Below, piece by piece: positions 1 through 64,000 of a stretch of DNA of 64,000 nucleotides. This DNA is from Methanosarcina sp. (GTDB lineage: Archaea > Halobacteriota > Methanosarcinia > Methanosarcinales > Methanosarcinaceae): NCBI RefSeq assembly GCF_028693135.1, contig NZ_JAQUVZ010000003.1, forward strand, positions 1 to 64,000, in the 5' to 3' direction. Under the pieces are notes generated by a model, which was not told where the DNA came from, ran no database searches, and saw only the letters and a list, made by a program, of their open reading frames with translations. The translations under genes and the position numbers were made by a program. How positions within the stretch are numbered: the first letter of the stretch is position 1; each line of letters begins with the position of its first letter.

Positions 1-73
1 GTGGTTTGGAATCTCTACCTGTATAGCGAGTCCGAGGGGCCTACCATCATCTTCTGTGCAGCATAGCTACAGT

Positions 74-649
74 TCATGCGACAGGAACTGTCGCATGAGT
101 GCGCTTTCGTGGCGCACAATCATCAGCGTATCTGACAAAGTTTACTTCGTTTTGACATTTTACGATAAAGTTGTCTTTCTCACTTTTACCTGTACTGTAT
201 TTGGTAAACAACAATTGTTCTATGTTATCTAAAGCTATGTTCACCATAATGGGCGATATGATTTCTTCTCGCAGAGTTACAGTTTTTTTTGGGTTCAGAT
301 GATATTTAGAATCAAAAACGGCCTTAAAATATTGATTTCTAACAGATCTATCTCTCAAAATATTGTTTATTAGCCATTGATGGTTGATTTTGTCGAAACA
401 ACCTTTGACGTTCCCTTTCAGGATCCATTGTGCAGAGTTTTTATTGCAGAGACAGGTAAACACCTGTTCACAAGCATCTTGTGAACTTCCAATATTGGTT
501 TGTGCTGTAGACCTTCTTTCACTATCGAATCCAGCCGTTTTCTTGATTTCATTATGGGTAGCTGTCCTTACCTTTAATGTCTCTGAATTACTTACATCCA
601 TAAGTTTACCCCAATTATTAATAATAAATAACAATAAATGTACAATCAA
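74..649 (-). pseudogene. Group II intron reverse transcriptase/maturase remnant
   Basis: The translation resembles LtrA-type reverse transcriptases of group II introns: a segment around WILKGNVKGCFDKINHQWL, then IISPIMVNIALDNIEQLL and the catalytic box FVRYADD. The N-terminus is unlike the family and appears joined to the RT domain by deletion. After YADD the frame runs into unrelated residues and stops at the left side of the window, so the thumb, maturase (domain X) and HNH parts are missing. At 191 codons it is less than half the usual length. The PQGG stretch that normally precedes the IISP motif is also altered. I read it as a dead fragment of a retroelement; no intron RNA domain V was recognised next to it. 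Confidence 0.75.
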
Positions 650-1573
650 AAAAATTATACATCTATTTTTTTTGTTTAATGTATGTAATATACGGCGTCA
701 GTTGTATATAAATTTTTATTAAGTAAGGGGTTACTTGGAATGGAGTTACATTTTTCAATTATCTTATATTCTAATCATCTCCTATGCCTTCACAAGCCCT
801 GGGAATCTTAAAAATTAACTCCGGATAGCGGCTTTATAGACCACAAATTCGCTCTAAATTAAATTCCCTGCGCTCCTGAATATGAGCATCATTCCACTGC
901 CCTTCTTTCATTCAAACTCGTCTAACCCCTGTCCAGGGTCTGTTCAAATTTGATCTCTTATTCATTAATTATCCAAAGTAACTGGGGTTGTATCCCGGGT
1001 GTTATTGTTCCGAGCGAAGCGAGGTTGGCCCTTTTTGCCAGGTAAGATTAAAAAATTGCATAAAAGACATAAATGCCAGAAAAAGGTGTTGACTCTATTT
1101 TATTCATTAAATTTAAAGGCAGATCACTCTCCTTCTTCGAGCTTGGGCGGGCATGGTATCCGAGCTACGAAACTGGAACCCCGGCAATGAGCAAAGATCA
1201 AAATCGAAAAATACGCCCTCTGCTTGAAGTTCAATTGATCAAAAAATCTGGAGTCCATTTTTTCAATCTCTAAAACCTTCTAGCCGTGAAAAACTGAATC
1301 CCTGTCATCCGGAAAATATTTGCAGATAAAAAATTCCGGCTTCAGGTGTCTTTTGTAAACTCCTGCTGTGCCATATGTGAAGCCATTTCAGGATTATTAC
1401 TTTTCTCTTTCCTTTCCCCCCTTACTAGTTCCAACAACTTTAAAAGGAATGCCCATTATCAAAATGTGAATTTTAATGGTACGGATCAGGGTTAACAATT
1501 CCGTGATTTACTTCTTAAAATGCCGGGTTGTTTTCCCCGGAATTTCAATCCTACAACTTTATGAGAGATTAAA
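650..1573. other. Intergenic region upstream of thi4
   Basis: About 920 bp of AT-rich sequence between the RT remnant and thi4. Short open frames here (for example 999-1273) lack good start signals and resemble no family I know. I looked for a TPP riboswitch before the thiazole gene and did not see its conserved elements. Nothing else was identified. Confidence 0.5.
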
Positions 1574-2356
1574 ATGGAACTCGACGAAGTCATAATCACA
1601 CGGGCAATTTTTGAAGAGTATTCTAAAACCTTCCTTGACTACACGGACATCGATGTAGCACTTGTAGGAGGGGGACCTGCAAATCTGGTGGCTGCAAAAT
1701 ACCTGGCTGAAGCCGGGGCAAAGGTTGCCATTTATGAGCAGAAGCTGTCACTCGGGGGCGGCATGTGGGCTGGAGGCATGATGTTCCCGCGCATAGTTGT
1801 GCAGGAAGAAGCCTGTCACGTCCTGGATGACTTTGGAATCAGGTATAAGGAGTACCAGCCCGGGTATTATGTGGCAAATTCCGTGGAATCCGTCGGGAAG
1901 CTGATTGCAGGGGCAACGTCTGCAGGGGCTGAGGTCTTTAACCTTGTGAGCTTTGAGGACGTCATGATCCGGGAGAACGACAGGGTTACCGGCATAGTCA
2001 TCAACTGGGGGCCTGTCACAACCCAGCGCCTGCATGTGGACCCTCTCATGATCCGCACAAAACTCGTGATCGATGGGACAGGGCATGAAGCTGTTGTCTG
2101 CAACACGATTCTCCGGAAGATCCCGAATGCAAAGATCGGAGAACTCGGGATGCTCGGGGAAAAGCCAATGTGGTCTGAGGTCGGCGAGCGCATGGCCGTG
2201 GACGCAACCCAGGAGATCTACCCCGGGCTGATTGTTGCAGGCATGGCTGCAAATGCCGCAACCCGTGCACCGAGAATGGGACCTGTCTTCGGAGGCATGC
2301 TCCTTTCCGGGGAAAAGGCTGCAAAACTTGCCCTTGACATATTCAAAAATATCTGA
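1574..2356 (+). CDS. thi4: Thiamine thiazole synthase, archaeal Thi4 (sulfide-dependent type)
   Basis: A 260-residue Thi4 protein, the usual archaeal length. The N-terminal Rossmann fold has the dinucleotide motif VGGGPANLVAAKYLAE (about residues 31-46) followed by the acidic residue of YEQK and the glycine-rich LGGGMWAGGMMF. The C-terminus AGMAANAATRAPRMGPVFGGM is typical. Thi4 makes the thiazole half of thiamine from NAD and glycine. In yeast the sulfur comes from a conserved active-site cysteine; here the matching place in RLHVDP is His154, as in methanogen enzymes that use free sulfide catalytically. That fits a strict anaerobe. It stands alone: a hairpin terminator and a tRNA gene follow. 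ATG at 1574 is preceded by a GAGA-type weak ribosome site. Confidence 0.95.
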   Translation: MELDEVIITRAIFEEYSKTFLDYTDIDVALVGGGPANLVAAKYLAEAGAKVAIYEQKLSLGGGMWAGGMMFPRIVVQEEACHVLDDFGIRYKEYQPGYYVANSVESVGKLIAGATSAGAEVFNLVSFEDVMIRENDRVTGIVINWGPVTTQRLHVDPLMIRTKLVIDGTGHEAVVCNTILRKIPNAKIGELGMLGEKPMWSEVGERMAVDATQEIYPGLIVAGMAANAATRAPRMGPVFGGMLLSGEKAAKLALDIFKNI

Positions 2357-2420
2357 TTTTTGCCTGAAACCCGCTAAATCCCTCCCAGATATCGGGTTTT
2401 TACCTGTCTGGAATGCCGGG

Positions 2421-2466
2421 TAGCAGAATCCCTCCCTTCTCAAAGAAGGGTCTCCTGCTTTTTCCG
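2421..2466 (+). terminator. Hairpin terminator after thi4
   Basis: The hairpin CCCTTCT-CAA-AGAAGGG lies inside a wider pairing AGCAG...CTGCT and is followed by a short T run. It separates thi4 from the tRNA-His gene. Confidence 0.55.
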
Positions 2467-2531
2467 GCAAAAACTTTATATAAATAAACTCCTTCTATAG
2501 GTTGCTTCAAACCTGAAGTACCAGACCCTGT

Positions 2532-2604
2532 GGCCGGGGTAGGGTAGAGGTTATCCTGTGGCCCTGTGGAGGCCACGATCCGAGTTCGATTCTCGGTCCC
2601 GGCC
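2532..2604 (+). tRNA. tRNA-His (GUG)
   Basis: Cloverleaf: acceptor GCCGGGG (2533-2539) pairs with TCCCGGC (2597-2603). The encoded G-1 (2532) faces C73 (2604), the histidine identity pair. The anticodon stem TGGCC/GGCCA encloses the loop CTGTGGA, giving anticodon GTG. T stem CCGAG/CTCGG with loop TTCGATT. CCA is not encoded. A TATA-like TTTATATAAA lies at 2475-2484. Confidence 0.95.
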
Positions 2605-2870
2605 CTAAATATCTTTTAATGCTTTTTTTATATTCTGTGGTTACAGTATTTTTCTGCAGCAGTGTTTTTTATATCGTTTCTGACATCTATTTTATAATCT
2701 GCTCTTAATCTACTCTTAATCTGCTCTATATTACAGTTACCTTACACTATGTTTCTATAACCTTACTGCATCTACCAATCGCCTGTATCTAATATCCGAC
2801 TGCACTGTATATGCTTCCAACTTCATATGCTTCCAACTTCAATTATCAAATAAAGGAAACGAGAACTGCC

Positions 2871-4622
2871 ATGAAAGCACTCATTATAGACGGTTATGTG
2901 GACGAACCCGCCTGCCTCGGGGTTCCTCCATACCTTTCTCCTTACGCTCGGTACATAGCAGGAGCTCTTAGAGAGCGCGGGCTTTCCGAAAACGAGATTC
3001 ACTACCTGACCATCGACACCCTGCGGGAAAACCCGCCCGGGGCTGGTGAACTTATAGGGAAGGCAGACCTTCTGATCATTATTGCAGGCATGACCGTGCC
3101 TGGAAAATACCTTCGGGCATCTCCGGTAACGCCTGGAGAGATTGAAACTATTTTTCAGGCTGCGAGCGGGGTAAAGGTCATAGGCGGCCCGATAAGGCTC
3201 GGTTTCAGTAGCGAAGGTGGTAGGGCTGCAAAGGGGACGGAAAGCGGGATAAGCCTGGGAGAAGCCGTGCTTGCAAAAATGGACATCGAGGCTTTTATTT
3301 ACGATCTTTTTGAGGACGGGACTGGCGGGAAAGGGAGCAGTGGAAGCAGTGGAAGCAGTGGAAGCAGTGGAAGCTTTCCTGCAAAGCTGAAAGCCCCGGA
3401 GTCCGTTGACCACCGATTCAGGACAACAGCCGAGATAGGGCGCTGGGGGTCTAAAGGGGCTTTTTTGATCCGGCAGCACCCGGACTACCCTTACTGCATG
3501 TGCGAGCTTGAAACCTACAGGGGCTGCGGCAGGCAGGTCCACTGCTCTTTCTGCACCGAGCCATTTTATGGGGCTTCGGACTACAGGCCTGTAGAGGATG
3601 TTATCTCCGAAGTCTCTGCACTTTATTCCCATGGAGCCCGCTATTTCAGACTAGGAAGGCAGCCTGACCTTTTTACTTACCACGGGACCGATGCCGGAGG
3701 GCCTGTTCCCAAACCCGTGCCTGAGGTCCTTGAAAGGCTTTACCGCGGAATCCGGTATTCCGCACCTGAGCTTTCCGTGCTTCACATGGACAACGCAAAC
3801 CCGATAACCCTTGCAACATACCCCGAAGAGTCAGAGCAGATTCTGAAGACAATTATCAAATATCATACCTCTGGAGATGTAGCAGCCTTTGGGATGGAGA
3901 CTGCTGACCCGAATGTGGTTGCAGCAAATTCCCTCAAGGCGACTTCCGAAGAAGTTTTTGAGGCGATCAAACTGGTAAACAGGCTTGGAGCCGTGCGCGG
4001 GGCAAATGGGCTTCCGGAAATTCTCCCGGGCATTAATTTTGTCCACGGGCTGATGGGGGAGACGAAAAAGACTTTCCAGCTGAACTACGATTTCCTGCAG
4101 CAGGTGCTTGATTCAGGGCTGCTTCTCCGAAGAATTAATATCCGGCAGGTCATGACATTTCCCGGAACTCCAATGTACGGTAGGGACGAAGCAACCAGGA
4201 AGCACAAGAAACTCTTTCTGGACTATAAGGAACAGGTCAGGAAGAACATCGACCTTCCAATGCTTCGGCGGGTCGTGCCGGAAGGAACGGTACTGAGAGA
4301 TGTAATGTGTGAGGTGCATGACAGAGGGATCACTTTCGGAAGGCAGCTTGGCTCTTATCCCCTGCTTGTGGGGGTTCCTGCCCTTCTTCCCCTGCGGAAG
4401 TTCACGGACATTACTGTCACAGGACACGGAATGCGTTCGATTACCGGAATTCCCAATCCCCTGCATATAAACACCGCATCTCTTGCCCTTATCCGGGAAA
4501 TTCCGGGCATCGGCAGAAAAGCGGCTGATTCTATAGCTGTCGGAATTCCCTATACTGACAGAGAGGATTTTCTAAAGAGGGTAAGTGAGGGAGAAAAAGT
4601 GATCAGTTTTATCGAAATCTGA
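2871..4622 (+). CDS. Radical SAM protein with C-terminal helix-hairpin-helix (COG1031 type)
   Basis: About 583 residues from the ATG at 2871 (MKALIIDGYVDEPACLG), chosen because AAAGGA lies upstream and the extra 20 residues from 2811 look unlike protein N-termini. N-terminal part resembles a B12-binding-like Rossmann segment. The radical SAM core has the cluster motif YRGCGRQVHCSFC, spaced CX5CX2C and not CX3CX2C. C-terminal residues IREIPGIGRKAADSIAVG form a helix-hairpin-helix, usually DNA or RNA binding. Matches the uncharacterised COG1031 group of archaeal Fe-S oxidoreductases; substrate unknown. An in-frame serine-glycine linker separates the N-terminal and radical SAM parts. Monocistronic by position. 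Confidence 0.85.
   Translation: MKALIIDGYVDEPACLGVPPYLSPYARYIAGALRERGLSENEIHYLTIDTLRENPPGAGELIGKADLLIIIAGMTVPGKYLRASPVTPGEIETIFQAASGVKVIGGPIRLGFSSEGGRAAKGTESGISLGEAVLAKMDIEAFIYDLFEDGTGGKGSSGSSGSSGSSGSFPAKLKAPESVDHRFRTTAEIGRWGSKGAFLIRQHPDYPYCMCELETYRGCGRQVHCSFCTEPFYGASDYRPVEDVISEVSALYSHGARYFRLGRQPDLFTYHGTDAGGPVPKPVPEVLERLYRGIRYSAPELSVLHMDNANPITLATYPEESEQILKTIIKYHTSGDVAAFGMETADPNVVAANSLKATSEEVFEAIKLVNRLGAVRGANGLPEILPGINFVHGLMGETKKTFQLNYDFLQQVLDSGLLLRRINIRQVMTFPGTPMYGRDEATRKHKKLFLDYKEQVRKNIDLPMLRRVVPEGTVLRDVMCEVHDRGITFGRQLGSYPLLVGVPALLPLRKFTDITVTGHGMRSITGIPNPLHINTASLALIREIPGIGRKAADSIAVGIPYTDREDFLKRVSEGEKVISFIEI
3333..3374 (+). repeat. 9-bp tandem repeat coding a Gly-Ser-Ser linker
   Basis: GGAAGCAGT repeated about four times in frame inside the radical SAM gene, coding (GSS)n between the N-terminal and radical SAM domains. 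The unit is a multiple of three, so copy-number change would keep the frame. Confidence 0.8.
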
Positions 4623-4889
4623 GGCTCTAAATCTGAGGCTCTAAATCTGCTTTACTCCTTCTTTTCCCTTCTTTTTCCGGCGTTCTACTATTTCTAAGAT
4701 TTTTTACAAATCTGCGTCCTGAAATCGGAATATTTTATTCCGGAAAATCCTTTTTCAGTCTGTCAATATCTCCAATTTCTTGATCTTAAAACTCAGAACC
4801 TTTCATATTTAAAGCTCCGAATCTTTCAAATAAACAGCTATTTATTCAATCCCAAATCATTTTAAATGGGGTAGTTAAGGGGGAGTTGC

Positions 4890-5123
4890 TTGAGCGATAG
4901 CGTAGAACATTTATATAGAGTAAAGATTGCTTTTCAGTTGAGTTTTATTGTATGGGTCATGATTGGAATTTTCATGTTTTATGCTACTTTTGAGGCTCAG
5001 TCCAAAATGCTTGGGACATTTTTACTCCTTTTCTCAGTTATACTTTTCACACCTTTTCTGTCTGACGGAACAGATTGTACTGAGATTGAAAATCTGGACG
5101 ACTATAAGGAAGAGAAATTTTAG
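4890..5123 (+). CDS. Small two-helix membrane protein of unknown function
   Basis: 77 residues from a TTG start directly behind a strong ribosome site GGGGGAG (4879-4885). Two hydrophobic segments, about residues 14-32 and 38-55, then an acidic tail ending ENLDDYKEEKF. I do not recognise the family. The strong Shine-Dalgarno sequence makes it a likely real gene. Its neighbour on the right is a decayed magnesium-type P-ATPase on the other strand; no functional link is evident. The start region GGGGAGTTG is exactly complementary to part of the candidate small RNA at 20437-20563. Confidence 0.6.
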   Translation: MSDSVEHLYRVKIAFQLSFIVWVMIGIFMFYATFEAQSKMLGTFLLLFSVILFTPFLSDGTDCTEIENLDDYKEEKF

Positions 5124-5172
5124 AAAACAGGAAATTTTCTTGCAGGGCAGCAAGGCCTCATTTCTAGATATT

Positions 5173-5868
5173 TTAAAATTTCACTTTTTTATAAAAAATC
5201 TTCTTTACTATTTCAGCTGTAAGGATATACAGTCCCACAATGGCTCCAAGAATTAAAATGACTGAAACCGGGAGAGGTTTGAATCCAAATGGGACGGCAA
5301 ACGAGGTAAAGGGGAAGCCAAGAGTCAGAATTCCGATCAGCAGGGTGGCAATAAGGAGATATTTTCCAGGCTTGCTCCTGAAAAAAGGTTTCCTGCTTTG
5401 GATTACAAGTACTATCAGGGACGCTGAAATGACAGATTCAAGAAACCAGCCGGTCCTGAACTATTCTGTCATCCCCGGGAAAAGGAGAAGCAAAACCCCG
5501 AAAGTGAGGTAATCGAAGATCGAACTGGTAATTCCAAATGCCATCATAAACTTACGGATGAAACCTATATCCCAGTGGTGAGGTTTTTCAAAGGCATCTG
5601 CAGCTCCTTTCTCCTGCCAGAACCCCAATATACTGCTTATCAGGACAATAGCTACAATAATCAAGGTGTCTGCGGGGTCGTGGAGAAAGAAAAACAGCCC
5701 GGTAGCAAATAGGAGAATAAGGGTAACCAGGTTCTTGAATTGGGAAAGCAGGATATTCAGAGCATCCGATCTATTTTTTGGCTTAAGAATATTGGCTCCA
5801 TAAGTTTTAAGGCGTTGACTGCTTTCAGAGCCCTTCAGACCTTCGCTTCTTGTCTGGAGTTCCTGCAA
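5173..5868 (-). pseudogene. Gutted Mg2+-type P-type ATPase with in-frame TAG
   Basis: The frame starts like MgtA-type ATPases (SQRLKTYGANILKPKN, then membrane segments TLILLFATGLFFFLHDPADTLIIVAIVLISSILGFWQEKGAADAFEK) and jumps straight to the C-terminal membrane region (WDIGFIRKFMMAFGITSSIFDYLTFGVLLLLF). Everything between is missing, including the phosphorylation site DKTGT, nucleotide-binding domain and several helices, so it cannot pump. At 5461-5463 the codon is TAG where relatives have a sense codon; the frame then continues FRTGWFLES to a TAA at 5173-5175. Methanosarcina can decode TAG as pyrrolysine, but with the catalytic core gone I treat it as decay. The junction is in frame, suggesting one internal deletion. 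Confidence 0.85.
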
Positions 5869-5953
5869 TATTTAAGATACAGGAACACTCCAGAAAGCAA
5901 GTTATTTCTCCTTATGCACCAGCTGGCTGTCTCCTTCTTTTGCTTAATTTTTC

Positions 5954-7087
5954 TCAGGCGTCTGTAACTCCCAGAATTCTGGCAAGCTCCATGCCCTCGC
6001 TTCCTATGGATGAGAGTTCGCTTGCAGCTTCAGACTTAGAAATGTATTTTTCGGTCCGGACGCTTGCAGACTCCTCCATCTTAATTGTAACTTCCTCTTT
6101 AGTGTACCCCTTTTCAATGCATTCCCTTACGAGCTTCCCATATATCCCAGCTATAAGTTTCAGGCAATCAAACACAATGTTCTCTTCAACAGCGTTTTTG
6201 TCGTCCAGCAGGACCCGCTTGAGACTTCTGGATTCGATGGATTTAGTGAAGAACTCTTTGAGCTTTGCTGTGAACATATAGAGCGCTTCACTGTCTATAA
6301 GAGGAGCCAGTTTTTCGTCTCCTGTTATATCATGGTCTCCATAGAGGATCAGAAGAGTCATGTCATCTGCAGAGATTGTAAACATGTGCTCTGCGTCCTT
6401 GTCTTGAAGCACTGTCCTGACACTGTCTCCTTCGTACTCGATACTCATAATATGGAAATCGGATACATCCATCTTCTTTACTTTTTCTTCCCGGGACAGG
6501 ATTCCGCTCTTTGCCCATACAGGCAGGGTGAGTTCGTGAATATCCTCAACTTTTAGTGAACTGTACGCAAAGTTCAGTTCAAACTCGTACTGTAAGCCGT
6601 TAACTGAACTGACCTGCCGTCCCCTCAGTTCTTTGTCTTCAGTTGAGGCATAATAGGCATTCTCGACTCCATAGATGCTTGTTTCAAAAAAAGGGCTGAG
6701 GGTTGTGAGTATCCTGGTTTCAAGCTGCTGCGCTTCCATAAGTGCCAGCCTGTTTTGCCTATCAATGTCTTCAAGCCTTTCATTCTTTTTTAATAGGGAT
6801 ACGGTTGAAGAGGCCTCAATTGTTTTTGCTTTAATTTCAAGAATCTCCTCTGACTTGACTCCCTGCGCACGTTCTTCTATATAATCAATGACGTCTTTCT
6901 GGAACCTGTCTATCTCCTCGAGCTTGCTCTGAGAGATTGCTGTCTCTTCCTTATTCCCCTGCTTTATCCCTATAATTGATTTTTCGAGAGGTATTGCTTC
7001 TTTTGAAATCCTTATGAAATCCTGCAGATCCTGGATAAAATCCCTCTGAACAGGAAGTTCTGTAGAGTCCTGAAAGGTATATTTCAT
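5954..7087 (-). CDS. Conserved hypothetical protein, 377 aa
   Basis: A soluble protein with no signal peptide and no membrane segment. Residues about 10-130 are rich in charged heptad-like stretches and probably coiled coil; the rest looks like a mixed alpha/beta domain. No catalytic motif was recognised. The ATG at 7087 is preceded by GGGAGT, a fair ribosome site, so it is likely expressed. The upstream spacer holds a 19-20 bp tandem repeat that could carry its promoter or operator sites. Its right-hand end lies close to the P-ATPase remnant on the same strand. Confidence 0.7.
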   Translation of the reverse strand: MKYTFQDSTELPVQRDFIQDLQDFIRISKEAIPLEKSIIGIKQGNKEETAISQSKLEEIDRFQKDVIDYIEERAQGVKSEEILEIKAKTIEASSTVSLLKKNERLEDIDRQNRLALMEAQQLETRILTTLSPFFETSIYGVENAYYASTEDKELRGRQVSSVNGLQYEFELNFAYSSLKVEDIHELTLPVWAKSGILSREEKVKKMDVSDFHIMSIEYEGDSVRTVLQDKDAEHMFTISADDMTLLILYGDHDITGDEKLAPLIDSEALYMFTAKLKEFFTKSIESRSLKRVLLDDKNAVEENIVFDCLKLIAGIYGKLVRECIEKGYTKEEVTIKMEESASVRTEKYISKSEAASELSSIGSEGMELARILGVTDA

Positions 7088-7160
7088 TTTTAGTTACTCC
7101 CTTATTGCGTAAAAATGTCTTTTGGTAAATTAGGTTTCTTCACATTTAAATCTGTGAGCT

Positions 7161-7290
7161 GATACTTTTTAGAACAGCAGATACTTTTTAGAACAGCAGA
7201 TACTTTTTAGAATAGCAGATACTTTTTAGAACAGCCTATTCTTTTTGGAACAGAATGTACTTTTTTGAATAATATATGCTTTTTAGAGTG
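7161..7290. repeat. 19-20 bp tandem repeat upstream of the 377-aa gene
   Basis: Four good copies of GATACTTTTTAGAACAGCA, then two or three decayed ones (ATTCTTTTTGGAACAG and similar). It lies 75-200 bp upstream of the start of the minus-strand gene ending at 5954. Confidence 0.75.
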
Positions 7291-7390
7291 ATAATATGAC
7301 TCCTTCAATTTCCATGATTTTTTTTCATTGCTTCTTAATAAGTCTTTTAATGTTGAGTGATCACATTTTTTATATTTTCTTTGTGGTGAT

Positions 7391-7680
7391 CTAGTGAACT
7401 ACCCCTGAGCTAAAGAGGCTGTCCGACAATTCCATTTCAGGGCAAAAACATGTGCAAAATAAGGTGTTTAAAGCCTTTAAATCGTAAACAAAGGAATTAA
7501 GTTCTTGCTGAAAGTAATTGTCGAACAGCCTGTAAAGACTCAGAGACTTCCTGTGTCATCCTTCTGACTATTGTCCACAAGTCAAACAGGCTCTACCCCA
7601 TGTCCGGTGAAAAGATGTACTTGAGCTTCCCTTTCGGATTCCAGTTTTCGCTAGCACCGTCTCTAGCCCTTAAAGAGTGA
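7391..7680 (-). mobile_element. IS200/IS605-type element: tnpB 3' end and right end, remnant
   Basis: On the minus strand, codons ending WNPKGKLKYIFSPDMG and a TAG at 7593-7595 match the C-terminus of TnpB-type proteins. Downstream come GTAGAGCC, a spacer and the terminal hairpin region ending GTAGTTCAC, which recurs at 14651-14750 and 52552-52692. In IS200/IS605 elements this region includes the 3' scaffold of the omega RNA. The rest of tnpB and any tnpA are absent. The right-end hairpin is interrupted by the MITE at 7416-7531. Confidence 0.7.
7416..7531. mobile_element. 116-bp MITE with 16-bp terminal inverted repeats
   Basis: Begins AGGCTGTCCGACAATT and ends AATTGTCGAACAGCCT, inverted repeats matching at 15 of 16. 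TAAAG occurs on both sides (7411-7415 and 7533-7537), fitting a 5-bp target duplication. The uninterrupted target is visible in the related sequence near 52661-52692. No coding capacity. Confidence 0.8.
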
Positions 7681-8615
7681 GTATGATCGTTAAGTTTGCC
7701 CTGTTAACCAACTTGCGAGAATCGCATTGTGGTGAAAGCAAAATACCTCTACCCGTGCCTGGGTGTTGCTTTGGTATTTCAGCATGGGATTTCAGCACAG
7801 GGTAATAGACTTCAAAATCAAAATAAGTTTGCAGAATTAATAACAAGAGAGCGTGAGAAAGTTGACGCTTATCTCCCACGAAGCTGAAGACTCGGGTTTT
7901 TACGCATCTTCATATAAAATATTAGGGTGTTTAAAAAACCGATTTTCAAAAAAATCATTATTATTGAACATAAATTTTTTATATTGGAGTATATTTAGTA
8001 TCTAATAATTTTTAGAAAGCTTTATATCCAATATTTGCATATGTTATATCATATTATCATCAAGTGATAATATTAAAAGACATATATTACATTCAATGTG
8101 GGGTGTTTAGAATTCATCGTAATTTACCTATTGGCGAATTTACTGTTTGCGATTAATAGGTATATGTCTGATGTGCCGGCTGACTGGTCAGCACTGGCAT
8201 AAAAACGGGGTTGGTTCATAATTTCCCTGCTGCGCAAGAATTAATGGGGTTCAGACTTGTTGCTCCAGAGATAAAGGCTTACCAACTCCTGCCTGAAAGG
8301 GTTTCGGATATTTGGTGGCTTTCTCATCTACTAATCGAGGATAAAATTGATCCGATTAATTAGGCTCCGGGGGTGAGGTGAAAAGCAGTTTTATGAATAA
8401 AAACTGTAAAAAACTGTAAATTTTCCACAGTCTTGTTTTGTTTATTTTTTTGCTGATAATTAAGTTCAGAATTTATAGACTGTTTATAGGATTGTGTTAT
8501 AACTAACTGGATCTGCTACAACTCGCGAACTTCATTATATTATTTTGTATAATATAATATTCAATGTAACAAAATTGGACTTAAATTGAACATTTGCGGA
8601 ATCTAGGTGTAGAAT
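7681..8615. other. Intergenic region before the secreted-protein cluster
   Basis: About 930 bp of AT-rich sequence. The minus-strand frame 7670-7879 extends the tnpB debris and is not convincing as a gene. Around 8080-8400 several GC-richer stretches occur without recognisable coding sense. The promoter of the next gene probably lies in 8520-8600, which contains TATTATATTATTTTGTATAA-like runs. Confidence 0.5.
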
Positions 8616-10340
8616 ATGAAACAAAAATTACTACTATTTAGTGCGCTGCTAATTATGTTCCTTTTAGCAGGAACAGTAAGTGCAGGTGAAAATACAGAGG
8701 ATACAGATGCTGTATTGGTTTCGGTGACTGATCCTGTCAATACGGATGGGGACACCGTAGCCCCGAACGTGACACTTATTTCCCCGGCGGAACTCGCCGT
8801 CGTCAGCATGAAGAATCCTCTTATATTCAATTTCACCTCTCAGGATGATACCCAGAACCTTTATTACCAGGTGTACATCGACGGAGAACCTTTTGCTGAA
8901 TACGGTTCCGGGAGCATGACCTCAGGGCAGTATAAAGAAATTCCCTACGCAGGTCTCCTCTCTGATGGCCCTCACAACTGTTCCGTTTATATCGAGGACC
9001 AATCCGGGAATAACTGTACAAGTGAAGTCCGGAAATTCTATGTAAACTTTAATGGACTTCAGGTTTCCCTCATTTCCCCGAATGGTGGGTTCGTTTATGC
9101 AAACCCGGAATTTAACTTCAGTGTTTCAGGAGGGGCAGGGCTGCCTTTCGATTACGAACTGCTTATTAACGGTATGAAAGTAAAGGACGGCACGTTAGTT
9201 GTTGGAGAAGATGAAGTTAACTACTATTTAGTAAATGCAATGGTTGAAGATGCAGAGAACATACCATGGACCGTGCGTATTACTGACTGTGCGGGTACCG
9301 TCTCTGAACCTATTCCACTTTTGTTCTCTGTTGATACTACGGCCCCGGCTGCTGTGGCAAACCTGTGTGTTTTGGACTCACTGAGCAACACAGAATGGTA
9401 CTATACGTACGATGAGCCCGGACTGTACGTTAGCTGGGATAAAAACATCGACGGCGATCTTGCATTTAATCCATATGTAATTCTCATCAGCGATTCCATG
9501 CCCTCGAGTATTCTGGACATGAAACAGGCAGTGCCTGTAAGCATGATCTATGACGCTGGCACTTATATGTATATGAACATTGGAACGTATGATGGGAAGC
9601 CCCTCGTCTACGGTAAGGACTACTGGGTAGCTGTTATTGCCCTGGATAAGGCTGGCAACTGCAACGACAACGTTGCCCTTTGCGGCCCGGTTCAGACATA
9701 CGAAGACATGACCCTCATGCTTGATGCAGGCTGGAACCTGAAATCCGTACCTCAGAATCTGGCTACTTTCAATGCGGATCCAGACTCGGTCTTTGGAGAA
9801 TCCAGCACAGTAATTTACTGGACCGGTAACTGCTGGGAATTCCCGAAGACTATCGAACCGTGTAAGGGTTACTGGGTCTACACTCCGGAAGCTAGCGTTA
9901 GCAATGTGAAGTTCAAGCCAATGTCAATTGATGGTACAACTCCCGATTTACCCGCCTCTCTTGACCTCGCTCCCGGCTGGCAGATGATAGGGCACACCTC
10001 TACAGTGCCTGTACACTGGTCCAAGACACTGGGTTCATTGCAATTGCAGGGCCTGCTGGGTTCAGAATATAAGTTCTCCAACCTTATCACGTATTCTCAC
10101 AATGAAGGTTGGGGCGGCACCATCTCTCTTGGAATCTGGGACCTGGTCGGTGCAGAAGAGTCCGTGGCTGCATTCCCGGTTCAATTCCTTCAGTCTGAGG
10201 GCCTTATGTGCCCAGGACAGGGATACTGGATCTTCATGAAGGAAGACGGTACCTATGCTTCCATCGAAAGTGTGGGGATCGACGTGAATACCGCTCCCGG
10301 AAATGATACTTTGCCCGAAAATGATACCTTGCCCCTGTAA
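8616..10340 (+). CDS. Secreted protein with Ig-like domains and two GYW-type repeats
   Basis: 574 residues. A signal peptide is clear (KLLLFSALLIMFLLAGTVSAGE). Residues about 45-140 and 150-245 look like two Ig-like beta sandwiches (DTVAPNVTLISPAE; LQVSLISPNGGFVYANPEF), followed by a fibronectin-III-like part. The C-terminal third holds two related repeats, MLDAGWNLKSVPQ...CKGYWVYTP and LAPGWQMIGHTS...GQGYWIFMK. The extreme end NDTLPENDTLPL lacks a PGF sorting signal or membrane anchor, so the protein may be released or bound to the three anchored partners that follow. Several NXT/NXS sites suit glycosylation. The exact function is unknown. Confidence 0.8.
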   Translation: MKQKLLLFSALLIMFLLAGTVSAGENTEDTDAVLVSVTDPVNTDGDTVAPNVTLISPAELAVVSMKNPLIFNFTSQDDTQNLYYQVYIDGEPFAEYGSGSMTSGQYKEIPYAGLLSDGPHNCSVYIEDQSGNNCTSEVRKFYVNFNGLQVSLISPNGGFVYANPEFNFSVSGGAGLPFDYELLINGMKVKDGTLVVGEDEVNYYLVNAMVEDAENIPWTVRITDCAGTVSEPIPLLFSVDTTAPAAVANLCVLDSLSNTEWYYTYDEPGLYVSWDKNIDGDLAFNPYVILISDSMPSSILDMKQAVPVSMIYDAGTYMYMNIGTYDGKPLVYGKDYWVAVIALDKAGNCNDNVALCGPVQTYEDMTLMLDAGWNLKSVPQNLATFNADPDSVFGESSTVIYWTGNCWEFPKTIEPCKGYWVYTPEASVSNVKFKPMSIDGTTPDLPASLDLAPGWQMIGHTSTVPVHWSKTLGSLQLQGLLGSEYKFSNLITYSHNEGWGGTISLGIWDLVGAEESVAAFPVQFLQSEGLMCPGQGYWIFMKEDGTYASIESVGIDVNTAPGNDTLPENDTLPL

Positions 10341-10367
10341 AGGGTGAAATTTCGAAAACAAGTAACT

Positions 10368-10396
10368 TTTCAGCCAGTCAGGCTGAAAGGTTTTTT
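10368..10396 (+). terminator. Hairpin terminator
   Basis: Perfect 8-bp stem TTTCAGCC/GGCTGAAA with loop AGTCA, then GG and TTTTTTC. It follows the 574-aa gene and may separate or attenuate the three downstream genes. Confidence 0.7.
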
Positions 10397-10432
10397 CTTT
10401 TTTCTTGTTTGCGTAGCAATCGGAGGTAAATC

Positions 10433-11131
10433 ATGAACAGGATATTAAAAAATAGTTTATTGGGAACAGCTGTACTTATGTTATTTTTCATAACAGCTGC
10501 TCATACAGGTATGGCAGGGGAAGAAATCCCGGTCCCTCTGCTCCCGATGACAGTGCAGGGAGTTGCCCTGATTGATGGGACTCCGGCTCCCACAGGCACT
10601 GTTGTTGCAGCTTACCTTAATGGAGAGCAGGTAGAAGAGTTTCTCGTAAATACTTCCTCGGGAGATTTCACTTTCTATATTTCCGGAAAAGCTGAGGATG
10701 AAGGAAAACCAATTACCTTTACAGTTGATGGGAAGGATACAGGAAAGAGTTTTGACTGGAAATCCGGAGAGGTAGTCTCGTCCGTCGAACTTTCGGTCGG
10801 TGCTGTAGCTGATTCCGGGAGTTCTAAAAAGAGCTCAACACCAAGTTCAAGTTCCGGAGCGGCAAAAATCAATGAATCGGAAGCTTCTGGAGCTGAGGTT
10901 ACTGAAAGTTCAGTTCCTCAACAGAATGTAACAGTTAAGGAAAAAACGGTCCCGGAAAATACAGTTGCCGATTCAGGTGAAGATACCGGGATTGAACAGA
11001 GCACAGAGTCGTCTGAAGATTCCTCTGAAACAAGCAGTACTCCAGGTTTTCAGATTATTTATGCGGTTGTAGGCCTCATTCTACTAACTTTCGGATCCAA
11101 TTTCGGGAGGGAATCGAGAAAGAAGCCCTGA
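10433..11131 (+). CDS. Secreted protein with PGF-type C-terminal anchor
   Basis: 232 residues from an ATG behind GGAGG (10423-10427). Signal peptide (GTAVLMLFFITAAHTGMAG), then a beta-rich domain VQGVALIDGTPAPTGTVVAAYLNG that recurs in the next gene, then a long Ser/Glu/Thr-rich stalk (about 130-200). It ends STPGFQIIYAVVGLILLTFG followed by basic residues RESRKKP. PGF, a hydrophobic helix and a basic tail make an archaeosortase A-like sorting signal, so the mature protein is probably fixed to a lipid in the envelope. Unknown function; likely surface or S-layer associated. Confidence 0.8.
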   Translation: MNRILKNSLLGTAVLMLFFITAAHTGMAGEEIPVPLLPMTVQGVALIDGTPAPTGTVVAAYLNGEQVEEFLVNTSSGDFTFYISGKAEDEGKPITFTVDGKDTGKSFDWKSGEVVSSVELSVGAVADSGSSKKSSTPSSSSGAAKINESEASGAEVTESSVPQQNVTVKEKTVPENTVADSGEDTGIEQSTESSEDSSETSSTPGFQIIYAVVGLILLTFGSNFGRESRKKP

Positions 11132-11182
11132 TAGATCTTTGTAAAAGGATCTGCACGGGTAACGTGAAAATCTCAAGGTGAT

Positions 11183-12007
11183 ATGGTGACCATCAAGGAC
11201 AAATACTTAAAAATTTTATCGTGTCTGGTTATTCTGGTACTGGGCATGTCCCTTATTCCGGTTGCATCTGCCAGCAGTATTCCTTCGATTCCCAATGCGT
11301 TTGAAGGAAAGCTGATTACAGGCGATGCCGATGCACCCGCAGGAACTATTATTTCAGCTTATATAGATTCTGAGCTTGCTGGCAGTAATACTATCGATGA
11401 AGCAGGAGAATACCAGCTATTAGTCTCGGGTACCGAGGAGGATAACGGAAAACAGATAATCTTCAAGCTGGGCCTCGTTGAATCCGAGCCTGTCTCCGTG
11501 ACCTACCAGCAAGGCGCTACGCCGGTAAAGGGACTCGATCTTACTTTCGAAGGAGATTTTGTATCTCCAGTCATAGAAAACTGCTTTGCATCTCCTGTGT
11601 ACATCCTGAATGACGGAAAGGATTACTCAGCTATCAGAGCAAAAGTCTCGGATGACTTGTCCGGGGTTCTGTCAGTAACCATTGATCTCACTCCCATAGG
11701 TGGAGAAGTGGTTCCATTGACACTCGAAGACGGAGGCATTTATACCTGCAATGTAGGAAGTACTCAGGCAGGAATGTTTAAACTCGCCCTTACAGCTACG
11801 GATTACTTCGGGAATACAGTTACGGATGAAGACAGCATCTTGATCACCGTAGTTTCAGAAGATGAGCTCACGACAAGGTATGGAGGCGCTGATAAGAGTT
11901 TCTCTGCCGAAGAAATCAACAACATTGTAAATAATAATGAAATCTCCAGCAGGAGCAAATACGCAATTCTGGATATTTACTTTGCTGACGGGTGGGATCG
12001 GATATGA
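11183..12007 (+). CDS. Secreted protein sharing a domain with its neighbour
   Basis: 274 residues with signal peptide (ILSCLVILVLGMSLIPVASAS) and AAGGTGA ribosome site. The first domain (FEGKLITGDADAPAGTIISAYIDS) is related to that of the preceding protein, a likely tandem duplication. Residues about 125-220 resemble a bacterial-type Ig-like domain (SPVIENCFASPVYILNDG). No C-terminal anchor is visible. Its TGA overlaps the ATG of the next gene as ATGA, so the two are likely translated together and may form one surface complex. Confidence 0.8.
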   Translation: MVTIKDKYLKILSCLVILVLGMSLIPVASASSIPSIPNAFEGKLITGDADAPAGTIISAYIDSELAGSNTIDEAGEYQLLVSGTEEDNGKQIIFKLGLVESEPVSVTYQQGATPVKGLDLTFEGDFVSPVIENCFASPVYILNDGKDYSAIRAKVSDDLSGVLSVTIDLTPIGGEVVPLTLEDGGIYTCNVGSTQAGMFKLALTATDYFGNTVTDEDSILITVVSEDELTTRYGGADKSFSAEEINNIVNNNEISSRSKYAILDIYFADGWDRI

Positions 12008-13074
12008 AACGGTTTGAGTTTAAAATTGCTTTTGTACTGCTCCTGACCCTGGTCTTATGCACAGCACCGGCTTCTGCAGGCAGTGCAGAAAGGACTCTTT
12101 ATTCTTCAGTTAGCACCAATGAGGTGTTTCAGGTAACGGTTAATGTAGCCGATTATGGTGCAGCCGGTCAGGTTCTGGAAAAACTTCCTGCAGGTTTCAC
12201 ATACGTCAGCTCAACCCTTCCGGAGGAAGCTGTAACTGTAAACGGAGACGAGGTTTCCTTCCTGCTGATGACTGAAAAGAGCTTCAGCTACACCCTTAAA
12301 GCTCCTGCATCAACTGGCACATACCAGTTCACGGGTCTTTTAAGGGATATCAATAAAAATGAATTCTCTGTCCTCCCTGCCCGTTCATCCATCAGGGTCA
12401 TAACCTCCGGAGGTTCAGGTGGATCTGGAGGTCCCCTCGAGTCTCAGAGCAATGTTGAAGCTAAAGAGCTTTCCCAGGCAGTCGTCACCAATGGAACAAA
12501 TGTAAGGTTTGATTTTCCAAATGGTGTAACCTGCATAAGGTATGTGGAGTTTGACGCCAGGAAAACTCTCGGGAGAATCACTACTATTGCCGAAATGCTG
12601 AAAGGCCAGTCAAAGCTGGTTTCAAGCCTGCCTGAAGGCACGGTTTATAAGAATGTGAACATCTGGGTGGGTTCCGGAGGGATCGCAAATTCTGACAATT
12701 TCGAAAACGCAGTCATTGGTTTCAGAGTCAACAAGGCCTGGCTAGAAGAAAACGAGGTTGATACGGATTCGTTAAGCCTCTGGTACTATAACGATTCATG
12801 GAGCAAACTTGAGACCATGAAAATAGATGAGGAAAACGACACATACGTCTACTTCGAAGCCAGAACCCCAGGGTTCGGACCCTTTGTAATTGTTGCATCT
12901 GGTAAAGACGGATCTGGTTCGATAGATGTCAAGCCTGTTCCGACTGAAACCTCGGGAGATGATGTGAAATCAGAACCTGAAAAACCTGCAAGCTCTACGC
13001 CTGGTTTTGAATTAACAGCTGTTCTGGGAACAGTTGGAGCCGCATACGGCATCATGAGAAGAAGAAAGTTTTAA
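12004..13074 (+). CDS. PGF-pre-PGF domain surface protein with PGF-CTERM anchor
   Basis: I start at ATG 12004 (MKRFEFKIAFVLLLTLVLC) because it gives a clean signal peptide and an ATGA overlap with the gene before; a GTG at 11992 also exists. After a beta-rich N-terminal part and a GGSGGSGG linker (about 139-146), residues 160-300 match the PGF-pre-PGF domain (VRFDFPNGVTCIRYVEFDA; YNDSWSKLETM; ARTPGFGPFVIVA). The end STPGFELTAVLGTVGAAYG plus RRRKF is a textbook PGF-CTERM signal for archaeosortase A cleavage and lipid anchoring. Last gene of the surface-protein run. Confidence 0.88.
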   Translation: MKRFEFKIAFVLLLTLVLCTAPASAGSAERTLYSSVSTNEVFQVTVNVADYGAAGQVLEKLPAGFTYVSSTLPEEAVTVNGDEVSFLLMTEKSFSYTLKAPASTGTYQFTGLLRDINKNEFSVLPARSSIRVITSGGSGGSGGPLESQSNVEAKELSQAVVTNGTNVRFDFPNGVTCIRYVEFDARKTLGRITTIAEMLKGQSKLVSSLPEGTVYKNVNIWVGSGGIANSDNFENAVIGFRVNKAWLEENEVDTDSLSLWYYNDSWSKLETMKIDEENDTYVYFEARTPGFGPFVIVASGKDGSGSIDVKPVPTETSGDDVKSEPEKPASSTPGFELTAVLGTVGAAYGIMRRRKF

Positions 13075-13098
13075 ATGCCTAAATAAATTCCCAGTTTG

Positions 13099-13132
13099 AA
13101 GCAGCATCTAAAGCTGCTTATTCTTTTCTTTT
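13099..13132 (+). terminator. Hairpin terminator of the surface-protein run
   Basis: Perfect 7-bp stem AAGCAGC/GCTGCTT around ATCTAAA, followed by a T-rich tail ATTCTTTTCTTTTCC. Confidence 0.7.
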
Positions 13133-13140
13133 CCGAGTTG

Positions 13141-13236
13141 TGATTCGGGATCACAGGAAATCGGAGATTTTCTGGGAGTTGCGATGTAATCGCAACAGTA
13201 CGCGGTCCTTTTCGCTGCGCGCAAGAGGACGAAGGA
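13141..13236 (+). repeat. Dispersed hairpin repeat R1, copy a
   Basis: Contains the hairpin GTTGCGAT-GTA-ATCGCAAC (perfect 8-bp stem), preceded by an AAATC...GATTT pairing and followed by TACGCGGTCCTTTTCGCTGC. Related copies lie at 14163-14358 (two) and 17730-17792 (partial). Confidence 0.75.
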
Positions 13237-13467
13237 ATGATAAATATATAACTTCTAAATTTCAGTTTGGGAATCGATTTCCAGTTCCATTTCCCCCAAT
13301 AACCATTCTTGGCAACAAAATCCTTGATATTATATTTGTATCGTTCCTAAGTAAATCAGGCAAAATTAAATCACTCAAAAGTAAATAAGTCAAAAAAGAA
13401 AATATTTTTGAAAGATGTAGCCTGAAATCTTGAAGTTTTTCCGGCTTATTAACTTACTTTTATTAGC

Positions 13468-13824
13468 TCACCAGCCCTGGATTTCTCCTTCTGGTTCGTC
13501 TTCATCATGGTAAAAATGAAATTCTTTTTTTTCGGTATCTTCTGCAAACACAAACTTCTCTTCAATTCCTATTTTTGCAAATGTAAGAGCATCATCACCA
13601 TCTCTTACAGCCGGCAGGATGTCCACATCTACATGATCCTTAATATTGCTTTCCGGAAGAAAAGCCGTTATGATAAACCAGTCAATTCCCCCTGAGTGTT
13701 CCTCACTTACATATCGGCTATTGTCTGGTGGAATCTTTGTAGCTTTCTGAGGCATTTCGGACCCATCAGCTCGATAAGCTACAAACCGGATAGTATAGTC
13801 AGTTTTATTCTTTATTATAGCCAT
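13468..13824 (-). CDS. Hypothetical protein, 118 aa
   Basis: A small acidic soluble protein (IKNKTDYTIRFVAYRADGSE...HDEDEPEGEIQGW) without signal peptide, membrane helix or cysteine motif. The ATG at 13824 is preceded by GGGATGAG, a fair ribosome site. The predicted composition is beta-strand rich. I do not recognise the family. A second small frame ends 4 bp upstream on the same strand and may be its partner or the tail of a truncated gene. Confidence 0.6.
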   Translation of the reverse strand: MAIIKNKTDYTIRFVAYRADGSEMPQKATKIPPDNSRYVSEEHSGGIDWFIITAFLPESNIKDHVDVDILPAVRDGDDALTFAKIGIEEKFVFAEDTEKKEFHFYHDEDEPEGEIQGW

Positions 13825-13828
13825 TATC

Positions 13829-14050
13829 TCATCCCTCTATCTTAATCCACTGGTAATCTCCCATTTCAAGAAATTTTATACCTAAATCTACTTCTGAAGA
13901 GTAAATACTTTTGGATGCAAAATTTCTGAAAGGCGTCACGCTGCTTAAAAATGCGCCAATATTTGATCTCGACAGCTGTTTTTTAACTACAAAAGATATT
14001 TTTTGACCGCATAACTTTTTTAAATTAATATTTGGCTTTAATAGCACCAT
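13829..14050 (-). CDS. Small hypothetical ORF, 73 aa (possibly truncated)
   Basis: Ends 4 bp before the 118-aa gene on the same strand and has a plausible soluble composition (SKSIYSSEVDLGIKFLEMGDYQWIKIEG). The start at 14050 has no clear ribosome site, and the repeat-rich sequence just upstream suggests the 5' part may have been lost. Could be a C-terminal fragment. No family recognised. Confidence 0.35.
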   Translation of the reverse strand: MVLLKPNINLKKLCGQKISFVVKKQLSRSNIGAFLSSVTPFRNFASKSIYSSEVDLGIKFLEMGDYQWIKIEG

Positions 14051-14162
14051 TTCAGATTTTTATGGACAAGAGTCTCAAATACAAAGAATATAATGCCGGC
14101 TCGAAATTTAGAACTCTGACCCATACAACCTTCTTCTCCATACCATATCGTTTTTGTCCCTC

Positions 14163-14358
14163 CCGAATTGCGCTTTGGGATCTCAGAAAATCGAAGATTT
14201 TCTGGGAGTTGCGATGTAATAGCAACAGTGTGCGGTCCTTTTCGCTGCCCGAATTGCGCTTTGGGATCTCAGGAAATCGAAGATTTTCTGGGAGTTGCGA
14301 TGTAATCGCAACAGTACGCGGTCCTTTTCGCTGCGCTCAAGAGGACTACTTGATGGGT
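14163..14358 (+). repeat. Dispersed hairpin repeat R1, copies b and c in tandem
   Basis: Two head-to-tail copies, each starting CCCGAATTGCGCTTTGGGA. Copy b has a perfect CAGAAAATC-GAA-GATTTTCTG hairpin. Copy c has the perfect GTTGCGAT-GTA-ATCGCAAC hairpin and ends CGCTGCGCTCAAGAGGAC like the copy at 17730. Confidence 0.8.
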
Positions 14359-14403
14359 TTTAACAGTGAGTGTAATTCAAGAGGACAGAATTAAAAATGT
14401 TTA

Positions 14404-14481
14404 TGACCCGTACAACGTCATTCGCCTTATTGTGTCGTTTTTGTCACGCTCGACGCAGGAGAGCGGTTTTCAGACAAAAAA
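14404..14481 (+). repeat. Dispersed repeat R2, copy 1
   Basis: About 78 bp beginning TGACCCGTACAACGTCATTC and containing GTCGTTTTTGTCACGCTCGA. A close copy is at 37309-37388, and a weak partial one lies at 14118-14163 next to R1 copy b. Confidence 0.7.
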
Positions 14482-14650
14482 GATGAAGTGCGAGGAAAAA
14501 CTATCGAGAAACACTTCGGATATTCCCGAATAATGGTAACCGATGAATGAGGAATCACTTAAATGCTGGCTGAACTGCTGGCTGCAATAAAAAGAAAAAA
14601 ATCAGCAGGTTAAAGAAAGCCGAACTGATAATTCAGACATTAAACGGCGT

Positions 14651-14750
14651 GGTGAACTACCCCCCGCTAAAGCTGTGAGGCTTCCTGCTTCATACCTCGA
14701 ACTACCGTTCACAAGTCCACAGGCTCTACCCTCTGTCCCAGAGGTGAAAA
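14651..14750 (-). mobile_element. IS200/IS605-type right-end remnant
   Basis: Read on the minus strand it has GGGTAGAGCCTGTGGACTTG, then GAAGCAGGAAGCCTCACAG and GGGGTAGTTCACCA, the same order as at 52552-52692. No tnpB codons were recognised. Confidence 0.6.
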
Positions 14751-14859
14751 ATTATTTAATACAAATATTTCTGGTTTCCTTGGCTTGGTTATCGCTTAGG
14801 AATTCAGTACATCGTATAGGACTGAATAGTATTTCAAGGTTAGAAGATAGCGAAAATGA

Positions 14860-14905
14860 GAGAAGTTTACGCCATTCATCCCGCAAGCTAAAGCAAGGGG
14901 CTTTC
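14860..14905 (-). mobile_element. Possible second IS605-type end hairpin
   Basis: On the minus strand CCCCTTGCTTTAGCTTGCGG is followed by GATGAATGGCGT, a layout like hairpin ends of IS1341/IS605 elements. It may mark a further decayed element end next to 14651-14750. Weak evidence. Confidence 0.35.
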
Positions 14906-14981
14906 TGCCTGTCACAAGTAAAATGACTGCGGGTCAGAAGAATCAAGCTGGTTGTTCAAACTAATTAAACCTTCAAGCAAA

Positions 14982-15914
14982 TTAAACCAGCAGGTTAATC
15001 GGGTGTCTGTTTGCAGGCTCGATGTCCAGATCAGCCACGGATTCAGCAATCATGATGTCGCTCATCGCAGCCATGGGAAAAACGTATGGGGCATATTCTA
15101 TCGGGCCGTAGAGAATGAAATCCCCGCCTGCCGCCTGTTGCAGGCAGGTTGAGCCTATGTCGCAGATTTTATACAGAACCGGGTCTTTTTCTTTCTGCCG
15201 GGTCAGCCAGTTCCAGGCTGAAGGAGCATTATGAATTCCCGAGCCTGTGGGATGTCCCCATTTTGCTTTTGCGGTAATGGTCATTCTGAGAGCTATTCCA
15301 GCTCCGTTTCCCATAGGGGTGATGCTAGGGTCGATAAGCTTGTTAATTATTCCACACCTGTCTGCAATTGAGAGAAGCCCCTCTTCTAAAAGCCCTGCCC
15401 CTGTTTCGAGCAGTTCCATCCTGCCCTGGAGAGAGGAGTCCGTTGCATTAAAACCGAGGATAATAGAACTGTCAATATCGGACTGCGCAAGAGCCTCTAT
15501 TTCGGAAGCATTTATGCTCATGTTTATGGAGTTATAGACTGCCCTGTCTGCAAGCCCTATTTCACTCACATACTGTGCTGCATGTGAACGCACGGTCCCT
15601 TCGGGGGAATCGATGAGAAACGGGGAATCCGAGACCTCTGCAATAAAATCAATATAGCGCGTAATGCTTTCGTGGGTTGTGCCAAATATATGGACCATAT
15701 GGGGATTTCCGGTAGTATCCGAACCCGACTCCTGCAGGTTTACGAGCTTTTCGGCAGCAGCCCGGTCAAAAAGTCCTTTTGCCGCGTCTTCTACGATTTC
15801 GTGTTTATTGTAAAAAATAGTCCCTGCAAGTACGGTAGGTAGTTCTCCCGGCTGCCCGCCTATCTTTACCCCTGCAATGTTAACAATTTCCTGTTCTTTC
15901 TGGAACTTAAACAT
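14982..15914 (-). CDS. mtxH: MtrH-like methyltransferase subunit, MtxH
   Basis: About 310 residues related to MtrH, the subunit of tetrahydromethanopterin S-methyltransferase that moves the methyl group between methyl-H4MPT and the corrinoid of MtrA. Start taken at ATG 15914 (MFKFQKEQEIVNIAGVKIGG), which matches MtrH N-termini and has GAGGG upstream; a longer frame begins at 15950. Family stretches include AGTIFYNKHEIVEDAAKG, GNPHMVHIFGTT, SPFLIDSPEGTVR and SITPMGNGAGIALRM. No mtrEDCBAFG genes are near, so it belongs to the separate mtxXAH group and probably serves another methyl transfer. An 18-bp minisatellite separates it from mtxA upstream. Confidence 0.85.
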   Translation of the reverse strand: MFKFQKEQEIVNIAGVKIGGQPGELPTVLAGTIFYNKHEIVEDAAKGLFDRAAAEKLVNLQESGSDTTGNPHMVHIFGTTHESITRYIDFIAEVSDSPFLIDSPEGTVRSHAAQYVSEIGLADRAVYNSINMSINASEIEALAQSDIDSSIILGFNATDSSLQGRMELLETGAGLLEEGLLSIADRCGIINKLIDPSITPMGNGAGIALRMTITAKAKWGHPTGSGIHNAPSAWNWLTRQKEKDPVLYKICDIGSTCLQQAAGGDFILYGPIEYAPYVFPMAAMSDIMIAESVADLDIEPANRHPINLLV

Positions 15915-15986
15915 TTTTACGCCCTCAAAATTCACACTTCTCAAATTCACTTACTTCTTTTGATGTCAGGAATCTAATTAACTCTC

Positions 15987-16130
15987 TTAATTACAAAACA
16001 TCCCTTAATTACAAAACATCCCTTAATTACAAAACATCCCTTAATTACAAAATATCCCTTAATTACAAAATATCCCTTAATTACAAAACATCCCTTAATT
16101 ACAAAACATCCCTTAATTACAAAACATTCA
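15987..16130. repeat. 18-bp minisatellite between mtxA and mtxH
   Basis: Eight copies of TTAATTACAAAACATCCC at exact 18-bp spacing (15987, 16005, 16023, 16041, 16059, 16077, 16095, 16113), with C/T variation at one place. It fills most of the spacer upstream of mtxH. Confidence 0.9.
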
Positions 16131-16188
16131 TATAAATCATGCTGATTAAAAATATATTTTCTAATTAATATATCTCCGGATTGGAGGA

Positions 16189-16782
16189 TCAGAGGCTTTT
16201 TGCCAGGCAGATAATTCCTGCCATTGAATCCATTACGAATTCTTCTGAGATTATCACATCCCCTGAAGTGGGGACTGCAAAAGAGGACTGCCTCTTTTTT
16301 GGGGCGCAGACAACTATGGGCTCTTCAGGGTATGCTTCGCCCTTATCCTTATAATCTTCAACGAGCTTCCGGATCTCTTCGGGATCGTTTAACCCTATTC
16401 TGTCCAGAAGAGTAACCTGCTGCTGGAAGCGTTCGACTGCATCTCTTGAGATATTTTCTATAAAGGGAATTGCGCCCTGAGAACCTGTAATCCTGCCTTT
16501 TTCGTCAATCCCATTTGCGTGGATTGCAAGCAGGGAATGGCCTGCCAGATGGCCCCGTGACTCGGTCCCGCAGACCAGGACATACCGGATATTGGAGTTT
16601 GAAATTACGTTTACAATTATTTTTTCGACACCCAGGTTTTCAGTCTTTGAACTCCCCCAGATGGCGGCATCAGGGCAGGCGTCAAAGTTGCTTGCAAGGG
16701 TTACGACTGCAATCCTGGAGTCCGGTTTTCCTGTAACGTAGTCCCCTTTTACAGGGGGCCAGCTCTCTGCAATTGTCTTCAG
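16189..16782 (-). CDS. mtxA: MtrA-like corrinoid protein MtxA, apparent CTG start
   Basis: An uninterrupted frame of 197 codons on the minus strand, related to Mtr[73 protein letters not shown]. The histidine of RGHLAGHS corresponds to the region of MtrA that ligands the corrinoid cobalt. The C-terminal membrane helix of MtrA is missing, so the protein is probably soluble. No ATG, GTG or TTG fits the N-terminus; CTG at 16782-16780 sits behind AGGTGA and overlaps the mtxX stop as CTGA, copying the common ATGA coupling. Another non-standard start is possible. It lies between mtxX and mtxH. Confidence 0.85.
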
Positions 16783-17642
16783 TGAATCACCTTTTTTCTT
16801 TCCTTGTGAAGGTCGGATAGTGCACTTGCAAGCATGATGGCTTTTGTGAAATGCCCGCCTACCCTTGATGTGTCCACAAACACATAATCGTCCAATAATA
16901 CCGGAGCTCCGAGTCCGTCGCCTCCGCCAAGGAAAGCAATGGTCCGGAAAATAAGGTTGCCTGAGATCCCGTCAGGGGCAACAATGAAGTTCGATTCCTT
17001 TATGGCGTCTTCAATAAGAATGGTATAGTGCCTGGCATTAATCCCAAGTTCCAGAGCTTGTCCTGTTACAAATTCTCCATCCGCAAGGGTTCTGTCCACG
17101 CGCCTGTCCCTTCCGATATCTCCTATCCTGCCTCCGGAAAGCACTCCTACTACAGGCTCGACCCCTAACCTTTTTATATGCTCTGCACCAAGGGTAATCA
17201 TACGTAGCTTATCTTTGATTGTGTTTCCTTCATCTATTCCAACAGGGGCAAGGAAGAACGGTGTTCCGTCCGCCGTCAGAAGCAGGGCAAGTCTGCAAAC
17301 CCTTTTCATTCCAAGGGCTTCTTTCAGGTTTGAAATAGCTCCGGATGCCTTTGCAGTGCCTCTTATAACCGCATCCACATTTCTTGAAACCAGGAGTTCT
17401 GAAAGGACTTTTTCGGGGTCATCAGTATCCACAACCTCAAGTTCTGTCCCTATCTCGTCAATTTCTTTTTTGTTCCCTACAAGGACAACCTGTGCATATC
17501 CCAGTTCCTGGGCTCTCCATGCACTTTCAAGAGTTTTGGGATTTGGGTCCCTTATTCCCATAGCTACCCTTGCCCTGTTCGACCGGGCTCGTGATTCGAT
17601 AGCCTCAAGGAGGGCATACATGCCGTTCTTTTCCATATCCAT
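16779..17642 (-). CDS. mtxX: MtxX, methanogenesis marker protein 4
   Basis: About 287 residues of the MtxX family, which is related to phosphate acetyl/butyryltransferase folds and found in methanogens. Family-like stretches: [81 protein letters not shown]. The precise reaction is unknown; it is associated with the Mtr-like MtxA and MtxH. The frame is open to 17690, but the Met at 17642 or the one at 17621 gives a more typical N-terminus. The stop overlaps the presumed mtxA start. A partial R1 repeat lies upstream. Confidence 0.88.
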
Positions 17643-17729
17643 CAGACTTTTATGTAAGATTTGAAGTAGTTCAAAGAAAAACAAACACAATCATTAATTA
17701 ATTTTGCCCTTCCCGCCCTAGTTGCGCCA

Positions 17730-17792
17730 CCCGAATTGCGCCTCGGGAGTACGCGGTCCTTTTCGCTGCGCTCAAGAGGACTACTTGATGGG
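17730..17792 (+). repeat. Dispersed hairpin repeat R1, partial copy d
   Basis: Has the R1 left end CCCGAATTGCGCCTCGGGA joined directly to the right part GTACGCGGTCCTTTTCGCTG and CTCAAGAGGACTACTTGATG. The two middle hairpins of copies a-c are absent, as if deleted. Confidence 0.7.
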
Positions 17793-17952
17793 CAATTAAC
17801 ATTGTCTAGGTCGGAGGACTGATTTATAAGTGATGTTTTATTCTTAAAAGGGGTTCTGGGAAAAATTGTAGGAGTACATGCTGAGAACTTATTCAAAAAA
17901 TTGAAACATATACAGTTAATAATGAGTTCCTTTTTTATTGGTATGGTTTTAG

Positions 17953-19743
17953 ATGATGTCGGCAATCGAATGGGCTGAAAAATACCGACCCCGGATCCTT
18001 GAAGATGTCGTGGGGAACAAGAAGGCAGTGCAGGATTTCAGGGTATGGGCTGAGGAATGGCAATCCGGGATTCCTGAGAGAAGGGCAGTGATACTCTATG
18101 GGCCTGCTGGGATAGGGAAGACTTCAAGTGCTCATGCGCTTGGCAGGGATCTGGACTGGGAGGTCATTGAACTCAATGCAAGTGACCAGAGGACTGCAGG
18201 TGTTATTGAGAAGGTTGCTGGTTCTGCAGCGTCAATGAATACTTTTTTTGGTGGAAAGCGTCTTATTATCCTTGATGAGGCGGACAATATCCATGGGACT
18301 TCGGACAGGGGTGGAATGAGGGCTATTGCCGGGATTATAAAATCCACACTCCAGCCGATCGTGCTTATTGCGAATGACATTTACGGGTTAACACCCACAA
18401 TCCGGAACCTATGCCTGGAAATAAAATTCGGGTCCGTGCAGAGTCGTTCCATGATCCCTGCTTTGAAGAAGGTTTGCGAGGCTGAGGGAGTTCATTGCAG
18501 CCAGGAAGCTGTCCTGCATATCGCAGAAAATGCGGGTGGAGACTTCAGGAGTGCCATGAATGACCTTCAGGCTGCAGCGAGTGGGAAGGAAACACTCGAA
18601 GTTGAGGATATCGGGACTTCAGGCAGGGACGTCAAGGAGAATATCTTTAAGGCGATGCAGAAGATCTTTAAAAGCACTGACTGTAAAAAGGCTCTTGAAT
18701 CTGCACGTGGGCTTGATGAAAGTCCTGAAGATCTCGTGCACTGGATCGATGAAAACCTGCCTATTCAGTATGCCCGCAAGGACGGTGACCTTGAAGATAT
18801 AAGGACAGGTTTTGAATATATTTCAAAGGCTGATCTTTATCTTGGGCGGGTAAAAAAGCGCCAGAATTACAGGATGTGGAGGTATGCCAGCATGCTTATG
18901 GTCTGCGGGGCTGCCCTTTCAAAGACAAGATCGTATCCCGGCTTTATCAAATACCAGCAGCCTTCACTCTGGAGAAGGCTCGGGCAGACGCGTTCGAAGC
19001 GGGACATGCGAGACAATATCGCTTCAAAAATCGGGGAGCATAGTTTTGAGTCAATGCATTATTCGAGGAATAACCTTCTAGGGTTTTATTCGCGAATGCT
19101 GAAGGATGAGGAATCTGCAGTTGAAGTTACTGCAAACCTCGAGCTTGAGCTTGAAGAGCTGATGTACCTCTCAGGAAGCGCAAAGCCAAGCAAAAAGCTG
19201 CAGAAAATTTACGATGAGGCACAGAAGCTTATTGAGGAAAATAAAGATAAAACTGAAGAACCTGACTTTTTTAAGGCTTCTGCCCCTGCAGCAGACGATA
19301 AGCAGAGAACCCTCCGCTGTCCTGTTATTATTTCGGAGGACGAAAAGGGGACTCAAAAGGGGGTCCAGGCCGGCAAATCTGAAGTTTCTGATTCTCAGCC
19401 TTCGGAAGACGGGCAGAAAACCCTTCTTATGGGATTTGACACACTTTCGGAGATTCACGAAAAAAAAGAGACTTCAGGGAAAATACTGCCTGATGGTCCG
19501 GAACCTGCAGGAAATAATTTCTTTTCTTTTTCCACTCCCCTTCCAGAAAAGAAACCTGTTTCTGAATCTGTAGAGAAGAAAATCTCCCCTATATCTTCAA
19601 AAAAGAAGGCTCTAGCTAACAGCGCCCCGTCAAAACAAAGGATATCTGATGAAGCTTCAACCTCCGCAGGCATGCAGGATAGCACAGGAGAAGTTTTGAA
19701 AAAAGCCGAGCCTAAAAACCAGAAAACACTTTTCGACTTTTAA
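17953..19743 (+). CDS. rfcL: Replication factor C large subunit
   Basis: 596 residues of archaeal RFC-L, the clamp-loader subunit that opens PCNA with RFC-S. The AAA+ domain has Walker A GPAGIGKT (50-57), Walker B LIILDEAD and the sensor region [18 protein letters not shown] conserved lid and helical collar follow, ending near residue 400. The rest is a low-complexity, charged tail, and the last residues KNQKTLFDF form a PCNA-interacting PIP box. A related QKTLLMGF stretch occurs earlier in the tail. ATGATG at 17953 leaves one-codon doubt about the start. It stands alone; the minus-strand mtx genes diverge from it. Confidence 0.95.
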
Positions 19744-20436
19744 ATGTGTCTGGAGCGCTAATAGTCCACTATTTCTTTTCTGGAATCCCCAATCCAGAAA
19801 AGTTATTTTTTATTTTCCCTACACTTTTTTTAAATTTATATTTCTTTAGATAGTTGGTTTATGCATGCTTCATTTTATTACTTTACCCCGGTTCAGTTTT
19901 AGAAAAAAGGTGCTGTGTCCTGATTTTTAGTGGGCTTGGCAGCCCAGATATATTTGAAACCTAAACCATCTTTAACGCTATAAAAAACCCTAACTGCTGC
20001 GAAAAATGACCTGAAGTATTATATAAGCGGAACTGATAGGGTTGACTTTGAATAAATAAGGGTTGACTTTGAATGAATAAAGAAGTGTTGGGGTGTTTGG
20101 GAAATTCGGACTGGAATTTCAGAAGGTTTCTATTATAAAACTGTACTCCGTATGAGGACAATTTAAATAAACTTGGACGGTTTAAGAGAAGTTGAGATAA
20201 GTTAAGAGAAGTTGAGATAAGTTAAGAGAAGTTGAGATACTGCAGGTGTAATTGAGATTATATAAGGAAAGTGGCTCTTCGTCATTCTCTATGGATAAGA
20301 TGATTTTCAATTCAAGATCGCGTTGGTTCTGATAAGGCTATTCACACAAAACAACGAAGAGCCGGTAAAGTTGAGAATGGTTTGAACAAAGTTACAAAAT
20401 GTTGAGATAATAATATTATTTTGAAATAAAGTTGAG
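19744..20436. other. Intergenic region with GTTGAGA-rich repeats
   Basis: AT-rich spacer after rfcL. A 20-bp unit GTTAAGAGAAGTTGAGATAA is repeated about three times at 20182-20239, and GTTGAGA recurs several more times up to 20440. A pair of GGGTTGACTTTGAAT copies lies at 20040-20072. No gene seen. Confidence 0.6.
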
Positions 20437-20563
20437 AAAAAAAAGCCATGAGAATAGTTTGTGAGCGGGCTTGGGGAGTTGGGGGGAATAGTTGGGGGAA
20501 TAGTTGGGGAATAGTTGGGGGATATGGGTTTGGGGTTATACTATGGAAAAGAGACCCGCTCAC
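20437..20563 (-). ncRNA. Candidate C-rich small RNA, copy A
   Basis: On the minus strand a transcript starting at 20563 would begin GTGAGCGGGTCTC, 24-31 nt downstream of a TATTTATA box, the usual archaeal distance. It contains repeated AACTATTCCCCC-like blocks and CCCCAACTCCCC, then CCCGCTCAC, which pairs perfectly over 9 bp with the 5' end, and ends in a run of eight T near 20437. Paired ends enclosing a C-rich, mostly unpaired middle would suit binding to G-rich ribosome sites. There is no coding frame. A homologous locus lies at 20856-20928. Predicted only from sequence. Confidence 0.6.
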
Positions 20564-20586
20564 TATGCATGAGTAATATTACATAC

Positions 20587-20594
20587 TATAAATA
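20587..20594 (-). promoter_or_regulatory. TATA box of candidate small RNA A
   Basis: TATTTATA on the minus strand, 24-31 nt upstream of the conserved GTGAGCGGG. Confidence 0.55.
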
Positions 20595-20855
20595 CCTTTC
20601 TATAAAATACATCGCAATATATAATTACAGTCTTATAGTTAATATATTCTCAAAATGTTCTTAAAAATAATATTTTTCTGGAACCCGTGCAGTCAGATAA
20701 TGGATTAATAACACTGGAAGAAGTACGGATAAGAAAGGATAGCACTTACTTGAGTATCAGCTAACCTTTGTAGATATATAATAATTTGTGGGCAATTAAC
20801 AATGCTTTTTGAACAGGTAATAATAAAATTAGTGTGAGATATTAATAGAATTAGT

Positions 20856-20928
20856 GTGAGCGAGTTGGGGAGTATGAATTGGGGTGTTGGGGGGTTGGGG
20901 TTATCTTACAAAAGAGAGACCCGCTCAC
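20856..20928 (-). ncRNA. Candidate C-rich small RNA, copy B
   Basis: Homolog of copy A: starts GTGAGCGGGTCTCTC, has an ACCCCAACCCCCCAACACCC block, and closes with CTCGCTCAC. The 5'/3' pairing is kept by a G-U wobble where copy A has G-C, which argues for RNA structure. A TATA box lies at 20951-20960, at the same distance as in copy A. No strong T run follows, so the 3' end is uncertain and may reach about 20820. Confidence 0.55.
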
Positions 20929-20950
20929 ATATTATATCAGGCTAATATTG

Positions 20951-20960
20951 TATAAATATA
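20951..20960 (-). promoter_or_regulatory. TATA box of candidate small RNA B
   Basis: TATATTTATA on the minus strand, 23-32 nt upstream of the conserved 5' end. Confidence 0.5.
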
Positions 20961-21252
20961 TTTTGCTTGTATTACTTCTGTTGTAAAAAATGCAGAAAGA
21001 GTGTGTTCAAATGGCAGGGATTCTCATACTCTCAAAATGGTCTCTTAACATTATATTTCTGTTTCAGCTCTCAGTCTTTGATCCAGAATAATTGGTGAAA
21101 ACTTCGGGATATATAGTGATTTATCATTGGTGATAATATTATAAAGTTTTATCCAAACAAAAGACATATATATAACTAGTGACATGTTGGGTTTGCATTT
21201 CAAGCAATTGCTTGTAAAGCGATCATCTAAAAAATATGACTTATAGCAAATT

Positions 21253-21326
21253 GGGCTCGTGGTCTAGTCGGTCATGACATCGCCTTTACACGGCGGGGAT
21301 CCTGAGTTCGAATCTCAGCGGGCCCA
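21253..21326 (+). tRNA. tRNA-Val (UAC)
   Basis: Acceptor GGGCTCG (21253-21259) pairs with CGGGCCC (21319-21325) with one T-G pair; discriminator A. The anticodon loop TTTACAC gives TAC. T loop TTCGAAT. No intron and no encoded CCA. Confidence 0.93.
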
Positions 21327-21594
21327 CTTAATTTTTTTAATTTTAACCAGATTTTAAAACCGAGTAGCTTTTTTTGAATAGAAGTAGTTCATGTTTTTTA
21401 TTATGTATCAACTGCATATTTAATTTTCTTTTTAAAACTTAAGACTTTATATAATACTGATATTGTTATATAGAAAGGGGAACGATAAAGACTTAGAATC
21501 TTTGTTACCTACAAAAAGATACGCTTTAATATATTTTGAAAGCGTTGAGTCTTACAAAGATTATTTTGAATATCTAGTGGGGGAGGAATCAGTA

Positions 21595-21822
21595 TTGAAG
21601 AGAAGGAGCAGGACAGATATTGCAGTAGATATTTTAAGAGTGGCGATGAACGGGGCAAAGAAAACACATATCGTTTATGAGGTAAATCTTAACTTTAACA
21701 TTGCTCAGAAATATCTGGAAATGTTGAAAGAGAAAGAGCTTATCAAGCACGAAAACGGTGTTTTCATCACGACTGATAAAGGAAAAGTTTTTCAGGAAAT
21801 GGCTAAAGAGCTTAAACTTTAA
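21595..21822 (+). CDS. Winged-helix transcriptional regulator
   Basis: 75 residues from TTG 21595, chosen because GGGGGAGG lies 8-9 nt upstream; the frame is open from 21463 but the extra N-terminal 44 residues have no ribosome site. The sequence RRSRTDIAVDILRVAMNGAK, then HIVYEVNLNFNIAQKYLEML and KELIKHENGVFITTDKGKVF, is the compact winged helix (HTH_45-like) common in Methanosarcina, with recognition helix around NIAQKYLEML. Probably a local DNA-binding regulator; target unknown. Follows tRNA-Val. Confidence 0.75.
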   Translation: MKRRSRTDIAVDILRVAMNGAKKTHIVYEVNLNFNIAQKYLEMLKEKELIKHENGVFITTDKGKVFQEMAKELKL

Positions 21823-22151
21823 CATTTTTCCTTTTTCTCTTTAGATTTTTTACTTTGTGTTCATATGCTTTCTTTTTATTTTTTCTATTTTCTGTCTATC
21901 CGGTTTTTCTGTCTATTCTATTTTCTGTCTATCCGGTTTTTGATCTTCCTCAATCTATTAAATATATCTCCACCCATTTTTTACCAAAGACTGAGTGACG
22001 AGCCCCTCCGAGAAAATAAAAGAGGAATCATGGCTTCAGAAGGAAGCCGGCAGTCAGGCAATAAAGCCATAACAAGGCTTAGTTAAGTAATAATCCTTCT
22101 GAACATTTATGCGCCCCCGTATATATAACGGCATTTGGAAACATATACACT
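21823..22151. other. T-rich intergenic region and promoter
   Basis: Contains two copies of TTCTATTTTCTGTCTATCCG (21884-21935 area). TATATATAA at 22120-22128 lies about 25-30 nt before the next ATG, so the downstream gene may have a very short leader. Confidence 0.5.
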
Positions 22152-22802
22152 ATGGCGATGAAGGCACTTTTTTTGAACTGTACACTTAAAAAATCACCTC
22201 AGGTATCGAATACCCGTGCTCTTATTGACAGGGCTGGGATTATTTTTAAAGAACTTGGTGTTGAAAGTGAAGTCATAAGACTTGTTGACTACAATATAGC
22301 TTTCGGGGTTTCTTCAGATGAAGGGAACGGAGACGAATGGCCCTTCATACTTGAAAAAATAAAAGCCTGTGAGATCCTGATTATAGCATCTCCCATCTGG
22401 TTTGGCGTACGCTCTTCGGTGGCCCAGCTGGTCCTCGAAAGGCTGGACGGGACGTATATGGATGGGAATCCCGTAACAGGGCAGTATCCTCTTTATGGGA
22501 AGGTGGCAGGGGTTATAGTCACCGGTAATGAAGATGGGGCGCACAATGTTGCTGCAACCACACTCTTCAACCTGACCCATCTCGGATGTACTGTGCCTCC
22601 CAATGTTGACTGTTATTGGGTTGGTGATGCAGGTCCGGGGCCAAGTTACATCGAAGCCGGAGGGGAAAAGCACCTTTATACGAATCGGACAGTCAGATAC
22701 ATGGCACATAATCTTGTGTACTTCGCAAAGCTTCTCAAAGAAAACCCTATTCCTACCAACCTGAAAAAGCTTGATGAGGAGGCAAAGAGGGTAAGTGACT
22801 GA
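22152..22802 (+). CDS. NAD(P)H-dependent FMN reductase / flavodoxin-like protein
   Basis: 216 residues of the flavodoxin-like fold (COG0655 type). The N-terminus KALFLNCTLKKSPQVSNTRA matches the phosphate-binding loop, and IIASPIWFGVRSSVAQLVLERLDG the FMN isoalloxazine-binding region. It lacks the compact cysteine motif that binds the 4Fe-4S cluster in the Isf iron-sulfur flavoproteins of Methanosarcina, so it is more likely a plain FMN reductase or quinone reductase. No strong ribosome site is present before ATG 22152, and TATATATAA sits 24-32 nt upstream, suggesting a nearly leaderless transcript. Cytoplasmic; partner unknown. Confidence 0.82.
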   Translation: MAMKALFLNCTLKKSPQVSNTRALIDRAGIIFKELGVESEVIRLVDYNIAFGVSSDEGNGDEWPFILEKIKACEILIIASPIWFGVRSSVAQLVLERLDGTYMDGNPVTGQYPLYGKVAGVIVTGNEDGAHNVAATTLFNLTHLGCTVPPNVDCYWVGDAGPGPSYIEAGGEKHLYTNRTVRYMAHNLVYFAKLLKENPIPTNLKKLDEEAKRVSD

Positions 22803-22985
22803 AGCCAAAACAGCCTTAATATCCATATATAATCCTTAAATGTCCCCCGGTTGGACTTAATATCTGCATTCATTACTTACTATCAAAACACAACAATTTA
22901 TATGCACATATTACGTTTATTTATTCAAAAGTTGTATGTTTTTTTTTCAGGATAATATTTTTCTAATGGAAAAGAAGGGGATTAT

Positions 22986-25280
22986 TTGATTGAGGGGGAT
23001 AAATCGATTGTAAAACTTAAGGTTGCAGAAGCCGATCAACGGGATGTCGGAAAAGGAATTATCCGAATTGACGAAAGATTCAGGGAGATACTGGGCCTGA
23101 AACCCTTTGATGTAGTGGAGATAAGAGGTGGAAAATCTACTTCTGCCCTTATAGGCCGTCCTTATCCCAGTGATGCCGGGCTTGATATTGTCCGTATGGA
23201 CGGACTTATCCGTACCAATGCAAAGACAAGCATAGGGGAATATGTGGAAATCCGGAAAGCCGAATGGAAAGAAGCAAAGCATGTTACCCTGTCTCCCGTT
23301 ACGAGGGGTATGCAGATCTTTGCTCCCAGTGAGACGCTCAGTGCGGTCTTCATGAACCGTACGGTTTCAAAAGGAGACTTTATCTCCACCACCAGCTTAA
23401 GGAAGTCCAGGGATAGAGATACTTCTAACAAGGGGCTCATGTTCGATGACTTTTTCCAGGACTTTTTCGGGCAGGGCTTTGGCCCCTCCTTCGGGCTTGG
23501 GGAAATCAAGCTGCAGGTCGTCTCTACATCCCCGACGGGGATCGTAAAGATCACGGACATGACAGAAATCGAACTCCTGCCAGAAGCCGTGGAAATTCCA
23601 CCTGAACAGATAATTCCTACTGTTATGTACGAAGATCTGGGTGGGCTCAAAGACGCCATTACAAAAGTCAGGGAAATGATAGAACTCCCCCTGAAACATC
23701 CTGAACTTTTTGACCGGCTTGGGATTGACGCCCCTAAAGGGGTGCTGCTCCACGGCCCTCCCGGAACGGGCAAGACCATGCTTGCAAAAGCAGTTGCAAA
23801 TGAGTCCGATGCTTATTTCATATCCATCAACGGCCCGGAAATAATGTCCAAATACTACGGAGAATCTGAAAAAGCGATCCGTGATATATTCGATGAGGCT
23901 GAAAAGAATGCCCCTGCAATTATCTTTCTGGATGAGATCGATTCCATTGCCCCAAAAAGAGCAGAGGTCACAGGGGAAGTAGAGAGAAGGGTGGTTGCCC
24001 AGCTTCTTTCCCTCATGGATGGCTTAAAAAGCCGCAAGAACGTGATCGTAATAGGCGCAACAAACCGCCCCGAAGCCCTGGACCTTGCACTGCGCCGCCC
24101 AGGCAGGTTTGACAGGGAAATAGAACTTCGGGTTCCTGACACCGAAGGCAGGCTTGAGATTTTCCAGATCCATACCAGGGGGATGCCTCTTACCGAGGAT
24201 GTAAACCTGAGGGACCTCGCCCAGATTACCTATGGGTTTGTGGGAGCTGACATTGCGGCACTTTGTCGGGAAGCTGCCATGAGTGCTCTTCGGCGTATCC
24301 TCCCTAAGCTCAATCTGAAAGAACCCCAGATCCCAAAAGAACTCCTGGATACCCTGCAGGTCACAAGAGCAGACTTCGAAGAGGCCATGAAAGAAGTCCA
24401 GCCTTCAGCCATTCGGGAAATCCTTATTGAGATTCCCAATGTCAGCTGGGACGATGTGGGAGGCTTAGAAGATGTAAAATGCCTCTTAAAAGAAGCCGTG
24501 GAATGGCCGCTTAAAAACCCTGAGTCTTACAGGGACATAGGAGTGGAAGCTCCAAAAGGCGTTCTCCTCTACGGGCCTCCGGGCACTGGAAAGACCCTTC
24601 TTGCAAAAGCTATTGCCCATGAATCCGATGCCAATTTCATCACAGCCAAAGGAAGCGACCTCCTCTCCAAGTGGTACGGGGAGTCCGAAAAGAGGATTGC
24701 CGAGGTCTTCATGCGGGCAAGGCAGGTTGCTCCTTCCATTGTTTTTCTGGATGAACTTGATTCTCTTGCTCCCATCCGTGGGATCTCCGCAGGAGAGCCA
24801 CAGGTTACAGCCCGGATCCTTAATCAGCTCCTTTCCGAAATGGACGGGCTCGAAGAGCTCCGGGGTGTGGTGGTGATTGGTGCAACCAACCGTCCTGATA
24901 TCATAGACCCGGCCCTGATCCGTCCAGGGCGCTTTGATGAACTTATCCTTGTGCCTATCCCGGATAAAGGGGCCCGGAGGGAAATCCTCAAGGTCCATAC
25001 AAAGAAGATGGCTCTTGCAGAGGATGTGGATATCGAAGAACTTGTTGACCTGACTGACCAGTACACAGGTGCAGATCTCGCAGCCATATGCAAAAAGGCA
25101 GGAAGGTATGCCCTGCGCGAAGAACTCCATGCAAAAAACGTCAAACAGAAACATTTCCTTAAAGCGATTGCAGATACAGGGCCTTCAGTTACTCCAGATA
25201 CCATGAAATATTATGAAGCTATTAAAGGCGAACTGAGGACCAAGAAGTCCAAGGAAATAGAAAACCCCTCTTATATCTAA
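22986..25280 (+). CDS. VAT/Cdc48-type AAA+ ATPase
   Basis: 764 residues. The N domain (VKLKVAEADQRDVGKGIIRI) is followed by two AAA modules: P-loops GPPGTGKT at about 257-264 and 530-537, Walker B IIFLDEIDS and IVFLDELDS, and second regions of homology ending RRPGRFD and IRPGRFD. A Gly/Phe-rich insertion (FDDFFQDFFGQGFGPSFGLG) in the N domain is unusual and gives some difference from Thermoplasma VAT. The hexamer unfolds proteins for degradation by the proteasome. TTG start at 22986 follows AAGAAGGGG. Monocistronic. Confidence 0.95.
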   Translation: MIEGDKSIVKLKVAEADQRDVGKGIIRIDERFREILGLKPFDVVEIRGGKSTSALIGRPYPSDAGLDIVRMDGLIRTNAKTSIGEYVEIRKAEWKEAKHVTLSPVTRGMQIFAPSETLSAVFMNRTVSKGDFISTTSLRKSRDRDTSNKGLMFDDFFQDFFGQGFGPSFGLGEIKLQVVSTSPTGIVKITDMTEIELLPEAVEIPPEQIIPTVMYEDLGGLKDAITKVREMIELPLKHPELFDRLGIDAPKGVLLHGPPGTGKTMLAKAVANESDAYFISINGPEIMSKYYGESEKAIRDIFDEAEKNAPAIIFLDEIDSIAPKRAEVTGEVERRVVAQLLSLMDGLKSRKNVIVIGATNRPEALDLALRRPGRFDREIELRVPDTEGRLEIFQIHTRGMPLTEDVNLRDLAQITYGFVGADIAALCREAAMSALRRILPKLNLKEPQIPKELLDTLQVTRADFEEAMKEVQPSAIREILIEIPNVSWDDVGGLEDVKCLLKEAVEWPLKNPESYRDIGVEAPKGVLLYGPPGTGKTLLAKAIAHESDANFITAKGSDLLSKWYGESEKRIAEVFMRARQVAPSIVFLDELDSLAPIRGISAGEPQVTARILNQLLSEMDGLEELRGVVVIGATNRPDIIDPALIRPGRFDELILVPIPDKGARREILKVHTKKMALAEDVDIEELVDLTDQYTGADLAAICKKAGRYALREELHAKNVKQKHFLKAIADTGPSVTPDTMKYYEAIKGELRTKKSKEIENPSYI

Positions 25281-25325
25281 AAACGAAAATATAATATATT
25301 TATTTTTAGCCTGCCTTCCGCCTTT

Positions 25326-25881
25326 TTAGGCGCATAAATTCAATTTTTCCATAATATCTTTTTGCTTCTTTGTAAGTTCCGTAAAGATTGCTTCTCCATT
25401 TTCCAGATCTATCTTTTTGATTTTTTCAAGCTCCATAAGTAAACTCTCTACTGTATAGTTCTTGAGGATCTCTGTTTCTTTCATCATATTTAGAAGCCGC
25501 ATTCTAATTTAGAAGCCGCATTCTAATTATGAGTCCAATGAAACAGACAAATATGAAGCCTTTTGTTGCCGGATCTCTCTGTGTATTGAGTGGAAGTGAT
25601 TGAATGTCATTCTTCATTGATTTGAATCCTTTTTCAATAATATCTCTTTCTCTGTATACAGTAAGGCATTCCGTCCAGTCACGTTCCCCTTTATAAAAAA
25701 GTAAAAACTTTCCCATCCTGTTTATTCTCTGAGAAACTGCATTTTTCTTGATCGGGATCTTGAAATGGTCATCTCTTTGTTTCCATGAATAGAAGCTTGC
25801 CATATCCCTTGCTCTCTCTTTGAAAACTTCTCCTGCTTTTTTCCATCCTGGAATCGCTGTTTCTTCAATTTTTTCCATCAT
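25326..25881 (-). pseudogene. Transposase C-terminal remnant (IS1634/IS4-like)
   Basis: The segment ending YRERDIIEKGFKSMKNDIQ and FIFVCFIGLIIRMRLLN is the C-terminal part of a DDE transposase, including the glutamate of the catalytic triad in the YRERDIIEKGF motif. The N-terminal half is missing. At 25496-25525 a 19-20 bp sequence (ATTAGAATGCGGCTTCTAA) is tandemly duplicated, which breaks the frame; without it the reading continues NMMKETEILKNYTVESLLME to a TAA at 25326-25328. No terminal inverted repeats recognised. Inactive. Confidence 0.8.
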
Positions 25882-26204
25882 ATCATAACTACGATATCAT
25901 AAGACAAGACATGCACAATTTAATTTATAAGAAGGGGCGAAATGGGCACTGAAATGTATTAAATAAAAAAATAAGTTCAGATTTATTGGAGGGGGTCGAA
26001 ATGAGAGTTATAATAAATAATGTAATATATAATTTAGATAATATATTAAGAAATAGATCACAGTAAATATTTTCAAAGAATTACTCCACGACCCTGCCCT
26101 TACTATGCATGCAAATTCTGTAACTCAAAAGCAAAAAAGACAAACTTATGACAAAAAATCGGATTTAAAGGAAGCAGCATAAAAAAAGACAACCGAGGAA
26201 TAAC
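25882..26204. other. AT-rich spacer before the DUF1566 pair
   Basis: Holds a palindrome-like ATATCATAACTACGATATCA close to the transposase remnant and a likely promoter for the lipoprotein genes. Nothing else seen. Confidence 0.4.
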
Positions 26205-27608
26205 ATGAGAAAACATTCAGTAATCATCACTCTCATTGCGGTGATGATTATCATCATCTCGTTTTCCGGTTGCACGACGCAGAAGGATGCGGGAGAAACG
26301 AAATCGACATCTCCGCAACAGACCACTACCGAGCTCTCGTATCCCATCGTCGATACCGGTCAGGTAACATACTACGACAATGAGAATGTGATCACCGACC
26401 CGGAGGAAGGTAAGGCTTTCTACGGTCAGGACGCACAATATTCGGGTAACCAGCCAGCCTACATCCTCAGCAGTGACGGGCTTACGGTCTATGATGAAGT
26501 CACCGGGCTGACGTGGCAGCAGTCTCCCGACACCAACGGTGATGGCGAAATCCTTGCGAACGATAAACTCACATTGTCCGAAGCACAGGAACTTCCTGTC
26601 AAACTCAATGCCGAAAACTATGGAGGATACAGCGACTGGCGCCTCCCGACAATCAAGGAACAATATTCGCTGATACTATTCAACGGAACTGACCCAAGCG
26701 GAGAGACTGGTAATTCAGACCTGAATCCATTTATTGACACGAATTATTTTAGTTTCGCATATGGAGATACAGATTCAGGCGAGCGTATCATTGACTCGCA
26801 GTACGCATCAGAAACCCTGTATGTATATGAGGACAGCTTACTCTTCGGAGTGAATTTTGCCGATGGCAGAATAAAAGGCTATGGTCTGACCATGCCCGGA
26901 CCAACAGGAGACATTCCATCCGAAGGTATGCAAGAACAGAATGGACAGATTCCACCGATGAACGGAATGCCAGAACAGAACGGTACTCAGATTAACGGGC
27001 CTTCCGGCGGCACCGATAAGACATTTTTTGTCACCTGCGTAAGAGGCAACCCTGATTACGGTGTAAACGACTTTTCAGACAACGGTGACGGGACCATCAA
27101 TGATAGCTCCACCGGCCTTACTTGGTCTCAGTCAGACAGCGGCACCGGTATGAACTGGGAGGAGGCACTTGCCTGGGTTCAGACAAAGAACGAGGAAAAC
27201 TACCTCGGGTATAGCGATTGGCGTCTCCCGAACGTAAAAGAATTGCAGAGTATCGTTGACTACTCACGTTCACCTGACACCTCAGACTCTGCTGCAATCG
27301 ATCCGGTATTTGAATGCACCGCGATCACGAACGAAGCGGGTGAGACAGATTATCCCTACTACTGGTCAGGCACCACACATGCGGCATCGAACGGAAAAGG
27401 CAGCTTTGCATCCTATGTCTCCTTTGGCAGAGCAATGGGATATATGGAAGGCGAATGGCAGGATGTGCACGGCGCAGGAGCACAGAAGAGCGATCCAAAA
27501 GCAGGTGACACATCAGATTATCCCGAAGGCAATGGCCCGCAGGGAGATGCCATCAGGATCGATAACTATGTCCGTCTGGTACGTGGCGGCGATGTAAGCA
27601 TTAACTGA
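26205..27608 (+). CDS. DUF1566 (Lcl-type) lipoprotein 1
   Basis: 467 residues. Lipoprotein signal with lipobox-like FSGC (about residues 20-23), so it is likely lipid-anchored outside the membrane. Two DUF1566 modules, each with the signature GLTWQQ/GLTWSQ and SDWRLPTIKE or SDWRLPNVKE, at about residues 100-160 and 300-360. DUF1566 occurs in surface proteins such as the Legionella collagen-like adhesin Lcl; the methanogen role is unknown. A Gln/Asn/Gly/Pro-rich insertion (MQEQNGQIPPMNGMPEQNG) separates the modules. GGAATAAC precedes the ATG. A paralog follows 25 bp downstream. Confidence 0.85.
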   Translation: MRKHSVIITLIAVMIIIISFSGCTTQKDAGETKSTSPQQTTTELSYPIVDTGQVTYYDNENVITDPEEGKAFYGQDAQYSGNQPAYILSSDGLTVYDEVTGLTWQQSPDTNGDGEILANDKLTLSEAQELPVKLNAENYGGYSDWRLPTIKEQYSLILFNGTDPSGETGNSDLNPFIDTNYFSFAYGDTDSGERIIDSQYASETLYVYEDSLLFGVNFADGRIKGYGLTMPGPTGDIPSEGMQEQNGQIPPMNGMPEQNGTQINGPSGGTDKTFFVTCVRGNPDYGVNDFSDNGDGTINDSSTGLTWSQSDSGTGMNWEEALAWVQTKNEENYLGYSDWRLPNVKELQSIVDYSRSPDTSDSAAIDPVFECTAITNEAGETDYPYYWSGTTHAASNGKGSFASYVSFGRAMGYMEGEWQDVHGAGAQKSDPKAGDTSDYPEGNGPQGDAIRIDNYVRLVRGGDVSIN

Positions 27609-27633
27609 ATAAAAAAAGCAATAGAGGAATAAC

Positions 27634-28836
27634 ATGAAGAAAAATTTATTAAAAATTGCCCTTGTTGCATTGATGGTCATCGCTATCTCATTTTCCGGCT
27701 GCACGGAGCAGACGGATACACAGGAGACGGATGCACAGGAAATTGAATCGCCAGCTCAGGAGGAGGTCGCCACTGGTATAACGTATCCCCTCGTTGACAC
27801 CGGCCAGACTGCCTGTTATGACGATGACGGAAACGAAATCGACTGTCCTGAATCAGGTGAAGCATTTTATGGTCAGGATGCCCAGTTTGAAGGCAATCTT
27901 TACAGCTACACCGACAACGGCGACGGAACGGTAACAGACGAAGTTACAGGGCTGATATGGCAGCAGACTCCAGCCAGTGGCAGCTTAAACTGGGAAGAAG
28001 CTAATGAATATTGCGAATCCCTGGAACTGGCCGGATATGACGACTGGCGCATGCCCACTTTGAAGGAACTGTATTCCATCAGTGACTTTTCTCAGGGATG
28101 GCCTTATCTGGACACAGCCTATTTTGATCTGGCTGGCAAAGACGTGAGCAAAGATGAACAATACTGGGCTGCTGACTATTATGCTGGCACGACGGTGGAA
28201 GGCAGATCGGAAGCGGCTTTTGGTGTGAATCATGGAACAGGCCACATCAAGGCGTATCCTGCAACCGTTTCAGGCCCCATGGGAAACTATGTACGCGCAG
28301 TTCGAGGCAATTCATACGGTATTAATGATTTCGAGGCAAATGGGGACGGTACGGTCACTGACCAAGCCACCGGTTTGATGTGGCAGCAGGCAGATAGTGG
28401 TATTGGCATGGACTGGGAAGCGGCTCTGGCCTATGCTGAGAATTCTACGCTGGCAGGCTACGATGATTGGCGCTTGCCCAATGTGAGGGAGCTTCAGAGC
28501 ATCGTTGATTATACCCACTCCCCCAGTGCCGAAGATGAATCAAATATAGGCCCTGCAATTGATACTGATTTCTTTGAAATCACCGAAATTGCTCCCGGCA
28601 CGACAAACTACAACCCGGATTACGGATATTACTGGACAAGTACCAGCGCTTATTTCAACCCGGGTGACCCAGAGTATTATTATGCCTGGTATGTGGCTTT
28701 CGGAACTGCAACTGATAATAACGGCAGTGACATGCACGGCGCCGGAGGTGTTCGGTTTGACACAAAATACGAAGGCGGTGCATTGGGCGAAGGCGGCGAA
28801 CGATATTATAACTATGTCCGCCTTGTGCGAGGATGA
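27634..28836 (+). CDS. DUF1566 (Lcl-type) lipoprotein 2
   Basis: 400 residues, a paralog of the preceding gene with the same start region (GGAATAACATG), lipobox FSGC and two DUF1566 modules (GLIWQQTPASGSLNWEEANE; YDDWRMPTLKEL; GLMWQQADSG; YDDWRLPNVREL). The Gln/Asn-rich insertion of copy 1 is absent. Calcium-like DNGDGTV loops recur before each module. The pair arose by tandem duplication and is probably cotranscribed. Role on the cell surface inferred; ligand unknown. Confidence 0.85.
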   Translation: MKKNLLKIALVALMVIAISFSGCTEQTDTQETDAQEIESPAQEEVATGITYPLVDTGQTACYDDDGNEIDCPESGEAFYGQDAQFEGNLYSYTDNGDGTVTDEVTGLIWQQTPASGSLNWEEANEYCESLELAGYDDWRMPTLKELYSISDFSQGWPYLDTAYFDLAGKDVSKDEQYWAADYYAGTTVEGRSEAAFGVNHGTGHIKAYPATVSGPMGNYVRAVRGNSYGINDFEANGDGTVTDQATGLMWQQADSGIGMDWEAALAYAENSTLAGYDDWRLPNVRELQSIVDYTHSPSAEDESNIGPAIDTDFFEITEIAPGTTNYNPDYGYYWTSTSAYFNPGDPEYYYAWYVAFGTATDNNGSDMHGAGGVRFDTKYEGGALGEGGERYYNYVRLVRG

Positions 28837-29037
28837 AAAACGGTTATACCACTTTTCAAACCCGTAACCTTAGCAGGCTCCACAATATAGTCACGCCTGC
28901 AATTGTTGCAATAAAAACCACGTAGTTGCATTATTTTTTCTCGTGACTATATTATCTTTATATTTTTATATTTTTGTCTTTTTGCCTTTTTTTCGAGAAA
29001 GTCCTGTTATTTATATTAATTCTCCGAATAATTGCTT

Positions 29038-30960
29038 ATGGTTTCTGAGAATGAAAGCGCCGACCCTTTCAGGGAACTCGGATGGAGCGACATCGAAGAA
29101 TGGGCCGGCTCAAAAACCACATCAAAGGGAGAGGATTACCAGCGTTCAGGCAGGGTTGAGGAAATAAGATGCACCCCGGAAGGTAGCCTCCTTGCAATGG
29201 TGCGAGGGAGAAAGGAGTATTTCACGGAAGTGACCCTGGTAAACGGGACGCTGAGCTCCATATGCACCTGCCCTGTTGGAGGGGATTGCAAGCACGGAGT
29301 TGCAACTGTCCTGGAGTATCTTAACCTCATGCAACACGGAATAAAAGTCCCTCTACTTTCCGAGAACGACCCGCTCCTCCTGAGAGCCAGGAAAATGCAC
29401 GAGGGGCCCGAAACTTTTGAAAGCCTCAAAACCGGGAAAAGCTCCCGTCCGCCCCTGCGCGAATGGCTCGACGGGCTTGAAAAAGCCGAACTGATAGACA
29501 TCCTGGTGGAGTTTTCGGTAAAAAGCCCCTCTCTTGGCATCTACCTCCGGGACAGGCAGGACCTCGAAACGGAAAATGTCGGGGGGATTGTCAGGGGTAT
29601 CGACTCCGAACTGGAGAGGCTCTGGGAAGAAGCGGAGAGTTACGACCCCTGGGGTTATGGAAGTGGAATTCCCGATTTTTCAAACGTGCAAGCCCGGATG
29701 GAAAGCCTGCTCGATACAGGCCGGTATGATGAGCTCCTGAATATCGGAAAAAAGATCATGAACCGCGTTGAAGATATTATGGAGTATGACCAGGAAGGGG
29801 AAATAGCAATGGAAATTTCCGGCTGCATGAATATTGTATTCGAAGCCCTGGCCGGGTCCCCTCGCCTGGCCCATGAAAGGATGCTCGAAGCCTTTGAACT
29901 TGAAATGAAAGACGACTACGAGATCACCGGCGGACACGGCTTCTGGGGGGAGGACTTTTCCAGGGAGGACTGGAAAAATTTTGCCGAAATCCTGAAAACC
30001 CGGCTGCGTGAAATTGACGAAGGGCAGTTCCCTGAATATTCAGCCTGGGACCGGAAGCTGTTGGTTGACCGGCTGATCCAGGCCCTGCAAAAAGCAGGTC
30101 TTTTTGAAGAAGCCATCCCCATATGCGAACACGAAGCAGAAAAGACGGACAGTTATGAACGGCTGGTAGGGTTACTGCTCGAAGCGGGCCGGAAAGAAAA
30201 GGCTGTAGAATGGATTTTCAGGGGGGTCAGGAAAACTCAGACAGAAAAGCCCTGGACGGCTCACGAACTCCGCCAGAGCCTCTTTCAAATCAAAGAAGAA
30301 GAAGGAGACCTCCTGTTTGCAGCCGCTCTTCAGGCAGAGGAGTTCTTCAGGGAACCGAAATTACCTTCCTACCTCGAAATGCGGGAAGCGGCCGAAAAAG
30401 CCGGGGTCTGGCAGGAAGTCAGGGAAACAGTTCACGGATACCTTGAAAAAGGAGAACTGCCAGCAGTCAGGGGCAAAAAGAAAGAAGAGACCTCGGTACT
30501 TCCCGGAATTCTCCCGGCAACAGGGCTGCTGGAACCCGGCTCATTCAAGGAGATTAAACCTCCTGTTCTTGACCTGCTGATCAAAATAGCTATAGAAGAA
30601 AAAGCTCCGGATGAGGTGCTCAGGTGGTACGAAGAACTTAAAAAAGGAGGGGATGAGGAAAGAAGATACGGAAATTACATCGACGAAAACCAAATTGCAA
30701 ATGCCATAGGCATGAAATATCCCGACATCGCGATCGGAATATGGAAAAAACTTGCAGAGGAACTTATTTCCAGAACAAAAGTGGATGCTTACCGGGAAGC
30801 TGCCGTACACCTCCGGAAAATCAAAGAGACCATGGAAACCGGGAGACAAAAAGGAAAATGGAAAGTATATCTTTGCGGAATCAGGGATGAAAATAAACGC
30901 AAAAAGAGGCTTATTGAGATCCTTGATAAGCTGGAAACTGACCGGATTATCGAGGGGTGA
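29038..30960 (+). CDS. SWIM zinc-finger protein
   Basis: 640 residues from ATG 29038 (a TTG two codons earlier is also possible). Residues about 75-95 carry the SWIM motif CTCPVGGDCKHGVA (CXCXnCXH), a zinc-binding domain for DNA or protein contacts. The rest is a long helical region with degenerate TPR-like repeats (for example LIQALQKAGLFEEAIPICEH; LLLEAGRKEKAVEWIF), typical of large SWIM proteins in archaea and bacteria. No helicase domain is fused or adjacent, although SWIM proteins often accompany SNF2 helicases. No clear ribosome site. Function unknown. Confidence 0.8.
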   Translation: MVSENESADPFRELGWSDIEEWAGSKTTSKGEDYQRSGRVEEIRCTPEGSLLAMVRGRKEYFTEVTLVNGTLSSICTCPVGGDCKHGVATVLEYLNLMQHGIKVPLLSENDPLLLRARKMHEGPETFESLKTGKSSRPPLREWLDGLEKAELIDILVEFSVKSPSLGIYLRDRQDLETENVGGIVRGIDSELERLWEEAESYDPWGYGSGIPDFSNVQARMESLLDTGRYDELLNIGKKIMNRVEDIMEYDQEGEIAMEISGCMNIVFEALAGSPRLAHERMLEAFELEMKDDYEITGGHGFWGEDFSREDWKNFAEILKTRLREIDEGQFPEYSAWDRKLLVDRLIQALQKAGLFEEAIPICEHEAEKTDSYERLVGLLLEAGRKEKAVEWIFRGVRKTQTEKPWTAHELRQSLFQIKEEEGDLLFAAALQAEEFFREPKLPSYLEMREAAEKAGVWQEVRETVHGYLEKGELPAVRGKKKEETSVLPGILPATGLLEPGSFKEIKPPVLDLLIKIAIEEKAPDEVLRWYEELKKGGDEERRYGNYIDENQIANAIGMKYPDIAIGIWKKLAEELISRTKVDAYREAAVHLRKIKETMETGRQKGKWKVYLCGIRDENKRKKRLIEILDKLETDRIIEG

Positions 30961-31080
30961 TTATCGAAGATTGAAACCCTGTATTAAATACTATCCAGAG
31001 AAATACCAGACCATAAAAACCCGCACCGGGGCGCGAACGGACCCAGTTGCTTACAGCGGGGGGTGCAGCAAAACTAAGAT

Positions 31081-32577
31081 TCAATTCTCTTCACTTTCTC
31101 CATTAATTGTGACCATAATCTCCTTGAAACTTGCCAGTGAAGCCTCCATATTCTCGATAATCTCATTTGCAAGAATATCGGGGTCCGGAAGGTTGTCCAG
31201 GTCAGCTAGGCTTTTGTCTTTGAGCCAGAAGATGTCCAGGTTCGTTTTATCCCTTGCTACGATTTCGTCATAGCTGAATTTACGGAACCTGCCTTCGGGA
31301 GATTCTTCACTCCAGGTCTCTGTACGAATGTGGCGGTTTTCAGGGTTGTAGCATTTAATAAAGTCTTCCAGATCTGAAAACTTCATAGGGTTCTTTTTCA
31401 ATGTGTGATGCACATTTGTGCGGTAATCGTAGATCCACACTTCTTTTGTCCAGGGCTCTTTTGCTGCGGGTTTTGCTTCAAAGAAAAGCACGTTTGCCTT
31501 TACACCATTTGCATAGAAGATGCCTGTCGGAAGGCGCAGGATTGTGTGCAGGTCGGTGGTTTCAAGAAGTTTTTTGCGGATAGTCTCTCCGGCTCCGCCT
31601 TCGAACAGGACATTGTCGGGCAATACCACTGCTGCTTGCCCGCCGGTTTTGAGAATTGTATGGATGTGCTGCACAAAGTTGAGCTGCTTGTTGCTTGTGG
31701 TTGTCCAGAAGTCCTGCCGGTTGTAAGTGAGGTCTTCTTTTTCCTGCTCGCCTTCTTCGTTGGTGAAGGTCATACTGCTCTTTTTCCCAAAGGGTGGGTT
31801 GGTGAGGATGTAATCGTAACGGTAACCGGGGTCGGCTATGAGAGCATCGGAATTGGAGATCATAGGCTCCCCGTCGATTTCCCCGATGTTGTGCAGGAAC
31901 ATGTTCATCAGGGCAAGCCGTCTGGTCCCTGCAACGATCTCGTTCCCGCCAAAGGTTTTGTTTTTCAGGAAGCGGCTCTGTTCGCGGTCAAGCTGGTGGT
32001 GTGAGGTAAGGAAGTCGTAGGCTGCTAAAAAGAACCCGCCTGTACCACAGCAGGGGTCTCCGATTGTTTTCATGGGTCCGGGCTGGAGGCACTGAACCAT
32101 TGCTCTGATGAGCGGCCTGGGGGTGAAGTACTGGCCGGCTCCACTTTTTGTATCTTCTGCATTCTTCTGCAGGAGCCCTTCGTAGATCTCTCCTTTGGTG
32201 TCAACACCCATCATGACCCAGCTTTCCTTTTCGATCATATCAATGACCTTGTACAGCATGGCGGGGTCGCTGACCTTGTTCTGAGCTTTGAGGAAGATCT
32301 GCCCGAGCATCCCCGGCTTTTTCCCCAGCTCTTCTAACAGCTTCTTGTAGTGAATATCGAGTTCTGCTCCCCGCTGCTGTTTCAAATTATCCCAGGTGTA
32401 TTCCTCCGGGATGCCAATATCCCTGTTATACGGCGGTTTCCTGTACTCTTCAGCCATTTTCAGGAATATGAGGTAGGTCAACTGTTCCAGATAATCGCCA
32501 TAGCTCACGCCCCCGTCCCTCAGGACGTTGCAGAAGCTCCAGACTTTGGAAACGATGGATGAGGTGTTTTCAGACAT
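31081..32577 (-). CDS. hsdM: Type I restriction-modification DNA methyltransferase subunit
   Basis: 498 residues of HsdM. The N-terminal helical domain (VSKVWSFCNVLRDGGVSYGDYLEQLTYL is split over HsdM_N) is followed by the N6-adenine methylase core: SAM-binding motif DPCCGTGGF near residue 177 and catalytic NPPFG near 260. With HsdS it methylates adenine at the recognition site; with HsdR it forms the endonuclease. The start overlaps the AlbA_2 gene by 8 bp, so both are likely translated from one mRNA with hsdS. Last gene of the locus. Confidence 0.93.
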   Translation of the reverse strand: MSENTSSIVSKVWSFCNVLRDGGVSYGDYLEQLTYLIFLKMAEEYRKPPYNRDIGIPEEYTWDNLKQQRGAELDIHYKKLLEELGKKPGMLGQIFLKAQNKVSDPAMLYKVIDMIEKESWVMMGVDTKGEIYEGLLQKNAEDTKSGAGQYFTPRPLIRAMVQCLQPGPMKTIGDPCCGTGGFFLAAYDFLTSHHQLDREQSRFLKNKTFGGNEIVAGTRRLALMNMFLHNIGEIDGEPMISNSDALIADPGYRYDYILTNPPFGKKSSMTFTNEEGEQEKEDLTYNRQDFWTTTSNKQLNFVQHIHTILKTGGQAAVVLPDNVLFEGGAGETIRKKLLETTDLHTILRLPTGIFYANGVKANVLFFEAKPAAKEPWTKEVWIYDYRTNVHHTLKKNPMKFSDLEDFIKCYNPENRHIRTETWSEESPEGRFRKFSYDEIVARDKTNLDIFWLKDKSLADLDNLPDPDILANEIIENMEASLASFKEIMVTINGESEEN

Positions 32578-34021
32578 GGTTTGAATCCTTGAGATAAGAG
32601 TAATATTTTTGTTTTGAGCTATTTGGTTTGTCAGGGATGGTCATATGGAGAATACCATTCTCTAAAAGTGGCTTTAATATGTGTTTTCGGAAATGTTCTC
32701 GATGTGTTAATTGCAAGTGTTCCATAATTTCGCTGGCTGTTTTAGGTTCCTTACAAAATTCGATAATTATCTCCTGTTTATCGACTTGCGTGGTGACTTG
32801 CGCGGTGACTTGCGCGGTGACTTGCGCGGTGACTTGCGCGGTAGCCTGGGGGGTAACAGGAACAATGATCTTAAAAACGTCTCCTTCAAGAAGCTGCGGG
32901 TCAGCTCCACCGGAATAAATCCGTGTGTAGTTGTAGAGATTCCTGACACCTGAGCCTAACTCATCCGCCCTTCCGATCTCTTTGAAAAAGCGAGCAATTA
33001 CCGGATTTTTAGGGTATGGTGTGAAATTGGAAGGATTTATTCTGCCATGTCCATGTGGGCGGTTCGCATTTTCCGCAACAACCTGATCAGTTTCAATTAT
33101 GAATCTTGCAGGAAAACCGTTTATGTATTCCCTGTGGATGAGCATATTTGCAACAACTTCTCTGAAAATATGATCTCTCAGGCTGATTCTCTGATCCTTT
33201 TCCAGATAGAAAGGGTCTGGCAGATGTTTTGCAACAAAAGCCATGAGCCTGTCATAACTTTCGATAAGGTTGGTTCGGATGTCATCCCTGTCGTCATACC
33301 GGTCAAGGTTTATTCTGCGAAGGATAGCATCGGTTTTGAAATGGGGCAGTACGCTCTGGATAACTTCATCCTTGCCCAGCAAAAGAATAGCAGCAAGAGT
33401 ATAACCTTCTTTGCCGGTCTGGTAATCATGTTGATACAAACGGGCACTGCTTAAAAGCTCCTCATCATTCATTGTTGCCCAGGGATGATTTGGGTTCTCG
33501 GCACGGACCATTTTCCGTACTCTCTGGATAAGGTCGCTCCTGAGGTCTTCCAGTCTGACATAGGGATAAATGCGGTTCTCTGAAAATGAGCTCTGTTTTC
33601 GAATATAGAGGTGAGCCACAGCATCAGGATGATTGGTAACATCCAGGTCCCCATCTTCATTTCTATCAAATATTTTTCCTTTACAGCGGTGAACCTGTGA
33701 ACTTTCAGGAATATTGAGATAGAGAAGGATTTTTCCTTCAATGTTTACAGTCTCCGGCAATATGTACAAAGGAGGATTGATAATTTGCGGGTTATTCAGC
33801 GCAGTAACAAGATCCTTTTTGATCTGTGGCAGAGCATCTTTATCAATTCCTGTGATATTCCCGTTGTCATCAACTCCAAGAACAATATGTCCTCCATTGC
33901 GATTTAGAAAAGCACAGACTGTCTCGTACACATCACGGTTTATCTGAGTTTTGCACTCCTTAAATTCCACGGTAAGACCTTCGCCGTCCCGGATGATGCT
34001 CTTCAATTGCTCAGAGATCAT
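32570..34021 (-). CDS. AlbA_2/ATPase-type regulator inside the RM operon
   Basis: 483 residues. N-terminal AlbA_2 (Schlafen-like) domain: GLTVEFKECKTQINRDVYET and GGHIVLGVDDNGNITGI. A HATPase_c_4-type domain follows (REVVANMLIHREY; ELGSGVRNL). About residues 395-415 are five TAQV/TTQV tetrapeptides coded by 12-bp repeats, and the end is a winged helix (ASEIMEHLQLTHREHFRKHI). Annotated homologs are called RecG-like transcriptional regulators. ATGA overlap with hsdS upstream and 8-bp overlap with hsdM downstream tie it to restriction-modification expression or function. Its job in the RM system is inferred, not known. Confidence 0.85.
   Translation of the reverse strand: MISEQLKSIIRDGEGLTVEFKECKTQINRDVYETVCAFLNRNGGHIVLGVDDNGNITGIDKDALPQIKKDLVTALNNPQIINPPLYILPETVNIEGKILLYLNIPESSQVHRCKGKIFDRNEDGDLDVTNHPDAVAHLYIRKQSSFSENRIYPYVRLEDLRSDLIQRVRKMVRAENPNHPWATMNDEELLSSARLYQHDYQTGKEGYTLAAILLLGKDEVIQSVLPHFKTDAILRRINLDRYDDRDDIRTNLIESYDRLMAFVAKHLPDPFYLEKDQRISLRDHIFREVVANMLIHREYINGFPARFIIETDQVVAENANRPHGHGRINPSNFTPYPKNPVIARFFKEIGRADELGSGVRNLYNYTRIYSGGADPQLLEGDVFKIIVPVTPQATAQVTAQVTAQVTAQVTTQVDKQEIIIEFCKEPKTASEIMEHLQLTHREHFRKHILKPLLENGILHMTIPDKPNSSKQKYYSYLKDSNHV
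32783..32842 (-). repeat. 12-bp tandem repeat coding TAQV units
   Basis: Five in-frame copies of ACCGCGCAAGTC (one variant with ACG) between the ATPase and winged-helix domains of the AlbA_2 regulator. The near identity at DNA level points to recent expansion; gain or loss of units would not shift the frame. Confidence 0.9.
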
Positions 34022-35418
34022 GATCTACCCTTCTTGCCGCTGGCTGTCTTTTCCGCTCTTATTCTCTCCAACAGAACCTCCGCCGACTCCCAATCCTCTG
34101 CCCCTCGAACCTCTGCCAGCTCTCTTTCATTAAGCAACTTCCCCTCAAACGCTTTTTTCAAAATACTCTGCCGCAGTGCTTCGGCTTTTTCCAGATTCTC
34201 TTTGATATCCTGCTCTATCTTATCGCAGACTGAAAGTCGTTTTTCGATCTCCTGAACGATGGCTTGTTGTTCGGGAAGGAAACAGAGAGGGATATTTAAA
34301 ATTCTAACTTTTTGAATTCCAAAAGCTGCTTGTGTGGTAGCTTTTGAGCCTTGTAAAAATTGTTTTTCAACAATTTGACTTTTTGACAAATAAAACATGT
34401 ATTTCTTTAGACAATAATGGTCATTTGATTTAATCAGAACAACATTTGCAGATAGGGTATAAAATCTTCTGATTGGAATTAAAAATGGCTTCCCAATAGT
34501 TCCAATTTTTCCAATGATAAAATCTCCCTCGTCTATAGAATATCTTTCCAAGTGCTCTTCTAAGACAGTTGGAGATACTTTTCGGGCTTTATTATAATCA
34601 AACTCACCAGTTTCTTTATCAATGTCGCCAACACCAACATATGGAATTCCATTTTCAAATATTGGGGGAGTTCTGTGACTTGGTTGGGGGTCGATAGCGT
34701 TGCCAACATCTTCTAACCTCACCCAACACCATTCCTTCGGAATTTTTGGTAATAGGATCAGTTCATTTTCAGTGAAAGGTTTTACAGGTTTCACCTTGGT
34801 AGCCTTCACAGCTTTTTCTCTCTCGCTGTAAATCTGCTCCAGCAAATCTCCTGCATCCGGCAGATCTGTCTGCTGCTCCCGCCATTTTTTGGTAAGCTCT
34901 CCTTCAAAAGCTTTCTTCAGCACCGCCTGCCTGTAAACCTTGAGCTGTTCCTGTGCCAGTTTAATGTTGGCAATGCCGTTGTCCAGTTCGCTGAAGAGAA
35001 GCTCGATTTTTGAGACTATGGCGCGTTGTTCGGGGAGTGGGGGGAGATTTATATTCAAATTATAAGCGTCATTTCTATTTAATCCCGGAATTGCTGTTGA
35101 TTTATCAAGTTGACTTAGAACAAGGGATTTCAATAAAAAAAATGAAAACATAAAATCCAAATATTCAGGTACCTTTACAAAATAAGTTGTATCAATGGGC
35201 CATAGGTTTTTTTTTTCAAATGCTACTTCTCCAGCAGCTCCCTTTCTTCCAACGATGATGGCAGGACCTTCAATTAAATATTCGTCATGAAAACCAACAA
35301 TTCCATTAGAACCGTAAACAGGATAGTTACCGATTTCATTTCTTTGTTTTTTGGTGAGACCTTTGCCATACTCGAATTCAAACAGATCTCCTAATTTGCA
35401 GTTAAATCGTTCTTCCAT
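34018..35418 (-). CDS. hsdS: Type I restriction-modification specificity subunit
   Basis: 466 residues with two target-recognition domains. TRD1 starts KLGDLFEFEYGKGLTKKQRN, TRD2 IPKEWCWVRLEDVGNAIDPQ. Each is followed by the conserved helical spacer: LPPLPEQRAIVSKIELLFSE...QAVLKKAFEGEL and FLPEQQAIVQEIEKRLSVCD...QSILKKAFEGKL. The spacers set the gap in the bipartite target and bind HsdM. Specificity cannot be read from sequence. It is the first gene of the hsdS-AlbA_2-hsdM unit; hsdR lies about 5 kb upstream on the same strand. Confidence 0.92.
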   Translation of the reverse strand: MEERFNCKLGDLFEFEYGKGLTKKQRNEIGNYPVYGSNGIVGFHDEYLIEGPAIIVGRKGAAGEVAFEKKNLWPIDTTYFVKVPEYLDFMFSFFLLKSLVLSQLDKSTAIPGLNRNDAYNLNINLPPLPEQRAIVSKIELLFSELDNGIANIKLAQEQLKVYRQAVLKKAFEGELTKKWREQQTDLPDAGDLLEQIYSEREKAVKATKVKPVKPFTENELILLPKIPKEWCWVRLEDVGNAIDPQPSHRTPPIFENGIPYVGVGDIDKETGEFDYNKARKVSPTVLEEHLERYSIDEGDFIIGKIGTIGKPFLIPIRRFYTLSANVVLIKSNDHYCLKKYMFYLSKSQIVEKQFLQGSKATTQAAFGIQKVRILNIPLCFLPEQQAIVQEIEKRLSVCDKIEQDIKENLEKAEALRQSILKKAFEGKLLNERELAEVRGAEDWESAEVLLERIRAEKTASGKKGRS

Positions 35419-35607
35419 TTTTAAGCCGCCAGAGCCTCATTTAATTCTGTATTCGTACTTTTATCCCAACCTTCACCCAACTTTTCTCCGAACATTTTTT
35501 TATTTTGAAGTACTTTTAAGATGTCAGTTGATTAAATAATTGTCTACTTGTCTATTTCAGGGATGTAATCAAAATTTAAACCAAACCGGGGATGAGTGGG
35601 ATTGCGA

Positions 35608-37041
35608 ATGTTAATCTTTATTCTGACAATCTTTATTATTTTTAGTGGATGCGTTGAAGAAAATAATCTCACTCAATCAAATGAGTCAGCATATCAAGGG
35701 CAAGCAAATATAACGCCGGAAAATCTTTCCTCAACAACCCTGTCATCCGAAGAGAAAAATATCCCTGAAATCGAAGTGACATCCTTTTCAAGCATTTATA
35801 TGCACGATAATTCAGAAAACGTATTAAATTACCTGTTTAGCTGGGATAATGTCCCGGGTAACGAAAGTAATAATCTCAGCAAATACCTCATGAATGATCT
35901 GGGGATTGATTGGGTAAGTAACGCGCAGATCGTTAAAACCGATGACAATAATACTATCCGTGTTTTTACTTCCAACAATTCTCTGGAGTTAAAGCTTGCA
36001 GACGATAAAAATACGGTTTTAATAACTCCCAATGACATTCGATTAAAAGTAAAAGAGGAAGATGGTAAGCTTTGCATATACAGAGTTAAAGAATACCGTG
36101 GTTCAAGTGATCCCACAGAAAGCAAGTTCGGATATAATCTCAATGAAAAGTATTACGCGGTATATGACCTTTCAATAAAGAATAATGGTTCAAAGAACCT
36201 CGATTTTAAATTAAACGAACTTCATGTACGTGATGGTAATCGTACATTTAATACTACAAATCTGGACCCTTACGGTTTTTATGAGAGATCACATCTGGAG
36301 GTGCTTTCAAGCCTCAAAGAAGAAAATAAAATTGAAAGTATGACTCTATCTCCCGGACAAACTATAAACGGATCTGTGGTTTTTCAGGTTAATTCGCTGT
36401 ACAATGAATCGTTTTTACTGATGTATAACGAAACTCTTATTTCCTCAGCCTCTTTAGAAAAAAGTATTGAAGCTTTAAAAGTTGCCGAACACTTCAATTA
36501 CTCAACGGTGTTTGGCATACCGCCTTATTCTGAAGACACTTCTGACTTTAATAGTGAAGGGGCTCCATTATTTTGCAGCTGGGCAAACAGAAGTGTATTT
36601 GAATTCTTCAATAAGGCAGATTCGGAGAACGTGATGAAACCTTCTCCCTACTCTCCCGATGGAATAAGCTGGACCAAAATTGTCTTTGCATTGGAAGTCA
36701 AACCTGAAAGAAACATAACAACGCTTCCAGTAAAAAATAGGGACTCACATACATACAGTCTTCTTGTTGTTGATGATGCCGGAGAGGAACTAATTAACAC
36801 ACACGAGATTGAAAAAATAGCATTTCTAAGAAATGGAACCTATCAGCACTATTCCAGAAATGATCAAGATTTTCCACAGATGAATTTAACTAACCACACA
36901 TTCGTTAGAACTTCATTTGAACGTACTTATGGCACTCATATGAATGTTTACGTTTCGATTGATAACCAGAATCTTATACTGGACGATGACCTGAATGCAA
37001 TTCTGGTAAGATATAGTGACGGAGGTTACCATTTCGTTTAA
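35608..37041 (+). CDS. Lipoprotein of unknown function in the RM locus
   Basis: About 477 residues from ATG 35608 (GTG 35596 is an alternative with poor spacing); GGGGATGA lies upstream. Lipobox IIFSGC, then a Thr/Ser/Asn-rich linker. A middle part (KYYAVYDLSIKNNGSKNLDF...LHVRDGNRTFNTT) resembles telokin-like Ig domains of the DUF4352 kind. Many NXS/NXT sites suit an extracellular glycoprotein. It is on the opposite strand to the hsd genes and separates hsdS from hsdR, so it is probably an insertion cargo and not part of the RM system. Confidence 0.65.
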   Translation: MLIFILTIFIIFSGCVEENNLTQSNESAYQGQANITPENLSSTTLSSEEKNIPEIEVTSFSSIYMHDNSENVLNYLFSWDNVPGNESNNLSKYLMNDLGIDWVSNAQIVKTDDNNTIRVFTSNNSLELKLADDKNTVLITPNDIRLKVKEEDGKLCIYRVKEYRGSSDPTESKFGYNLNEKYYAVYDLSIKNNGSKNLDFKLNELHVRDGNRTFNTTNLDPYGFYERSHLEVLSSLKEENKIESMTLSPGQTINGSVVFQVNSLYNESFLLMYNETLISSASLEKSIEALKVAEHFNYSTVFGIPPYSEDTSDFNSEGAPLFCSWANRSVFEFFNKADSENVMKPSPYSPDGISWTKIVFALEVKPERNITTLPVKNRDSHTYSLLVVDDAGEELINTHEIEKIAFLRNGTYQHYSRNDQDFPQMNLTNHTFVRTSFERTYGTHMNVYVSIDNQNLILDDDLNAILVRYSDGGYHFV

Positions 37042-37082
37042 TTGCAGGATCTTATACTTGATGATGAACTGAATAATCTCGA

Positions 37083-37298
37083 GTTTATAATAGCTTTCCT
37101 GAGTGCTACATCCGGAATATCGGGAATCTCTTCCCGCTGCAATTTCTCAATCTTGTATTGCATGTTTGTGTGCCGTTTGACGAAAAGAATGGCATAAAAC
37201 AGCTTTATCATTTTTCAGCTCATCAAAACGAACCCGACCTTCTTTCTGGAAAAACTCGATAATCTCATTGCGGGTAAGTTTCTGGGAATTTGCTCCGT
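37083..37298 (-). pseudogene. AlbA_2/ATPase regulator remnant
   Basis: On the minus strand the frames read QKLTRNEIIEFFQKEGRVRF and then FVKRHTNMQYKIEKLQREEI followed by PDIPDVALRKAIINS. The second part is the joint before the ATPase domain of AlbA_2/RecG-like regulators, where relatives have EALREAIINAVVHRDY. The two pieces are joined by deletion and frameshift. This is a second relative of the regulator at 32570-34021. Confidence 0.7.
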
Positions 37299-37308
37299 TT
37301 CGAATAAT

Positions 37309-37388
37309 TATGATCCGTACAACGTCATTCGCTTAATCATGTCGTTTTTGTCACGCTCGACGCAGGAGAGCGGCTTTCAGACAAAAAA
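37309..37388 (+). repeat. Dispersed repeat R2, copy 2
   Basis: TGATCCGTACAACGTCATTC followed by GTCGTTTTTGTCACGCTCGA and CAGACAAAAAA, nearly identical to 14404-14481. Confidence 0.75.
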
Positions 37389-38044
37389 TAAGACAAAAGA
37401 CCCGAAAGAATAGCCATAAAGTAAAAGTGAAGTAAAAAATCTGGGGGTGAAGTCAAAACAGGATTAAAATATACCTGAAAAACACTCTTTTCCACGTCTG
37501 TTTTTATTAATTTTTACTGGAGATTTCAACCTCCGGTTTCTTTCTTCTCTTATTATCTTTCTTCTCTTATTATCTTTCTTCTTTTTTCTACTTTTTTTAC
37601 AGGGCCGCCAGACAAGCTGGCGGATGCGTCCGATATTTACCTGTGAATTAAAAAGCGGTTTCCGGGGTCCAGGGAAGTATTCTTCGGGCCAGGAAGGAAT
37701 TTCACTATAATTCTCGTATTCTCTTAATGCCAGCAGGAATTCTCCTGTTATTTGTTTTTACGGGAGGATGGGATGGTTTCAGCCCTGTAAGGCGCAGAAG
37801 ATAAAAAAGATTTCATATCGGGATATTCTGAATAATACCAGCCGATTAAGCAGGAACCACCATTCTGTTCACTTTGTCTCAAAACAGCATCATGATTTTG
37901 CCTGTTAAACATCAGGAATGAAAAGCTGAGAAAAGCAGTAAAAGGAATGAAAAGCTGAGAAAAGCAGTAAAAGAGGAGAAAACAATATCTGTACGCTTTA
38001 GCGTTGATTAAAAGAGTTAGTAAGGTATTCACAAGGTTTGACAT
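37389..38044. other. Intergenic region without recognised genes
   Basis: AT-rich sequence with short direct repeats (TCTTCTCTTATTATCTTTC at 37545-37580; GAATGAAAAGCTGAGAAAAG twice near 37916-37960). The minus-strand frame 37748-38044 has no protein-like character. Confidence 0.45.
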
Positions 38045-38806
38045 GCATCAATGAAGTTTGTTACGGGATCGGTTTTTAAGCCGTCCTGAATTTGCTCCAT
38101 TTGATAGCTTACGCGTCAATGAAGTTTGTTACGGGATCAGGTTTTAATCTGTCCTGAATGTGCTCCATCTCGCAGTTTACACGTCAATGAAGTTTATTAC
38201 GGGGTCAGGTTTCAATCTGTCCTTAATTTGCTCCATCTCGCAGTTTAAGCGTCAAAGAAGTAAATTTCTGGATCGGTTTTCAAGCCGTCCTTAATTTGCT
38301 CCATCTTGAAGCTTACGCGTCAATGAAGTTTATTACGGGTCAGGTTTTAATCTGTCCTGAATTTGCTCCATTTTTCAGCCTTACGCGTCAATGAAGTTTA
38401 TTATGGGATCAGGTTTCAATCTGTCCTTAATTTGCTCCATCTCGCAGTTTACGCCTCAATGAAGTAGATTTCTGGATCGGTTTTTAAGCCGCCCTGAATT
38501 TGCTCCATCTTGAAGCTTACGCGTCAATGAAGTTTATTACGGGATCAGGTTTTAATCTGTCCTGAAGGATCAGGTTTTAATCTGTCCTTAATTTGCCCTA
38601 TTTTAGAGCTTTACGCGTTAATGAAGTTTATTACGGGATCAGGTTTCAATCTGTCCTTAATTTGCTCCATCTCGCAGTTTAAGCATCAACGAAGTAGATT
38701 TCGGGATCGGTTTTCAAGCCGCCCTGAATTTGCTCCATCTTGAAGCTTACGCGTCAATGAAGTAGATTTCTGGATCAGGTTTTAATCTGTCCTTAATTTG
38801 CTTCAT
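38045..38806 (-). repeat. Array of eleven 68-bp repeats, each a potential 19-codon mini-gene
   Basis: Eleven units with ATG positions (minus strand) at 38806, 38738, 38670, 38601 (lost), 38508, 38440, 38371, 38304, 38236, 38168 and 38100. Intact units read ATG, 18 codons, TAA, then 8 nt to the next ATG. Products are MEQIQGGLKTDPEIYFVDA (type A) or MEQIKDRLKPDPVINFIDA (type B) and close variants. The order is a hybrid first unit, then A-B-B three times, then a last hybrid unit, so a trimer was probably amplified. Two units are damaged: 38601 has a 25-bp internal duplication and no ATG, 38371 a 1-nt deletion. The first unit is also the end of a 61-codon frame opening at 38932. No family recognised; not a CRISPR. 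Confidence 0.85.
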
Positions 38807-39204
38807 TTTACAGCTTACTACCTTGTGAACAATATATACTATGTAAGTAATGGTATAAAATACTGTCGGTGATATTACTAAGAGTAATTTAACAGGTTCA
38901 TTTTTTGCAAATTCTGCCTTGTGAATCCCCATTCATGCACTCTTTTGATTACAGGTGTACATTAAGTACTTCACTAATTTTACTTTTCTTAATTGAGTTT
39001 ATTGAATAATGGTTAATCACAGTTGCGCTGGCTCACCTCGCTGCAAGCAACGGGGGTATTCGACTGAAATAAATTATCCAATGGAAAAGGGCATATTCAC
39101 AAAAATAGTAAGGTTTCCGAGAACCTCAAGTCTTTCCCGTATTCTTCGGTAAGAAAATCGGATCGGAAACAACAATTTTCATATCATCACCCGAAAATGA
39201 GCTT

Positions 39205-39576
39205 TTAAATTTCCCAGTAAGGATGAAGATTATACTGTTCATACACTTTAGCCAAATCGTTATGATTTAAAGTCCAAACATCTTCATCCAGGCCTTCTGC
39301 CGTTTCGAATGCTCCCTTATCCACTTTAAGGATATAATCTCCTCGACTTGCGCTAAGAGCTCCCCAGGGAATGGCAAAGAATTTACACCTCATACCAAGA
39401 AAACAATCACAAGCAAACACTACGTATGCGATTCTTCCCCATTCAGAGTCAATCATGACTTCTTTAATCTTTCCGAGTTCTTCGTCGTTAACAGTGAGGA
39501 TCTTAGATCCTTTTATTTCAGTTGCCGGCACAAAAGTCATGTTCCTTGCAACTTGCGTTTCTTCAGCTACTCCCAT
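39205..39576 (-). CDS. PRC-barrel domain protein
   Basis: 123 residues from ATG 39576 (MGVAEETQVARNMTFVP), with AGGAG 9 nt upstream; a Met three codons earlier is less likely. Residues about 20-95 match a PRC barrel: TEIKGSKILTVNDEELGKIKEVMID, then GRIAYVVFACD and FFAIPWGAL. PRC-barrel proteins bind partners such as RNA-processing factors or photosynthetic reaction centres; in methanogens small stand-alone copies are common and uncharacterised. Cytoplasmic. It sits between the mini-gene array and hsdR debris. Confidence 0.85.
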   Translation of the reverse strand: MGVAEETQVARNMTFVPATEIKGSKILTVNDEELGKIKEVMIDSEWGRIAYVVFACDCFLGMRCKFFAIPWGALSASRGDYILKVDKGAFETAEGLDEDVWTLNHNDLAKVYEQYNLHPYWEI

Positions 39577-39600
39577 ACACCTCAACTCCTAATATATTAT

Positions 39601-39735
39601 TTACTTATTGTCTTTATTTATCTCTTCCAAAAGTACAGAGAAGCATTCCATGCTCTCAGCCTGCTCTTTCTCCATTCCAGACTTAAGCATATTGTCACAA
39701 TCTTTAATCGTTTGGAAAAGAGATGTGACTGTCAG
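39601..39735 (-). CDS. Possible small helical ORF, no standard start
   Basis: A 44-codon minus-strand frame (SLFQTIKDCDNMLKSGMEKE, QAESMECFSVLLEEINKDNK) looks like a short amphipathic or coiled-coil protein of the DUF1640 style. The only start that fits is CTG at 39735, with AAGAAG before it. It may be a fragment. Low confidence. Confidence 0.25.
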   Translation of the reverse strand: MTVTSLFQTIKDCDNMLKSGMEKEQAESMECFSVLLEEINKDNK

Positions 39736-39883
39736 CTTCTTACAGTAAACTACCCCATTAATAATAACAATTCATTGATAATATACATTCCTTGCGCACT
39801 TGAGATCGTGTCCATCATTACTGAAAACGGTGAGAAAAAGAAAGTTTATGAGTTTCCCCGAAATGCTAGTTTTCATCACAGTT

Positions 39884-40324
39884 TCACCCCACTTTTCACC
39901 CCACTTTTCACCCCACTTTTCACCCCACTTTTCACCCCACTTTTCACCCCGCTTTCTCCCAACTTATCTCCCAACCTGTTCTCCGCTTTTATGATCAATT
40001 TTCCACCGCAAGATGCTTATTTTTTTGCTTTTATCCGATTATTTTCTCCCAACTTTTCTCCCAACTTTTCACCCCACTTTTCACCCCACTTTTCACCCCA
40101 GTTTTCTCCGAACTTTTCTCCTAACTTTTCTCCTAACTTATCTCCTAACTTATCTCCTAACTTATCTTCGACCCTATCTTCGGGTATTTCTCTTAATTGT
40201 TCTCCGAATCTTATTTCGTGCTTTTACCCGGGATTTTACCCAGTTTTTCACCAAACTTTTTACCAAACTTTTCATCGGCTATCACCCAACTTTTCACCCA
40301 AAATATTCATCTCTTCCATTATCT
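39884..40324 (-). pseudogene. Decayed GEKL-repeat tail of an AlbA_2-type regulator
   Basis: Directly behind the hsdR stop. Minus-strand frames read MEEMNILGEKLGDS, then FGEQLREIPEDRVEDKLGDK and a long run of GDKL/GEKL/GEKW units ending GENNRIKAKK (12-bp units, 40042-40176). A second run at 39884-39960 is shifted to the KSGV frame. Such tetrapeptide runs lie between the ATPase and winged-helix parts of AlbA_2-type regulators, as TAQV does in the gene at 32570. Stops and frameshifts show it is dead. The opposite-strand frame of SPNF units is its shadow. Confidence 0.6.
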
Positions 40325-43075
40325 TCACGCCGTCAGTGCCTCATTCAATTCACTGAGAACCATATTCATCTCGTCCCCGAAAAGCTGGTACATTCTGCCG
40401 CGCCCGCCGAGAGCATCAAAGGGAGTGTAATCAAGGTCGTCTATTTCCAGATGGAAGCTGTTAGCCACATAATCTTTTATCAATCGGAGCCAGTTCATCT
40501 GATCATCGTTGAATTTCAGGGTCCCTGCCTGTTTTTTAAATACCCAGTCCTGGAAGTTCCGGTTAACGGTCTGGTCGTAGGAGGTCAGCACAGAGTCGAT
40601 TTCGGTTATCCTGCGGATCAGGGAAACCAGGGCTGTGAGTTCTTTTTTCGGGGAATTTCCATTCACCTTTTCCAGCTGCTCGTAAGCCTGCCATACCCTG
40701 AAGGGAGCGAAATAAGGCTTTTCAAGTTTCAGTTTATCCAGCACTTCTGTTATCATCGTAAAGGTAACTTCCCTGCGCTGGTAGGGCTGGTTATAGAAAA
40801 TTTTCAGGGCTGCGATCTCGTCTTTGTTAGCTTCCATATATGCCTTAAAGTCACTGACCAGCTCATCCGCCTTTGCCACAGCGTCTTTGTCCCATTCGGC
40901 TCTGTTAAGGGTGTCAATGTTCACGGTATCGATTATCTGCTCATGGACTCTGCGGACATTTTCGATATAATCGTTCAGCTCTCCGGAAAAAGTGGATCTG
41001 GCAACATCAATCAGATTTTCCTGTGCCTTTTTCTTTGCATCGGCTTCCTGAATTTCCGGCTGGTGCTGTTTAATCTCAGAAGCTCCGGAATCAATGATAT
41101 CAGGGTTATATGCACTGAGCAGGTCCTTAACAGTCTGATTGATAGTTTTTCCCTTCGCTTTCTCGGCAAAAGTAGCTCTTTCGTCCTCACTTATCTGCCG
41201 GTTCAGCCTTGCAAGCCGATTAGCCAGGGAAACATACAGGTCTTCGTCCTGAGCACCAAAAGTTACTGCTGCCAGCAGGTCTTTCAGTGAACTATTCCTC
41301 TTGCGTTCCAGTGGCCGGCTGTCAGTCTTTAAGGTTTTTGTAACGCCAACGGCATCCACAATTACAAAATGCGTCTTAGCCGAAACAGCCGATTCCGTCA
41401 CCTTTTTCAGGTCATCGAAGCCCAGGGTCCGTGTACCCCGTCCCTTCATCTGTTCAAAATAATTCAGGCTCTTAACATCCCTCATAAACAGCAGGCATTC
41501 CAGCGGCTTAACATCCGTGCCCGTGGCAATCATATCCACCGTAACCGCTATTCTGGGATTGTAAGCGTTGCGGAAATCGGCCAGCACTGATTTGGGGTCT
41601 TCTTCCGCTTTGTAGGTCACTTTCTTGCAAAAGGCATTGCCTTCGTTGAATTCTTCCCGCAGTATATTGATAATATCATCGGCATGGCTATCGTTCTTGG
41701 CAAAGATCAGGGTTTTTGGAACTTCCTCTCTGCCAGGGAAGATCTCAGGTAAATTTTCCTTAAATGCCCGTATCACATTTCTTATCTGGCTGGGATTGAC
41801 CACATCCCTGTCCAGCTTTTTGGAAGTATAGGTGAAATCTTCGTCTAGTTGTTCCCAGCGTTTTTTACGGGTCAGTTTTTCCCGCTTGTCCACGAACTCC
41901 TGAGCAGGTATCTTACCCCCGTTTTTGCTAATTTCAGTATCGATGATGTACACATCATAGCCCACATTTACGCCGTCTGCCACAGCTTCTTCATGGCTGT
42001 ACTCGCTCACCACATTCTCATTGAAAAATCCGAAAGTGCGTTTATCCGGCGTAGCCGTTAGACCTATCAAAAAAGCATCGAAATAGTCCAGAACCTGCTG
42101 CCACACGTTGTATATGGAGCGGTGGCACTCATCTATGACTACAAAATCAAACTCTTCAATGGGGATCTTCTCATTATACACTACAGGAAGCGGTTCCTTT
42201 TGCCATCCTCTCTCGGCAGGGTTCTCTTCCTCGAGATTTTCGTCCAGCTCCTCGCCCTTCAAAATAGAGTAAAGCCGCTGGATCGTGGAAATACACACCT
42301 GGCTGTCCGAGGATATATAACTGGAACGCAGGCGCTGCACATTGTAAAGCTCGGTAAATTTGCGGTTATCATCATTGGGCACATAAGCCATGAATTCCTG
42401 CTCTGCCTGCTCGCCAAGGTTCCTGGTATCAACAAGGAATAGCACTTTTTTGGCATCCGCAAATTTTAGTAACCTGTAGATGAAGGTTATAGCAGTATAG
42501 GTTTTTCCTGAACCTGTTGCCATCTGGACCAGAGCCCTCGGGCGGTTGTCCTTAAAAGATCTTTCAAGGTTTGAAATTGCTATTATCTGGCAATCCCATA
42601 ACCTTTCGGGAGGCAATTCAGGGATATCAAGTAACCTTTCCCTCAAAGGCTTCTTTCTGAGCCATTCCTCAAAAGTCTCAGGTCGGAGAAAAGAAAAAAC
42701 AGGTTTTGACCTGGGCTTCGGGTCACGGAAGTCTGTGAAGCGTGTAAGTTCCCCGGTACTCTCGTAAACAAAAGGAAGTGGGTCATTGTTCAGGTACTTT
42801 AGCTTGCTTGCAGCATAGTCGGCTGATTGTTCCTCAACAATGGTTAATCGGTGTCCTTCTTCGTCCCTTTTCGCCTCAATAATTCCAACGGGTCTTTTGT
42901 CAACAAAGAGTACATAATCAGCCGGTCCCACATCGGTCTGATATTCCTTAACCGCAATGCCTCTGGAAGCGCTCCAATCGATCCTGCTCTTTTCCTGCAC
43001 TATCCAGCCAGAATCATTTAATTTTCGATCGATGTCATTTCTGGCTTTCTGCTCCGGGGTCTGGTTATTACTCAT
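40325..43075 (-). CDS. hsdR: Type I restriction endonuclease subunit R
   Basis: 916 residues. The N-terminal nuclease has the PD-(D/E)XK pattern ADYVLFVDKRPVGIIEAKR (D53, E67, K69). The SF2 translocase follows with Walker A TGSGKT near 188-193 and DECH near 314, then helicase motifs AVTVDMIATGTDVKPLECL and MKGRGTR. A helical C-terminus (about 700-916) binds the HsdM2S core. The subunit cuts unmodified DNA after ATP-driven translocation. Same strand as hsdS and hsdM but about 5 kb upstream, so it has its own promoter. It looks intact. Confidence 0.95.
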   Translation of the reverse strand: MSNNQTPEQKARNDIDRKLNDSGWIVQEKSRIDWSASRGIAVKEYQTDVGPADYVLFVDKRPVGIIEAKRDEEGHRLTIVEEQSADYAASKLKYLNNDPLPFVYESTGELTRFTDFRDPKPRSKPVFSFLRPETFEEWLRKKPLRERLLDIPELPPERLWDCQIIAISNLERSFKDNRPRALVQMATGSGKTYTAITFIYRLLKFADAKKVLFLVDTRNLGEQAEQEFMAYVPNDDNRKFTELYNVQRLRSSYISSDSQVCISTIQRLYSILKGEELDENLEEENPAERGWQKEPLPVVYNEKIPIEEFDFVVIDECHRSIYNVWQQVLDYFDAFLIGLTATPDKRTFGFFNENVVSEYSHEEAVADGVNVGYDVYIIDTEISKNGGKIPAQEFVDKREKLTRKKRWEQLDEDFTYTSKKLDRDVVNPSQIRNVIRAFKENLPEIFPGREEVPKTLIFAKNDSHADDIINILREEFNEGNAFCKKVTYKAEEDPKSVLADFRNAYNPRIAVTVDMIATGTDVKPLECLLFMRDVKSLNYFEQMKGRGTRTLGFDDLKKVTESAVSAKTHFVIVDAVGVTKTLKTDSRPLERKRNSSLKDLLAAVTFGAQDEDLYVSLANRLARLNRQISEDERATFAEKAKGKTINQTVKDLLSAYNPDIIDSGASEIKQHQPEIQEADAKKKAQENLIDVARSTFSGELNDYIENVRRVHEQIIDTVNIDTLNRAEWDKDAVAKADELVSDFKAYMEANKDEIAALKIFYNQPYQRREVTFTMITEVLDKLKLEKPYFAPFRVWQAYEQLEKVNGNSPKKELTALVSLIRRITEIDSVLTSYDQTVNRNFQDWVFKKQAGTLKFNDDQMNWLRLIKDYVANSFHLEIDDLDYTPFDALGGRGRMYQLFGDEMNMVLSELNEALTA

Positions 43076-43923
43076 CTGTCTTTACCCGTTGAATGTTTTT
43101 TATCCATTAAAATTCATTTTCATCCTTCTGTGCCTGGATTGGAGTGTCGAGGCTGGCACTCTCTTATATTCTTATTATAATCCAAATTAGAGATTCACAA
43201 TTAATTCAAATATTTTTCTATATTAACTAAAACTAGAACTTTATTGCTATGGCCTGCTAATTCTGCTAATGATACTCTGCCCCATAATTTATAATTTTGT
43301 TTTTACAGATATTCAAGGTATAACCGGCTCTTAATTGCTCTTCGCTGTTTTGAAATGATTGAAAATAATTGCCCGGTTGAAAAGTGATCACACCAAAGAA
43401 ATAAATCTCAGTTTTGAATGCGACTTTCACCGATAAATGTTTCTAAATTTATGCATGCTATCTCCCCGATTTTGGAAATAGATGTAAATCACCTACTCGA
43501 AAACGTGGAGAGCCAAAAAAAAGCAGATGAAAGGGATGCGATTCGAGTCCACGAATTCCTTCGAAAAAGGATCTTTTATATACTCATCCATTTGTATTGG
43601 TTAAGAATTTGCGAATCTTAAAAATAACTGCTGAAATCATCCATTCCACTTAATTTAGATTTATAGGTTTACAGAAGGGTGATTCTAAAGTAACCATTAT
43701 ATTGGTTGTGGAATAGTTTACTGTAAATCTGAATCACAAAAATCCCTTTATGTTTTTCAAAATACAACGAATATGTTTATCTCCGCAGGCGGGAAGACCC
43801 CCTTCCTCAAAAATCTGAACCGTCAGGTGAAGATTTTATGGTGTGGCAGTTCACCAGACAAGATCAAAAATCCACTCTCAAGAGATTTTCAAGGCTGAAA
43901 TTTTTAATTAAAAGAGGGGTAAA
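43076..43923. other. Intergenic region upstream of hsdR and the beta-helix gene
   Basis: About 850 bp of AT-rich sequence with the divergent promoters of hsdR and the gene at 43924. It includes the tRNA-Leu-like 3' fragment at 43533-43573. The frame 43418-43621 covers that fragment and is not protein-like. Confidence 0.5.
43533..43573 (-). other. tRNA-Leu 3'-half-like fragment
   Basis: On the minus strand GAAGGAATTCGTGGACTCGA continues into ATCGCATCCC, resembling the variable arm, T arm and 3' acceptor of a tRNA-Leu, and similar to the degenerate tRNA at 45441-45550. Could be an old attachment-site copy. Confidence 0.4.
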
Positions 43924-45333
43924 ATGAATCAAAAACATCTTAGATACATACGGCAAAACAGGAAAAAAATAGGAATTTCCATTGTAATTCTTATTTCCCT
44001 GATTGCACTGGGAATATTCATTCTTTATGCTACACAATCCAACTATTCTCTTATCCCATTAAATAAGATTGTGTATGTAACTGGCGATGGAAGTGGAAAC
44101 TTCAACTGTGACGGGAGTGATGATCAGGTAGAGATAAATCAAGCTCTTGCATACGTTGCAGAAAATCGACAGTATTCAACTGTTCATTTAAAAGGTCCAA
44201 ATATATACGATATCTCTGACAGTATTTTGATTGGAAGCAAAACAGTCCTTGAGGGGGATTCTACAGCCGTAATTAAACTTAAAGACGAAGCAGGCTGGCA
44301 AAGTGGGAAGCCGCTGATAACTCAAATGGACAGTGCCGGAATCCGTAGAGTCACTATAAGAGGATTTGAAATCAACGGAGATCATGACCATAATCAGGAC
44401 AAAAAGAAAGGGGAAGGATATTACAATATGATCTCTTTCCTCAATGCCAGAGACATTCAAGTTCATGATATGTACCTGCATGATGGGCATGGAGACGGGC
44501 TGAAAGTAGAGAAAGGGTCCAACATTCAATTTTACAATAACAAAGTGTACAAATTGGGGCATGACGGTCTTTACGCCATTGAATGCCAGAATATAGAGGC
44601 CTGGGACAACACAATAACTTGCAGGACTAATAGCGGTCTTAGAATATGGAACTCAAACCACATAAAATTCCATGATAATGTGATCGACTCTTTTTTCGAT
44701 TGGAGCGCAGGAGGCCCTGGAATCCTTATCGAGAAATCAACAGGTATAGTGAACGATGTAGAGATATACAATAATACTATCCATAACACTTATGGGCCTG
44801 GAATCTGGCTGATAGGTTATGGAGAATCTTATCCCAGGAAAGAGGCACGGAATGTCCACATTCATCATAATACCTTTTACGACACCGGTACGAACCCCGG
44901 TATTGACTGGGTAGGAGGTATTGTGACCAGTGGGTTTTACGATACTCTCATTGAGAATAACGTATTTGACGGTATATATCATGCTGCTATTATCAATATG
45001 TACCCTTCAGTTTCTACAGGCACAAGCGATACCGTTGACCTTTCACCTCAAGGTACAGGATACACAACGATTATCCGCAACAATATAATTGTAAATACCC
45101 AAAAACGCACAAAAGACCCTGATGGGACAGGATACGCAGTGATCAATTATCTCCCTGAAACACATACCTTTGTGCTGGATAATAACTGTTTGTATAATAA
45201 TGTGGGTGGAAATTATAAAAATGCAAACTCAACCACTGACATATATGTAGCTCCTCTCTTTACAGACCTTGGTTCACATGATTACCATCTCAAATCAAAT
45301 TCTCCCTGCGTCGCTGCCGGGAATCCATCTTAA
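43924..45333 (+). CDS. Right-handed beta-helix exoprotein (disaggregatase/pectate-lyase-like)
   Basis: 469 residues. One N-terminal membrane segment (ISIVILISLIALGIFILYA, about 18-36) acts as signal anchor. Then IVYVTGDGSGNFNCDGSDDQ, a start typical of Methanosarcina parallel beta-helix enzymes, and many PbH1 repeats (IQFYNNKVYKLGHDGLYAIE; IKFHDNVIDSF; VEIYNNTIHNTYGPGIWLI; VHIHHNTFYDTG). Such proteins include disaggregatases that cut the methanochondroitin matrix, and polysaccharide lyases; the substrate here is inferred. The catalytic residues cannot be assigned. It is flanked by tRNA-Leu-like fragments, which may mark an inserted islet. Confidence 0.8.
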   Translation: MNQKHLRYIRQNRKKIGISIVILISLIALGIFILYATQSNYSLIPLNKIVYVTGDGSGNFNCDGSDDQVEINQALAYVAENRQYSTVHLKGPNIYDISDSILIGSKTVLEGDSTAVIKLKDEAGWQSGKPLITQMDSAGIRRVTIRGFEINGDHDHNQDKKKGEGYYNMISFLNARDIQVHDMYLHDGHGDGLKVEKGSNIQFYNNKVYKLGHDGLYAIECQNIEAWDNTITCRTNSGLRIWNSNHIKFHDNVIDSFFDWSAGGPGILIEKSTGIVNDVEIYNNTIHNTYGPGIWLIGYGESYPRKEARNVHIHHNTFYDTGTNPGIDWVGGIVTSGFYDTLIENNVFDGIYHAAIINMYPSVSTGTSDTVDLSPQGTGYTTIIRNNIIVNTQKRTKDPDGTGYAVINYLPETHTFVLDNNCLYNNVGGNYKNANSTTDIYVAPLFTDLGSHDYHLKSNSPCVAAGNPS

Positions 45334-45440
45334 ATTCTTCAAAAAATACTGGAGAAAATGGTAACCAGATAAAGTGTCAAGGGTGGTGAATAATTCCCTT
45401 CTCTGAATATGGGGGGATACAATTTACCTCAAAAAGGTAG

Positions 45441-45550
45441 GATGCGAGAAGTGCGATTCGAATGCACGAGAACGCACGAGAACGCACGAGAACGCACGAA
45501 TTCCTACGAGAATAGGTCTTCAACCTATCACCTTTGACCTGGCTTCTTGC
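45441..45550 (-). pseudogene. Degenerate tRNA-Leu-like gene with 10-bp expansion and GAA anticodon
   Basis: On the minus strand GAAGCCAGGTCAAAGGTGAT looks like a tRNA-Leu D arm, ATAGG-TTGAAGA-CCTAT is an intact anticodon arm with anticodon GAA (Phe), and TTCTCGTAGGAA a leucine-type long variable arm. The T-arm region is expanded by the 10-bp unit GTGCGTTCTC repeated three times, then ATTCGAATCGCAC and CTTCTCGC. The 5' acceptor strand no longer matches the 3' one. I read it as a pseudo-tRNA 115 bp from the intact tRNA-Leu. Confidence 0.55.
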
Positions 45551-45664
45551 CGCAACTCAAAAGAAATGTAAATAGAACCAGAGAAATTTAACGACAATAA
45601 GAACCTTAAAAAATTAACCTAATAAAATAACCTAAAAAAAATGAGAAAATTCTAATAAGTTCAA

Positions 45665-45747
45665 TGCGAGGGAAGGGAGTCGAACCCTTGAACCCCTGCG
45701 GGAATGGATCTTGAGCCCATCGCCTTTAACCACTCGGCAACCCTCGC
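45665..45747 (-). tRNA. tRNA-Leu (CAA)
   Basis: Acceptor GCGAGGG (45747-45741) pairs with CCCTCGC (45672-45666); discriminator A at 45665. The anticodon arm ATGGG-CTCAAGA-TCCAT gives CAA. The long variable arm TCCCGCAGGGG-type hairpin is typical of class II tRNA. T arm AAGGG-TTCGACT-CCCTT. No intron. Confidence 0.93.
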
Positions 45748-46008
45748 ACAATTGATTTTATTTATTGTCTAAATATTATCTAGTTTTCCTGATTATATCT
45801 TGACTCTGTCACTGTTGACCGTTTGGATATTCTCGCGCTTTTCGGAATCCAAATAGGTAAAGTTATAACTAACATATAAAGCTAATCCTGTAACTAAGCT
45901 AATCCTGCTAATTTTTGAGTCAGGGGGATGTTTTGCACATATTTTTTCTCATTTCCGGTTTCAGACATCCCAGCTTCATGTTCAGGTTTAGAGACCTTCA
46001 GGTTTTCC

Positions 46009-46314
46009 TCATGAACTGTTTACATGGACCCAGTCGAGGTACTCCTTTTCCCCTTCAATTTCCCAGAATTCGATCGCAGGCAGGTCGTACGTATGAAGGA
46101 TTTTCACGACTTCGATGATTTCATCAAGGCGTGAAGAGTCGGTTTTAACAAGTAGAACTATCTCGTTCTGCTCCTCTATCTTTTCATTCCATCTGTAGAT
46201 TGAAGATATCGGAAACATGTTTACGCAGGCTGCAAGCCTTCTTGAAACCAGCTCTCTTGCGATTTCTGATGCATTCTTCATATCTCCTGCAGTAATGTAC
46301 GCGATCCCAAGCAT
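46009..46314 (-). CDS. cutA: CutA1-type divalent cation tolerance protein
   Basis: 101 residues of the CutA1 family, a ferredoxin-like trimer related in fold to PII proteins. Conserved parts: AYITAGDMKNASEIARELVSR, LAACVNMFPISSIYRWNEKI and LVKTDSSRLDEIIEVVKILH, ending PAIEFWEIEGEKEYLDWV. Bacterial CutA affects copper tolerance; its role in methanogens is unproven. The start at 46314 has no strong ribosome site. It stands alone on the minus strand. Confidence 0.92.
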   Translation of the reverse strand: MLGIAYITAGDMKNASEIARELVSRRLAACVNMFPISSIYRWNEKIEEQNEIVLLVKTDSSRLDEIIEVVKILHTYDLPAIEFWEIEGEKEYLDWVHVNSS

Positions 46315-46953
46315 GTAACAGGCACCTAATACAAAGTTATTATAACCACAAATTACTGGGTATATACTGGATATTATTATTATTATTATTCGTGCAATTA
46401 TTATCTATTGCCTTTGACCATAAAATAGAACCCTTTAAAATGACCTTTCCGGCAAACCGAAAACTGTATTTCCATATGTATTTTTATATAATTATGATGT
46501 ATTATTTTGTGCCTTTTTAGATACAGGCATTTTCAAAAAAAATATTTTATGAAACTGGATCTCAGGCTATGTAAAGACGAACTAAAACGTTTTTATAATA
46601 AGATATACTACCGGGTTTAACAGCATTAATTAATTGAATGTATGTCTTCCCCGAACTACTGCTTAAAAAGACAGCTTGGAGCTTGTAAACTGTGTTCAAA
46701 GGTTGCTGGCGCTAACTTCATTATTGAAGGCATGTTCTATATACAATTATAATTGATCTACAGTTATAATTGATCTACAGTTATAATTGATCTACAGTTA
46801 ATCTATCTACAGTTAATTACAGTTAAATCGACCGATAGGCAATCATCGATATGTATTCAATCATCGATATGAGTCAATCGTCAATATTTAATCGATTAAC
46901 ATTCACAATCCAAATCTTATAATTGTTTCAGTTAATGATTTCGGAGAATTTTC
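46315..46953. other. AT-rich intergenic region with tandem repeats
   Basis: Holds an (ATT)n run at 46375-46390, a 17-bp unit GTTATAATTGATCTACA repeated three times plus partial copies at 46748-46830, and near-repeats of AATCATCGATATG at 46840-46870. Promoter of the downstream protease is probably in 46880-46930. No gene seen. Confidence 0.55.
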
Positions 46954-48774
46954 TTGAGTGGCACAAGCATTGCACTGGGTATTTTTTTAATGTACTGGTT
47001 CCTGATTTCCTTTCTTGACAGAAAGGGTATCCTGGAAAAGTATAACATAAGCACTTTCGGGCCTCTCCCGATCCTCATGATCAGGACAACAAAGGGTCTT
47101 AAGTTACTGGACATTCTTGCCCGCCCTAAACGTTACTGGAGGATTTTCGCAAACGTTGGAATCCTGATGATGTTTGCAGGCATGGTTGCTATGCTCCTGG
47201 TCATTATTATTTCGGACCTGGCACTCTATACCTCATTTCTGAACAATAGTGTGCCAGCGCCGGGAAAGTACAATGCCCCCAGGAATATCCTTTTGATCCC
47301 CGGAGTAAACGAGTTTATCCCTTTTACCTGGGGAGTGATTGCCCTCATAGTTACTCTTGTAGTGCACGAGTTTTCCCATGCAATCCTGTGCAGGGTTGAA
47401 GGCATCAGAGTCAAATCCATGGGAATCCTGCTTGCCCTTGTTCCTATAGGGGGTTTTGCGGAACCTGATGATGAACAGCTCTTCGGGAAAAAAGAGGATG
47501 TAAAAACAGAGCTTCCACTAACGGCAACGATTGAGGAAATCGAAGAGTGGGAGCAAAGAGAAAAAGAAGAACAAAATCCAAAAGAGGAGCAAAATGGAGA
47601 ACCAGGTGTCCTCAAGCACGAAGAAGCAAAGCCTGAACCAGCAGTTGTTGCCACAAGAACCCAGAGGTCCCGTATCCTTGCTGCCGGAGTTATGGCTAAT
47701 TTCTGCGTTGCTTTTGTAGCTCTACTGCTCTTTTTTGGGCCTGTGCTGGGGGCAATTGCTCCTCTCAGCGATGCAATGATCGTAGGCATAAACGAAAGTT
47801 CTCCAGCTCAGCTTGCCGGGCTTCAGGAAAACATGATAATCACGCAGGTTGATGACACAAATGTCACTACAGGCATGGACCTTCTCTCTTATCTTGAGAC
47901 AGCCGAACCCGGAGATACTTTGCGCATCCATGCTTCAAAAGACAGTGTCGTTTCAGTCCATGAATTAAAAGTTCCTTCTTCTCCAGAGAAATGTTTCAGT
48001 GGTGTGCCTGTAGGGGGTATTGTAGAAGGAAGTCCTGCAGAGGCTGCAGGAATCGAGACCGGGATGACAATGCTCCGGATTAACGAGACAAGAATGCGAA
48101 GCATTGCAAGTTTCATTGACTTTATGCAAGGGACAAAGGTAAACCAGACTATAGAGGTAGAGATGATGCCCTCTGCAAATTATACGGGTGTCCTTACCGA
48201 AAACGGCACCGCTATTTTCGATGTCCAGCTGGCTCCTCATCCCTCGGATGGTGAAAGTGGCTTCCTTGGAGTGACGTACGGAAATGAAGGAAACCTGGAT
48301 TGCCCGATGCTCGGAATTTCCATATGGATGCCCCAGGCAAAATTCTATCTTGAAGCGCTAAAGCAGATCCCTTCCTTTCTGGACGAACCAGTAGGCTGGA
48401 TTCTCCTTTTCGGGCTTCCTATATACGGATTTGCAGGTGAGGGATTCCGCGGCTTTTCAGGCACAATCGCTCAGTTCTACCATCCGGTTGGCTGGGCAGA
48501 GCCCCTTGGAGTTGGAATTTTCTGGATTGCAAACTCCCTGCTCTGGATTGGTTGGCTGAACTTTTACGTGGGCCTGTTCAACTGCCTGCCTGCGGTGCCT
48601 CTTGATGGTGGGCATGTGTTCAGGGACTATTCCTACTCCCTCATATATCGGTTTACACGGAACGAGGCAGTTTCAGAAAGGATCTCTAATTCGATCACAG
48701 CAAGTCTTTCGATGTTGATCCTGCTCTCATTCCTCTTCATGATATTCGGGCCTTTCATAGGGCAGTTGATGTGA
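46954..48774 (+). CDS. Site-2-type intramembrane metalloprotease (M50) with PDZ domains
   Basis: 606 residues from TTG 46954 with CGGAG upstream. Several membrane helices. Zinc-binding HEFSH at 138-142 in a helix, and the second active-site motif LPAVPLDGGH near residue 548, both typical of S2P/M50 enzymes. Between them lie a charged Glu/Lys-rich insertion (about 180-225) and two PDZ domains (INESSPAQLAGLQENMIITQ; VEGSPAEAAGIETGMTMLRI). Such proteases cut membrane-bound regulators or remnant signal peptides; target unknown. Monocistronic. Confidence 0.92.
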   Translation: MSGTSIALGIFLMYWFLISFLDRKGILEKYNISTFGPLPILMIRTTKGLKLLDILARPKRYWRIFANVGILMMFAGMVAMLLVIIISDLALYTSFLNNSVPAPGKYNAPRNILLIPGVNEFIPFTWGVIALIVTLVVHEFSHAILCRVEGIRVKSMGILLALVPIGGFAEPDDEQLFGKKEDVKTELPLTATIEEIEEWEQREKEEQNPKEEQNGEPGVLKHEEAKPEPAVVATRTQRSRILAAGVMANFCVAFVALLLFFGPVLGAIAPLSDAMIVGINESSPAQLAGLQENMIITQVDDTNVTTGMDLLSYLETAEPGDTLRIHASKDSVVSVHELKVPSSPEKCFSGVPVGGIVEGSPAEAAGIETGMTMLRINETRMRSIASFIDFMQGTKVNQTIEVEMMPSANYTGVLTENGTAIFDVQLAPHPSDGESGFLGVTYGNEGNLDCPMLGISIWMPQAKFYLEALKQIPSFLDEPVGWILLFGLPIYGFAGEGFRGFSGTIAQFYHPVGWAEPLGVGIFWIANSLLWIGWLNFYVGLFNCLPAVPLDGGHVFRDYSYSLIYRFTRNEAVSERISNSITASLSMLILLSFLFMIFGPFIGQLM

Positions 48775-48883
48775 ATAGCTCAAACTGAGAATAGCTCAAA
48801 CAGGGAGAAGCATCGGGATAAATTCAATTAATTCGGAAATCTGCTGGAAAGCCGGAAAGTTAAAACTTTTTTCCGGTTTTCAT

Positions 48884-49008
48884 GATTCTTTTCTGATTCC
48901 TGATTCTTTTCTGATTCTTGATTCTTTTCTGATTCCTGATTCTTTTCAGATTCCTGATTCTTTTCTGATTCTTGATTCTTTTCTGATTCCTGATTCTTTT
49001 CGGGCATT
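48884..49008. repeat. 17-18 bp minisatellite after the S2P gene
   Basis: Seven or so copies of GATTCTTTTCTGATTC(C/T)T. On the minus strand it reads as RIRNQKRIKNQK repeats (frame 48860-49090), which I do not accept as a gene. Confidence 0.8.
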
Positions 49009-49152
49009 TCTTCGGTTTGCCGTTACTAGCCGGTCTTTGAGATTTCCTGTTCCTTAAATAATATTCCAGCCTATTAGAAGAAGCTCTCAAGTAACATTCA
49101 AGCGAAATTCTATGAACCTGTAGAGAGAATATAGATTAAAAGATATTTTGAC

Positions 49153-49240
49153 CTAGTGTCGCGTCAGCGGTAAAATGTCGTATTTAATCGATTACATCTA
49201 TTTAGAATCATTTAATCATTGAAGATTGACGCGACACTAG
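49153..49240. mobile_element. MITE family TGTCGCGTCA, copy 1
   Basis: TGTCGCGTCA (49157-49166) and TGACGCGACA (49227-49236) are perfect inverted ends; CTAG flanks both sides as a probable 4-bp target duplication, making a 14-bp perfect inverted repeat in total. The 80-bp core is AT-rich and noncoding. A related copy in inverse orientation is at 52461-52540. Confidence 0.8.
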
Positions 49241-49272
49241 TTCAGCAGAAGACCTAAGGAAGGGCACGAAGA

Positions 49273-50316
49273 ATGTTTTCTTCAGGTAAGAAAAGGATCA
49301 GTCATAAATCAAAGTTTCGAAAAATAATGCGCAAAAAGCCCGATATGGCATACAAACTTGTAGTTTTGCTCCTGCTTGCAATCTATATTTTGCTTTTTAA
49401 ACAGCTTATGATTCTTGAGAACCAGCCCGCAAATGCAAATGCTGTCACAGCTATCTACTGGGCTACAACTACCATTGCAACGGTAGGATATGGGGATGTG
49501 GTTTTCACCTCGCTTCCGGGAAGAATCTTTTCCATAGTCGTACAGGTTACGGGAATTATTCTGATTTCAGGTTTTCTTGCAACTTATGTTATCGCTCCCT
49601 GGATGGACAAGGTTATCAAGTTCAGAATGCCAAGGAAAGTCCCTTCTAGCATGAAAGACCACATTATTATCTGTGGGTACAACCAGCTGGTAGAAACCCT
49701 GATTGATGAACTGGCAGAGCAGGAGATAACTTTCATAATAATCGAGGACGAGGAAGAAATCGTAAAAGAACTTGTTTTCAGGGATATCCCCTGCATTTTC
49801 GGGACTCCAAGTGACAAGCAGGCCCTTACAAATGCAGGTGTTCAAAAAGCCAGGATCCTTATTGCCAACAAATCCGATGAAAGAAATGCGAACATCGTGC
49901 TAACTGCTCGGGAGTTCCAGCATCTTAATATTATTGCCATCGTTGAGGATAGGTCCAATTCAAAATATCTGAAATACGCAGGTGCTGATACCGTTGTTTC
50001 TCCTAAATCGATATTCGGACAGTTTATCGGAAGAAAAGCAATGGACAGGCTTGTAAGCAGGGTGACAGGGACGACTGAAATTTTCAAAGGAGTGCACGTT
50101 ACGGAATTCCCTATCTATCTCAAGAGCTCGCTTATAGGCAAGACCCTTAAAGAAGTTTCCAGCCAGCGGCTGACTGATGCAAGAATTGTTGGAATCTGGA
50201 AAAGCGGGGCTCTCTCTTTTGACCTTAAAGAAGAAGATATCATCCGGGGCAACTCTGTCCTGCTGGCTGTGGGAACGCCGGATGAGCTCTCAAAACTGAA
50301 GAAACTTACACATTGA
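49273..50316 (+). CDS. MthK-like potassium channel with RCK domain
   Basis: 347 residues. Two membrane helices (LVVLLLLAIYILLFKQLMI; IFSIVVQVTGIILISGFLA) flank a pore loop with the K+ filter TVGYGD (70-75). The cytoplasmic part is an RCK/TrkA-N domain (IIICGYNQLVETLIDELAEQ; IIEDEEE) and an RCK C-terminal domain (IYLKSSLIGKTLKEVSSQRL). Like MthK, the RCK ring probably gates the pore on a ligand such as Ca2+. A second RCK protein is coded 359 bp downstream. The ATG at 49273 has GGAAGG 9-14 nt upstream. Confidence 0.93.
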   Translation: MFSSGKKRISHKSKFRKIMRKKPDMAYKLVVLLLLAIYILLFKQLMILENQPANANAVTAIYWATTTIATVGYGDVVFTSLPGRIFSIVVQVTGIILISGFLATYVIAPWMDKVIKFRMPRKVPSSMKDHIIICGYNQLVETLIDELAEQEITFIIIEDEEEIVKELVFRDIPCIFGTPSDKQALTNAGVQKARILIANKSDERNANIVLTAREFQHLNIIAIVEDRSNSKYLKYAGADTVVSPKSIFGQFIGRKAMDRLVSRVTGTTEIFKGVHVTEFPIYLKSSLIGKTLKEVSSQRLTDARIVGIWKSGALSFDLKEEDIIRGNSVLLAVGTPDELSKLKKLTH

Positions 50317-50463
50317 CTGCCAGCCTGAAATACAGCTTAGGAATGATTCAAATATAATATCAAGGGGTTTTGTTGCCAAGAATGATTATTTGGGGAATGG
50401 AACTATAGATCAATTCCCAAACTAAAAATTAAAAGTTATATTTTTGTCATTCCTTAATAGGGT

Positions 50464-50540
50464 ATCATAACTCAAAATTATAGACATCATAACTCAAAAT
50501 TATAGACATCATAACTCAAAATTATAGACATCATCTCTCA
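50464..50540. repeat. 22-bp tandem repeat between channel genes
   Basis: Three copies of TCATAACTCAAAATTATAGA-CA plus a partial copy, in the spacer between the channel and the RCK gene. Confidence 0.8.
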
Positions 50541-50674
50541 AAAATTTTATCTGTTTAAAGCCATAAAGACCAGATAAAGCTAAAGACCGAATAAATTGAC
50601 TTGATAAAACTTATCCAGGGCAATTTTTCAGCACATTTCTTCAAAAACTTGTTTAAAAACCTAAGGGATTAATA

Positions 50675-51352
50675 ATGAAGTCAAAAGGACATCTTGTTGT
50701 ACTCGGGTATGGGGACGTCGGAAGGAGCATTGTGAGTGAACTTTCTGGAGGAATGTTCCGTTTTGTAGTTGTGGATTCCAATGAGAAAGTTTTTGAGAAT
50801 GTGGAATTTGAACATCTTGTGGGCAACGGGGCGGATGAGGAGATCCTGATGGCAGCTGGAGTAAAAACTGCATGCCTTGTGTTTGTAGCCCTGAATGATG
50901 ATACCAATGTTATTTTCGCAACCCTTATTTCCAGAGGACTGAATCCTGAAGCTATCATTGTGGCAAGGGCAAACTCCGTACAATCCATCGATAAGATCTA
51001 TAAGGCAGGAGCGGACTATGTCGGGTCTCTTTCTATAGTTGCGGGCCAGATGCTTGCCAAAATGAGCGCAAATTGTATTGGAAAAGTCTGCAGGATCGAT
51101 GAAGATATAATGCTTTACGAGGGCATAGAAATTGAAAAGTACCATATTGAGAAAGGCTCTTTTTTTGACCGAAAATCAATAGAAAACCTGGACCTCGAAA
51201 AAAAGGTCGGATGCACTGTAATAGGCATTGAGCGCGAGGGTCTTGTTACTACTACCATTAACAAACAGACTGTACTCCGGGCAGGAGACATAGTTGCAGT
51301 TGTGGGAAGCAGCAAGCAGATCTCGGAGTTTAAGGAGAACTATCTTGATTAA
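50675..51352 (+). CDS. RCK/TrkA-type potassium regulatory protein
   Basis: 225 residues, no membrane helix. TrkA-N Rossmann domain with LVVLGYGDVGRSIVSELSGG and the acidic VVVDSNEKVFE, so NAD or another nucleotide may bind. The C-terminal domain (FFDRKSIENLDLEKKVGCTV) is RCK_C. It may join the RCK ring of the upstream channel or regulate another transporter. Start ATG 50675 lies close to TAAGGGATTAATA, a weak ribosome site. Separate promoter likely, given the 359-bp spacer with repeats. Confidence 0.88.
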   Translation: MKSKGHLVVLGYGDVGRSIVSELSGGMFRFVVVDSNEKVFENVEFEHLVGNGADEEILMAAGVKTACLVFVALNDDTNVIFATLISRGLNPEAIIVARANSVQSIDKIYKAGADYVGSLSIVAGQMLAKMSANCIGKVCRIDEDIMLYEGIEIEKYHIEKGSFFDRKSIENLDLEKKVGCTVIGIEREGLVTTTINKQTVLRAGDIVAVVGSSKQISEFKENYLD

Positions 51353-51699
51353 TATACTGTTTTAATATAATGATAAATGAACACAAGTAAAAGTCTGGTT
51401 TTTAAAAAGTCTTGTTTTTTCTCTGTTACTGTAATTCTCTGTTCCTGTAATTATGTTCCTGTAATTCTCTGTTCCTGTAATTCTCTGTTCCTGTAATTTT
51501 TGCAGGCACCTGCTTTTCTGGCAACTTTCTTTATTTTTTCAGGAAAAAATATATCAGTTGAAACATAATATACTAAAATGGAAACTTACTTTTTATAGTA
51601 AGTTCAAGATTAACTTACTTTAATTGATGAGAAACTATTCGCGTTTAATAGAAACCTATCGTGCTTAAATATGTAATAGTATGGAGGGTATGTGATCGT
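51353..51699. other. Intergenic region with TTCCTGTAATTCTCTG repeats
   Basis: A 16-bp unit CTGTTCCTGTAATTCT recurs about four times at 51424-51500. The rest is AT-rich promoter sequence for the KaiC-like gene (ATAGTAAGTTCAAGATTAAC region). No gene seen. Confidence 0.55.
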
Positions 51700-52428
51700 A
51701 TGGAGATTTTGTCTACTGGAGTAAAAGGGTTGGATTTGCTGATGGATGGGGGGTATCCTAAAGGAAAGAGTATTCTGGTCACCGGTCCTCCTGGTTCGGG
51801 AAAAACCATCCTCGAAATTCATTTTCTGCACAGGAGTTGCCAGGAAGGCAAAAAATGCATACTTGTTCTTACCAGAGAGCTTACTGAAGACATACTCACT
51901 CAGGCCCGAAGCCTCAATCTTAACCTGGAGCCTTTCCTTGAGAACGGCCAGCTGAGTATCAGGAATATATTCGAAGACAAGATTAACAAGCTCAAAAGTG
52001 TTTCAAAATTCGGAAAAGGGCTCTGTGCCGTGGATGCGGATATACTCGAATATCTGAGCTCCATGTCTTCGGAAGTTGATGTTGTGATCATTGACAACAT
52101 CGGAGTAATGGCTATACATCACGATATAAGAGAGTTTGCAGATGAGTTCAGTTCGATAAGCATAATCCTCCTGAAAAACGGATGTACAAGCCTCTTTATA
52201 ATGGATGAGGATTCTTACGAGCTGACCCACAAGCTTACAGGTTACATGGTTTTCGGGTTGATTAGACTCATAACACAGGAAAATTTCAGTTCTGGAAAAA
52301 CAAAGCAGTATCTCTACATTGAAAAAATGAGAAATACTCCAGTCCCGGTCAAATATTCCCTGTTTGACATTACTTCGCAGGGAATTAGAGTTATCTCAGG
52401 CATAGGCCAGAAATCACTCGACAAGTGA
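51700..52428 (+). CDS. KaiC-like RecA-fold ATPase (single domain), copy 1
   Basis: 242 residues from ATG 51700 (MEILSTGVKGLDLLMDGGYP); GGAGG lies 11 nt upstream, so I prefer it to GTG 51661. P-loop GPPGSGKT (29-36), then HFLHRSCQEGKKCILVLTRE and Walker B-like VDVVIIDNIG. Single-domain KaiC/GvpD-like ATPases in methanogens often pair with response regulators and output to taxis or gene control. The ATPase at 53643-54365 is a paralog (same HRSCQEGKKC signature). Two mobile-element remnants separate the two loci. Specific role unknown. Confidence 0.85.
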   Translation: MEILSTGVKGLDLLMDGGYPKGKSILVTGPPGSGKTILEIHFLHRSCQEGKKCILVLTRELTEDILTQARSLNLNLEPFLENGQLSIRNIFEDKINKLKSVSKFGKGLCAVDADILEYLSSMSSEVDVVIIDNIGVMAIHHDIREFADEFSSISIILLKNGCTSLFIMDEDSYELTHKLTGYMVFGLIRLITQENFSSGKTKQYLYIEKMRNTPVPVKYSLFDITSQGIRVISGIGQKSLDK

Positions 52429-52460
52429 TCCTATTTAATCTCCCGACGATCTCATTCCGG

Positions 52461-52540
52461 TGTCGCGTCAATCCTCAAGGATTGAACTATTCTGAATAGT
52501 TGCAACTGATTTTAGACGACATTTTCCTGTTGATGCGACA
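52461..52540. mobile_element. MITE family TGTCGCGTCA, copy 2
   Basis: Starts TGTCGCGTCA, ends TGATGCGACA (one mismatch), flanked by CCGG and CTGG. Its reverse complement aligns with copy 1 at 49153-49240 (shared AAAATGTCGT near one end). It lies beside the tnpB remnant. Confidence 0.75.
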
Positions 52541-52551
52541 CTGGAGACTGT

Positions 52552-52692
52552 TCCAGCGAAAACTGGAATTCGAAAGGAAGCTCAAGTACATATTTTCACC
52601 GGACACGGGGTAGAGCCTGCTTGACTTGTGGACAATAGTCTGAAGAATGACGCAGGAAGCCTCTGAGTCTTTAGCTCAGGGGTAGTTCACCC
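52552..52692 (+). mobile_element. IS200/IS605-type tnpB 3' end and right end, remnant
   Basis: Codes SENWNSKG as in the TnpB tail at 7593-7680 but has lost one G from AAAGGGAAG, which shifts the frame. It continues TTCACCGGACACGGGGTAG and the end hairpin CCTCTGAG-TCTTTAG-CTCAGGGG (8-bp stem, one T-G pair), then TAGTTCAC. This is the uninterrupted form of the region split by the MITE at 7416. Confidence 0.7.
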
Positions 52693-52795
52693 CGAAATAA
52701 CAAAAAGATTCAGGGAAGAAAAAGAAATTAAAATTAAAAAGGAATTCAGATATATCTGATTCAGAAATCAGGTAAAAAGGATCTGAAATCAAATA

Positions 52796-53653
52796 TTATG
52801 CTGCTTTTATAATAAATTCACAGCAGTCGTTCCTGTTTCCTATGGTTTTTATAGCTTCAAGGCTGCAGCCTGAATCTACTTTCAAAGTTATGCTTGAAAA
52901 AATCTTCCTGGTCAGTGTACAAAGGATGGGGTTTTTGCGGGCTTCTTCTCCTTTCCAGGGACATTTTGTTCCCCTGACTACCCAGATTTTTTCATTTTCA
53001 CCCATGGTCGAGGAAAAGACTCCACCCAGCTGGTTCATTATCTCGGCGCAGACATTCCCTGCGTAAGCCAGGTCCATTTCTCTGTTCTCAAAATGGTACA
53101 GATCGAGAAGGGTCCTTTCTACCATGCCTGTCATCTGGTTTATTATAACCTTTTTTTCTTCATTGGAGATAGACTGGAGAAGAGTCGGAATTATGGATGT
53201 AAGGATACTCTGTACTCTGTTCTTTACTTCGAGATTGTCGCGGTCGGAAACCAATCTGTCGTGAAGGCATTTGACTCTGAGCAGAGATTTCACTCTGGTC
53301 TTGAGTTCAAGTCTATTTATGGGTTTTGTAAGAAAATCATCAGCTCCGACATCAATCCCTTTTATCCGGTCTTCAAGTTCTGAAAGGGCGGTAAGCATCA
53401 GGACGGGAATGAACTGGGTTTCGGGATTTTCCTTGAGAATTTTGCAGACCTCGTAGCCGTTGAGTTCAGGCATCATAACATCCAGAAGGATGATATCCGG
53501 GTTTTCGTTCTTAACTTTCTGGAGTGCTTCTTTTCCACCAGAGGCAGAGACAACTTCATAAGGTTCGACTGCAAGGTAGGCCTCCATAAGTTCTACATTT
53601 TCCTTCATGTCATCTACAATCAGGATTTTTGGTTTGATATTCTCATTCAACAA
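52796..53653 (-). CDS. Response regulator with methanogen output domain 1
   Basis: About 285 residues. Receiver domain: acidic pair ILIVDDMKENVE, phosphoacceptor Asp in DIILLDVMMPELNGYE, and Lys in FLTKPINRLEL. The C-terminal half (ILTSIIPTLLQSISNEEKKV; VVRGTKCPWKGEEARKNPIL; SGCSLEAIKTIG) matches methanogen output domain 1 (MetOD1), with conserved cysteines and tryptophan. I start at TTG 53653, 5 nt after GGGAGG, inside the end of the KaiC gene (11-bp overlap); ATG 53674 is an alternative. The two genes are cotranscribed and the ATPase is the likely partner. No histidine kinase is near. Confidence 0.87.
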   Translation of the reverse strand: MLNENIKPKILIVDDMKENVELMEAYLAVEPYEVVSASGGKEALQKVKNENPDIILLDVMMPELNGYEVCKILKENPETQFIPVLMLTALSELEDRIKGIDVGADDFLTKPINRLELKTRVKSLLRVKCLHDRLVSDRDNLEVKNRVQSILTSIIPTLLQSISNEEKKVIINQMTGMVERTLLDLYHFENREMDLAYAGNVCAEIMNQLGGVFSSTMGENEKIWVVRGTKCPWKGEEARKNPILCTLTRKIFSSITLKVDSGCSLEAIKTIGNRNDCCEFIIKAA

Positions 53654-54365
53654 GGCTTCCTCCCTTGGGTTCATGAATCTCGATTCCTTCAGATGTGATT
53701 TCAAAGATCGACATATCGGGAGAAATGGGGGTACTGCGCATCTTGGGTATGCATAGGTAGCGCTCCATTTTTCCGAGATAGGCATTTTCTTTCACCAGAA
53801 GGCGAATAGAACCATAGACCGAGTACTCAGCAAGCTGGTGAGTTAGATTGTGTGCTGACTCGTCCATGATTAAAAGAGTAGTGCAGCCTTTTTTTCTCAC
53901 GAGATAGTTCAGTCCGTCAAACTGGTCTCTGAGCTTTATTTTGGAAACTCTCAGGGCAAAGGTGCCTAGATTATCTATGACAAGGCATTCCGTTCCTTCA
54001 CGTATGAATTCTATAAGGTTCGGAAGTTCAATATCCAGGCCTTCAGGTTTAAAACCATACCTTGTATGCCCTATGCTTTCGGAACGGCTTTCAAATATAT
54101 TTTCTATGCTGAGCTGCCCGCTCTCGTAATAAGGTCTAAGATCATGCCCCAGCATTTCTGCCTGGTAGAGGATATCTTCAGGAGTTTCTTCAGTTGCGAT
54201 CATCAGGCATTTTTTTCCTTCCTGACAACTCCTGTGAATGAAATGGATTCCAAAGATAGTTTTTCCACTCCCTGCTACACCCGTTATCAGGGTTGCTTTG
54301 TTCACAGGATAGCCCCCGATCAATTTCCTGTCCAGTTCTCCTATGCCTGTTGAAACCCTCTCCAT
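53643..54365 (-). CDS. KaiC-like RecA-fold ATPase (single domain), copy 2
   Basis: 240 residues. MERVSTGIGELDRKLIGGYP, then P-loop GVAGSGKT (29-36), HFIHRSCQEGKKCLMIATEE and Walker B-like ECLVIDNLG. Paralog of 51700-52428. Its end overlaps the response-regulator gene. Together they look like a signalling pair in which phosphorylation of the regulator controls or reads the ATPase; this is inference from arrangement. The start at 54365 follows GAGGGT (54385-54380), a good ribosome site. Confidence 0.87.
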   Translation of the reverse strand: MERVSTGIGELDRKLIGGYPVNKATLITGVAGSGKTIFGIHFIHRSCQEGKKCLMIATEETPEDILYQAEMLGHDLRPYYESGQLSIENIFESRSESIGHTRYGFKPEGLDIELPNLIEFIREGTECLVIDNLGTFALRVSKIKLRDQFDGLNYLVRKKGCTTLLIMDESAHNLTHQLAEYSVYGSIRLLVKENAYLGKMERYLCIPKMRSTPISPDMSIFEITSEGIEIHEPKGGSLVE

Positions 54366-54901
54366 TTTTGTAAACCCTCATTTTCTTGTGTACTTTGCCC
54401 TTTTCATTTCTGCGCTATTATGCGGCATTGAATTAATTGTACAATGTATTGTAAGTTATCACAAATCTTTAAATATTATTTAACAGTTTTTTAACTTAAA
54501 ACACATATCCACTGTTCCTTTATAGCTCAAAATAAAATATCTTTCTATTTGATTTTATTTGTTCAGATGGGGCCATATATGACTTATATAATTCAATAGG
54601 GTACAATAATATGATGCCGAAAATCACTTCTATATATTAAAAGAACTTTTGTAATATAAAAGTTATGTTTGTGAGTTGTTTCTTTTTTTTTCATTGATGT
54701 TTCTATTAATCTTGATTGGACTTTGAGCCATAAATTTCCGATCTTTTCATTTAATCTGTTATCATTTATTTCATCTGTATGACTTGATAAACATTTTCAT
54801 TGCAAGGGTATTTTTGAATTTGCTCTCTTTCTCTGTCCACTTTTCTCAATTCTGAGAGAAACCTTTAATATGGGTAGTTACTATCACTACTCCTGCACCG
54901 T
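54366..54901. other. AT-rich intergenic region
   Basis: About 535 bp with low GC and no coding sense. Promoters for the minus-strand KaiC gene and, near 54860-54880, for tRNA-Arg are expected. Nothing else identified. Confidence 0.45.
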
Positions 54902-54995
54902 GGGCTCGTAGGGTAGCCAGGATATCCTAATGGGCTTCGAAGTAAGATTATTACGAAGATACCCATTGACTCGTGTTCGAATCGCGGCGGGCCCG
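54902..54995 (+). tRNA. tRNA-Arg (UCG) with 20-nt intron
   Basis: Acceptor GGGCTCG (54902-54908) pairs with CGGGCCC (54988-54994); discriminator G. Anticodon stem ATGGG/CCCAT; the loop CTTCGA|A is interrupted after position 37 by the 20-nt AGTAAGATTATTACGAAGAT (54941-54960), the usual archaeal intron site. GTAA/TTAC and GAA bulges allow a bulge-helix-bulge. Mature anticodon TCG. T arm TCGTG-TTCGAAT-CGCGG. Confidence 0.85.
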
Positions 54996-55221
54996 TTAAT
55001 TAATTTTGTACCTGATGTCCTCAACTTTACTGTAACTGTTCTTCTGTGCAGTCTTTTCTTCAGCTGAAAGTTATTCATTAATAGTTTTTTTACAATATTT
55101 TTTACAATTATCATAGCATTGCGGGCCAAAATCCTTTCATTGGGCGCCAAAAAATATTTATTCTCCGGATTTTCTTCCTGCTGAAAAATAAACCGCGGAA
55201 ATTGAAAAAAGAGGTTCCTGG

Positions 55222-55674
55222 ATGGAAAAGAAACGTGACCCCTCACTCAACATAAAACTGATTGATGCTAAAAGCTCTCAGGACCTGGAGGATGCCTTCC
55301 ATGTCCGAAGAAAAGTCTTCGTAAAAGAACAAAATGTGCCTGAAGAAGAGGAATTTGACAGGGCAGACTTAAGGTCCCGTCACGTTGTTGTGTATGCAAA
55401 TACCAGACCTGTTGCCACAGGCAGGCTTTTTAAAGATGGAGAAACCTGGCTTATCGGAAGGATTTCCGTCCTGAAAGAATGCAGGGGAAAACAGATCGGT
55501 AAACTCGTTGTAGATAAACTTCTGGAAACAGCTGTAAAAATGGGGGCAGGAGAGGTTTATATTCATGCCCAAACTCATGCAGTAAGCTTTTATGAAAAGT
55601 TTGGATTTGTTGCCTATGGGGAAACTTTCCTTGAAACTAACATAGAACATATATCCATGGTAAAAAAGTCTTGA
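55222..55674 (+). CDS. GNAT-family N-acetyltransferase
   Basis: 150 residues. The order is typical of the YjcF/ElaA group: FHVRRKVFVKEQNVPEEEEFDRADLR, then acetyl-CoA-binding motif A ISVLKECRGKQIGKLVVDKL, and VYIHAQTHAVSFYEKFGFVAYG. It transfers acetyl from acetyl-CoA to an unknown small molecule or protein amine. Start ATG 55222 with AGAGGTTCCTGG upstream (AGAGG ribosome site). Stands alone between tRNA-Arg and the ATP synthase operon. Confidence 0.88.
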   Translation: MEKKRDPSLNIKLIDAKSSQDLEDAFHVRRKVFVKEQNVPEEEEFDRADLRSRHVVVYANTRPVATGRLFKDGETWLIGRISVLKECRGKQIGKLVVDKLLETAVKMGAGEVYIHAQTHAVSFYEKFGFVAYGETFLETNIEHISMVKKS

Positions 55675-57923
<2,249 letters not shown>

Positions 57924-57931
<8 letters not shown>

Positions 57932-58262
57932 CAGACCGACAGATAAACCCTCGAAGGACGCGCATCCCCTGGCCCGCCAGGTTGGGACAAAAGCTGAACG
58001 CAAACTCAGAGCACAACGTCATGTGAATCGGACTGTCTGGCTTGGTTTAGGCATGATGGGGCTTATCGGCTGGTCGGTGGCAATTCCAACGCTGCTTGGT
58101 GCGGCTCTTGGGCTCTGGCTGGACAGGCAATATCCAGTGAGCTTTTCCTGGACTCTCACGCTGCTTATTATAGGCCTGGTTGTCGGCTGTTTGAATGCAT
58201 GGCATTGGATAGCCAGAGAGCATGAGGAAATGCAGGCGGAACAGGAGGATAACAATGAATGA
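57924..58262 (+). CDS. atpQ: N-ATPase AtpQ (AtpI-like) membrane protein
   Basis: 112 residues with a polar, basic N-terminus and two membrane helices (GMMGLIGWSVAIPTLLGAAL; WTLTLLIIGLVVGCLNAWHW). Equals the ATPase gene-1/AtpI-like protein found in all N-ATPase operons and thought to help c-ring assembly or ion supply. The conserved AIPTLLGAALGLWLD region is typical. Overlaps atpC by 8 bp and atpR by 8 bp. Confidence 0.88.
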
Positions 58263-58569
58263 AGTTTTGAATCTCATCTCGGCGCTGGTAGCTGGCTTTT
58301 TGCTCGGAGCTTTTTTCTTCGGCGGCCTCTGGTGGACGGTTCAGAAGGGACTTTCGTCTAAGCAACCGGCGCTTTTATTCTTCGGCAGCTTGCTGCTGCG
58401 GACTGGCACTGCTGTGGCTGGATTTTTCTTTGCCTCGGGCGGCCATTGGGAGAGGCTGCTCATGTGCTTACTTGGATTTTTCATTGTGCGCCGTATCGTT
58501 CTCAGACTAACCAGACTCCCGGAGGAAGACCCGAATCAACTGACAAAGGAGGCAAGTCATGCGACTTAG
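58255..58569 (+). CDS. atpR: N-ATPase AtpR membrane protein
   Basis: 104 residues from ATG 58255 with GGAGG 6 nt upstream, overlapping the atpQ stop; the frame is open from 58222 but those residues are antisense-like. Three hydrophobic segments (LISALVAGFLLGAFFFGGLW; LFFGSLLLRTGTAVAGFFFA; MCLLGFFIVRRIVL). AtpR is unique to N-ATPases; membrane-buried arginines (here in LLRTG and VRRI) are proposed to interact with the c-subunit glutamate. Stop overlaps atpB by 11 bp. Confidence 0.88.
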   Translation: MNEVLNLISALVAGFLLGAFFFGGLWWTVQKGLSSKQPALLFFGSLLLRTGTAVAGFFFASGGHWERLLMCLLGFFIVRRIVLRLTRLPEEDPNQLTKEASHAT

Positions 58570-59248
58570 TCCTGATGAGCTGGTTTTCTGGCAGTACGGT
58601 TTTATCAAGCTCAACGCTACGATTGTGTACACCTGGGGGCTAATGCTGGTAATGGTAGTCGGTTCAAAAATCGTTACAAGCAAACTTTCCACTGATCTGA
58701 AACGTTCCCGATGGCAGAATATTCTGGAAATCATTGTCATGGGCATTTTAAAACAAATTGAAGATGTTGGCCTGAATCGACCGCAGAAGTACCTGGGCTT
58801 TCTGGGCACGCTCTTTCTGTTCATCGCCATATCCAACCTCTCTATCATCTTCCCGGGCTATGAGCCCCCAACCGGCTCTCTCTCAACCACGGCTGCGCTC
58901 GCGTTATGTGTATTTGTGGCCGTGCCAATTTTTGGCATAGAAGAGCAGGGGCTTGGGAGCTATCTCAAGTCTTACACAGAACCGACGATCATCATGCTGC
59001 CATTTAATATTATCAGTGAAGTATCCCGCACGCTGGCTCTGGCAATCCGGCTGTTCGGGAACATTATGAGCGGGTCTATGATTGTCGGCATACTGCTGAC
59101 AATAACGCCATTCATTTTTCCGATAATTATGACAGCTCTCGGCCTGCTAATTGGCATGGTGCAGGCCTATATCTTCAGTATTCTGGCTACGGTTTACATT
59201 ACTGCCGCCACGCGAACCGGTAAGTCCAGAAGTGAAACCGGAGAATAA
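58559..59248 (+). CDS. atpB: N-ATPase F0 a subunit
   Basis: 229 residues, polytopic. The essential stator arginine is R164 in LALAIRLFGN, followed by the helix SGSMIVGILLTITPFIFPII and C-terminal GMVQAYIFSILATVYI. Subunit a forms the two ion half-channels beside the c ring. Starts inside the atpR end. Confidence 0.95.
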   Translation: MRLSPDELVFWQYGFIKLNATIVYTWGLMLVMVVGSKIVTSKLSTDLKRSRWQNILEIIVMGILKQIEDVGLNRPQKYLGFLGTLFLFIAISNLSIIFPGYEPPTGSLSTTAALALCVFVAVPIFGIEEQGLGSYLKSYTEPTIIMLPFNIISEVSRTLALAIRLFGNIMSGSMIVGILLTITPFIFPIIMTALGLLIGMVQAYIFSILATVYITAATRTGKSRSETGE

Positions 59249-59286
59249 GAATTGAAACAACAAATCTAACAACAGAAGGAAACACT

Positions 59287-59562
59287 ATGGCTCTGGATAT
59301 TTATACGACTACAATCGCGGTGGCATCAATTGCCACCTCTGGCATCACTATAGGCATTGGAGTTATCGGGCCCGCAATTGGGGAAGGGAGGGCTGTTGCA
59401 ACGGCGCTGAGTTCGTTAGCACAGCAACCCGACGCTTCCGCGACCATTACCCGGACCCTATTCGTGGGCCTGGCTATGATCGAGTCCCTGTCTATCTATT
59501 GTTTCGTGGTTTCGATGATTCTGATCTTCGCCAACCCGTTCTGGAGTAAGGCAATTGCCTGA
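59287..59562 (+). CDS. atpE: N-ATPase F0 c subunit with Na+-type ligand set
   Basis: 91 residues, two helices. The ion site has E33 (GEGRA) and E66-S67 with Y71 (MIESLSIYC). In Na+ rings such as that of Ilyobacter the ligands are Gln32, Glu65, Ser66 and Tyr70; here Gln is replaced by a second carboxylate. This fits the Na+-binding pattern described for N-ATPases. The loop AQQPD contacts the gamma/epsilon stalk. AGAAGGAAAC precedes the ATG. Confidence 0.95.
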   Translation: MALDIYTTTIAVASIATSGITIGIGVIGPAIGEGRAVATALSSLAQQPDASATITRTLFVGLAMIESLSIYCFVVSMILIFANPFWSKAIA

Positions 59563-59582
59563 GCTGCAGAGGTAAATAGCCT

Positions 59583-60551
59583 ATGTTGATCGATTGGTTT
59601 ACCGTCATTGCGCAGGTGCTCAACTTCCTAATACTGGTTTGGTTGCTGAAGCGCTTCCTTTACAAACCTATTCTCAATGCCATCGACGCGCGGGAGAAGA
59701 AGGTAGCAGATGAACTTGCAGATGCCGATGCTAAAGAGGCAGAAGCGCAAAAAGAGAAAGAAGAGTTCAGGCGTAAGAACGAGGAGTTTGACCAGCAACA
59801 TACTGCGCTCTTGAGCAGGGCAAAAGATGAAGCGAAAGCCGAACGTCAGCGGCTTCTCGAAGAAGTACGGAAGGAAGCCTCCGATTTGAGATCAAAACAG
59901 CAGGAAGCGTTAAGGAATGACAAACAGAATTTAAATCAGGCAATCAGCCGCCGGGCTCAACAGGAAGTCTTTGCCATTGCCCGAAAAGCGCTGCAGGATC
60001 TGGCTGGAACGAGTCTGGAAGAGCGCACAGTTGATGCGTTTGCTCAAAGGCTGCTCGAACTGGAAGGTGCAGAGAAGGAACAGGTGACCTCTGCGCTTGG
60101 TGTGTCTTCAAGCCCGGTGCTCGTTCGTACTGCCTTCGAGCTTCCACAGGCACAGCGTGACCTGGTCAAAAAGACGATTAAAGAAATGCTTGGAATCGAG
60201 ATTCAAGCCAGGTTCGAGATAGTGCCAGACCTGGTCAGCGGGATTGAGTTAACCGCAAATGGACAAAAAGTGGCGTGGAGCATCGCGGATTATCTCTCAT
60301 CGCTGGAAAAAAGCGTAGATGAGCTCCTGAAAGAGCAACCCAAAAGTGAAACCAAAACTGAACCTGAACTTAAATCTGATGGACCTGAGTCGAAAACCGA
60401 ACCTGAAGCCAAAACCAGGCCTGAGTCAACCGATGAATCCGCGACTGAACAGGGATCTGAGACTAAACAAGAATCTGATCAGGAACAGGGATCTGAGACT
60501 AAACAAGAATCTGAGAATAAAATAGTCAATCCCGAACTAAAGCCAAAATAA
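59583..60551 (+). CDS. atpF: N-ATPase F0 b subunit with delta-like domain
   Basis: 322 residues, about twice the usual b. One N-terminal membrane helix ([20 protein letters not shown]), a long coiled coil to about residue 150, then a region ([20 protein letters not shown]...[20 protein letters not shown]) that resembles the C-terminal part of delta/AtpH. No atpH gene exists in the operon, so the fusion probably supplies the F1 contact of the stator. The last 80 residues are a Glu/Lys/Ser-rich tail holding a 12-residue direct repeat ([24 protein letters not shown]). Confidence 0.92.
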
Positions 60552-60558
60552 AGAGCCG

Positions 60559-62121
60559 ATGAACATGGAACCTGAAAGTCTAAAGGATGTTTTTGACAAT
60601 GCTTTTAATGAAATAAGCCAGGTGCGTGAATCATCCACTCCGAAGCTCACTCCGCGGGAGGTGGGCACTATCATGACAGTTTCCACAGACATCGCCACTG
60701 TCTCCGGCCTTCCCAGTGTGGGTTACGAGGAGCTGGTTAAGTTTCCCGGCGAGGTGTTTGGGATCGCGTTTAACGTGGATGAAAAAGAAATCGGCGTCGT
60801 TTTACTGGGCGAATACTCACATCTGCATGCAGGAGATGAAGTCGAACGCACTGGCCGGGTTATGGACGTGGTTGTAGGGGATGAATTGCTTGGGCGCGTC
60901 ATCGACCCTCTCGGTCGGCCATTGGATGGTAAAGGGCCTGTAGTCTCCGGCAAGCGTTTGCCTATCGAACGCCCCAGCGCGCACATTATGGACCGCGCTC
61001 CGGTTAAAGTGCCTCTCCAGACCGGCATCAAAGTTATCGATGCGTTAATACCAATCGGACGCGGCCAGAGAGAGTTAATTCTGGGAGACCGCCAGACTGG
61101 CAAGACTGCAATTGCGATCGATACCATTCTTAACCAGCGCGATTACAATGTCCTGTGTGTTTATTGTGCCATAGGCCAGCGCGCATCAGCAGTTGCTAAG
61201 ACAGTAGCAACCTTGCGAGAAAAGGGCGCAATGGAGTATACCGTTGTCGTCGTGACTGAAGGTAATGATCCGTCCGGTCTGACCTATATTGCTCCTTACG
61301 CTGCAACCAGCATTGCGGAGTATTTTATGGAATCGGGCCGGGATGTGCTGATTGTTTACGACGATTTAACCAATCATGCGCGTGCCTATCGCGAACTCTC
61401 CCTCCTGCTTCGCCGTCCTCCGGGGCGCGAAGCATATCCCGGGGATATCTTTTATATTCACTCACGGTTACTGGAGCGAGCTACCCACCTGCTCAAGGAA
61501 CTCGGGGGTGGCTCGCTTACTGCCCTTCCTATTATCGAAACCGAAGCCCAGAACATTTCCGCCTATATTCCAACTAACCTGATTTCTATCACAGACGGGC
61601 AGATCTATCTTTCGCCTTCATTTTTTGAATTGGGAGTTTTGCCTGCGGTTGATGTCGGCAAATCCGTTTCTCGTGTAGGCGGTAAAGCCCAACTTGCTGT
61701 CTACCGCGGGGTGGCTGGGGACCTGAAGCTCGCCTACTCACAGTTTGAAGAACTCGAAGCATTTACCCGGTTTGGCGCCAGACTGGACGAAAACACCCTC
61801 CAGATTATCGAGCATGGAAGGCGGATCCGCGACATTCTTAATCAACCGGAATTCTCTCCTGTACCCGTACCTGAACAAATCTTCATTCTGCTTGCGCTGG
61901 ACGCTAAACTCTTTGACAGTGTGCCGCTTGACAAGATGGCAGAAGCTGAGCATTCCCTGCGTGAGGCAGTAAAGGATATCCCAACAGAGGTGCGCGAACG
62001 GTTCAATGCCGATGCGGAATTGAGCGAAAAGGACCGGGAAACAATTCTCAAGATTGCACGCAGAGCACTGGAAAGTTTCCGGCCCGAGTCCAAAACCGAA
62101 GTAAAATCCGCGGGAAAATAA
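60559..62121 (+). CDS. atpA: N-ATPase F1 alpha subunit
   Basis: 520 residues. P-loop GDRQTGKT (176-183), the alpha-type form with Gln at the place of the beta catalytic partner, and the arginine finger region SISRVGG-like [10 protein letters not shown]. Nucleotide sits at the noncatalytic sites. Starts 7 bp after atpF; atpG follows after 9 bp. Confidence 0.96.
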
Positions 62122-62130
62122 GGAGAAGTT

Positions 62131-63048
62131 ATGAGCGAAACCACGGAAAGTCTGCGCAAAAAGATTGATAGAGCAAACGAGCTTCAATCTGTCGTCCGCA
62201 CGATGAAGAACCTGGCGGCTTCGAGCATAGGACAATACGAGAAATCAGTGAGTGCGTTGTCTGACTACTATCGCACAGTGGAACTGGGATTGGAAATCTG
62301 CTTTCGGGAAATTGAACCCTCTGCTCCTGCAGAGCGGACAAAGCAAAAAAATGCCGGATCTATTAGTGCGGTCGTGTTCGGTTCGGATCAGGGCCTTGTG
62401 GGTCAGTTTAATGATATTGTAGCCGATTATGCGGTCAAGAAACTGGCAGCTTTGCCGGGCAAACCCCAGGTCTGGGCTGTCGGTGAGCGTGTTTCTTCGC
62501 GCCTGGAAGATGCGGATTTGCCGTTGATCGGACTCTTCACAGTACCAAATTCCGTCAAAGCCATTACTCCGCTTATAGGGCAGATTCTTGTGGAAAGCGA
62601 AAAGTTCCGCAGCCAGGACGAGAATGCTGAACTTTATCTCTTTTACAACCGCCACAAAACCAGAGCTACTTATGAGCCTGTCAGTCAGCGGCTGCTGCCA
62701 CTGGACGAAACCTGGCAGCGTGATCTTACCAAACTTCCCTGGCCAACCAGGAATTTGCCTGAGGTAATGGGCAATATCACAGAGACATTGAGGGCACTCA
62801 TCCGCGAATATCTTTTCGTTTCGCTTTTCCGGGCATGTGCTGAATCCCTCGCGAGTGAAAATACAAGCCGTCTGGTAGCGATGCAGCACGCCGACAAGAA
62901 CATCGATGAATTGCTGGAGGACCTCAATGGAACATTCTACCGTTTACGCCAGAGTGGCATCGATGAAGAACTGTTTGAAATCATCGCCGGTTTTGAAGCG
63001 CTTTCCAGGTCTCGCAGCCCAGGTCACAGTGAAGATAGCAAGGCTTAG
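62131..63048 (+). CDS. atpG: N-ATPase F1 gamma subunit
   Basis: 305 residues. N-terminal helix SLRKKIDRANELQSVVRTMK and C-terminal helix region SENTSRLVAMQHADKNIDEL are the coiled-coil shaft; the middle holds VVFGSDQGLVGQFND. Gamma turns inside the alpha3-beta3 ring. AAGGAG lies 6-11 nt before the ATG. Last gene of the operon; 127 bp separate it from the convergent NUDIX gene. Confidence 0.95.
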   Translation: MSETTESLRKKIDRANELQSVVRTMKNLAASSIGQYEKSVSALSDYYRTVELGLEICFREIEPSAPAERTKQKNAGSISAVVFGSDQGLVGQFNDIVADYAVKKLAALPGKPQVWAVGERVSSRLEDADLPLIGLFTVPNSVKAITPLIGQILVESEKFRSQDENAELYLFYNRHKTRATYEPVSQRLLPLDETWQRDLTKLPWPTRNLPEVMGNITETLRALIREYLFVSLFRACAESLASENTSRLVAMQHADKNIDELLEDLNGTFYRLRQSGIDEELFEIIAGFEALSRSRSPGHSEDSKA

Positions 63049-63175
63049 AATCGGCTTCAGGCAGATCGAGAAACTAGACAAAATGAGTTCCATGAGGCCT
63101 AAAAAGGGAAAAAGTTCATGAAATTTTTAAAAATAGTATACTGAGTATTTTAAATCTTGGTAAATACTCAAGAGT

Positions 63176-63796
63176 TTAAGATTCAACGAAAGCAAAATAT
63201 TTCATAAGAGCCCCTAAAGTTATGAGGCACTCTATTTTTCCTTCTTTGATCATTTGCTTTACTGCGTCAGGTTCATAAAATCTTATGCCACAAATATCCT
63301 CAGATTCCTGATTCTTACCTATTTCCACATTGTCAACTTTGATCTTTACAAGTTTGACTCCTATAGGAGTTATAAAAAAAGTTGTATTTTGGTACAATTG
63401 CTCCAGATCGATTGTTTCTATAACTTCGAAGTCTCCGACTTCTTCTGCAATTTCTCTCAAAGAGCATTGTAATCTATCTTCGTTTATCTCCGAAAAACCT
63501 CTTGGACAACTTTGGAAATATTTTTCTGGCATTAAACGATATTCAGTCAATAGGCAAATTTCGTCATTTTGATTCAGAACGACTGAAACGCAGTTTTCCT
63601 CTCTTTCCTCAATACCAAAAGTATCATATAGATAATTCCGATCATCGTCAAGGACAGCATAATATCTTAAAGTTACACCCAATTTTTCGTTTTCAAAAAC
63701 TGAGCCCTTACTAAGATCGCTTTTCCAATCAAGTTTAATCTGTTTATTCTTTAATTTTCGTCTTTGTCTTGAATCTAGCAAAACTTTACTTTTCAA
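63176..63796 (-). CDS. NUDIX hydrolase
   Basis: 206 residues. A perfect NUDIX box, G-FSEIN-E-DRLQCSL-REIAEEVGD (100-122), fits GX5EX7REUXEEXGU; it binds Mg2+ and cuts a pyrophosphate bond such as in ADP-ribose. The N-terminal 60 residues are a beta-rich extra domain like those of ADP-ribose pyrophosphatases; substrate unknown. Starts at TTG 63796, with AGGTGA 6 nt upstream. A short ORF and a truncated gene lie upstream on the same strand. AT content is higher than in the ATPase operon. Confidence 0.88.
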   Translation of the reverse strand: MKSKVLLDSRQRRKLKNKQIKLDWKSDLSKGSVFENEKLGVTLRYYAVLDDDRNYLYDTFGIEEREENCVSVVLNQNDEICLLTEYRLMPEKYFQSCPRGFSEINEDRLQCSLREIAEEVGDFEVIETIDLEQLYQNTTFFITPIGVKLVKIKVDNVEIGKNQESEDICGIRFYEPDAVKQMIKEGKIECLITLGALMKYFAFVES

Positions 63797-63824
63797 GTTT
63801 CGTCACCTGAACTATTTTTTGAAT

Positions 63825-64000
63825 TCATAGGAAAATTTCATCTAATGCCTTCTCTATTATCTCTAATACATCATCTATTGCTTCTAACGCATCTGGATGA
63901 GTTGCAATTATCTGCACAATCCCTAGATCAAAAAGCATATTAATGATTTTCATCCTGATTAGCTCATCAGGATATAATGCAAAGATGAGAGAAAGACAGA
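63825..64000 (-). CDS. 3' end of an ORF cut by the window edge
   Basis: Open minus-strand frame from the window edge to a TGA at 63825-63827, reading LIFALYPDELIRMKIINMLF, then QIIATHPDALEAIDDVLEII and EKALDEIFL. Helical and acidic. I do not recognise it. It ends 28 bp before the NUDIX start, so the two may form an operon. Confidence 0.45.
   Translation of the reverse strand, partial: CLSLIFALYPDELIRMKIINMLFDLGIVQIIATHPDALEAIDDVLEIIEKALDEIFL

What the first reader, a model, noticed from the sequence alone, without database searches (positions are those of the whole stretch)
20437..20960. Pair of homologous candidate small RNAs with paired ends and C-rich loops
Two minus-strand loci 365 bp apart share GTGAGCGGGTCTC at the 5' side, a C-rich middle and a 3' complement that closes the RNA. 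The pairing is perfect in A (CCCGCTCAC) and kept by one G-U wobble in B (CTCGCTCAC). Both have a TATA box at the same 23-32 nt distance. Copy A ends in eight T. Repeated CCCC-AACTATT blocks look like several binding sites for G-rich ribosome sites, as reported for some methanogen sRNAs that mask Shine-Dalgarno sequences.
Basis: partly seen in the sequence, partly recalled or inferred. Interest (0 to 1): 0.8.

Follow-up and report, generated by a model that had tools for sequence, protein, structure and literature searches.

The report
Class-wide C-rich lasso small RNA family
The two spots are genes for small non-coding RNAs that belong to a family, absent from the Rfam catalogue, found in nearly every genome of the methane-making class Methanosarcinia, in which a base-paired stem ties the two ends together and holds out a single-stranded, C-rich loop that is probably a landing site for an unidentified partner.

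Summary
Copies A (20461-20563, minus) and B (20856-20928, minus) each have an archaeal TATA box, a 10-bp stem joining the two ends, and a single-stranded U-then-C-rich loop. Both are conserved at this place across Methanosarcina; conservation starts at the TATA box and stops at the stem. A third paralog (C) is 99% conserved. A covariance model finds relatives in 150 of 151 good genomes of the class (usually 1-5 per genome, up to 15) and in none of about 280 sampled genomes of other classes of the phylum. The stem shows compensatory changes at 6 of 10 pairs (0/500 shuffles). The class-wide loop core is CUAACCCCCACUCCCCA. Searching with part of that core alone finds more RNA genes whose closing stems differ in sequence but are also complementary. 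Rfam has no match. Best guess: an RNA that displays repeated C-tracts to a C-tract-binding partner, probably a protein. No expression data were available, and overlap with published M. mazei sRNA lists that I could not read cannot be excluded.

The parts
20461..20563 (-). small RNA gene, copy A (103 nt as bounded by the closing stem)
   Evidence: sequence; fold; homologs; model hit 79.2 bits
20554..20563 (-). 5' arm of closing stem of A, GTGAGCGGGT
   Evidence: covariation
20461..20470 (-). 3' arm of closing stem of A, GCCCGCTCAC
   Evidence: covariation
20471..20553 (-). single-stranded loop of A: U-run (CTCTTTTCC), ATAACCCC, then CCCCAACTATT-type units whose number varies between species (2 to about 10)
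20587..20594 (-). TATA box of A (TATTTATA, -31 to -24)
   Evidence: conserved at 0.81 in the -45..-20 block
20437..20444 (-). T8 run downstream of A, possible U-rich terminator
   Evidence: T-rich but variable in relatives; termination not tested
20856..20928 (-). small RNA gene, copy B (73 nt)
   Evidence: model hit 81.3 bits
20919..20928 (-). 5' arm of closing stem of B
20856..20865 (-). 3' arm of closing stem of B, ACTCGCTCAC (one G-U pair)
20866..20918 (-). C-rich loop of B: U-run, ATAACCCCAACCCCCCAACACCCCAATTCATACTCCCCA
20951..20958 (-). TATA box of B (TATTTATA, -30 to -23)

Best explanation
A and B are genes of a class-wide family of free-standing small non-coding RNAs. Shown by sequence: each has its own TATA promoter; the two ends pair into a stem of about 10 bp; the loop is predicted single-stranded and made of a U-run followed by one or more C-tracts (class core CUAACCCCCACUCCCCA). 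Inferred: the stem guards the ends and presents the loop; the loop is a docking array for a C-tract-binding partner, more likely a protein (KH/PCBP-type binding is the analogy, with an Lsm protein possibly on the U-run) than a single mRNA. The RNA would act by binding or titrating that partner. I put about 0.95 on this being a genuine structured ncRNA family and about 0.4 on the protein-docking mechanism; the confidence given is for the whole statement.
For: Conservation block runs from the TATA box to the stem end. TATA of 7/8 or better at -36..-26 in 75 of 138 members against 14 in a control window and 15 on the opposite strand, so the C-rich strand is the transcript. Compensatory changes at 6 of 10 stem pairs on a MAFFT alignment not fitted to the model, 0/500 shuffles, and again on wider sets. 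Members in 150/151 good class genomes; none among sampled genomes outside the class. The loop core is more constant than the stem: an 11-letter piece of the core alone finds further RNA genes with different but complementary stems, which is what a binding site presented by a generic stem would give. Loop units vary in number: A 2 to about 10, B 1 to 3, CCCCACTCCCACACTAA 2 to 3, easy to explain by multivalent docking. U-run of 4 or more before the C-tracts in 128 of 138. Loops not tuned to start regions or rRNA. Exact core matches outside these RNAs are few.
Against: No transcript or protein partner has been observed. No partner candidate was identified; the protein side is an argument by elimination plus analogy. 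The pairing test covered 494 predicted genes of one genome with approximate start calls, so a few specific mRNA targets would escape it; the C/E core has a mild excess of very strong sites (29 against 17 +/- 6). A nearly invariant 14-nt core could equally be an antisense seed. Copy A's units (CCCCAACTATT) differ from the class core, so not all loops need have one partner.
Confidence: 0.42

Rival explanations
1. Trans-acting antisense sRNA: the C-tracts pair with G-rich stretches of mRNAs, above all around ribosome-binding sites, and block translation.
For: Precedent in the genus (PMC5867862). The loops are single-stranded and C-rich. cdc48, near the pair, has a G-rich start region in five species that lies in the top 0.4-8% of start regions for pairing with the class core. 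The C/E core has a mild excess of strong sites.
Against: Average pairing with start regions is no better than composition shuffles and for the A unit worse. Neighbouring rfcL, HTH_45 and FMN_red start regions do not stand out. ACDS operon ribosome sites do not stand out for the C loop. Exact core complements outside the family are few and none seen is conserved. cdc48 was found post hoc.
Confidence: 0.3
2. Housekeeping or RNA-repair RNP RNA, Y-RNA-like in architecture: the stem-closed RNA is a scaffold for an RNA quality-control or repair protein; some members may be ligated into circles because the stem brings the ends together.
For: Stem-closed, pyrimidine-rich loop architecture. Member E stands 185-277 nt upstream of a CoA-disulfide-reductase-like gene that is followed by rtcA (RNA 3'-phosphate cyclase) in Methanosarcina; in other families of the order a family member stands upstream of rtcA (95 and 831 nt) or of the reductase (94 and 63 nt).
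Against: No TROVE/Ro60 protein in this genome. The rtcA link holds for member E only; A, B, C and G lie elsewhere. No evidence of circles.
Confidence: 0.12
3. Leader or attenuator element: the RNA is a cis-acting 5' UTR structure of a downstream gene.
For: Member E and its relatives lie 63-277 nt upstream of a same-strand gene in six of the seven loci looked at.
Against: A and B have no same-strand gene close downstream; rfcL is convergent. C, G and the copies in L104 and L105 are also free-standing. Loop and stem are conserved whatever the neighbour.
Confidence: 0.06
4. Short leaderless protein-coding gene beginning at the GTG of GTGAGC, or a repeat artefact.
For: A 73-codon ORF starts exactly at 20563 in this genome.
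Against: Homologous A and B copies differ by lengths that are not multiples of three; the frame shifts within the loop and stops appear early in B. Loci are orthologous, not mobile.
Confidence: 0.02

Closest known systems
Methanosarcina mazei sRNA41 (and sRNA154), RBS-masking sRNAs
   Same: Small non-coding RNAs of the same genus, proposed to act through loops on ribosome-binding sites; a member of this family could even be one of the numbered M. mazei sRNAs (not checkable here).
   Different: ACDS ribosome sites are not specially complementary to the C loop. sRNA154 is described with two stem-loops, not a single closing stem. The sRNA41 sequence could not be read.
Y RNA / Ro60 RNP and bacterial rtcBA RNA-repair operons
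   Same: Ends paired in a stem around a pyrimidine-rich loop; one member is linked to rtcA.
   Different: No TROVE protein in the genome; link to rtcA only for member E. The Y RNA features are from general knowledge, not tested against a model beyond Rfam's own scan.
CsrB/RsmZ-type protein-titrating sRNAs
   Same: Several copies of a short single-stranded motif whose number varies between species.
   Different: Motif is CCCCA-type, not GGA; partner protein unknown; one closing stem instead of many hairpins.
Cold-induced conserved sRNAs of Methanolobus psychrophilus (PMC5378194)
   Same: Nine highly conserved sRNAs with a common upstream motif in a related methanogen.
   Different: Sequences are in a supplement that could not be read; identity with this family neither shown nor excluded.

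Membership tests
Any Rfam family | Score above the family's gathering threshold | tested here: not met
   only tRNAs in the window, none over the RNA loci
The family defined here (closing stem plus U-run plus C-tract loop) | Covarying closing stem of about 10 bp joining the two ends | tested here: met
The family defined here (closing stem plus U-run plus C-tract loop) | TATA box about 24-32 nt upstream of the stem | tested here: met
   A and B exactly; 75 of 138 members against 14-15 in controls
The family defined here (closing stem plus U-run plus C-tract loop) | Transcribed as a discrete RNA | not testable with these tools
   no RNA-seq available
RBS-masking sRNA (sRNA41-like) | Loop complementary to ribosome-binding sites of the ACDS operon | tested here: not met
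RBS-masking sRNA (sRNA41-like) | Loop pairs with start regions better than composition shuffles | tested here: not met
   494 predicted genes of one relative; individual targets such as cdc48 not excluded
RBS-masking sRNA (sRNA41-like) | Identity with the published sRNA41 sequence or locus | not testable with these tools
   paper not held
Y RNA | Ends paired into a stem | tested here: met
Y RNA | Ro60/TROVE protein encoded in the genome | tested here: not met
CsrB-like sponge | Repeated GGA motifs in loops | tested here: not met
   loops are nearly free of G
CsrB-like sponge | A CsrA protein partner | not tested
   CsrA was not searched
Box C/D guide RNA | RUGAUGA and CUGA boxes next to the terminal stem | tested here: not met
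   by inspection of A and B
Small protein gene | Reading frame kept between homologs | tested here: not met

The most novel reading that the evidence does not exclude
Methanosarcinia share a class-specific RNP system: several stem-closed RNAs per genome, all displaying CUAACCCCCACUCCCCA-type tracts to an unknown, class-specific C-tract-binding protein whose activity they collect or buffer. Independent stem families (GUGAGCGGG, UGAACGAGCGAG, GGGCAUCUGA) carry the same loop signal.
Probability: 0.35. Interest if true: 0.85.

Novelty: new variant of a known kind. Interest (0 to 1): 0.7.

Why it matters
An RNA family kept in nearly every genome of a whole class of archaea that includes the Methanosarcina methanogens, usually several copies per genome, with a nearly invariant 14-nt single-stranded core, is under strong selection and yet missing from Rfam. 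The class includes genetically tractable models (Methanosarcina), so the partner can be looked for directly. It offers a handle on post-transcriptional control in archaea, where few sRNA systems are understood, and a ready class-level marker.

Tried and rejected
Protein-coding reading of copy A (frame not kept). rRNA as target: best duplexes of the core with 23S, the 3' part of 16S and flanks are within the shuffle range. ACDS operon as target for the C loop; the genomic nearness of paralog C to the ACDS genes (about 25-35 kb) was noted but is no test. Ro60/Y RNA membership (no TROVE protein). Perfect core complements as conserved mRNA targets: the hits turned out to be other members of the family or isolated sites in coding sequence. 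G-rich opposite strand as the transcript: no promoter signal. Weak model hits elsewhere in the window (51692-51782, 35592-35676) looked at and dismissed as chance. Text search for the stem sequences in open papers found nothing in Methanosarcina. A 16S pattern search found nothing, so the pattern probably did not fit.

Full report
1. What is there. On the minus strand, copy A (20461-20563) and copy B (20856-20928) begin with GTGAGCGGGTCTC and end with CCCGCTCAC and CTCGCTCAC. TATTTATA stands at -31..-24 of A and -30..-23 of B, where an archaeal TATA box should be if transcription begins at the first base of the stem. Folding gives one closing stem of 10 bp; the loop is unpaired in A and nearly so in B; z-scores are -5.5 and -3.4. 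In the 64-kb window a mechanical scan finds only these two loci of this shape, plus one larger hairpin that encloses A. Neither locus matches Rfam.

2. Conservation in the genus. A nucleotide search of 60 relatives finds the pair in most same-genus genomes. The genus is Methanosarcina: contigs of same-genus genomes have the lengths of named Methanosarcina records, for example 305011 and 881401 bases. A third paralog, C (own genome contig 41, 30072-30144), appears at one further locus in 20 genomes fetched. Mean pairwise identity across species is 0.83, 0.94 and 0.99 within A, B and C, is 0.75-0.96 over the TATA block, and falls to 0.28-0.59 upstream of it and 0.29-0.67 downstream of the stem. 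Homologous copies differ in length by numbers that are not multiples of three, and the frame is not kept: they are non-coding.

3. A class-wide family. A covariance model of 48 genus and near-genus sequences finds matches in 166 of 186 genomes of the order. A second model from 23 diverse members finds matches in 187 of 192 genomes of the class, 150 of 151 good ones, 33 of 36 genera, up to 15 in one genome. In an even sample of the phylum (391 genomes) all 104 genomes with a match belong to the class; none of the roughly 280 others has one. The sharp boundary is also a control on false positives. The class and phylum groupings are the tool's; the class name Methanosarcinia follows from the genus.

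4. Stem and loop. On alignments fitted to the models the stem has changes on both sides at 6 of 10 pairs, 15 and 32 cells. On a MAFFT alignment not fitted to the model it is again 6 of 10 pairs, 12 cells, 98.7% of cells paired, 0/500 shuffles, and slid versions fall to 26-50%. Examples: TTGCGCGGG..CCCGCGCAT, ACGAGCGGG..CCCGCTCGT, ATAAGCGGG..CCCGCTTAT. A bias remains because members were collected with a model that rewards the stem. The independent evidence is this: searching only for an 11-letter piece of the loop core (complement GGGAGTGGGGG) in ten genomes found further loci which turned out to be RNA-gene-like loci with closing stems of other sequence, TGAACGAGCGAG..CTCGCTCGTTCA (E), GGGCATCTGA..TCAGATGCCC (G), both with a TATA box, and TAGCGCCCTTTCAA..TTGAAAGGGCGCTA (F; no box by the scan's rule). 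E is present in 29 of 31 genus genomes. In 1.2 Mb of one relative the shape scan finds four TATA-preceded loci (A, B, E, G) and five chance loci without a box. The class consensus is [RYRAGCGGGU]-U-run-CUAACCCCCACUCCCCA-[ACCCGCUYRY].

5. Promoter and strand. Of 138 members, 75 have a TATA box of 7/8 or better at -36..-26, against 14 in a control window and 15 at the mirrored place on the other strand: the C-rich strand is transcribed. U-runs of four or more precede the C-tracts in 128 of 138.

6. How it might work. (a) Masking of ribosome sites. In 494 predicted genes of one relative the loops pair with start regions no better than composition shuffles (B, C) or worse (A unit); the core shows only a mild excess of very strong sites; the true anti-SD sequence behaves as a positive control. 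ACDS operon start regions do not stand out. Of four neighbours tested, only cdc48 has a G-rich start region; in five species it lies in the top 0.4-8% for the core. This is post hoc and is a candidate, not support. (b) rRNA pairing: not above shuffles. (c) Docking of a C-tract-binding partner. The loop core is kept while stem sequence, neighbourhood and unit number change; units multiply in A (2 to about 10), in B (up to 3) and in copies of a related genus (2 to 3). This fits a multivalent binding site best, though no partner is known. (d) RNA repair: member E stands upstream of a CoA-disulfide-reductase-like gene followed by rtcA in Methanosarcina, and members in other families of the order stand upstream of rtcA or of the reductase; no TROVE protein exists in this genome. 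I put (c) first at about 0.4, (a) at 0.3 and (d) at about 0.1.

7. Literature. sRNA41 and sRNA154 of M. mazei are reported to mask ribosome sites (PMC5867862; PMC11456600). Neither the sRNA41 paper nor the 2009 sRNA list is held, so I cannot say whether a member of this family has already been given a number there. A search of open papers for the stem sequences gave nothing in Methanosarcina. Methanolobus psychrophilus has nine conserved cold-induced sRNAs (PMC5378194) whose sequences could not be read.

8. Verdict. Observation confirmed; interpretation half right. The pair belongs to a real, class-wide, structured RNA family that Rfam does not contain. The mechanism is open.

Noticed in passing
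window 20863 and L035:2137-2145 (paralog C, own genome): B and C of this genome both carry the same C-to-T change in the 3' arm (CTCGCTCAC, a G-U pair), while nearly all other genomes have CCCGCTCA; gene conversion or coincidence.
   Followed up: no
L026:761-920; L118:3570-3672: Copy A in one relative is expanded to 160 nt with many CCCCAACTATT/CCCCAACATT units; copy B in L118 is expanded with repeats of CCCCAATTCATACT.
   Followed up: partly
L235:4432-4495, L115:2993-3043, L263, L262, L264: Member E of the family is in conserved neighbourhood with a CoA-disulfide-reductase-like gene and rtcA across families of the order.
   Followed up: partly
window 22941-23000: The start region of cdc48 (TTG start) is G-rich in five species and could pair with the loops of A, B and C.
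   Followed up: partly
L241:2970-3051 and 3778-3853; L248; L249: A GGGCATC-stemmed subfamily (G) occurs as neighbouring pairs in some genomes, like A and B here.
   Followed up: no
L068:8748-9080: A 110-aa minus-strand fragment resembling H+-pyrophosphatase lies between paralog C and a full-length H+-pyrophosphatase gene.
   Followed up: no
L281 (genome G105): One genome of another family of the order has 15 family hits, with three close together in one locus.
   Followed up: no
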